IMG/VR virus record: IMGVR_UViG_3300043331_000180
Coordinates: 1-24,708 of that record
From: a virus
Reading direction: 5' to 3' (one strand)
Length of the DNA stretch: 24,708 bases
A model generated the notes under the pieces. That model saw only the letters and a list, made by a program, of their open reading frames with translations, was not told where the DNA came from and made no database searches. Shown here one piece after another: positions 1 through 24,708 of this stretch. A program made the position numbers and the translations under genes. The first letter of the stretch is position 1, and each line of letters starts with the position of its first letter.

Positions 1-111
1 GCTAAGGAATACGGTCGTCGTACCGGACAGTGCTGCCAGTGCGGACGGGAACTTACCAAGCAGGAAAGCATCGATGCGGGAATCGGCCCGATCTGCGCAG
101 GCAAGTTCTAA
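1..111 (+). CDS. DUF6011-like small zinc-binding protein, C-terminal part only
   Basis: The reading frame is open from the first base of the window and stops with TAA at 109-111, so only the last 36 residues are visible. They contain C-C-x-C-G-R-E-L, then an I-G-P-I-C-A turn, the cysteine pattern I associate with the DUF6011 family (short zinc-ribbon-like tails found in many actinobacterial and phage proteins). Three cysteines sit close together near residues 11-14 of the fragment and a fourth near the end, which would fit one zinc site. The N-terminal part of the protein is off the left edge, so its function cannot be given. It is transcribed rightward and converges on the leftward endonuclease VII gene; the two are separated by a strong hairpin. 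Confidence 0.7.
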   Translation, partial: AKEYGRRTGQCCQCGRELTKQESIDAGIGPICAGKF

Positions 112-126
112 GAGCCGAATAGAGAG

Positions 127-155
127 AGGCCCTAGATCATTGTGATCTAGGGCCT
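127..155. terminator. Bidirectional terminator between converging genes
   Basis: A perfect 13-bp stem (127-139 with 143-155) closes a TTG loop. The arms start AGGCCC and end GGGCCT. It lies directly after the TAA of the rightward gene and reaches the stop codon of the leftward endonuclease VII gene, so it can end both transcripts. T-runs are short (CCTT) on both sides. Confidence 0.8.
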
Positions 156-556
156 TACCATTGATACAGCACTCTCTCATCAGTACGTGAGGCTTGCGTT
201 TCCAGATAGGCAGCGGCAAGCCTTAATAGCTCAGGGTTGTCTCTCATATGACCTAGGCCCTTATTGCAGTGCTCGCATAGAACGGCACGCACATAGCCTG
301 TCGTATGATCATGATCTAATACTGGCTTGTCTAATTCGATAGAGCAGATAGCGCACTTACCATTCTGCTTTTCCATTAGCTCATTGCGAATGGTTGTACG
401 GCTGACATTCTTTTTGTCATAGCCATACTTTGCTGCCTTGCATATCCATAGTTGCTTAGACGGACGGAAGTACATAGGAACGTCATTGCCACACTTGAGG
501 CAATCGCCAGTCTTAGTTAGCTCATTTACGCGCATAATGCGGTGTGTCCATGTCAT
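155..556 (-). CDS. Recombination endonuclease VII-like HNH nuclease
   Basis: Numbered from the ATG at 556, the protein is 133 residues. It has paired cysteines at C19/C22, C68/C71 and C94/C97, and the catalytic D-H-D-H at 81-84 followed by T-G-x-V-R and L-C-x-x-C-N-x-G-L-G. This is the signature of the phage endonuclease VII family (T4 gp49), ββα-metal nucleases that cut branched DNA before packaging or act as free-standing homing nucleases. Two start codons are possible. The ATG at 562 is only 1 nt from the AGGAG (564-568), while the ATG at 556 has a 7-nt spacer and is preferred. A 9-bp stem-loop ends right at the ribosome binding site (570-607), which suggests control of translation. Confidence 0.85.
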   Translation of the reverse strand: MTWTHRIMRVNELTKTGDCLKCGNDVPMYFRPSKQLWICKAAKYGYDKKNVSRTTIRNELMEKQNGKCAICSIELDKPVLDHDHTTGYVRAVLCEHCNKGLGHMRDNPELLRLAAAYLETQASRTDERVLYQW

Positions 557-569
557 TGTCATTCTCCTT

Positions 570-607
570 AAAGACCCTCTCTATATCTATCGGCAGTTAG
601 GGTCTTT
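570..607 (-). promoter_or_regulatory. Stem-loop abutting the endonuclease VII ribosome binding site
   Basis: AAAGACCCT (570-578) and AGGGTCTTT (599-607) form a perfect 9-bp stem with a 20-nt loop. In the leftward mRNA the 3' arm runs straight into TAAGGAG, the Shine-Dalgarno sequence. The loop carries TGCCGATAG followed by ATATAGAG (595 down to 579), a motif seen again before another HNH gene near 19210. The ribosome binding site itself is not paired, only flanked. Confidence 0.5.
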
Positions 608-1073
608 CCTTGTGTGCCCTCATTCTCTCTCAACCACTCTCAACCCCTTCCCAGACGTCTCCCAATAGCGTGTGTGTGAGCATTGGGATTTTCCTACAGA
701 CCGATGTAGATACATTGCCTCATACCAACCAAGCTCACCAGAAGACAGCACTCAGAAGCGAACCTAGGGCATGGCATAGCTCAGGATGGCCCCTTTAAGG
801 CCCCTCAGAGCTTTATTGAGCGCCTAATACCCTCAGACCCATACCTCTACCTACCTACGGCTAATACAGCCTCTTAGAAAGCCTCTCAGGGTGTTGTCCC
901 TGATCAGAGCCTTGATCATTTTTCTGTCTCCTGGAACTTAACTGTTCAGCATGATCAACACTTTTAGTTACTCTCTGTAGTTGCATTGTAGTATTGTACC
1001 TACATCCTCCCCAGGTCAAATGTGGTCTCGCACCTAGCCGGCAAAGCTTGTGGATCATTACGCAAAGTAGTTG
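608..1073. other. Gene-poor stretch, pyrimidine-rich on the + strand
   Basis: I see no reading frame here with a credible ribosome binding site and codon use. The + strand is rich in CTC/CCT (for example CTCTCAACC twice near 627-645). A small TGATCA...TGATCA hairpin followed by TTTTT lies at 901-923 and could be a weak terminator. A possible weak rightward promoter is TTACTC-18 nt-TATTGT around 966-995. One copy of a 15-nt direct repeat begins at 936. Confidence 0.4.
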
Positions 1074-1093
1074 TTGACACTTAACTGTTCAGC
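936..1093 (+). repeat. Two direct copies of ACTTAACTGTTCAGC
   Basis: The 15-mer occurs at 936-950 and again at 1079-1093. The second copy fills most of the spacer of a consensus promoter (1074-1102). This is the arrangement expected of an operator, although no repressor gene is visible in the window. Confidence 0.55.
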
Positions 1094-1102
1094 GACTAAT
1101 GT
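1074..1102 (+). promoter_or_regulatory. Rightward sigma-70-type promoter, TTGACA-17-TAATGT
   Basis: A perfect -35 box TTGACA at 1074-1079 is followed after 17 nt by TAATGT (1097-1102). It points to the two rightward genes at 1211 and 1470. The spacer carries the repeated ACTTAACTGTTCAGC element. Confidence 0.6.
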
Positions 1103-1210
1103 TTGTGGTGTCAGCGAGGCAGACGTAACCGCTACAGAGCGGGCTAACACAACTTGCCATAGCTGCGCCCATGCTGTAGGCTACGTGTATCACCTAGTTG
1201 AGGAGTCATC

Positions 1211-1408
1211 ATGAATCCTGTACGCATCCGGTTCGAATCGTGGAACGGTGCGGAGTACGGCGAGATCATCGGTGAGCCGATGCCCCGTACGCAGGCCATC
1301 AACACGCTCCACGAAATGTACAGCCTGAGCACTACGGGATGGCAGTACAACCGTCAGGCGCGTACCATCGGCCGCGACACGTGGACATGGACCCTGATCC
1401 CCGCGTAG
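1211..1408 (+). CDS. 65-aa hypothetical phage protein
   Basis: The ATG at 1211 follows GAGGAG with a good 5-nt spacer. Codons are clearly GC-biased at third positions (GTACGCATCCGG, GGCGAGATC), unlike chance DNA, so the frame is real. The protein is small, soluble and rich in W, R and T. It has no membrane segment and no motif that I recognise. It is the first gene after the promoter at 1074, and a 9-bp hairpin separates it from the next gene. The opposite-strand frame over the same bases lacks a ribosome binding site and was rejected. Function unknown. Confidence 0.75.
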   Translation: MNPVRIRFESWNGAEYGEIIGEPMPRTQAINTLHEMYSLSTTGWQYNRQARTIGRDTWTWTLIPA

Positions 1409-1417
1409 ACGCAGCTA

Positions 1418-1447
1418 GGGCAGGGATGCTAAGTTAGGTCCCTGCCC
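1418..1447 (+). terminator. GC-rich hairpin between two rightward genes
   Basis: GGGCAGGGA (1418-1426) and TCCCTGCCC (1439-1447) form a perfect 9-bp stem with a 12-nt loop, just after the stop codon of the 65-aa gene. No T-run follows, so it may be a partial terminator or an mRNA-stabilising hairpin. Confidence 0.5.
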
Positions 1448-1469
1448 ACCATATAGGGAGATACGTACC

Positions 1470-1877
1470 ATGCTGGTCCGTCTGATCGTTAATACTGTCA
1501 AAGCTGTACTTCTGGCTGCCCTGGTGTTCCTGGCGTACGTAGCTCTTGCGCCCTCTCAGAGCGAGCCTGAGCGCTTCGAATACGCTACCCCTGGTCCTAC
1601 CCCTACCCTGCCCGCATGCGTGACGGAGGATGGCGCTGGACAGGCTCTGTGCCTATGGGATGCACAGCACATGGGCAACGGTGTCGGTACTAGTGTCATC
1701 AGTGGTGACTGTGCCCTGGTGACGCAGGCCAATCGTATGCAGGCTCTGTGTGTTCAGATGCATACGACACAGAAGGGCACCATTATCGCGCAGGAATGCA
1801 ACGATATGATGCCATTCGAAAGCGTCAAGGAAAGCGATTGGGAATGGCTTGATCGGTGCTACAAGAATCGCAAGTAA
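1470..1877 (+). CDS. Membrane-anchored or secreted cysteine-rich protein, 135 aa
   Basis: The ATG at 1470 follows AGGGAG at a 7-nt spacing. Residues 1-28 form one hydrophobic helix (LIVNTVKAVLLAALVFLAYV), a signal anchor or signal peptide. A proline/threonine/serine-rich linker follows (about 29-47). The outer domain has cysteines near residues 50, 61, 81, 93, 109 and 129, an even number that could form three disulfides outside the cell. No enzyme motif is visible. The layout (anchor, flexible linker, Cys-rich domain) fits a surface protein such as an exclusion or superinfection factor, but that is inference. It is the last rightward gene before a hairpin at 1901. Confidence 0.75.
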   Translation: MLVRLIVNTVKAVLLAALVFLAYVALAPSQSEPERFEYATPGPTPTLPACVTEDGAGQALCLWDAQHMGNGVGTSVISGDCALVTQANRMQALCVQMHTTQKGTIIAQECNDMMPFESVKESDWEWLDRCYKNRK

Positions 1878-1900
1878 TAAGTTGATAATAAGCGAATAGG

Positions 1901-1952
1901 AATTGCACCTAAATGGGGATTGCCAAAAACACTCCTCAATTTAGGTGCAATT
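1901..1952 (+). terminator. Long hairpin after the Cys-rich membrane protein
   Basis: AATTGCACCTAAAT (1901-1914) pairs perfectly with ATTTAGGTGCAATT (1939-1952). The stem can extend by five more pairs (GGGGA with TCCTC, one G-T) past a one-base bulge. The T-run is short, so termination may depend on the long stem. Confidence 0.6.
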
Positions 1953-2039
1953 TCGCATAGGCCCGCGATAGCTAGGGAGTTTGGATATAGTTAATTCCTA
2001 CCATTTGACTAGTATATCGTAATTCCATAACCAGGAGAA

Positions 2040-2120
2040 ATGGTCTACCTATCAACATACAGACTTAGACAAGAATTGCCATATCGTGGCAAACGCAGGC
2101 TTTGTGGCAATAAAAAATAG
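2040..2120 (+). CDS. Possible 26-aa basic peptide gene
   Basis: An ATG at 2040 follows CCAGGAGAA and opens a 26-codon frame ending in TAG at 2118-2120, where the terminator stem begins. The peptide is strongly basic (R-L-R, R-G-K-R-R, N-K-K). A weak promoter TTGACT-17-TAACCA begins near 2006. The frame contains the palindrome TTGCCA-5-TGGCAA (2076-2092) and a further TGGCAA at 2105. Either a tiny peptide gene or a small RNA ended by the terminator would fit; coding is unproven. Confidence 0.3.
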   Translation: MVYLSTYRLRQELPYRGKRRLCGNKK

Positions 2121-2148
2121 GAGTCCCACGTGTATGGGACTCCTATTT
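2115..2148. terminator. Strong bidirectional terminator
   Basis: AAATAGGAGTCCCA (2115-2128) and TGGGACTCCTATTT (2135-2148) form a perfect 14-bp stem with the loop CGTGTA, flanked by A-runs on the left and T-runs on the right. It can end rightward transcripts from 2040 and leftward transcripts from the translocase gene. Apart from this hairpin, 2121-2271 holds nothing I can name. Confidence 0.85.
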
Positions 2149-2271
2149 CTATATGGTTCCATCGCCCGGGTTATACCACAGGCCCGCTATGGACCTCTTG
2201 TTCTGGTATTTCACCGGTAAAATGATCTATAAAACCATCTGTGAAACATTATTGAATTATCTATGAAATAC

Positions 2272-4245
2272 TTACTGAATGATTCTGTAAAAACCGCTCT
2301 GAGAACCTCCTGTAAGCCTACCATTCTTGACCAGCTTCTTCAACTCTCCGGTGATCCAAGCATTAGATCTTCCTTCAAATCCGGCCGCCTTGATATCTGC
2401 TGGACTGAACTCCATCTTACCGTTGCGTTCGAAATCATCGATGATATCTGTAAGGTGCTGACGCCTTGCTTGAGTTTCCTCCACCGGTGTCTGGAATCCG
2501 TATACGCGAGCTACGGTCTTTTCCTTACTATCTTCTACTACCTCTACGTTAAAAGGCAATTCCTCTTGTGTGCTGTTTTCTGCTGTAGAAGGAATAGTAG
2601 ATCCCATCTCCCAGGTATTACCATCGTGACCACGGTTTCTACGAAGCTCCTGCCAATTGGTGGTACCTTCTGCAACAGCCTGGCGATATGCACGATAAGC
2701 CGGGCCTAGGGCATCTGCGGTAGTATCGTCAAGAGGAGTTCTGATAGTATAGCCTGCATCTACCTCCTGCTCTAACCTGCGAGTATCGATCCAATCAGTC
2801 TGTAGCGGGTGACCTGCTAACTTGAAATCCTGGCCTGCCGCCTCAAGATAGAATCTACCAGGAAAACGGTCCTGCCACAAGTGAGGCTGTGCTCCGGCAT
2901 CGATAGCAGCTTCAGACAAGCCGAATCGAGCATCTGTCTTCATCTTCACACCGAAACACATATTAGCACCAAGATTGTACCTTGCGGAAGTCTTCAACCT
3001 GTCGTTGGTAGCTCTCTGAAGGCTTACTACGATAGAGATACCGGCGCTACGCGCAGCTTCGATAAGTTCGATAAGATCATCGACTTTAGCAAACCTGGCA
3101 GCTTCCTCCAGGTGGAAGATGATGAAATTAAGACCACAACCACGAACCCAATGGTCAAGACCTTTAGAGGTCAGATAATCAGTTCTTGCAGGAATAGCCC
3201 TCATGACTGCTTCAATCATCTCCATACAGCCATCCTCGGTGGTGGCAAACCATTCTAGACCTGCGGCTAGAGGACCACCTGTCTGCATACCTTTAGCAGG
3301 ATCAGCATAGATGACAGACACATCCTTACGGTTGAGTACCGTACCGTAAATAACCTGCCAAGCCTTGGATTTACCAGAACCACTCATACCCATAGTCAAG
3401 AAGTGCTGGGATGAGGCCCCATTTTTACCTGCAATGTACAACTCAGGACGTGTACCTATGTCGTAGGTCGCAAACGTAATAGGAGAGACAATAGAATCTC
3501 CAGGATAATCCGGGCCTTGCCAGTTGGTCCTGCTACCAAACGGATCAGCCTTTAGAATAGTGACATCCACCTGACCTTCTACACCGTCTTCAGTCTCGGT
3601 GACATGAACCAATTCCCTAGGCTTACCTGCGATGGCAGCAATTTCAGCTCTATTTTTAAGCGCATCCTCGATAGTCTTACCCAAAGGTAGCTTTAGACGG
3701 AACTTATGCCCGGAAGGAATAGCCTTAGAATTAGCCTTATCGATTCTTGCATCACCTAAACCGATAGCCTCAAATGGGTTTTCACCAGCGTTTTCTGCGC
3801 CGAAATCATCACGGAATGCCCATCTGCGGATGCACCAGGAAATGATGATAGCAGATGCCCCTATGACATACACGTTGAAGGTTACCGCTCCGAAAATGAA
3901 GTCACCCATATCTTCCCATAAAGCGATGATCAACCATATATGTGCGAAGGCAGTAGTTATAGTAGCATGCGGAGCTATAAAGAGACCGCGACGCTGGCTG
4001 AACAACTTCCATGCGATGGCACATAGGATCGTACCTACAATCAAAACTGCCCAAGTAACGATTTTGGTAGATTCCTCGAAGGGTACTTCACCTGTCTTGT
4101 TCTGCATATAGATACCTCCACGTAGGAAGATACCCATCAAAAATAGTAGCCCTGCCCCGATAGCCATTGCAATATACGGCAACGCCTTACCGAACAGAGC
4201 ATACTCATCTTTGCTTACTGTAATATTTCTTGTATTTGTAGCCAA
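2272..4245 (-). CDS. FtsK/TraB-like DNA translocase with N-terminal membrane domain
   Basis: 657 residues. Four hydrophobic helices lie at about 21-41, 64-80, 97-110 and 115-138, followed by a linker and a P-loop ATPase domain. Walker A is G-M-S-G-S-G-K-S at 286-293. Walker B-like N-F-I-I-F-H-L-E-E is near 373-381, with L-E-E in place of the usual D-E. A further strand, S-I-V-V-S-L-Q-R, near residue 405 fits the sensor strand of HerA/FtsK ATPases. The last about 65 residues look like a winged helix (F-S-P-A-D-I-K-A-A-G-F), as in FtsK gamma and TraB domains that read DNA. This layout matches the Streptomyces plasmid transfer proteins TraB/TraSA. The start is TTG at 4245, with AGGAG 7 nt upstream; a consensus promoter lies at 4297-4326. 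The SpdB-like gene at 5693 supports a DNA-transfer theme. Confidence 0.85.
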   Translation of the reverse strand: MATNTRNITVSKDEYALFGKALPYIAMAIGAGLLFLMGIFLRGGIYMQNKTGEVPFEESTKIVTWAVLIVGTILCAIAWKLFSQRRGLFIAPHATITTAFAHIWLIIALWEDMGDFIFGAVTFNVYVIGASAIIISWCIRRWAFRDDFGAENAGENPFEAIGLGDARIDKANSKAIPSGHKFRLKLPLGKTIEDALKNRAEIAAIAGKPRELVHVTETEDGVEGQVDVTILKADPFGSRTNWQGPDYPGDSIVSPITFATYDIGTRPELYIAGKNGASSQHFLTMGMSGSGKSKAWQVIYGTVLNRKDVSVIYADPAKGMQTGGPLAAGLEWFATTEDGCMEMIEAVMRAIPARTDYLTSKGLDHWVRGCGLNFIIFHLEEAARFAKVDDLIELIEAARSAGISIVVSLQRATNDRLKTSARYNLGANMCFGVKMKTDARFGLSEAAIDAGAQPHLWQDRFPGRFYLEAAGQDFKLAGHPLQTDWIDTRRLEQEVDAGYTIRTPLDDTTADALGPAYRAYRQAVAEGTTNWQELRRNRGHDGNTWEMGSTIPSTAENSTQEELPFNVEVVEDSKEKTVARVYGFQTPVEETQARRQHLTDIIDDFERNGKMEFSPADIKAAGFEGRSNAWITGELKKLVKNGRLTGGSQSGFYRIIQ

Positions 4246-4296
4246 GATAATCTCCTAGTTCTTACACCCCCTTTTAATGGGATGAGCATAGGAAAC

Positions 4297-4326
4297 ATAA
4301 TACACGGCAACTATTGCAAATGTCAA
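4297..4326 (-). promoter_or_regulatory. Consensus promoter of the translocase gene, TTGACA-18-TATTAT
   Basis: On the - strand TTGACA (4321-4326) is followed after 18 nt by TATTAT (4297-4302). It lies between the stop codon of the small membrane gene and the translocase, leaving a leader of about 45 nt with its own AGGAG. Confidence 0.75.
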
Positions 4327-4515
4327 CTAATAATCCTTAACAGCGCTGAAGGCCGCGCTGGTTACTAGTACACAAAGCACCGAAATAGGTAGGACTCCAA
4401 AAAACGCAATAGCCCAGAACGCAGAATCAGCGACAGTCAAATATGCAGCATAACTGACTACTGATATAGCCAATAAGCTGCACGATAAAGCTATGATAGG
4501 TAAGAGATATTTCAT
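4327..4515 (-). CDS. 62-aa two-helix membrane protein
   Basis: The ATG at 4515 follows AGGAGTCCC. The peptide is almost entirely hydrophobic, with two predicted membrane helices (about 4-26 and 32-56) and a short charged end (K-D-Y). It begins 7 nt after the stop of the upstream 163-aa gene, so the two are translationally linked. The TAG stop is at 4327-4329, right next to the -35 box of the translocase promoter. Small two-helix proteins next to transfer ATPases occur in Streptomyces plasmids (Spd proteins), and phages also encode holins of this size. Nothing in the sequence decides between these. Confidence 0.7.
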   Translation of the reverse strand: MKYLLPIIALSCSLLAISVVSYAAYLTVADSAFWAIAFFGVLPISVLCVLVTSAAFSAVKDY

Positions 4516-4522
4516 GGGACTC

Positions 4523-5014
4523 CTATAAAAACATCATGTTGAATTTTTCTTGATAGTTGTTGCCCTCATGTACCGCACAGACCTGCTTTAGCACTCCATT
4601 ATCGTCCCTGAACTGCTTGATACAGCGTTTTGAGCATTGAATATGCGGCAAAGGCAGGCCATAGAGCTGGCTGAGGATGATAACCTGCTGCAAATCCTCA
4701 TCTTCGACCCTCAACACGATGTTTTCAGGAAACACATAACCATGCTCGATGGCACAATGCTTAAAATGCTCATGCTTGGCCTGGTTTTGGGTGCTGAACT
4801 GTCCAGTTTCGTGATTCTGACAGATTAAACATCGTGCTAAGTACCTGTATACACTATAATGAGTGACAGGGTTGTCATCTGCGTAGATACTATATTTGCC
4901 TAAATGCTGTCTGAGCAGTTCAAAACTGTCATTCCAGGTCATTTCTGGACTCTCAAGCCTAGAAATGAGCAATTTAGCATCTTCTGTAGCTATAAGACGA
5001 GGCTTAGTGTACAT
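4523..5014 (-). CDS. 163-aa cysteine-containing protein of unknown function
   Basis: The start is taken as the ATG at 5014, which has AGGAG with a 4-nt spacer; an in-frame ATG at 5062 has no ribosome binding site. The protein holds a C-x-x-C-x-x-H motif (about residue 62) and a second group C-x-x-x-C plus C-x-x-H (about 127-148), enough ligands for one or two zinc sites. I recognise no family. The first 25 codons overlap the end of the 50-aa membrane gene at 4990-5142, and its stop is 7 nt from the next start, so it belongs to the leftward operon. Confidence 0.65.
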   Translation of the reverse strand: MYTKPRLIATEDAKLLISRLESPEMTWNDSFELLRQHLGKYSIYADDNPVTHYSVYRYLARCLICQNHETGQFSTQNQAKHEHFKHCAIEHGYVFPENIVLRVEDEDLQQVIILSQLYGLPLPHIQCSKRCIKQFRDDNGVLKQVCAVHEGNNYQEKFNMMFL

Positions 5015-5142
5015 AATACTCCTAAGACAGCTAAAATAAGCCCTACTACGACCAGCCAACAATCATATTTAGAGCCGTTTAGGGCTCCCTCTACCGTGAG
5101 AAGAAGCCCTAAACCTATTAAACACAAGCTAATGATTGCCAT
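4990..5142 (-). CDS. 50-aa two-helix membrane protein
   Basis: The ATG at 5142 follows TGGAGC with a 5-nt spacer. The frame reads M-A-I-I-S-L-C-L-I-G and ends with TAG at 4990-4992. Two hydrophobic helices (about 2-16 and 28-50) flank a short loop with E, N, K and D, a hairpin-like membrane protein. It overlaps the nucleotidase gene by 25 nt at its start and the 163-aa gene by 25 nt at its end, the compact packing usual in phage operons. Its size and shape resemble the 62-aa protein at 4327 and the 55-aa protein at 18189. Function unknown. Confidence 0.65.
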   Translation of the reverse strand: MAIISLCLIGLGLLLTVEGALNGSKYDCWLVVVGLILAVLGVLCTLSLVL

Positions 5143-5696
5143 TTTTGCTCCAAAATCAAATCTGTGAACTCTCGTACGCTGTTTACGCGCCTACGATTAT
5201 CACCATCGACCTGATTGTAGGGCCTATTAATCAAAAATGGCTTGATTCCTGCTGCCTCTAGCGCATCATAGTTGTTTAAATTGTCCTCGATGAAGACATC
5301 CGTTTGTCCTACGGTTTTGTCCTTAGAGAACTGGACAGAGTCGAAGACAAGTCCATTTTCTTCAACGAAATGCCTGGTAGCGGCTTGTGGACACTCCAGG
5401 ACACCAGAAAATCGGTGTGTTACGAGATGGTTTGTATGTCCAGCAGCTTTCAGCTTATGTAGGTACTCAGGAATTTCAGGCTCGTATAGCTCTCCAGTCC
5501 AGAATAGATGCTTAGCGTCTACTGCATCATCCATACACTGGAGAAACTCCTCTATCGTCTGCCACTCTTCGAACCAATCCCAGGTAAGCGCCTCAACTTC
5601 TACATCAAGGTCCATACCATGGCGTTCATTCATCCAAGAGTGGTAAGCTTTGGTAAAACGATAAAGAACTCCATCGAAGTCCCAACCAATTCTCAT
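5118..5696 (-). CDS. HAD-family 5'(3')-deoxyribonucleotidase-like phosphatase
   Basis: 192 residues. HAD motif I is D-F-D-G-V-L at 6-11 (nucleophile D6, acid D8). Motif II is V-T-H-R near 92. The motif III lysine lies in S-K-D-K near 124, and motif IV is I-E-D-N near 136. The alpha-helical cap between motifs I and II and the overall size match the 5'(3')-deoxyribonucleotidases (NT5C type), which remove phosphate from dNMPs. In a phage this would adjust nucleotide pools during replication, alongside the ribonucleotide reductase at 13802. The ATG at 5696 overlaps the TGA of the SpdB-like gene (ATGA), so translation is coupled. Confidence 0.8.
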   Translation of the reverse strand: MRIGWDFDGVLYRFTKAYHSWMNERHGMDLDVEVEALTWDWFEEWQTIEEFLQCMDDAVDAKHLFWTGELYEPEIPEYLHKLKAAGHTNHLVTHRFSGVLECPQAATRHFVEENGLVFDSVQFSKDKTVGQTDVFIEDNLNNYDALEAAGIKPFLINRPYNQVDGDNRRRVNSVREFTDLILEQKWQSLACV

Positions 5697-6547
5697 ATTG
5701 TCTTAGCCTTTTGTCTTGAGATTGTCTTGACCAAGGTCATCTTGTTGACCTCAGGTCCCTTGATGTCCATAGCATACCTGTAAATTGTCTCAATGTCAAA
5801 GACACCGTTGTCGAAACATGTCCTGACTAGTGTCGCAAGCTTCATGTCTGGCTCATTAGGTAGCCAGACAGGCAAAGACAACTTGTCCCCACTTGTTAAA
5901 GCAGGCTTGGAGACAGGCTCAGGCAATTGTTCCGGCTTTTTGTCCTGTGTCTCAACGTGTACCTCAGCTTTAATTGCTGGTGTCTCAACAATTGTCTCAG
6001 GCTGTCCAAAGATGCCATGGCGATCCTGCTTGATCTCAAGCCTATCTGCTGCATTCACCAAGCGCCCCTGCATAGCTACACTCATCAATCGCCAAGCTTG
6101 AGGGCCGTAACGAACCCATGTAAACCAGCCTACACTAGGAAGCCTCTCAGTAACCCTACCAGCACTTCTGCGTTGCTGTCGAGTAAGATACTGCAAGGTA
6201 GCTTTAAGGATAATACCTAATACTACTGGAGCTGCTGCGAAGAACAGCACACCAGCAAGAGGATATCCTTCTAGAACACCATGCTGATAAACCACCCAAG
6301 CACTAGCTCCGATGAACAGATATGCACCTAATTCTGTCCAGAAACCTGAATCATCTGTCGTAGCATACTTGATGGACAAAAGAATCAGGTAGACACCGCC
6401 TAGGTCAAACAGCAATGACCCTCCGACAGCGACTAGGACAGGTACGGACAAGGTATGGACAGCCAGATCGAACATAGACCACCATGTCATAGACAAAGCA
6501 ATAAGTCCTACGACACTGAATAGGACATAGTAATACCACTTCAACAA
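5693..6547 (-). CDS. SpdB/DUF2637-like four-helix membrane protein
   Basis: 284 residues. Four membrane helices lie at about 5-25, 33-58, 70-88 and 97-115, followed by a basic stretch (R-Q-Q-R-R-S) and a long soluble tail with proline-rich and charged sequence. This resembles DUF2637 and the SpdB spread proteins of Streptomyces conjugative plasmids, which work with the TraB translocase in moving plasmid DNA through the mycelium. The start is TTG at 6547 with a full AGGAGG 5 nt upstream. The last 60 residues resemble a small helical domain (P-D-M-K-L-A-T-L-V). The DNA is unusually dense in TGTC/GACA. Family assignment is from memory of the topology and neighbours, not from a search. Confidence 0.55.
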   Translation of the reverse strand: MLKWYYYVLFSVVGLIALSMTWWSMFDLAVHTLSVPVLVAVGGSLLFDLGGVYLILLSIKYATTDDSGFWTELGAYLFIGASAWVVYQHGVLEGYPLAGVLFFAAAPVVLGIILKATLQYLTRQQRRSAGRVTERLPSVGWFTWVRYGPQAWRLMSVAMQGRLVNAADRLEIKQDRHGIFGQPETIVETPAIKAEVHVETQDKKPEQLPEPVSKPALTSGDKLSLPVWLPNEPDMKLATLVRTCFDNGVFDIETIYRYAMDIKGPEVNKMTLVKTISRQKAKTI

Positions 6548-6556
6548 TTTGTCCTC

Positions 6557-6904
6557 CTAATTGTCATACTCTGTCTTGGCTGTTGCGTAGCCGGTGTCAA
6601 ACCCTTCACGATAGCCAGACTCTCGGGCATCTTCGATGTCCCTCTTCAGGTCTTCAATTTCGTTCTCAAGATCGTTGATGGCGTCGTCTACCTCATCTCG
6701 TCCATCGCGGTTGCCTTCATTATAGCCATCCTCGTAGCCAAGGTCATAATCTGTCTTTGACTGCTCTTCCACTTCATAAACGAATTGTGCAATCCTATCC
6801 TGAAGCTTCTCTTCTAGTACCTTGCGCTCATATGAGAATGGCTCTGACGGAGTCTCATCCACCAGAGCCATAATCTCACGAGCTAGTCGTAATGACTCAC
6901 TCAT
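6557..6904 (-). CDS. 115-aa acidic coiled-coil protein with GY repeats
   Basis: The ATG at 6904 overlaps the end of the upstream gene by 8 nt. The protein is very acidic. A glycine/tyrosine repeat (D-L-G-Y-E-D-G-Y-N-E-G-N-R-D-G-R) lies at about 54-70, a charged coiled coil (N-D-L-E-N-E-I-E-D-L-K-R-D-I) at about 77-92, and a second copy of the repeat (S-G-Y-R-E-G-F-D-T-G-Y) near the end. Such Y-x-x-G-Y-x-x-G patterns are found in small phage and bacterial proteins of unknown role. It lies in one operon with the SpdB-like gene and the two CDTC paralogues. Confidence 0.7.
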   Translation of the reverse strand: MSESLRLAREIMALVDETPSEPFSYERKVLEEKLQDRIAQFVYEVEEQSKTDYDLGYEDGYNEGNRDGRDEVDDAINDLENEIEDLKRDIEDARESGYREGFDTGYATAKTEYDN

Positions 6905-7136
6905 TTGTCAATTCCCTAATTAGTTCGCCGAAATCTCCGTAATACTCGTACACACCAGAAGACCCGTCTGCTGTCCTGTAGGTAATGGTTACCACAGTGT
7001 ACTCATGGTAACAGGTGTCACAATAGCCTTCAGATCGTTCATCCTGCTTATAAGCTACTGCTGTTACACCAGAAAATCCCCAACGCCCGAGAGCCTTGGT
7101 CATAGCTTCTAGTAATGCATCGTTCAGGTTAGCCAT
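6897..7136 (-). CDS. CDTC/FGELI protein, second tandem copy (79 aa)
   Basis: The protein starts with a helical segment, then has G-Y-C-D-T-C-Y-H-E-Y near residue 38 and ends with Y-Y-G-D-F-G-E-L-I-R-E-L. The protein encoded just upstream (7129-7386) has the same layout: helix, G-C-D-T-C-G near 39, a beta-rich middle and Y-Y-D-G-S-F-G-E-L-I-K-E-L at the end. The two are clearly paralogues. The C-x-x-C pair may bind metal as a dimer. The ATG at 7136 overlaps the upstream gene by 8 nt and its stop overlaps the coiled-coil gene by 8 nt. Function unknown. Confidence 0.7.
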   Translation of the reverse strand: MANLNDALLEAMTKALGRWGFSGVTAVAYKQDERSEGYCDTCYHEYTVVTITYRTADGSSGVYEYYGDFGELIRELTNE

Positions 7137-7386
7137 CTGTGCTCAACTCCTTGATCAATTCGCCGAAGCTTCCATCGTAGTAGAAATAAGTAGGTGTGCT
7201 GTTGGATGAAGAGGTGTAATAGATGTGCACTTCATAAGGGCTGCTTGCACCGTATCCGCAAGTATCGCAACCATCGAAACCACCAGAAGTTTCCTCTTCC
7301 CACCAGTGAACATCTACGCTTTCGATGTTCTTCTTGCGCTCGATCATTCGAGCCATAGCTTCCTTGATTAGCTTTTCGATGTTCAT
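7129..7386 (-). CDS. CDTC/FGELI protein, first tandem copy (85 aa)
   Basis: This is the paralogue of the 79-aa protein encoded directly downstream. It has an N-terminal basic helix (M-N-I-E-K-L-I-K-E-A-M-A-R-M), then W-W-E-E-E, G-C-D-T-C-G-Y near residue 39, a serine/tyrosine-rich beta region, and the C-terminal F-G-E-L-I-K-E-L. The ATG at 7386 has no ribosome binding site at normal distance (an AGGAG lies 16 nt away, inside the promoter). It is placed 6 nt after a TAGACT -10 box, so the mRNA is probably leaderless. It heads the operon that runs down to the nucleotidase. Confidence 0.7.
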   Translation of the reverse strand: MNIEKLIKEAMARMIERKKNIESVDVHWWEEETSGGFDGCDTCGYGASSPYEVHIYYTSSSNSTPTYFYYDGSFGELIKELSTDG

Positions 7387-7392
7387 GGCTTG

Positions 7393-7421
7393 AGTCTACT
7401 CCTGACTTCTAATTCTGTCAA
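7393..7421 (-). promoter_or_regulatory. Leaderless-type promoter, TTGACA-17-TAGACT
   Basis: TTGACA (7416-7421) and TAGACT (7393-7398) on the - strand are 17 nt apart. Only 6 nt separate the -10 box from the ATG at 7386, so the expected transcription start is the A of the start codon. Confidence 0.6.
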
Positions 7422-7423
7422 GT

Positions 7424-8515
7424 TTAATTTTTGTTGTAGCCCTTCATAGCGGCTAGACTCATTCGAGCACTACTTGGAGCTGGTGCGGTAGTAGCTACAT
7501 CGGGGCAGAATATTTGCCCGATCAGCGACATAGCCATTTCTAGGCCACGAACACGATCAGCGTTGATCAATTTTGTCTCTAGATCCCAAACAATTTGGAT
7601 AGACTTGAGAATCTGAGCAGATCCTAGCTTGCTAGCTATTTCTGTACGAGCTTGTAGCATCTCACCGCTGAATTCAGGTTCGATTCCACCTTTAATCAGC
7701 ATGAGATCACGCAGTGCTTCAACTAGCCTTCCAGAAACCTCCTCTGGATTTGTGTAACGCAGGATGCTTTCGAGGCTGTCCAAAGCACTAGACGGCCCAT
7801 TGAGAGCATCACGCAATAAGGTGGGGCCATAATCAACTTCCCCCTGAAGGTCATTGAATTCCTCTACTGTAGTAATATTAGCTGCGGATAGTTGCTCTAG
7901 CAGCATCATAGACTCTCGATATGAACCTTCGGAGCGCTGAGCAATCAATTCTAGCAGATCCTCGGCCATCTCAATACCCTCTTGAGAGGCTACATAGGTC
8001 AATCTCTCTTTCAGAGAGACTACGCTAGCCTTTTTGAACTGGAATTGTGTGTGCCTGTGGCGAATAGTTATAGGTAGTTTATGGACTTCGGTAGTAATCA
8101 GGATGAAGGTAACACCTATTGGAGGAAATTCCAGTAGGTTTAGTAACGCTGCAAACGCCTCTGCGCTCATTGCATGCGCCTCATCGATAATAACTACTCG
8201 ATGTCCTGGAATAGAGAAGTTAAGATCCCTCTTAAGCTGACGAATAGCATCTACATTACCGTTAGACGCAGCATCGATCTCTAGTACCGCTGGATGTGTT
8301 CCTGCATGTACGTCTTCCGCCGCCTCAGAATTAAGCTGAGCGGCTACAATACGTGCCATGGTGGTCTTACCTACACCAGACGGCCCGGTAAATAATAAAA
8401 CCTGTGAGAGGCTGTTCTTAGCGATCATAGCGTTCAAGATGACGCTGACAGAATTCTGTCCTACAACATCACTGAACTGCTTAGGACGGTATCGAAGAGC
8501 GAGGTTCACTTCCAT
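7424..8515 (-). CDS. Clamp-loader ATPase, DNA polymerase III gamma/tau-like
   Basis: 363 residues of the AAA+ clamp-loader family. L-R-Y-R-P-K-x-F-x-D-V-V-G-Q opens the protein (7-20). Walker A is G-P-S-G-V-G-K-T-T at 44-52 and Walker B is V-V-I-I-D-E-A at 107-113. Sensor 1 (L-I-T-T-E) is near 140 and the helical lid follows. Two differences from cellular DnaX are visible: there is no four-cysteine zinc module between Walker A and B, and the S-R-C motif is replaced by R-H-R-H, so the trans arginine finger may differ. It would load a sliding clamp for phage DNA synthesis. The ATG at 8515 overlaps the end of the 53-aa gene by 10 nt. Confidence 0.85.
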   Translation of the reverse strand: MEVNLALRYRPKQFSDVVGQNSVSVILNAMIAKNSLSQVLLFTGPSGVGKTTMARIVAAQLNSEAAEDVHAGTHPAVLEIDAASNGNVDAIRQLKRDLNFSIPGHRVVIIDEAHAMSAEAFAALLNLLEFPPIGVTFILITTEVHKLPITIRHRHTQFQFKKASVVSLKERLTYVASQEGIEMAEDLLELIAQRSEGSYRESMMLLEQLSAANITTVEEFNDLQGEVDYGPTLLRDALNGPSSALDSLESILRYTNPEEVSGRLVEALRDLMLIKGGIEPEFSGEMLQARTEIASKLGSAQILKSIQIVWDLETKLINADRVRGLEMAMSLIGQIFCPDVATTAPAPSSARMSLAAMKGYNKN

Positions 8516-8667
8516 TCACCTGTCTTCCAGCGGGCATCGAGATAAATAGATAATAGAGTTGGATAGTGATGCCATTTAACCTGTAGTTTCTCAGGCAATC
8601 TATCTATAACAACAATATCTACCCAATCACATATGCGCTCAAGACTTGATACAATAAATGCTTTCAT
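8506..8667 (-). CDS. 53-aa hypothetical protein upstream of the clamp loader
   Basis: The ATG at 8667 follows TAGGAG with a 7-nt spacer. The frame reads M-K-A-F-I-V-S-S-L-E-R and ends W-K-T-G-E-W-K with TGA at 8506-8508, inside the first codons of the clamp-loader gene, so the two are translationally coupled. The peptide is rich in W, I and H with no membrane segment. The V-D-I-V-V-I-D stretch suggests a small beta-alpha fold. I do not recognise it. It is the first gene after the terminator at 8690. Confidence 0.65.
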   Translation of the reverse strand: MKAFIVSSLERICDWVDIVVIDRLPEKLQVKWHHYPTLLSIYLDARWKTGEWK

Positions 8668-8689
8668 AAAGTTTCTCCTAAGACGAAAG

Positions 8690-8709
8690 AAGCTCCCCGA
8701 AGGGAGCTT
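8690..8709 (-). terminator. UUCG-tetraloop terminator or leader hairpin
   Basis: On the - strand AAGCTCCC, loop TTCG, GGGAGCTT is followed by CTTTCGTCTT. The stem is a perfect 8 bp with a very stable tetraloop. It lies 23 nt before the 53-aa gene and would separate it from transcription coming from the release-factor gene. Confidence 0.7.
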
Positions 8710-8882
8710 AGTTGGTAGTCGTGGTTCCCCTCCCCACTACCTGTAAACCTTACCAGCTTTGGTCTGATATGTCCACTGCCTACGGCGGCCCCAGAGCCCG
8801 ATCGAATCGGGGGTGGTTAATCCTTACTCAGTTTTGAGGGTGTATTCTTGGTGCAACTCCTTCTCAAAACTAGGCCAAAGTC
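8710..8882. other. Non-coding spacer with inverted repeats
   Basis: No reading frame or tRNA could be supported. Three inverted repeats are visible: GGTAGT...ACTACC (8714-8741), CCCGAT-CGA-ATCGGG near 8799-8813, and AGTTTTGAG (8830-8838) with CTCAAAACT (8863-8871). The last encloses an AAGGAG on the - strand just after the release-factor gene. Confidence 0.4.
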
Positions 8883-9200
8883 TTATACAGTAACCCACTG
8901 TCCATTGCGTTTAACCTCTACTTTTACTTCATTTTCGAGGTTTCGAGAAATTTGGTCTTCTAGTAAAGCTATGTGACCTAACTGCAAGCGTAACCAGAGC
9001 TGAAACTTATCGCTTTCGACCATACGCCTGAAAGCTGCTTTCTTGTTCTGTAGTTGTGAACGTTCTTCACGAGATTCACCTACAGCGCCAGAAGGTTCAT
9101 GAACTACTCTTACGCCTGTTTCTCTCTTGTTTTGATTCTGTCCACCTTTTCCACCAGAACGGAAAGTATCTACGCGACAATCATGAATTGATACACTCAA
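8883..9200 (-). CDS. Release-factor-like protein with GGQ motif (RF-1 domain)
   Basis: 105 residues, consisting of little more than the catalytic domain of class I release factors. It has D-T-F-R-S-G-G-K-G-G-Q (11-21, GGQ at 19-21), then N-K-R-E-T-G-V-R-V-V-H-E-P-S-G, and R-S-Q-L-Q-N-K-K-A-A, all hallmarks of the RF-1/RF-2 domain III and of ArfB/ICT1-type peptidyl-tRNA hydrolases. The stop-codon reading domain is absent. A helical charged tail follows, as in ArfB, but without the long lysine/arginine tail that enters the mRNA channel. It would release peptides from stalled ribosomes or hydrolyse peptidyl-tRNA. The only possible start is TTG at 9200 (AGGA 6 nt upstream), because an in-frame stop lies shortly before. 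It sits next to the tRNA cluster. Confidence 0.8.
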   Translation of the reverse strand: MSVSIHDCRVDTFRSGGKGGQNQNKRETGVRVVHEPSGAVGESREERSQLQNKKAAFRRMVESDKFQLWLRLQLGHIALLEDQISRNLENEVKVEVKRNGQWVTV

Positions 9201-9290
9201 TACTTTCCTAGCACCCTTAGGGATAGGTCCAGAATTTACTCTTCAATTGCTGTGCTTCTTGGACATGGTATTGCCTTTCGTTTGTGCGAA

Positions 9291-9386
9291 GTGCCGAGGA
9301 GCGGAATCGAACCACTCAGTCCTTGCAGGGTCAGTATACGTCACTATCTCGCGCGAACTGATAGGAGAGATATACAGCCTATGCAC
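9291..9386 (-). tRNA. tRNA-like element, probably degenerate
   Basis: A good T arm (GTGG-TTCGATT-CCGC on the - strand, 9300-9316) is followed by an acceptor-like 3' strand. The outer ends pair as GTGC and AGG with CCT and GCAC around a 2x2 mismatch (9291-9299 with 9378-9386). The interior forms one long hairpin (GTATA, TATCTC with GAGATA) instead of D and anticodon arms, and I could not place an anticodon. It is most likely a decayed tRNA gene. Confidence 0.3.
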
Positions 9387-9437
9387 GCCTGTAGGTACTT
9401 GCCACTTCAGTGACCCAACCAGGCCCGGCTTGCTTAA

Positions 9438-9668
9438 TCAGGAATGCTCTACCAAGATGTGTCGGTACAGAGCATCCTTAGCAGTCTTTCGAGTGTTTGT
9501 TGCAGAGTAGTTGATATGATAACCGGAGCTAGCTCCCTTGATTAGTTTATCGCAGTAAGGGCAAACTCCATACCAGCTCTTGCCAAATTTTACTTTTCTA
9601 CCATCTCTGTTAAACGGATAGGCATAAAGAGTATAATCTACTCGCTTGATAATCTTGTACTTGCTCAT
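9438..9668 (-). CDS. Small C2H2-type zinc-finger protein, 76 aa
   Basis: The start is taken as the ATG at 9668, whose ATGA overlaps the TGA of the 43-aa gene. A TTG at 9698 would also be in frame but would run through that gene. The protein is basic at the N terminus (M-S-K-Y-K-I-I-K-R). It then has C-P-Y-C-D-K-L-I-K-G and, about 26 residues later, H-I-L-V-E-H, so a C-x2-C...H-x4-H site with a long finger. It may bind nucleic acid or act as a small regulator. It lies among the tRNA-like elements. Function unknown. Confidence 0.65.
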   Translation of the reverse strand: MSKYKIIKRVDYTLYAYPFNRDGRKVKFGKSWYGVCPYCDKLIKGASSGYHINYSATNTRKTAKDALYRHILVEHS

Positions 9669-9796
9669 ATTTCTGGTCCCCAGCTCATACAGGTGCAATA
9701 CCTTTCAGGATCTTTGGGATACCTAACAATATAGCATTCCAAGAAGTGCTTAGTTTTCTTAGTCTTGCTCTTGAAAGTTACTTTCTTAGCCTTCAT
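9665..9796 (-). CDS. 43-aa lysine-rich small protein
   Basis: The ATG at 9796 follows AAGGA with a 6-nt spacer. The first 16 residues are very basic (M-K-A-K-K-V-T-F-K-S-K-T-K-K-T-K). The rest holds three cysteines (C21, C34, C36). The TGA stop is embedded in the ATGA start of the zinc-finger gene, so the two are translated together. No family recognised. RNA or DNA binding is plausible from the charge alone. Confidence 0.6.
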   Translation of the reverse strand: MKAKKVTFKSKTKKTKHFLECYIVRYPKDPERYCTCMSWGPEI

Positions 9797-9813
9797 AACG
9801 TTTCCTTAGTTGC

Positions 9814-9922
9814 GCCTTGGATCAGGATTTGAACCTGAACTTCGAACTTCACAGGTAAGTGTGCTACCCAATAGGCTTACTCAAGCCTTCCGGCTGGCTC
9901 TTTCAGCTTACACCATCCAGGC
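9814..9922 (-). tRNA. tRNA-like element with intact T arm, oversized
   Basis: A perfect T arm (TCAGG-TTCAAAT-CCTGA on the - strand) is followed by TCCAAGGC, which pairs with GCCTGGA at 9916-9922 if one A is bulged. The element would be 109 nt, too long for a normal tRNA. Its interior holds AGGCTT-GAGT-AAGCCT and a 7-nt tandem repeat (GAAGTTC twice) before the T arm. A loop CTGTGAA is present, but no proper anticodon stem forms. It is either a disrupted tRNA or a tRNA-like RNA. Confidence 0.3.
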
Positions 9923-9929
9923 GATAGAT

Positions 9930-10005
9930 GATAGTTTTATATGACTACACAACCTTTTTAGGGGCATACCACTCTGGACTTTACATGCGTCTTCGTAAAA
10001 CTATC
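9930..10005. repeat. 76-nt element closed by a perfect 10-bp inverted repeat
   Basis: GATAGTTTTA (9930-9939) pairs with TAAAACTATC (9996-10005). On the - strand a TTAC...GTAA arm is possible inside. The size equals a tRNA, but no T loop or anticodon arm is seen. It lies between tRNA-Gln(UUG) and the oversized tRNA-like element. Confidence 0.45.
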
Positions 10006-10017
10006 AAAAACGGAGCG

Positions 10018-10093
10018 CTGCCCGACTAGGCTTCGAACCTAGAAAAATTCCTGTTTCAAAGACAGGTGACTTTGCCAATTTGTCTACCGGGCA
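10018..10093 (-). tRNA. tRNA-Gln (anticodon UUG)
   Basis: A full cloverleaf on the - strand: acceptor TGCCCGG with TCGGGCA (one G-T), D arm GACA...AGTC, anticodon stem CCTGT/ACAGG with loop CTTTGAA (anticodon TTG), and T arm CTAGG-TTCGAAG-CCTAG. The discriminator base is G, and CCA is not encoded. It reads CAA codons. It lies directly downstream of the HNH gene at 10100. Confidence 0.92.
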
Positions 10094-10099
10094 ATACTA

Positions 10100-10504
10100 T
10101 TATAATTGATTACGCTGCCAAGTTCTTATTGCATGACAGTTAGCACAAACTACTTCACACTTAGCAATTTCAGCATCAATCATAGCTAGGTTTGTATAAT
10201 TTACTAACCTAGCAATTGTATGTTCTTTATCTTCACCTATATGATCAAACTGCATTACATAATAAGGATACTGCACATTACAATCAGTGCAAGGTTTGTT
10301 TTTGGCATTTCTAATATGTTCTCTTACAACTTCACGAGTTGTTGCATTTCGTGCTACAAGACGTTCACGTTCTTTAGGGTTAGAGTAATAATATTTTTTA
10401 TAGCTTAACCTAGTACATATCCTAAATTTACCTTGATATCCTTGACCTTTTCTGTTAAAATCAGAAAAATCTTTTGTTTCCTTGCACCCACTACAATATT
10501 TCAT
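10100..10504 (-). CDS. HNH endonuclease, 134 aa
   Basis: The ATG at 10504 follows TGAGGAG. The N terminus has a zinc knuckle, C-S-G-C (4-7), with K-x-F-S-D-F-N, the usual start of phage HNH proteins. The core has P-C-T-D-C (about 71-75), the catalytic-site stretch M-Q-F-D-H-I-G-E-D-K-E, and C-E-V-V-C-A-N-C-H-A-I-R-T at the end, where the last H and N complete the HNH ββα-metal site. Free-standing HNH genes of this type usually behave as homing endonucleases. This one sits between two tRNA-Gln genes, so it may have inserted in the tRNA cluster. Confidence 0.85.
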   Translation of the reverse strand: MKYCSGCKETKDFSDFNRKGQGYQGKFRICTRLSYKKYYYSNPKERERLVARNATTREVVREHIRNAKNKPCTDCNVQYPYYVMQFDHIGEDKEHTIARLVNYTNLAMIDAEIAKCEVVCANCHAIRTWQRNQL

Positions 10505-10527
10505 TTTTCTCCTCAGGACGGTAAGGA

Positions 10528-10555
10528 GATAGGTAGCCCCGTCCGACTACCTATC
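10528..10555 (-). promoter_or_regulatory. Hairpin between tRNA-Gln(CUG) and the HNH gene
   Basis: GATAGGTAG (10528-10536) and CTACCTATC (10547-10555) form a perfect 9-bp stem with a 10-nt loop. It starts 3 nt after the tRNA 3' end and stops before the HNH ribosome binding site. GGACGG in its loop region can instead pair with CCGTCC nearer the gene. Terminator, processing site or translational control are all possible. Confidence 0.5.
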
Positions 10556-10558
10556 TTG

Positions 10559-10631
10559 CTGATTCGTCAGGGCTCGAACCTGAAATCTTCTGGGTCAGAA
10601 CCAGATATGTTGCCAATTACACTACGAACCA
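10559..10631 (-). tRNA. tRNA-Gln (anticodon CUG)
   Basis: Acceptor TGGTTCG with CGAATCA (one G-T), D arm GTGT...ACAT, anticodon stem TCTGG/CCAGA with loop TTCTGAC (anticodon CTG), and T arm TCAGG-TTCGAGC-CCTGA. The discriminator is G, and no CCA is encoded. It reads CAG codons and complements the UUG tRNA at 10018. The 200 bases between this gene and the tRNA at 10829 hold no feature I could support. Confidence 0.92.
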
Positions 10632-10828
10632 ATAGTCCGACCATCACATAATCTAGTATACAGCTAGCCTCACTGTACTTAAATCATGCCGAAGGAGCAG
10701 GTCGTCTCACGCTGAATCCTTCATTTAGTTGGCTTAGTGATCAGGAATAGTATCAGCATACGATCTGACGTTTACCTGAACCAGACCTAGCAATAAAGGC
10801 CCGTTCTAACTTTAAACTACCACTAAAG

Positions 10829-10901
10829 TACCCTTGATGGGAATCGAACCCACATCATCCATTACGGTAAACTGCTTAGGAGGCAGCCCCGATACAAGGG
10901 C
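10829..10901 (-). tRNA. Atypical tRNA-Arg (anticodon CCU) lacking a D arm
   Basis: Acceptor GCCCTTG with CAAGGGT (one G-T), anticodon stem GCTGC/GCAGT with the canonical loop CTCCTAA (anticodon CCT, reads AGG), and T arm GTGGG-TTCGATT-CCCAT. Only 7 nt (TATCGGG) lie between acceptor and anticodon stems, so no D arm can form, while the variable region is 17 nt. Total length is still normal. It is either a D-armless tRNA or a gene in decay. Confidence 0.65.
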
Positions 10902-10906
10902 ATTAC

Positions 10907-10982
10907 GTGAGGGAACCTGAACTAAATGGTCTCAACCAATTTCGGCTGTCATCCTAAGGCCAGCGAATCCTTGCTCCCTCAC
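10907..10982 (-). ncRNA. Structured 5' leader of the tRNA-Arg/Gln transcript
   Basis: GTGAGGGA and TCCCTCAC close a 76-nt element on the - strand. The 5' end coincides with the expected start of transcription from the promoter at 10990-11018, and the 3' end lies 5 nt before tRNA-Arg. Inside, AAGG...CCTT and AAATTGGT-TGAG-ACCATTT hairpins can form. There is no anticodon or T loop, so it is not a tRNA. The element at 16796-16862 has the same layout. Confidence 0.55.
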
Positions 10983-10989
10983 TGCAACC

Positions 10990-11018
10990 ATCTTACATCA
11001 TACGTACAGCTCTGTCAA
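10990..11018 (-). promoter_or_regulatory. tRNA-operon promoter, TTGACA-17-TAAGAT
   Basis: TTGACA (11013-11018) and TAAGAT (10990-10995) on the - strand are spaced 17 nt. The -35 box contains the TGA stop of the 35-aa gene. Transcription should start at about 10983, one base from the leader element. Confidence 0.65.
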
Positions 11019-11122
11019 GCCTTCTTAGTCTTGACCTTGCCGTTAACACAGTAATCACATTTCTTTTGGCCGCCATACCACCAACGCCAACCTTTACCAT
11101 TACAGATGGTGCAATCTTCCAT
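11015..11122 (-). CDS. 35-aa DnaJ-type zinc-ribbon mini-protein
   Basis: The ATG at 11122 follows AAAGGA with an 8-nt spacer. The 35 residues hold C-T-I-C-N-G-K-G-W (C4, C7) and C-D-Y-C-V-N-G-K (C22, C25), that is two C-x2-C-x-G-x-G-like halves as in the zinc modules of DnaJ, enough for a single four-cysteine zinc site. The tail is basic (K-V-K-T-K-K-A). The ATG is 4 nt after the TGA of the glycoside-hydrolase-like gene, and the TGA stop forms part of a promoter. Possible roles are RNA binding or a mini-chaperone adaptor; neither is shown. Confidence 0.65.
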   Translation of the reverse strand: MEDCTICNGKGWRWWYGGQKKCDYCVNGKVKTKKA

Positions 11123-11126
11123 TAAT

Positions 11127-12191
11127 TCATCCTTTGTAGGGGGTCTGCCCGTAGATCAGCTTCAGAGCATCAAGACCTGCTTGCTTAGGGTTAAGTGTAG
11201 CCCATCCATCGTTAGAATTGAAGTAGTTGGTCATTACAATCTTACCAGTAGTTGCTTCACTATTAATTCTGTCGATAGCTGCTGATACGGTTCTGATCCA
11301 AGTAGCCTGGTCACCTAAACTCATAGGTGTACCCCATTCCGCGATCAGAATGTCTTTCTTACGGAACAATGGACCTAAATCAGCGTCTGTCCAAATTTTA
11401 GTGCGCATAAATCTATTGTAAGCTGTTTCATTAGCTGCACGACGGTATACGTTCCATTGCAAATAGTCTACCTTGTTAGCCAAGCTTTCTGGATGCATAC
11501 GCAGCCAAGAAGGTCTATCGAACCCCCCCATACCTATAGTAAAAGTCACATTAGGTCTAGTAATTCTAGCTTTCATGAAATCTATTATGTAATTGATTGC
11601 TGGGATAGCTCTCGCATCGGCCTGAGCCCAAGTATATGCTACACCAGCCTCTGTAATACCAAATTCATGATCTGTATCAAACTCAGATGCTAATTGAATG
11701 TTGAATGGAACAGTTCCAGGCATTGCATTAATTTGTGCGACCGCACGCTCAAAAAGCGGATTACATACTCCAGAGGTTACTTGACCATACCCATAAGCAG
11801 GAGGCCAGGTAGTTCCTGATCTTTGCTGAATAGTCATGTTAGGTGCTGGAACAGTCTTACCGTTAATTGTCTGCGGCCCGGCAGCAGCTCCATAATGTTT
11901 TAGCTCTAAGACAAAGTTTCCCCAAATTCCTTGGGTTACAAAGGTCTTAAGATAATCTCTATTCCATCCTGGTACTGTATTAGCATCAGCGAATGAGTGA
12001 TACTGAGTAAAAGATCTTAAATTCATGCCCTGATTTACTGTGTCTGCTCGCATGTCACCATTACCGGTTACATAGTAACCTCCAGCTACTATAGTATTAG
12101 GAGTTTGCTCTAGTACATCTACTGTAGAAGAAACAGAATTTCCTGCTCGATCCTTCACAGTAACCTTTACTGCTATTGTACGTGAAGGCAT
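11127..12191 (-). CDS. Glycoside-hydrolase-like (GH26-type barrel) virion protein
   Basis: 354 residues. Residues 1-35 repeat the second half of the Ig-like domain encoded just upstream. The rest looks like a TIM-barrel glycosidase: N-I-Q-L-A-S-E-F-D at 164-172 offers the acid/base E170, W-N-V-Y at 246-249 lies on a middle strand, and I-L-I-A-E-W-G-T at 281-288 offers the nucleophile E285. The spacing of the two glutamates fits GH26 and related clan A enzymes such as mannanases. It probably digests or binds a surface polysaccharide as part of the tail. The ATG at 12191 follows GAGGTGAAAT. The family is inferred from the two glutamate motifs only. Confidence 0.65.
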   Translation of the reverse strand: MPSRTIAVKVTVKDRAGNSVSSTVDVLEQTPNTIVAGGYYVTGNGDMRADTVNQGMNLRSFTQYHSFADANTVPGWNRDYLKTFVTQGIWGNFVLELKHYGAAAGPQTINGKTVPAPNMTIQQRSGTTWPPAYGYGQVTSGVCNPLFERAVAQINAMPGTVPFNIQLASEFDTDHEFGITEAGVAYTWAQADARAIPAINYIIDFMKARITRPNVTFTIGMGGFDRPSWLRMHPESLANKVDYLQWNVYRRAANETAYNRFMRTKIWTDADLGPLFRKKDILIAEWGTPMSLGDQATWIRTVSAAIDRINSEATTGKIVMTNYFNSNDGWATLNPKQAGLDALKLIYGQTPYKG

Positions 12192-12199
12192 ATTTCACC

Positions 12200-12475
12200 T
12201 CACACTACAAAGAAGTGATTAGGCATAGCAGGATCTTGAGTTACAGTAGCACCTGTTGCGGTAGCTTCATAGGTGAGAGGGTCACTCTGCACAATTTCAA
12301 CAGTCTGTGGAGCTGAGGTGTTGCCTTCGGTGTCTCTAACTGTCAAGGTTACAGTTACGGTAACACTATCTGCGTCAACTGCATCGACAAAAATCTCAGC
12401 AGCCTCTCCCGGCAACTTGTATCCTCGGTTGTTGGCGTATTTGACTGTTACACCGCGAATGACTGGGTTAGCCAT
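12200..12475 (-). CDS. Ig-like domain protein, 91 aa
   Basis: A beta-rich protein with alternating V/T residues (S-V-T-V-T-V-T-L-T-V-R-D) and the turn D-T-E-G-N-T-S, as in bacterial Ig-like and fibronectin-type folds of phage tail and head-decoration proteins. Residues 43-68 match residues 9-31 of the downstream glycosidase-like protein (T-V-R-D-x-x-G-N, then V-E/D-I/V). The ATG at 12475 has an ideal AGGAGG, but this lies in the 3' arm of a 19-bp hairpin (12479-12534), so translation may be shut off or the hairpin may act as a terminator. It would be a virion component binding carbohydrate. Confidence 0.65.
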   Translation of the reverse strand: MANPVIRGVTVKYANNRGYKLPGEAAEIFVDAVDADSVTVTVTLTVRDTEGNTSAPQTVEIVQSDPLTYEATATGATVTQDPAMPNHFFVV

Positions 12476-12478
12476 AAA

Positions 12479-12534
12479 AAACCTCCTGTAGTTGATCTAT
12501 CTACTTAAGATATCGGATCAACTACAGGAGGTTT
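12479..12534 (-). terminator. 19-bp hairpin: terminator that contains a ribosome binding site
   Basis: 12479-12497 pairs perfectly with 12516-12534, and the 18-nt loop can pair further (TATCT with AGATA). On the - strand the 3' arm ends ACAGGAGGTT and runs into TTTTAT, so it has the form of an intrinsic terminator for the gene at 12544. The same arm holds the AGGAGG of the next gene, whose ATG is at 12475. Confidence 0.75.
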
Positions 12535-12543
12535 AAATGCCAA

Positions 12544-12909
12544 TCAGTAAAGCTCCCAGAGAGCGGAATGACGATGCTGGTAACTCTTAACATCGTAGTC
12601 TTCGATGTCTTCACGAGACAGTTTAAGCATGTCCTGACGAGCCTTGCGCCAACCTGTACGTATACTACCTTCAAACAGACGACGATATTCACGTCCATGC
12701 GGAGGACGAGCGAAAAAGCCTCCGTGCCAACCATAATAGCTTACAGTATAGCCGCACTTACGGGGCCAGTAAGAGAAAGTCTTACCAGGGTTGTTAACCC
12801 ACTCATCAAAGTTACAAGTGCCGTCTTCATGATTGTGCTTTTCTATACGACCACGAGTATTACGGCGAAGCTTAACCCACGCAGGGTCAGTCTTATAGGT
12901 TTTAGACAT
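12544..12909 (-). CDS. 121-aa basic, aromatic-rich hypothetical protein
   Basis: The start is taken as the ATG at 12909, with GGAAGGAAATC just upstream. A GTG at 12939 is in frame but lies inside a small hairpin and has no ribosome binding site. The protein has many W, Y, R and H residues (W-V-K-L-R-R-N-T-R-G-R, G-Y-T-V-S-Y-Y-G-W-H-G-G-F-F) and two cysteines (C32, C52). A helical C-terminal part has a K-A-R-Q-D-M-L-K-L pattern. No family recognised. Its transcript is probably ended by the 19-bp hairpin at 12479. Confidence 0.65.
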   Translation of the reverse strand: MSKTYKTDPAWVKLRRNTRGRIEKHNHEDGTCNFDEWVNNPGKTFSYWPRKCGYTVSYYGWHGGFFARPPHGREYRRLFEGSIRTGWRKARQDMLKLSREDIEDYDVKSYQHRHSALWELY

Positions 12910-12922
12910 GATTTCCTTCCAG

Positions 12923-12960
12923 AAGTGCAACCTTTGCACTTATATCCGGTTAGTCATGTA
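12923..12960 (-). promoter_or_regulatory. Leader micro-ORF and hairpin before the 121-aa gene
   Basis: On the - strand an AGGAGG is followed 5 nt later by an ATG near 12957 and a five-codon frame M-T-N-R-I-stop. Next comes the perfect hairpin AAGTGCA-AAGGT-TGCACTT (12923-12941), then the AAGGA of the gene. The strong ribosome binding site is spent on a five-codon peptide. Confidence 0.4.
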
Positions 12961-12998
12961 ATCCTCCTGTTGTTCGGCGTTCGGTAATTATCGAACAT

Positions 12999-13074
12999 TG
13001 GAGCCTCATGAAGGAATCGAACCCTCACCAACTGAGTACAAAACAGTTATTCTAAACCATTAAACTAATGAGGC
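12999..13074 (-). tRNA. tRNA-Thr (anticodon UGU) with encoded CCA
   Basis: Acceptor GCCTCAT with ATGAGGC (perfect), D arm GTTT...GAAT, anticodon stem ACTGT/TCAGT (one T-T mismatch next to the loop) with loop TTTGTAC (anticodon TGT), and T arm GAGGG-TTCGATT-CCTTC. The 3' end reads T-CCA, the only tRNA here with an encoded CCA. It reads ACA codons. Confidence 0.88.
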
Positions 13075-13077
13075 AGT

Positions 13078-13098
13078 GATGTACTACTTGCGTACATC
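13078..13098 (-). promoter_or_regulatory. Hairpin 3 nt before tRNA-Thr
   Basis: GATGTAC (13078-13084) and GTACATC (13092-13098) form a perfect 7-bp stem with a 7-nt loop, between the stop codon of the 81-aa gene and the 5' end of tRNA-Thr. It may guide tRNA 5' processing or end the upstream message. Confidence 0.5.
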
Positions 13099-13106
13099 TT
13101 ATCATA

Positions 13107-13352
13107 TCAATCTATGACTGGCAAGCCTTCAAGGAATCTGAGAATATCCCAACCATACGTTACCGGACCGTGACCTACCTCACAAGACTGGATGTATTCC
13201 CTCTTGTCGTGATTGTATTCGAGTCCATCGCATAGGGCCATGGTCTGACCAGACATCCAGCCTACGAATTCTGCGTACCTGTCGCCCATGATCTCACGAA
13301 TCTGGGCATCTGTGTAGCCCCACTTACATACTGGAGGCGGGAACTTTGTCAT
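13107..13352 (-). CDS. 81-aa hypothetical phage protein
   Basis: The ATG at 13352 overlaps the TGA of the GIY-YIG gene (ATGA). A GTG 6 nt earlier is possible but less likely. The protein reads M-T-K-F-P-P-P-V-C, then a helical segment (D-A-Q-I-R-E-I-M-G-D-R-Y-A-E-F-V-G-W-M-S-G-Q-T) and a C-terminal part rich in D, Y, H and C (C41, C57) ending L-R-F-L-E-G-L-P-V-I-D. It resembles small conserved actinophage proteins of unknown function, and I cannot name a family. Confidence 0.7.
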   Translation of the reverse strand: MTKFPPPVCKWGYTDAQIREIMGDRYAEFVGWMSGQTMALCDGLEYNHDKREYIQSCEVGHGPVTYGWDILRFLEGLPVID

Positions 13353-13783
13353 AACCACAGCCTAGCACGGTCTCGCCCTCGGTGCAAGTCCCTATAGTAT
13401 CTTTCTTGATCGGCCTGATATTTCGGAATTCTACGAGGATTCTTTGTATTGTAGATATAGTTGTACAGGGGTTTATTGATCTTAATAGTCCACTTTTCGA
13501 GGATATCCAGCACAAACTCAGGGCACTTAAGTTCATAAACAACTCTTACCTCAGGATATAGGTCAGACCAGGGCTGTGCAATCCTTTTACCTCTAACTGG
13601 AGAGGTTCCCATATGTTGAGCATGTCTCTCAGCTAAAGTTTGCCGGGTCTTTCCTACGTATGCCCACCACTCTCTCTGAGCAGTTTTAGGATCTATGCAA
13701 CTATACGCATAAATGATGCCTGGCCTAAAGAGAATGTACTTCAATAAAAATCTTCTCCAACGTTTAAGCCAGGCATCAATCAT
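13349..13783 (-). CDS. GIY-YIG endonuclease, 144 aa
   Basis: The GIY half is G-I-I-Y-A-Y-S at 22-28, and the YIG half is W-A-Y-V-G-K-T-R-Q-T-L-A-E-R-H-A-Q-H at about 40-57, with the catalytic arginine R46 or R53 and Y42. N-K-P-L-Y-N near 103 supplies the conserved asparagine end of the domain. Residues 1-20 are hydrophobic/basic (W-L-K-R-W-R-R-F-L-L-K-Y-I-L-F) and the C terminus is basic, probably for DNA contact. It is likely a free-standing homing or repair nuclease. Its ATG at 13783 lies 18 nt after the stop of the ribonucleotide reductase gene, a known type of host gene for such nucleases. Confidence 0.82.
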   Translation of the reverse strand: MIDAWLKRWRRFLLKYILFRPGIIYAYSCIDPKTAQREWWAYVGKTRQTLAERHAQHMGTSPVRGKRIAQPWSDLYPEVRVVYELKCPEFVLDILEKWTIKINKPLYNYIYNTKNPRRIPKYQADQERYYRDLHRGRDRARLWL

Positions 13784-13801
13784 GGTATTTACTTTCTTAG
13801 T

Positions 13802-15883
13802 TTAGCGGATCGGACAGGCCCCCGTAGAACAGGATTCATCTAAACTATCCTGCACTGTTTTAGGGCTAGCTAGGTTTAAATATTCCGCTTTTGACACACG
13901 AGAATATGGAGCTTGTGGTCTAGTTCCATCCACCATTATAGTAGTACCCTTCAATTCTGGCAAGTATTTAACCAGAATTTGCATCGCCTCATCAATCCCG
14001 TACTTGTTTTCTGGTACGTTGACTGTAAAGCTTACCGCGTTGTCTGCGTAGTGATTCTGATACATCGCCTGGAATGCAAGCATATCTTCTAGACTGATCT
14101 CATCCGCAGACTCTACAATTTCTTCTGGGTTGAAACCTAATGATTCAACCTGCTCTACCAGCAGCTCTTTGGTTGGGAATGTGACAACCTTAGTGTTAGC
14201 AGAGTAGAGACAATCTTCTACCTCATAGCCCTGATCGACAAATTCTTGAATCTTTGCTGCTTGATTGATGGTGGAGAAACGAATGCGACGTAGGAAGTAC
14301 TTAGCGTAGATAGGGTGAATTCCCTCACTAGCACCTACCAGCTTAGCAATAGATCCTGTTGGTGCGATTGTAGTAACCTTAACCGGCTCAGGAATCCTTA
14401 GTTCGAATGCGTAGTCACGAGCCTCAGTTCTTACTGTTCTGTACAAATCTGCTAGCAGACTAGGGAAGAAATTGCCTTTAGGTGCCTTGCTGAACTTAAT
14501 TCCCAGCTTGTTAAGGAAACCTTGCACACCAAAATGCCCGACGCCAATTCGACGGTTCTGATTAACCATATCCTGCTGCTTAACATCAGCCTTATCGCCA
14601 AATGATGCACGAATAAGGAATCTAGTCATAAGTTGATGAGCTAGAATCATTCCATCGATATCAAAAGTCTGATCTGGCTGTGAAGGTGCAAACGCATCCA
14701 TGTTTACATGTCCTAGAATACAAGCTTCCCACTCCTGTAAGGTGATTTCACCACACGGGTTTGTGCAGACTACTTCTGCTACTTCACCATGCTGAGAAAG
14801 TGAGTGGTTCCAGAAACCAGGCTCTCCGTCCCTAAGCATTCCAGTGACAGCAGCTTTATAGACTTCCTGAGCACGTGTAGCCTTACGTAAATCTACGTCA
14901 TTAACAAGATAAGGCCCCTGCATTGAATTAAGTAGTTCGATAAATTCATCATCGATTACGACAGAAATGTTAGTAGTCCAGTGCTTACCTGTGTTCTGCT
15001 TGCAGTTGATGAATTCTATGACGTAAGGATCGTCCCAGGCAACCATAGCCATACGTGCTGAACGGCGGTTTCCACCAGAAACAACACAGCAAGCCATGCT
15101 GTGATCGATTTCCATCATGTCGATAGGGTTAAGCTTCTCACCTGTAGCTACACGCTTATTGATTACCTCACTAATTTCATGAAGCATAATAGCAAAAGGA
15201 AGTGGTCCGGAGGCTGTTCCTCCAAAAGATACTAGCGGCCTACCTTCTTCACGAACACCAGTAACGTTGTATACGCGATCGTAATGCTTAACGTCGTCTA
15301 AGAAATAAGTCTCGATCAGATCACACATAGCTTCTGACCAGCCTTCACGGCTATCTCCTACTTGAAATGCTCCTGCCCATTCATGGGAGAATTCTGTAGA
15401 TAATACGCCAGCATCCTGCATCTTCTGGTAATCAGGATGATTAGGATCACAAACAATATGCACCTTCAGCTCACGCTTAGGTGCTTCATACTTATCAATG
15501 TACTTGGTGGAATAGTTAGTTCCTACTCCCCCGCCCTCCATAAGGCGCATGAAGGTGAAATCGAAATGATCAGTTAATTTCTCGTTCCAGTGGGAGACGT
15601 GGCAGTTGAATAAAAACTGACGCCCCTGGACACCTGAGGCCCATAGATGACGCCCTCCTGGGATGATTCGGAAGTCATCCATCATCTGCTTGAGCATGTC
15701 ATACTCTAATCTGACAGAATCACTCCATGTATCAGGAGTTCCGTAGACTAGACCAAGATTTCCTTTGATTACTCGATCAGTAGTTTCGAACCAGCTTTCC
15801 TTAGATCCATCAGGCTTTGTCCTGCTATAAGATCTTTCAAAAACCACCTGTCCAGATGGACCCCAATTTGGCTCATCAGTCAT
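13802..15883 (-). CDS. nrdJ: Class II adenosylcobalamin-dependent ribonucleoside-triphosphate reductase
   Basis: 693 residues. L-M-E-G-G-G-V-G-T-N-Y-S at 114-125 and N-P-C-G-E-I at 375-380 (radical-bearing C377) are typical of the monomeric class II enzyme. C94 and one of the later cysteines form the active-site disulfide. The end reads C-S-T-G-A-C-P-I-R (C685, C690), the mobile cysteine pair that is reduced by thioredoxin, as in the Lactobacillus leichmannii enzyme. It converts NTPs to dNTPs for phage DNA synthesis, using host-supplied coenzyme B12. The ATG at 15883 follows GAGGAG. A terminator-like hairpin (15911-15937) and further hairpins lie directly upstream, so expression is probably attenuated. 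The GIY-YIG gene follows. Confidence 0.92.
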   Translation of the reverse strand: MTDEPNWGPSGQVVFERSYSRTKPDGSKESWFETTDRVIKGNLGLVYGTPDTWSDSVRLEYDMLKQMMDDFRIIPGGRHLWASGVQGRQFLFNCHVSHWNEKLTDHFDFTFMRLMEGGGVGTNYSTKYIDKYEAPKRELKVHIVCDPNHPDYQKMQDAGVLSTEFSHEWAGAFQVGDSREGWSEAMCDLIETYFLDDVKHYDRVYNVTGVREEGRPLVSFGGTASGPLPFAIMLHEISEVINKRVATGEKLNPIDMMEIDHSMACCVVSGGNRRSARMAMVAWDDPYVIEFINCKQNTGKHWTTNISVVIDDEFIELLNSMQGPYLVNDVDLRKATRAQEVYKAAVTGMLRDGEPGFWNHSLSQHGEVAEVVCTNPCGEITLQEWEACILGHVNMDAFAPSQPDQTFDIDGMILAHQLMTRFLIRASFGDKADVKQQDMVNQNRRIGVGHFGVQGFLNKLGIKFSKAPKGNFFPSLLADLYRTVRTEARDYAFELRIPEPVKVTTIAPTGSIAKLVGASEGIHPIYAKYFLRRIRFSTINQAAKIQEFVDQGYEVEDCLYSANTKVVTFPTKELLVEQVESLGFNPEEIVESADEISLEDMLAFQAMYQNHYADNAVSFTVNVPENKYGIDEAMQILVKYLPELKGTTIMVDGTRPQAPYSRVSKAEYLNLASPKTVQDSLDESCSTGACPIR

Positions 15884-15910
15884 ATGAAAACTCCTCTATA
15901 GATAAAAGAA

Positions 15911-15937
15911 GACCCTAGCCTAATTTCTGCTAGGGTC
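15911..15937 (-). terminator. Terminator or attenuator before the ribonucleotide reductase gene
   Basis: GACCCTAGC (15911-15919) and GCTAGGGTC (15929-15937) form a perfect 9-bp stem with a 9-nt loop. On the - strand it is followed by TTCTTTTATC and then the GAGGAG of the reductase gene 10 nt later. Confidence 0.75.
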
Positions 15938-15951
15938 AACTGTTGTGTGTT

Positions 15952-16159
15952 GGCTCTGCTTCCCAGATACTATCGGAGCCTGACACTATCTTTCTGCGTC
16001 TAAGACCGAACTGTGAGATAGAAGATTAAAAAGCTCAGAGTGCCCCGGAAGACACCTCATTCGAGATACCTCCACACACAGTTCCTCTGAGCTGGTTTAC
16101 CTGGATGCGGCGCTTTATACCCCCAGGATTCGGTTATGCGGTCTTTAAGCTTTAACCGC
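15952..16159 (-). promoter_or_regulatory. String of hairpins and a short leader ORF upstream of the reductase
   Basis: No full gene fits in 15884-16208. In - strand order there are hairpins at 16159-16138 (GCGGT/ACCGC), 16127-16100 (CCTGG/CCAGG), 16093-16032 (AGCTCAGAG with CTCTGAGCT, then TTTTTAATC), 16021-15986 (CTATCT/AGATAG) and 15980-15952 (GGCTC/GAGCC). A GGAGG followed by an ATG at 16060 opens a 24-codon frame ending at 15986. I see no cobalamin-riboswitch B12 box. A leader-controlled attenuator is possible. Confidence 0.4.
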
Positions 16160-16208
16160 CTGTTGCAGGTAAGTAGTTAATCGATTTTACCTTACCACAC
16201 CGAAAGCG

Positions 16209-16280
16209 TGCTCCCTGCCGGAATCGAACCGACCCGCCTCGGGCTTCAACCGAGTGCACTACCTACTATGCTAAAGGAGC
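16209..16280 (-). tRNA. tRNA-Phe (anticodon GAA)
   Basis: Acceptor GCTCCTT with AGGGAGC (one T-G), D arm GCAT...GTGC, anticodon stem CTCGG/CCGAG with loop TTGAAGC (anticodon GAA), and T arm GTCGG-TTCGATT-CCGGC. The discriminator is A, and no CCA is encoded. G rather than A at position 37 is unusual. A 6-bp hairpin lies 4 nt upstream of its 5' end. Confidence 0.92.
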
Positions 16281-16284
16281 TTGG

Positions 16285-16307
16285 GGCCGATCGATAACTG
16301 CTCGGCC
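16285..16307 (-). promoter_or_regulatory. Hairpin 4 nt before tRNA-Phe
   Basis: GGCCGA (16285-16290) and TCGGCC (16302-16307) form a 6-bp GC-rich stem with an 11-nt loop. A further nested inverted repeat (ATCCGA...TCGGAT around GCCAT...ATGGC) lies near 16384-16420, just before the 3' end of tRNA-Ile. Confidence 0.45.
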
Positions 16308-16434
16308 TACACAGCGTTTTTGGTCCCCGTTCGCCTGCGACGTCTTTCAGGACTTATAACCCGCACGGAAACTAACACGGGTAATCCGAGCCATCCTACA
16401 TGGCCTTCGTCCATTCGGATAAACATGGAGTGCG

Positions 16435-16509
16435 TCCTCGCACTAGGATTTGAACCTAGGACCGCTCGTGTATCAGACGAGTGCTCAAACCAGACCGAGC
16501 TATACGAGG
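16435..16509 (-). tRNA. tRNA-Ile (anticodon GAU)
   Basis: Acceptor CCTCGTA with TGCGAGG (one T-G), D arm GCTC...GAGC with TGGTTT in the loop, anticodon stem CTCGT/ACGAG with loop CTGATAC (anticodon GAT), and T arm CTAGG-TTCAAAT-CCTAG. The discriminator is A, and no CCA is encoded. Upstream, TGTCCTGC can pair with GCAGG...ACA (16511-16553) 1 nt before the 5' end. Confidence 0.93.
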
Positions 16510-16639
16510 TTGTCCTGCTTGGGACTTTCACCCATCTTTCCTGGCAGGGTACAGGAATCCTTCTTCGCTCCGGCGGCGGGGACCATGTTCTTTATCTTAT
16601 AAGTTGGCAAACTATCCCTTAAGGCCACTCTACTTAACC

Positions 16640-16680
16640 CCTAGAGAAGGGTTGAAGTTTGATATCGGTGAACTTCACAA
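16640..16680. repeat. Hairpins in the tRNA-Ile/Asn spacer
   Basis: AACCC-8-GGGTT near 16637-16654 and TGAAGTT-10-AACTTCA near 16652-16677 can form alternative stems. No gene is visible in 16510-16714, and the role of these hairpins is unknown. Confidence 0.35.
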
Positions 16681-16714
16681 AAACCGCCTCGTTCCCTGAG
16701 GTGGGTCTAACAAG

Positions 16715-16790
16715 CTCTGGCAACTGGAATCGAACCAGTGGGGTACACGCTTAACAGGCGTGCGCAACTGCCAACAGTTGCCCTACCAGA
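16715..16790 (-). tRNA. tRNA-Asn (anticodon GUU)
   Basis: Acceptor TCTGGTA with TGCCAGA (one T-G), D arm GCAA...TTGC, anticodon stem CACGC/GCGTG with loop CTGTTAA (anticodon GTT), and T arm ACTGG-TTCGATT-CCAGT. The discriminator is G, and no CCA is encoded. It is the first tRNA after the two promoters at 16870-16998 and lies 5 nt after the structured leader. Confidence 0.93.
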
Positions 16791-16795
16791 ATGAG

Positions 16796-16862
16796 GTAAG
16801 AGACACAACCTGCTGTCGTTTCAGACTGGCGCTCAATGAATGGCCGCTTCAGTCTCTCTTAC
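16796..16862 (-). ncRNA. Structured 5' leader of the tRNA-Asn/Ile/Phe transcript
   Basis: GTAAGAGA and TCTCTTAC close a 67-nt element on the - strand. AGACTG/CAGTCT and a GGC...GCC hairpin lie inside. Its 5' end matches the expected start from the promoter at 16870-16899, and its 3' end is 5 nt before tRNA-Asn. The closing stem, spacing and position match the element at 10907-10982. Confidence 0.55.
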
Positions 16863-16869
16863 TTATTAT

Positions 16870-16899
16870 ACTGTACTCGTCACACCTGATGTTTGTCAA
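16870..16899 (-). promoter_or_regulatory. Proximal tRNA promoter, GGGGTTGACA-18-TACAGT
   Basis: TTGACA (16894-16899) is 18 nt from TACAGT (16870-16875) on the - strand. A perfect TATAAT overlaps at 16865-16870 but would need a 23-nt spacer. Preceded by GGGG like the distal promoter. Confidence 0.6.
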
Positions 16900-16968
16900 C
16901 CCCTTCGCTGCGATAAATTTGAGCGATATCGGGCTACTGCGGTATCCCTTGAGTGCCGTACATGTTCT

Positions 16969-16998
16969 AGTGTAGCACCACCAGCTTTGGCCTGTCAA
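16969..16998 (-). promoter_or_regulatory. Distal tRNA promoter, GGGGTTGACA-18-TACACT
   Basis: TTGACA (16993-16998) and TACACT (16969-16974) are 18 nt apart on the - strand. Spacing, preceding GGGG and -10 form match the proximal promoter, so the two look like duplicates. TGCCGATAG (17002-17010) precedes it. Confidence 0.6.
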
Positions 16999-17039
16999 CC
17001 CCTATCGGCATCTTGCCTCGCTGGTGGCACCAATCCTTG

Positions 17040-17232
17040 TGATTCTGTCCTGAACTAGCCATACAGGTTGAGCAGATAGCTTTCATCTGCCTGTATCATA
17101 CCCATGCTCGGGGCATCTGCCGTTAGCATCTAAAGGCATTTTGCACTTTCGAGCCTTTGAGGTTCTAGCCTCAGGCTTTAAGTTGGGAATGTCTTTCATA
17201 CACTGAGGGCGAGAAGCTCTGCTTTTAGGCAC
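17040..17232. other. Structured intergenic region without a gene
   Basis: ATACAG/CTGTAT around GCAGAT/ATCTGC (17061-17096) forms a strong nested hairpin. GCCT-GAGG...CCTC-AGGC near 17152-17176 forms another, and AAAGGC...GCCTTT offers an alternative. No reading frame with a ribosome binding site is present. It may terminate the leftward transcript from the gene at 17233. Confidence 0.4.
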
Positions 17233-17595
17233 TTAATCCTCCGGCCATACTAGTTTCGGACGAACTTCTTCTACCTTACCATCTTTGATGCGCAAGCGCC
17301 AGAGGTCAGGCTCACCAGATCCGTCACCTTCACCTTCGATCTCGATATAGCCTGAAAACGTGGTGTCAGGATTAACCTTGAGAATAGCTGCAACCAATTC
17401 CTTGAGATTGTCAACGATCCAGTAGGCTTTAAAACTATCCTCTGGTGCAGTAATAGTACACCAATCAGGATCAAGGAAAACATCGTAATCTGCATTATTA
17501 ACGTACTTAACAATTATTTCGTTACCTCGCGTAGCATAGCGAGGTAACTCGGGAGAAAAGTTAATTTCTCCTCTTGCTCTACTGTAATACCCCAT
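17233..17595 (-). CDS. DUF6205-like actinophage protein, 120 aa
   Basis: The protein begins M-G-Y-Y-S-R-A-R-G-E-I and later has D-S-F-K-A-Y-W-I-V-D-N-L-K-E-L, F-S-G-Y-I-E-I-E-G-E-G, D-L-W-R-L-R-I-K-D-G-K-V and V-W-P-E-D. This order of motifs is the one I associate with the DUF6205 family, common in Streptomyces and actinophages, of unknown function. The ATG at 17595 overlaps the TAA of the upstream gene (TAATG), so it is translated by coupling. It is the last gene of this leftward operon. Confidence 0.75.
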   Translation of the reverse strand: MGYYSRARGEINFSPELPRYATRGNEIIVKYVNNADYDVFLDPDWCTITAPEDSFKAYWIVDNLKELVAAILKVNPDTTFSGYIEIEGEGDGSGEPDLWRLRIKDGKVEEVRPKLVWPED

Positions 17596-17921
17596 TACTT
17601 AAAGCCCATCTTCTGGAACTGTTCGTTGTCCATGACTTCAATTTCGCCATCATCGTAGACTACTACCCACTGACCAGGGTCAACTTCGTGTCCACCGCAT
17701 GAGCCGAACTTCAGCATGTTGTAGCCGCCGCCCGAAATATTATAGCTGGCAAAATAGTAAGGCTCGACATAATCAGAGTAAACAAACGGTCCTTCAGTAT
17801 CGCCCTCGACATACGGGACTAGCAGACGCTTCATTTCGTCCAGGTTATCACCTGTCCACTGAGCAGCTTCTACCTCTATACGTGTAGACATCTTGAAAGG
17901 ACTCATAGGATCGAAATTACC
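17595..17921 (-). CDS. 108-aa small phage protein
   Basis: The start is taken as the ATG at 17921, with AGGAG and a 6-nt spacer; an upstream in-frame ATG at 17981 lies inside the neighbouring gene and lacks a ribosome binding site. The middle reads E-V-E-A-A-Q-W-T-G-D-N and the end D-P-G-Q-W-V-V-V-Y-D-D-G-E-I-E-V-M-D-N-E-Q-F. This fits a widespread small phage/prophage protein type of P-G-D-W-V-V form with a beta-rich fold and unknown role. It overlaps both neighbours by a few bases. Confidence 0.7.
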   Translation of the reverse strand, partial: GNFDPMSPFKMSTRIEVEAAQWTGDNLDEMKRLLVPYVEGDTEGPFVYSDYVEPYYFASYNISGGGYNMLKFGSCGGHEVDPGQWVVVYDDGEIEVMDNEQFQKMGFK

Positions 17922-18189
17922 CATTATCACTCCTATTCGGCACTTTGCCAAAGTAACGTGTAACACTTCTGTATGCGCCATTACCGTTGAGAAGAGTTAC
18001 AATCTTTCCAGGACTATAAGTTTCTCCGGCCCTGCTGTAACTCTTACGAGTAACCTGCCACACGCGGATTTGAATTTTAGTCTCATCTGCGTGCAGCAGT
18101 TCACCTAGATTCATGCCGGTGTTGGTACTACTACTAGAGTAGGTTACGAGCCCACCGACCTCAAGCTCGTTACCAAGCCAATCTTGCAT
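17917..18189 (-). CDS. 90-aa beta-rich hypothetical protein
   Basis: The ATG at 18189 overlaps the TAA of the 55-aa membrane gene (TAATG), with AAGAAG as ribosome binding site. The protein starts M-Q-D-W-L-G-N-E-L-E-V-G-G-L-V-T-Y, a small beta-barrel-like opening seen in many phage hypothetical proteins, and continues with a serine-rich loop and K-I-Q-I-R-V-W-Q-V. No catalytic motif is seen. The stop TAA lies at 17917-17919, right after the start of the next gene. Confidence 0.65.
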   Translation of the reverse strand: MQDWLGNELEVGGLVTYSSSSTNTGMNLGELLHADETKIQIRVWQVTRKSYSRAGETYSPGKIVTLLNGNGAYRSVTRYFGKVPNRSDNG

Positions 18190-18356
18190 TACTTCTTGCC
18201 ATCCAATCTAGGAAATACCTCTTGGTGTAGCAGAGAAATGACTGCGATCCAACTAAAAATAAAACCACAAATTAGTGGTTCCCACTTTTCACCTGATACA
18301 TAGAAGCAGATGAAACAGAGAATCCACATAATGCTGGCCCATTGCCAAGTTTTCAT
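18189..18356 (-). CDS. 55-aa two-helix membrane protein
   Basis: The ATG at 18356 follows TGAGGAAC. Residues 7-20 and 28-43 are hydrophobic helices separated by a short charged turn (S-G-E-K-W-E-P). The tail is basic and soluble (P-R-L-D-G-K-K). Its TAA overlaps the next ATG by one base. Tryptophan-rich, two-pass and under 60 residues, it could be a holin-like or accessory membrane protein; the neighbourhood does not settle this. Confidence 0.6.
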   Translation of the reverse strand: MKTWQWASIMWILCFICFYVSGEKWEPLICGFIFSWIAVISLLHQEVFPRLDGKK

Positions 18357-18449
18357 AGTTCCTCAAGTTCTCCTGGATGGCCGGGGCACCACGTATTACC
18401 TCCGTTAACCAAGGCACAATAATGATTCTATATACACCTAAAATGCTTG

Positions 18450-18521
18450 TTAAAATGCGCCGTAATCAACCTGAAAACAGGTTAGCCCCAGCTTACGCCA
18501 CATAGCCACAACTTTAATCAT
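18450..18521 (-). pseudogene. Detached C-terminal fragment of a polynucleotide kinase/phosphatase
   Basis: A 23-codon frame from the ATG at 18521 reads V-V-A-M-W-R-K-L-G-L-T-C-F-Q-V-D-Y-G-A-F-stop. The intact kinase at 19225 ends V-V-V-M-W-R-A-L-G-L-A-C-F-Q-V-A-D-G-D-F-stop. The DNA also matches (CAACCTGAAAACAGG in both). The fragment overlaps the last codons of the HNH gene in another frame. It is what remains of a second or original kinase end, on the far side of the HNH gene. Confidence 0.8.
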
Positions 18522-19170
18522 TAACATACCTCATAATTCTAGCATACCAGCCTGGTAACCATGCTTCAACTTCAGCCAAAGTTAGATCTTGCTTAACACT
18601 ATTAGCCTTGTGAGTGCAAATTACAACATTACCCTCAACATAGCCTAAATCAGGAATTAGCCTATCTACGCTTGGTGAATTTCTTTTTAAACCTTCACCT
18701 AGAGTAATTTCTATAGGCTCATCTGTATAAAAACACTTACCTTGCTGAATAAGCCAAAGAGAGTATAAATAATTTGCAGTCAGGTAAGTTTTAGGTGTAA
18801 GTCCCTTGGTTCTGCTAATGATTCTCTTTTGACGATCTGCCCAGTATTTGACTGGATCTTTTAATCTATCTTGTGCTTTTTGCGCATTACATGATTTACA
18901 AGTAGATAGTCGCCTGCCATCAGCTAAAGATTTTACTAGAGAAAATTCAATATTTGATTTGGCTTGACCACAAGACTTACATTTAAATATGCCAGGCGCT
19001 ACCTCTATAGGAGCAGTGCCACGAGGGTTATTGGTTTTAAGTCCCAGCTTGGGCAACATTCTTCCAATATACCAGTGTGGCACATTAAGTTTCCTAGCAA
19101 TTTCTCTATTTCCTAAACCTTTAGAGTGTAAATTAATAAGTTCCTGGATGTTTACAACATGATCAGTCAT
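18514..19170 (-). CDS. HNH homing-type endonuclease with N-terminal helix-turn-helix
   Basis: 218 residues. Residues 9-45 form a helix-turn-helix (G-L-G-N-R-E-I-A-R-K-L-N-V-P-H-W-Y-I-G-R-M-L). C-K-S-C-G-Q-A-K (about 64-71) and C-K-S-C (about 91-94) form a zinc knuckle. The nuclease core is G-K-C-F-Y-T-D-E-P-I, then S-V-D-R-L-I-P-D-L-G-Y-V-E-G-N-V-V-I-C-T-H-K-A-N. The ATG at 19170 lies inside the 3' arm of a 19-bp hairpin, with AAGAAAGG in the loop as the ribosome binding site. The gene sits between an intact polynucleotide kinase and a duplicate of its tail, which marks it as a mobile insertion. Confidence 0.87.
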   Translation of the reverse strand: MTDHVVNIQELINLHSKGLGNREIARKLNVPHWYIGRMLPKLGLKTNNPRGTAPIEVAPGIFKCKSCGQAKSNIEFSLVKSLADGRRLSTCKSCNAQKAQDRLKDPVKYWADRQKRIISRTKGLTPKTYLTANYLYSLWLIQQGKCFYTDEPIEITLGEGLKRNSPSVDRLIPDLGYVEGNVVICTHKANSVKQDLTLAEVEAWLPGWYARIMRYVND

Positions 19171-19224
19171 TGCCGATAGTATCCTTTCTTGATGATAGTT
19201 CCTCTATACTATCGGCAATGACTG
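19164..19224 (-). repeat. Perfect 19-bp inverted repeat enclosing the HNH start
   Basis: 19164-19182 and 19206-19224 are perfect reverse complements (CAGTCATTGCCGATAGTAT) with a 23-nt loop. On the - strand the 5' arm begins right after the kinase stop codon, the loop holds AAGAAAGG, and the 3' arm contains the ATG of the HNH gene. The 5' arm and loop also carry TGCCGATAG-TATAGAGG. Confidence 0.85.
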
Positions 19225-20136
19225 CTAAAAATCGCCATCTGCAACCTGAAAACAGGCAAGACCTAGTGCCCTCCACATAACAACCACCTGTCGGCGGTCA
19301 TCAAGAACGTACCTGACATCGTAAACATCACGTACATACTTGTTGAACAGCTCAAGCTTAACGATGTCGTCCTTACGGCCATCACCTTCAACTCGCATGT
19401 ACAAGTAATCCCAGTAATCACCAAGATTTGCGTTCAGCCAGTCTTCAGTAATGCCACGGCAAGAACCGTCGCGGCCTGACATAACTATAATGAAGTCACC
19501 CATAGCTGCCGCAGCTTGGACAGCATCGATTACAGCTTGAACAGGCTCATCCTCACCTACTCGATTCCACTCATAGGGTGAGCGTCCATTCATCTTAGCT
19601 AGAGTGCCGTCAATATCTACCAGAATCGCAGTAGGTAGCTCAGGCTGCTTCTCATAAGGCTCGATAACCAAACGGTTATTTAATTCCTTAGAAACATCTA
19701 CTTCTGCAACCTTGCCATTTCTGGTGAACTTATCCCATAGCATGCGAATAACAGACTCGCCAACGGAATTGTCTCGTGAATTATCACGCTTGATGAGTTC
19801 GTCTAGAGGTACGTTGTCAAACTTAATTGTAGAAAATTCTAGGCTGTTTTCTGCGGCAAACTTCGCCCACTGACGCACGTACTGAGCGCGAAGGTTCATG
19901 TCAGATACGACGATGGAGCGTCCTGCCTTGACAGCAGCCTTAGCCATAGCGAACTGAACTTCGGCGATCATCTTCTCCTGATCTGATGTCAGGTTGTAGC
20001 GAGTAGCGAAAAGCTGATCGCGTAGAAGATCACGTTCAATTCGAACGGTATCAGAGTTTTCGTCTATGAAGTTGGTTGCCCAGGTGCTCTTACCTGATGC
20101 AGGGAGCCCTCTGGTCAGTATAAGTCTCTGTATCAT
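19225..20136 (-). CDS. pseT: Polynucleotide 5'-kinase/3'-phosphatase (T4 Pnkp-like)
   Basis: 303 residues, close to the 301 of T4 Pnkp, in the same domain order. The kinase P-loop is G-L-P-A-S-G-K-S-T at 10-18 (K16, S17), with E-R-D-L-L-R at 34-39. The phosphatase (DxDxT/HAD) motif is V-D-I-D-G-T-L-A at 173-180 (D174, D176). S-G-R-D is at 220-223, and D-D-R-R-Q-V-V-V-M-W-R-x-L-G-L-x-C-F-Q-V-A-D-G-D-F forms the end. It would heal RNA ends with 5'-OH and 2',3'-cyclic phosphate for the ligase at 21201. The ATG at 20136 is 6 nt after a TAGGAT -10 box, so the mRNA may be leaderless. The HNH gene follows. Confidence 0.92.
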   Translation of the reverse strand: MIQRLILTRGLPASGKSTWATNFIDENSDTVRIERDLLRDQLFATRYNLTSDQEKMIAEVQFAMAKAAVKAGRSIVVSDMNLRAQYVRQWAKFAAENSLEFSTIKFDNVPLDELIKRDNSRDNSVGESVIRMLWDKFTRNGKVAEVDVSKELNNRLVIEPYEKQPELPTAILVDIDGTLAKMNGRSPYEWNRVGEDEPVQAVIDAVQAAAAMGDFIIVMSGRDGSCRGITEDWLNANLGDYWDYLYMRVEGDGRKDDIVKLELFNKYVRDVYDVRYVLDDRRQVVVMWRALGLACFQVADGDF

Positions 20137-20142
20137 GGTGCT

Positions 20143-20171
20143 ATCCTATCTCATCTAGAATGCGCTGTCAA
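20143..20171 (-). promoter_or_regulatory. Leaderless-type promoter of the kinase gene, TTGACA-17-TAGGAT
   Basis: TTGACA (20166-20171) contains the TGA stop of the upstream 73-aa gene. TAGGAT (20143-20148) follows after 17 nt, and 6 nt separate it from the ATG at 20136. Confidence 0.6.
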
Positions 20172-20389
20172 GCGCGATGAGAAGTTACACCGCGCTTGAC
20201 CAGCTCTTGATCTACTGCGAACATGAACCACAAGGTCATCTGTCCTGCCTGAGCAGGAGAAGCTGCACCCTTAGCTCCTGTTTCGTGGAATGTCCCATCC
20301 TCTAGGGACTTGGCAACCTTGTCCAATCCCTGAGTAAGGTTGTTCCATGTCTTAACCAGGATTGGAGTCGGGATGTCTGTAAAGTCCAT
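20168..20389 (-). CDS. 73-aa hypothetical protein in the RNA-repair block
   Basis: The ATG at 20389 follows ACAGGAG with a good spacer and overlaps the end of the nucleotidyltransferase gene by 38 nt. The protein starts M-D-F-T-D-I-P-T-P-I-L-V-K-T-W and has two helical parts separated by a glycine/alanine-rich loop (G-A-K-G-A-A-S-P-A-Q-A-G-Q); the end reads F-A-V-D-Q-E-L-V-K-R-G-V. No motif recognised. The TGA stop doubles as part of the kinase promoter. Confidence 0.7.
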   Translation of the reverse strand: MDFTDIPTPILVKTWNNLTQGLDKVAKSLEDGTFHETGAKGAASPAQAGQMTLWFMFAVDQELVKRGVTSHRA

Positions 20390-21044
20390 GCCTAACTCCT
20401 GTCAACCAATCGTTTACGGTATCTCTATCCGGCTTTTCCGGTAGAGCAGAAGGTCCGTTGAATATCTTTTCAGCACCCTTCACTTCTGCGTTGGCAAGGA
20501 TCATGGCTCCGTTAGCTATTGCCTCTCCTATTGAGAAGAAGTAATCAGGGTCGGGTAGCTTAACTGTCAACTCTCCTGTGCGGTACAGATTAGAGCCTTG
20601 CCATAGCAGTCTTGCAAAGTGACGAGCGTTCTTAGCTCGCTTATCGAAACGTTCATCGTTCTGTAGCTTGTTCAACTGAGCTTGAGCATAGCCGAAGTAT
20701 GCACTCCTAACTGCCTTAGCTGACAGGAATGCAGAACGGATCTCTAGTAGTTGATCACCGTACATTGTACGTACATTATAATGTTGCAACCACATCAACT
20801 CAAGGACAGTAGGATTACAGCCCAGAGCTAGCTTGCAAAAGTGTACAGCCTCGTAAAACTGAGTGTCAGGGTTCTTGGTGTTGAAGCCCTTGTGAATATC
20901 AGGAGCGTCAAGACCGAAGAGCATCGCTGTCGGAACAGCGAAAACACCAGCATAATCAAGGTCTGAACCTTCATGGGCTAGCCCGTATGCTGTAGACCCT
21001 ACCACACCCTTCAGCAGAGTGCAACTCCTAGGGTCTACTCTCAT
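20352..21044 (-). CDS. RlaP-type nucleotidyltransferase of the RNA-repair block
   Basis: 230 residues from the ATG at 21044 (AAAGGAAATT upstream); an in-frame ATG at 21071 has no ribosome binding site. The polymerase-beta fold signature is V-G-S-T-A-Y-G-L (G16, S17), then G-S-D-L-D-Y-A-G-V (D28, D30 as metal ligands). P-T-V-L-E-L-M-W follows near 80, and a helical C-terminal half holds A-R-H-F-A-R-L-L. This pattern is that of the predicted nucleotidyltransferases of PF10127 (RlaP), which are often encoded be­side RNA ligase and Pnkp. It may add or trim nucleotides at RNA ends. A three-arm regulatory hairpin lies between it and the ligase gene. Confidence 0.8.
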   Translation of the reverse strand: MRVDPRSCTLLKGVVGSTAYGLAHEGSDLDYAGVFAVPTAMLFGLDAPDIHKGFNTKNPDTQFYEAVHFCKLALGCNPTVLELMWLQHYNVRTMYGDQLLEIRSAFLSAKAVRSAYFGYAQAQLNKLQNDERFDKRAKNARHFARLLWQGSNLYRTGELTVKLPDPDYFFSIGEAIANGAMILANAEVKGAEKIFNGPSALPEKPDRDTVNDWLTGVRHGLYRHPDSNPG

Positions 21045-21114
21045 GACATAATTTCCTTTATGTGTCCGCATCTACACTTGTAGATTTTAACTTCATAATG
21101 AGTCATCCAAGTTG

Positions 21115-21206
21115 GAGCAAAAATAAGAAAGGCTTGGAGAATTGGATTAAGCCTTTCCTCCATATGACTGAACTTATGCCAATGTATATGGAGGAAAGGC
21201 TTAATC
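21115..21206 (-). promoter_or_regulatory. Three-arm terminator/antiterminator between RNA ligase and RlaP
   Basis: On the - strand arm A (21206-21186), arm B (21165-21145) and arm C (21135-21128) follow in order. A and B are perfect complements over 21 bp. B (its AAAGGCTT part) also pairs with C (AAGCCTTT) over 8 bp around a 13-nt loop, and C is followed by CTTATTTTTG. Pairing B:C makes an intrinsic terminator, and A:B prevents it. Arm A includes the TAA of the ligase gene. Confidence 0.7.
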
Positions 21207-22292
21207 GGCATCGTTAGACACCTTAACAGGTGAATAATCGTGAGCTGGCTTTGCTCGCTTCAGAAATTCACGGCGAACATCCTTACCGTCCCATAGCTGG
21301 AACAGAGCCCAGCTCATAGCGTGAGTCTTAGCTTCAAGAGCAAAGTCCTTCTTGGAAGGGTTTACTCCAATCTTCGCTAGAATCCTATCGTAGGCGCGGT
21401 GAGCAATCATAACAGACTCGTTAACGTCACCGTCGATGTCTTCGATAACGCCCTCAACGAAATCATGGAATTCGTCAGGAACCTTCTCGATAAGTTCATC
21501 AACAGCACCGTCAACCATGGCCTGCCACACAGTACGTGCGTTAAGACCAGTTACGATCTTGTGCAGAGCGATGTAGTCTTCCTGCTTGATCTTAACGCGA
21601 ACGTCAGAATCTAGCAGGTGAACTACAAAGCCCTCGCTGTTTGGACGAGGCTCAGCCTCAAGGGCCTGGCGCATAGTGTCGTAAGGAAAAACCTCAGCCT
21701 TAGGACCAGTCCACCAGAATAGGTCAGCGTAATCTGCGTCGTAGCTCTGCCCGGTATCGATGTTCACAGCTCCCAGGAAAACAAGATCCTCCACATCGCC
21801 GTAGTTGCAGACAATGCGGTTTTCCGGGTAAACAATCTCGAAAAGGTAGGTGTGACGATGTGCGGCAGGCTGCCAGTCAGGGTACTTCTTACGAAGTATC
21901 TCGGTAGCCTTGATTGCCTGGTCTGAGGTAAAACTACCGCGAGTAGCAATGTAGTACTTACCATCACGGCCTCGGTAAGAGATACCGAGTGAGCCGTCCA
22001 TCTTGTCAGAAACGACAGCCAGCTCATCCAAGTTGATCTCAGGACAACCTGGCTGACCGTAGTTGAAGAACTTAGGGAACGGACGTGCGATGATGTTGCC
22101 GAAAGCGTCTACGATCAGACCACGGCAATTCAAAGTTACGTTGTTCCATACACCTTCGAATGCTGCCTTCTCGGTGTAGTTGAGAATCCACATCTCGTAG
22201 AAATCAGGATGCTCGTTCGAACGAACGTAGCCCTGAGCTTCCATCTCATCTAGCTCAGCCTGAGTGAACAGGCCAGCATATGGGGTCATCAT
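21201..22292 (-). CDS. rnlA: RNA ligase, T4 Rnl1-like
   Basis: 363 residues with the nucleotidyltransferase motifs in order. Motif I is K-M-D-G-S at 97-101 (K97 is adenylylated). Motif III is F-E-I-V-Y-P-E-N-R-I-V at 151-161, motif IV E-G-F-V-V at 220-224, and motif V V-K-I-K-Q-E-D-Y at 233-240. The upstream R-G-L-I-V-D (57-62) supplies the arginine seen in Rnl1 enzymes. The helical C-terminal part (about 245-363) matches the tRNA-binding domain of T4 Rnl1. It seals RNA ends healed by the kinase/phosphatase, classically tRNA cut in the anticodon loop. The ATG at 22292 follows GGGAG; the stop codon is in arm A of the regulatory hairpin. Confidence 0.92.
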   Translation of the reverse strand: MMTPYAGLFTQAELDEMEAQGYVRSNEHPDFYEMWILNYTEKAAFEGVWNNVTLNCRGLIVDAFGNIIARPFPKFFNYGQPGCPEINLDELAVVSDKMDGSLGISYRGRDGKYYIATRGSFTSDQAIKATEILRKKYPDWQPAAHRHTYLFEIVYPENRIVCNYGDVEDLVFLGAVNIDTGQSYDADYADLFWWTGPKAEVFPYDTMRQALEAEPRPNSEGFVVHLLDSDVRVKIKQEDYIALHKIVTGLNARTVWQAMVDGAVDELIEKVPDEFHDFVEGVIEDIDGDVNESVMIAHRAYDRILAKIGVNPSKKDFALEAKTHAMSWALFQLWDGKDVRREFLKRAKPAHDYSPVKVSNDAD

Positions 22293-22304
22293 GGTGTTAC
22301 TCCC

Positions 22305-22604
22305 TTACTTGGCGATTTCGATGCCGAGCACCACCCATCGTAGGTTGTCGCCAGTCAGGGTAACTCGGTCTGTGTAGTGTTCGTCATCGTAACCATGCAC
22401 GATGTCGAGGTTAGCTGATCCTACCACAGTAGGAACGAATCTCCAAATGCCGTCCTCATCGTAGCGTACACACAGTACGGTTCCGTCTGAGACTGCCAGG
22501 AGATAGCTGTTGTCACAGTCAACATTAAATTCTTCGTCAGGAAAATCAGTAGCTTCGATCTCAATAAGATCATCGCTTGCGCCGTAAACAATAATTTCAG
22601 CCAT
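22305..22604 (-). CDS. 99-aa acidic hypothetical protein
   Basis: The ATG at 22604 follows AAGGAAGATA and overlaps the end of the 49-aa membrane gene by 8 nt. The protein begins M-A-E-I-I-V-Y-G-A-S-D-D-L-I-E-I-E and has L-L-A-V-S-D-G-T-V-L-C-V-R-Y-D-E-D-G-I-W-R-F in the middle. It is beta-rich and acidic, and resembles a small conserved Streptomyces phage protein type with no known role. It lies 12 nt upstream of the RNA ligase gene in the same leftward operon. Confidence 0.7.
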   Translation of the reverse strand: MAEIIVYGASDDLIEIEATDFPDEEFNVDCDNSYLLAVSDGTVLCVRYDEDGIWRFVPTVVGSANLDIVHGYDDEHYTDRVTLTGDNLRWVVLGIEIAK

Positions 22605-22746
22605 TATCTTCCTTAGTCGTAGTGCCTACATTTGCGTTGTCGTACTTATAGGCTCCTGCCAGTAGCAGGATTCCTGGAATTACGACAAACAGAAAGTAAT
22701 AGACAGCTTCCATAGATGTGAGAAATACTTCCAGTTCGTTTAGCAT
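22597..22746 (-). CDS. 49-aa single-helix membrane protein, probably leaderless
   Basis: The frame from the ATG at 22746 reads M-L-N-E-L-E-V-F-L-T-S-M-E-A and then one membrane helix (about 15-32, V-Y-Y-F-L-F-V-V-I-P-G-I-L-L-L) and a charged tail. There is no ribosome binding site, but a -10 box ends exactly 6 nt before the ATG. The TGA stop lies inside ATGGCTGA at the start of the 99-aa gene. It heads the operon that leads into the RNA-repair genes. Function unknown. Confidence 0.6.
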   Translation of the reverse strand: MLNELEVFLTSMEAVYYFLFVVIPGILLLAGAYKYDNANVGTTTKEDNG

Positions 22747-22752
22747 GCGTCA

Positions 22753-22781
22753 AGACTACCACAGCTTTTTTGGCACGTCAA
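22753..22781 (-). promoter_or_regulatory. Leaderless-type promoter, TTGACG-17-TAGTCT
   Basis: TTGACG (22776-22781) and TAGTCT (22753-22758) on the - strand are 17 nt apart, and the ATG at 22746 follows after 6 nt. It probably drives the leftward RNA-repair operon. Confidence 0.55.
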
Positions 22782-22793
22782 CCTATGCATATC

Positions 22794-22807
22794 TGCCGAT
22801 TTATAGG
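22794..22807 (+). promoter_or_regulatory. TGCCGAT-TTATAGG motif before the rightward lysin gene
   Basis: TGCCGAT (22794-22800) is followed by TTATAGG. The same arrangement, TGCCGAT then TATAG, occurs upstream of the two leftward nuclease genes at 556 and 19170, each time pointing at the gene. It may be a phage-specific promoter; no -35 box is visible. Confidence 0.3.
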
Positions 22808-22825
22808 ATGAAAAGGAGGAGATAC

Positions 22826-23722
22826 ATGGCTACTTTATCTACAGCAAGTTTAAATTGGCTAGCAGCAAATTGGGAAGATTTATACGGTTCTGCGCAGCTA
22901 TCCGGCATCGTAGGTGACCTAGCACACAAAGCTAGAGGTGGGTACCACATCAGCAGACAAGATCAGAGTAGTTCTAACTACTCCGTTATTCGTCCTGATG
23001 ATAGGTTAGGTCCATCTGACCGAGCTTCAGCTATTGACATGACTATGAGCACCGCAGATATGAAAAAGGCTCATATTCGTTTAAGAGAAGCTTGGAAAAA
23101 TCGTAGCTCCGACTGGCGCATGAAATACATCAATGCCTGGAATGGGTGGGACGGTCAGGGTGATGCTGGTCGATATGATGTAGTGACCGGAAAAGTTTCT
23201 ACAGCAACTGCTGATCATAAATGGCATATTCACCTAGAAATTAGACGACGCTATGTGAACGACATGAATGCCATGAGAGCTATTTTGTCCGTTCTTAAAG
23301 GGGAGACCCTAGCCGAGTATACAGGCACAGACAGAGAAGAGGTTGAAGATATGGCACTTGAAGCCGCAGATATCGACAAGATTGTAGCCGGTGTTTGGAA
23401 CTACCGACTAATGAACCCTTATAGCAACACAGAGCAGCCAGCAGGAACTATCCTACGCTACGCTCCAAGCCGTAATCCGCATGAGGTAACTCAGACTCTT
23501 GTGAATCAGGCACTTACTGCATTAGCAGCCATCGGAGAGCGAGTAGACGTTGATGCTGCCGAGGTTGAAGCAATTCGAGCAGCTATTGCTGCACCTTCAG
23601 CAGAAGAAAATGCTGATGCCGTTCTAGATGCCCTAGGCCGTGCTGGAGTTCCTACTCTAGCAGAAGCACTACGTAATGTTCTAACTCCAGAGCAGCTTGA
23701 GGAACTTCGTACAGCGCTCTGA
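22826..23722 (+). CDS. Putative metallopeptidase-like lysin or virion protein, 298 aa
   Basis: The ATG at 22826 follows AAGGAGGAG. In-frame ATGs from 22718 lack a ribosome binding site and run through the divergent promoter. The N-terminal domain (about 1-145) has G-G-Y-H-I-S-R (H41), A-S-A-I-D-M-T-M (D71) and D-H-K-W-H-I-H-L-E-I (H134, H136). H...D...H-x-H is the zinc ligand set of M15/LAS-type peptidoglycan peptidases, though the H-to-D spacing is wider than in the classical motif. The C-terminal part has M-N-P-Y-S-N, a T-I-L-R-Y-A-P stretch and an alanine-rich helical region, probably for binding or oligomerisation. It is likely to cut cell-wall peptides as endolysin or tail enzyme. A strong terminator follows. 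Confidence 0.6.
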   Translation: MATLSTASLNWLAANWEDLYGSAQLSGIVGDLAHKARGGYHISRQDQSSSNYSVIRPDDRLGPSDRASAIDMTMSTADMKKAHIRLREAWKNRSSDWRMKYINAWNGWDGQGDAGRYDVVTGKVSTATADHKWHIHLEIRRRYVNDMNAMRAILSVLKGETLAEYTGTDREEVEDMALEAADIDKIVAGVWNYRLMNPYSNTEQPAGTILRYAPSRNPHEVTQTLVNQALTALAAIGERVDVDAAEVEAIRAAIAAPSAEENADAVLDALGRAGVPTLAEALRNVLTPEQLEELRTAL

Positions 23723-23742
23723 TTTAAAAATATCTATTAGTT

Positions 23743-23785
23743 AAAAGAACTACCTGTGTGATAGAATCGCATAGGTAGTTCTTTT
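23743..23785 (+). terminator. Strong terminator after the lysin gene
   Basis: AAAAGAACTACCT (23743-23755) and AGGTAGTTCTTTT (23773-23785) form a perfect 13-bp stem with a 17-nt loop, followed by ATTTT. The AAGGAG of the next gene comes directly after it. Confidence 0.88.
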
Positions 23786-23802
23786 ATTTTAAGGAGATGA
23801 TT

Positions 23803-24537
23803 TTGTTTCACCCTAATAATCTAGCTGATAATGAATTCGATCTGACTATGTATGTGCCTACGCGAGGTCGGCCTGATAATGCACAAAAGCTAGAATCTGT
23901 ATTCTATAAGACTGTAACATTAAACAGTCGTTTACTGTTTATTTTATCAGAAGATGATCCCAAACTTGCAGAGTATCTAAATTGGCCTTTTGTTGATGAT
24001 CCGATTATCGTACGACCAACAAAAAGAGGCTTCGTAGACCCTCTTAACCTGGGCTATCTTGCAGATAGACGTAAAGTCTACAGCTTTGCCGTAGGTTTCA
24101 TGGGCGATGACCATCTCCCAATCACTAAAGGCTGGGATGAAAAATTCATTAGTGAACTGATAACTATGCAATCAGGATTAGTTTATGGCAATGATCTGTT
24201 TCAAGGTGAGAGTATTCCTACACATATTGCCATGACAGCAGATATCCCATTAACTTTAGATTTCATGACTCTTCCTCAGCTTAGCCACTTGTATGCAGAT
24301 AATTTTTGGCTGGATCTAGGTAAAGCATTGAATAGGATTAAATACTTAGACGATGTTGTTATTGAGCATCGTCACCCTGCGGCGGGGAAGGCTAGCCATG
24401 ATGCAGGCTACGAGTTTTCTGGTGCATTTTCGTTAGATCTCTCAGACAAAGGTATCTATCAAATGTATTTAGATAAGGATCTGGATGCGGATGTGCGCAA
24501 GATCAACGCAATGTTAAGGAGAAAATATGAAATCTGA
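23803..24537 (+). CDS. Glycosyltransferase-like protein, 244 aa
   Basis: The start is taken as the TTG at 23803, which is 6 nt from AAGGAG; the in-frame ATG at 23797 touches the ribosome binding site. The N terminus reads L-T-M-Y-V-P-T-R-G-R-P-D-N-A-Q-K-L, the usual first strand of GT-A fold transferases. A-V-G-F-M-G-D-D-H-L-P in the middle supplies the metal- and sugar-nucleotide-binding D-D-H (DxD-like). L-D-D-V-V-I-E-H-R-H-P later fits the catalytic-base region. It probably glycosylates a phage structural protein or modified DNA base. The next gene, 24527, is of the same type and overlaps by 11 nt. Confidence 0.7.
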   Translation: MFHPNNLADNEFDLTMYVPTRGRPDNAQKLESVFYKTVTLNSRLLFILSEDDPKLAEYLNWPFVDDPIIVRPTKRGFVDPLNLGYLADRRKVYSFAVGFMGDDHLPITKGWDEKFISELITMQSGLVYGNDLFQGESIPTHIAMTADIPLTLDFMTLPQLSHLYADNFWLDLGKALNRIKYLDDVVIEHRHPAAGKASHDAGYEFSGAFSLDLSDKGIYQMYLDKDLDADVRKINAMLRRKYEI

Positions 24538-24708
24538 GTTAGTCTTCACCGCATACAATAGACCTCAATATTTTGTTGAGGTAATAAATTCTTGGAATCA
24601 GGTACGAAACCTACGAAACTGGCGAGCTACATTCCATATCGAGCCGTCTAACATTCAAAATGTTATTGTTGATATGGCTACAACTCTTAAGACAGATATA
24701 GGTGTTAA
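24527..24708 (+). CDS. Second glycosyltransferase-like protein, N-terminal part only
   Basis: The ATG at 24527 follows TTAAGGAG and overlaps the end of the previous gene. The 60 visible residues open M-K-S-E-L-V-F-T-A-Y-N-R-P-Q-Y-F-V-E-V-I-N-S-W, the first strand and turn (T-A-Y-N-R-P) of GT2-type glycosyltransferases. They continue to F-H-I-E-P-S-N and I-V-D-M-A. The rest lies beyond the right edge. Two adjacent transferases suggest a short sugar-modification pathway. Confidence 0.65.
   Translation, partial: MKSELVFTAYNRPQYFVEVINSWNQVRNLRNWRATFHIEPSNIQNVIVDMATTLKTDIGV

Follow-up and report, generated by a model that had tools for sequence, protein, structure and literature searches.

A perfect 21-bp hairpin inside a small gene between the RNA ligase and RlaP genes of an uncultivated phage, with a possible role in translational coupling

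The window analyzed here, a stretch of 24,708 nucleotides (IMG/VR virus record IMGVR_UViG_3300043331_000180, positions 1 to 24,708), carries on its minus strand a perfect 21-bp inverted repeat, A:B, within a 56-codon gene (orf56) that links the genes for an RNA ligase and an RlaP nucleotidyltransferase. We tentatively read A:B as a start-proximal coding stem that restrains orf56 until ribosomes arrive from the ligase gene, with arms perfected by template switching, and we give this reading a probability of roughly 0.4. On orf56 the stem would impede independent initiation or the first steps of elongation; a ribosome finishing the ligase would stand on arm A and open the stem, allowing orf56 to be translated; and translation would then pass to RlaP through a 4-nt overlap. 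Ligase, orf56, and RlaP would in that case form a translationally coupled chain of the RNA-unfolding type, and arms A and B would have been made perfect by template switching between strands. The features of the region are as follows.

22753 to 22781, minus strand: promoter-like TTGACG-17-TAGTCT, 7 nt upstream of the first gene of the ligase operon
21201 to 22292, minus strand: RNA ligase (PF09511; phrog_562), the upstream gene
21041 to 21211, minus strand: orf56, 56 codons (MPIKPFLHIHWHKF...CRCGHIKEIMS), containing A, the loop, B, C, and the U-tract
21186 to 21206, minus strand: arm A (GATTAAGCCTTTCCTCCATAT), codons 2 to 9 of orf56, including the ligase stop codon TAA (21201 to 21203)
21166 to 21185, minus strand: A-B loop, 20 nt
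21145 to 21165, minus strand: arm B (ATATGGAGGAAAGGCTTAATC), codons 16 to 23 of orf56
21125 to 21135, minus strand: arm C (AAGCCTTTCTT), codons 26 to 29 of orf56, pairing with 21149 to 21159 of arm B
21118 to 21124, minus strand: U-rich tail ATTTTTG, 3' of arm C, encoding I-F-A of orf56
20352 to 21044, minus strand: RlaP nucleotidyltransferase (PF10127), the downstream gene
20992 to 21038, minus strand: another hairpin, within the 5' coding region of RlaP, with a 10-bp perfect core (GTAGACCCTA/TAGGGTCTAC)
20143 to 20171, minus strand: promoter-like TTGACA-17-TAGGAT, 7 nt upstream of the kinase ATG
19225 to 20136, minus strand: polynucleotide kinase-phosphatase

Read along the minus strand from the end of the ligase gene, the element runs ATGCCGATTAAGCCTTTCCTCCATAT-20 nt-ATATGGAGGAAAGGCTTAATC...AAGCCTTTCTTATTTTTG. 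The A:B repeat closes a 20-nt loop and folds at −34.9 kcal/mol, and the ligase TAA occupies nucleotides 4 to 6 of arm A. Arm B can also pair with arm C, forming 11 pairs (10 Watson-Crick and one G·U) around a 13-nt loop (−12.8 kcal/mol); this 11-bp stem is directly followed by a U-tract (AUUUUUG), as in an intrinsic terminator, and a terminator scan with a loop limit of 8 did not list it. The 116-nt stretch that holds the arms has a folding energy of −41.5 kcal/mol (z = −7.0). Because they share arm B, A:B and B:C are mutually exclusive in in silico folding: A:B persisted when 6 nt of arm A were blocked, a mixture of short A:B and short B:C appeared with 10 nt blocked, and full B:C replaced A:B once at least 15 nt were blocked. 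A ribosome halted at the ligase stop would, going by footprint size, cover about 15 nt of arm A, which in these foldings favors B:C. A preliminary description of this DNA had reported the perfect 21-bp hairpin, the ligase stop within arm A, and the two alternative folds, and had proposed a switch to B:C upon covering of arm A, all of which we recovered in silico; it had given B:C only 8 bp, and the stem proved longer, with the U-rich tail as described. Searches with Rfam models returned only tRNAs and chance matches to microRNA models. The window has six tRNA genes on its minus strand between 10018 and 16509, scoring above the gathering score of the Rfam tRNA model.

That description had placed the element between the ligase and RlaP genes, whereas orf56 encloses every arm as well as the U-tract. 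The end of the ligase gene and the start of orf56 share 11 nt (ATGCCGATTAA), and 4 nt are shared between the end of orf56 and the start of RlaP. Two relatives were available for comparison: G001, a 108-kb contig with a ligase 61% identical to that of the window, and G003, a 135.7-kb contig with a ligase 67% identical; all three, the window included, are uncultivated contigs. The orf56 ATG is kept in both. At the same location G003 has a homologue of 55 codons (orf55; 47% identity; E = 1e-13), with the conserved stretches ...HIHWHKF... and ...KIYxCRCGHIKE..., and 12 of the 27 residues identical between orf56 and orf55 are encoded by different codons. A homologue at the same place with differing codons marks orf56 as a real gene, and on this comparison it is a conserved gene and not an intergenic leader. 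No family match was found in Pfam, PHROGs, PDB, or INPHARED, and viral contigs yielded G003 only. The U-tract encodes conserved hydrophobic residues, FLIFA in the window and LLFFY in G003, and arm A has two codons more than G003, exactly where A mirrors B. Since the arms lie inside a conserved gene and not in an untranslated leader, ribosomes are expected across A, B, and C. In silico folding does uphold the earlier proposal that a ribosome on the ligase stop would free arm B.

The stem exceeds what the coding sequence demands. None of 1,000 synonymous recodings of orf56 was as stable as the native sequence (z = −5.1), and the longest stem was 21 bp, compared with at most 11 bp in 300 recodings. 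The same held for orf55 of G003 (z = −4.5; 0/1,000 as stable). In G001 the corresponding position is held by an unrelated 90-codon ORF (orf90), for which z was −1.9 over 1,000 recodings and the 17-bp stem compared with at most 10 bp in 300 recodings. When structure in the first 102 nt was ranked against 353 gene-start windows, orf56 came 1st, orf55 6th, and orf90 14th; gene starts overall were no more structured than gene middles. With no synonymous recoding reaching its stability or stem length, A:B is not a coding by-product; selection or some generating process has taken it past what coding requires.

Each of the three phages has a hairpin inside the small gene at this junction, and the arm sequences are unrelated. 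In G003 it is a perfect 13-bp hairpin (AAAGTAGAGTCAA) with a 20-nt loop, followed by TCTTTT; it spans codons 14 to 18 and 25 to 29 of orf55, in alignment with arms B and C, and no arm like A is present. In G001, orf90 has a perfect 17-bp hairpin with a 28-nt loop and neither a U-tail nor a third arm. The three-arm layout described earlier thus fails to extend to either relative: a hairpin is kept, but G003 lacks A, and G001 lacks both C and the U-tail. The single tailed hairpin of G003 would also follow the opposite logic, in which untranslated RNA would terminate. A single-sequence RlaP scan of viral contigs gave no match and a kinase scan no relative; at more distant RlaP loci the ligase does not adjoin RlaP, which made them of no use for the junction comparison.

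Downstream, G003 RlaP has a perfect 14-bp stem at the same codons as the RlaP hairpin of the window, and G001 RlaP has no hairpin. Sites of the form TTGAC-N-TAnnnT stand 7 to 8 nt ahead of the kinase ATG and of the first gene of the ligase operon in the window, G001, and G003. The two sites of the window, each 7 nt from an ATG and kept in both relatives, suggest that these two genes may be expressed from leaderless mRNAs. Having a promoter-like site of its own in all three phages, the kinase need not rely on transcripts that read past the hairpin. No such site was found within the A:B hairpin (21145 to 21206). Elsewhere, promoters of the form TTGAC-17-TAnnnT occur inside hairpins on the minus strand of G001 (55746, 65477, 66233, 79718, and 89888), some of them U-tailed, with the −35 element at or before the 5' arm and the −10 element at the arm end or in the loop; with the elements so placed, transcripts starting from these promoters would lack the 5' arm. 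Promoter-hairpin overlaps numbered 7 in G001 and 9 in G003, compared with 2.0 and 1.1 in shifted controls, a control that ignores the fact that both features are intergenic.

Perfect hairpins are abundant in these genomes. The window has seven perfect repeats with arms of at least 12 nt, A:B being the longest, against 0.03 expected from Markov shuffles; G001 has 37 and G003 has 29, against at most about 0.5 expected (loops up to 40 nt). The density of repeats with arms of at least 11 nt was 1.4/kb in intergenic sequence, 0.3/kb in the first 90 nt of genes, and about 0.1/kb in the rest of genes, as delimited by heuristic gene calls. U-tails (at least 5 T in 8 bases) followed 25 of 54 intergenic hairpins and 2 of 19 intragenic ones, with a background of 4.6%. 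Intergenic hairpins with U-tails often look like terminators, and the rarity of such tails among intragenic hairpins as a class argues that the latter are not mainly terminators. Hairpins co-occurred at orthologous gene starts between the window and G003 (6/8 versus 2/11; p = 0.02) and between G001 and G003 (p = 0.03); between the window and G001 they co-occurred at 0 of 21 pairs.

Several individual hairpins deserve description. In the window, G001, and G003 alike, a stem stands at the start of the gene that follows ribonucleotide reductase, and its arm sequences differ among the three. At 12479 to 12534 the window has a terminator-like hairpin with a perfect 19-bp stem; the Shine-Dalgarno (SD) sequence AGGAGG lies in its 3' arm, and its U-run separates the SD from the ATG at 12475. 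G003 repeats this arrangement (SD in the 3' arm, U-run spacer) in a different sequence. Another perfect 19-bp hairpin, at 19164 to 19224, includes in its 3' arm the start codon (ATG) of an endonuclease VII-like gene, similar to the T4-type hairpins that mask the starts of nuclease genes. G001 has a two-copy element (53874 to 53931 and 59691 to 59748; L063) whose internal loop (AGTTGTTATCT...AGTACGTC) is conserved and whose outer and inner stems covary; it had no Rfam match and was absent from the other loci examined. An assembly artifact is an unlikely source of the perfect repeats, which are also present in two independent contigs and in the isolate GiJojo. In GiJojo (PP725410), an isolated Streptomyces phage, a perfect 15-bp hairpin lies at 20117 to 20159, 13 nt past the stop of a homologous RNA ligase gene.

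Several of these observations favor translational coupling: the standing of orf56 as a gene with a G003 homologue in the matching position, and the scarcity of U-tails on intragenic hairpins; the 11-nt and 4-nt overlaps, the ligase stop within arm A, and the melting of most of A:B by a 15-nt block; structure in orf56, orf55, and orf90 above that of recodings, with high ranks among gene starts; and the positional match of the RlaP hairpins in the window and G003, together with co-occurrence at orthologous gene starts. Other phage gene pairs are known to be coupled by RNA unfolding (PMC12548453), and work cited in the same review reports that structure just after an upstream stop lowers coupling. 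Other observations weigh against it. The orf56 AUG sits 5 nt before the stem, and only the initiation footprint overlaps A:B; the SD-like stretch, like the AUG, is 5' of the stem and outside it, so any sequestration would be only indirect. In addition, the small ORF of G001 is not homologous and G001 RlaP has no hairpin, gene starts are not generally more structured, and hairpins of the window and G001 coincide at none of the 21 pairs.

An unlikely alternative, which shares with our own reading the origin by template switching, is that A:B is a mutational by-product, with template switching creating perfect inverted repeats that are merely tolerated. Among the stems of at least 15 bp counted in these phages, 32 were perfect and 3 had a mismatch, and the sequences do not survive between relatives. 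The excess of perfect stems and the two codons inserted at arm A relative to G003 suggest template switching as the source of the perfect arms; perfect inverted repeats within coding genes, and homogenization by template switching, have been documented in other systems (PMC6649704 and PMC8604942). Strand-specific mismatches in imperfect stems (G·U versus A·C, 2 versus 1) are too few for a test of selection at the RNA level. That hairpins recur in position, both at this junction in all three phages and at further orthologous gene starts, suggests use and not mere tolerance. A more ambitious version, which we hold to be rather improbable, would have perfect hairpins throughout these genomes keep their positions at gene starts while template switching rewrites their sequences, the one in the window being a bistable three-arm element in a coding gene that ties expression of RNA repair to ligase translation.

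Ordinary polarity offers a different account, in which orf56, when untranslated, would let B:C or the 13-bp hairpin of G003 stop transcription before RlaP, and translation would keep the path open. The two hairpins fall on the same codons in wholly different sequence, both with at least 5 T in the next 8 bases, and ribosomes prevent such hairpins (PMC5021804). Untranslated RNA of the window, however, would fold into A:B and not B:C, so that no termination would follow; the U-tract could be accounted for by F, L, and I codons, and G001 has no tail. We consider this quite improbable, and the same can be said of a stem for RNA processing or stability, such as an RNase III site parting ligase mRNA from RlaP mRNA. 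The latter would be suited by a perfect duplex of 21 bp placed at a junction between operon genes, as would the recurrence of stems at operon junctions in these phages, but cleavage would break the orf56 reading frame.

The terminator/antiterminator switch first proposed, in which ligase ribosomes on A would bring about termination before RlaP and loss of translation would permit read-through, accords with the mutually exclusive folds, the similarity between the block of at least 15 nt and the ribosome cover at the ligase stop, the occurrence of the tail TTATTTTTG after terminator-like hairpins at 53874 and 79718 of G001 as well, and the G003 hairpin that takes the place of B:C and is followed by a U-rich tail, yet it is very improbable, given arms within the putatively translated orf56, a three-arm layout missing from both relatives, a G003 hairpin that would respond oppositely, a kinase with its own promoter-like site, a B:C stem that is modest as a terminator (13-nt loop, −12.8 kcal/mol), a U-tract that hydrophobic coding could explain, and intragenic hairpins mostly without U-tails (2/19 versus 25/54). 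That the repair genes might respond to a host anticodon nuclease is an idea taken from gene identity only.

Should the hairpins be functional, these phages would provide a clear case of RNA structure kept by position within coding genes while its sequence turns over fully, and a route by which a phage links the synthesis of its tRNA-repair enzymes. The junction also illustrates how what looks like a plausible terminator in a single genome can turn out to be the interior of a small gene.

Compared with known systems, the element resembles ribosome-mediated attenuation of the trp/pyrBI type in that one arm has two possible partners and a ribosome stop codon falls in arm A. It differs in that no separate leader peptide is present, the arms lie in a conserved gene, and the three-arm layout is not conserved; neither a noncoding leader nor an alternative pairing kept in G001 and G003, the marks of an attenuator, was found. 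The extended start-associated sequences (ESAS) of cluster K mycobacteriophages (PMC3203893) are likewise inverted repeats (17 bp) at the starts of actinophage nonstructural genes. They are imperfect with a shared consensus, whereas the repeats here are perfect with no common sequence: by inspection, the long repeats of the window, G001, and G003 share no consensus of the ESAS type, in which the repeats are linked to a 13-bp SAS. T4-type hairpins that sequester ribosome-binding sites (gene e, soc, I-TevI, segB, and Aeh1 mobE; PMC2988022) are likewise extended hairpins located where genes begin on long phage transcripts, and other hairpins of the window resemble them in covering an SD sequence (12479 to 12534) or a start codon (19164 to 19224). 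At A:B, in contrast, the SD and AUG lie outside the stem, and the hairpin has no internal promoter. Set against coupling by RNA unfolding (MS2 coat-lysis, Escherichia coli rpmI-rplT, and f1 VII-IX), the stem of the window occludes neither the SD nor the start of orf56, is perfect and longer, and begins 5 nt after the downstream AUG in coding sequence; what it has in common with those gene pairs is an overlapping stop and start and a stem near the downstream start that a ribosome completing the upstream gene would open.
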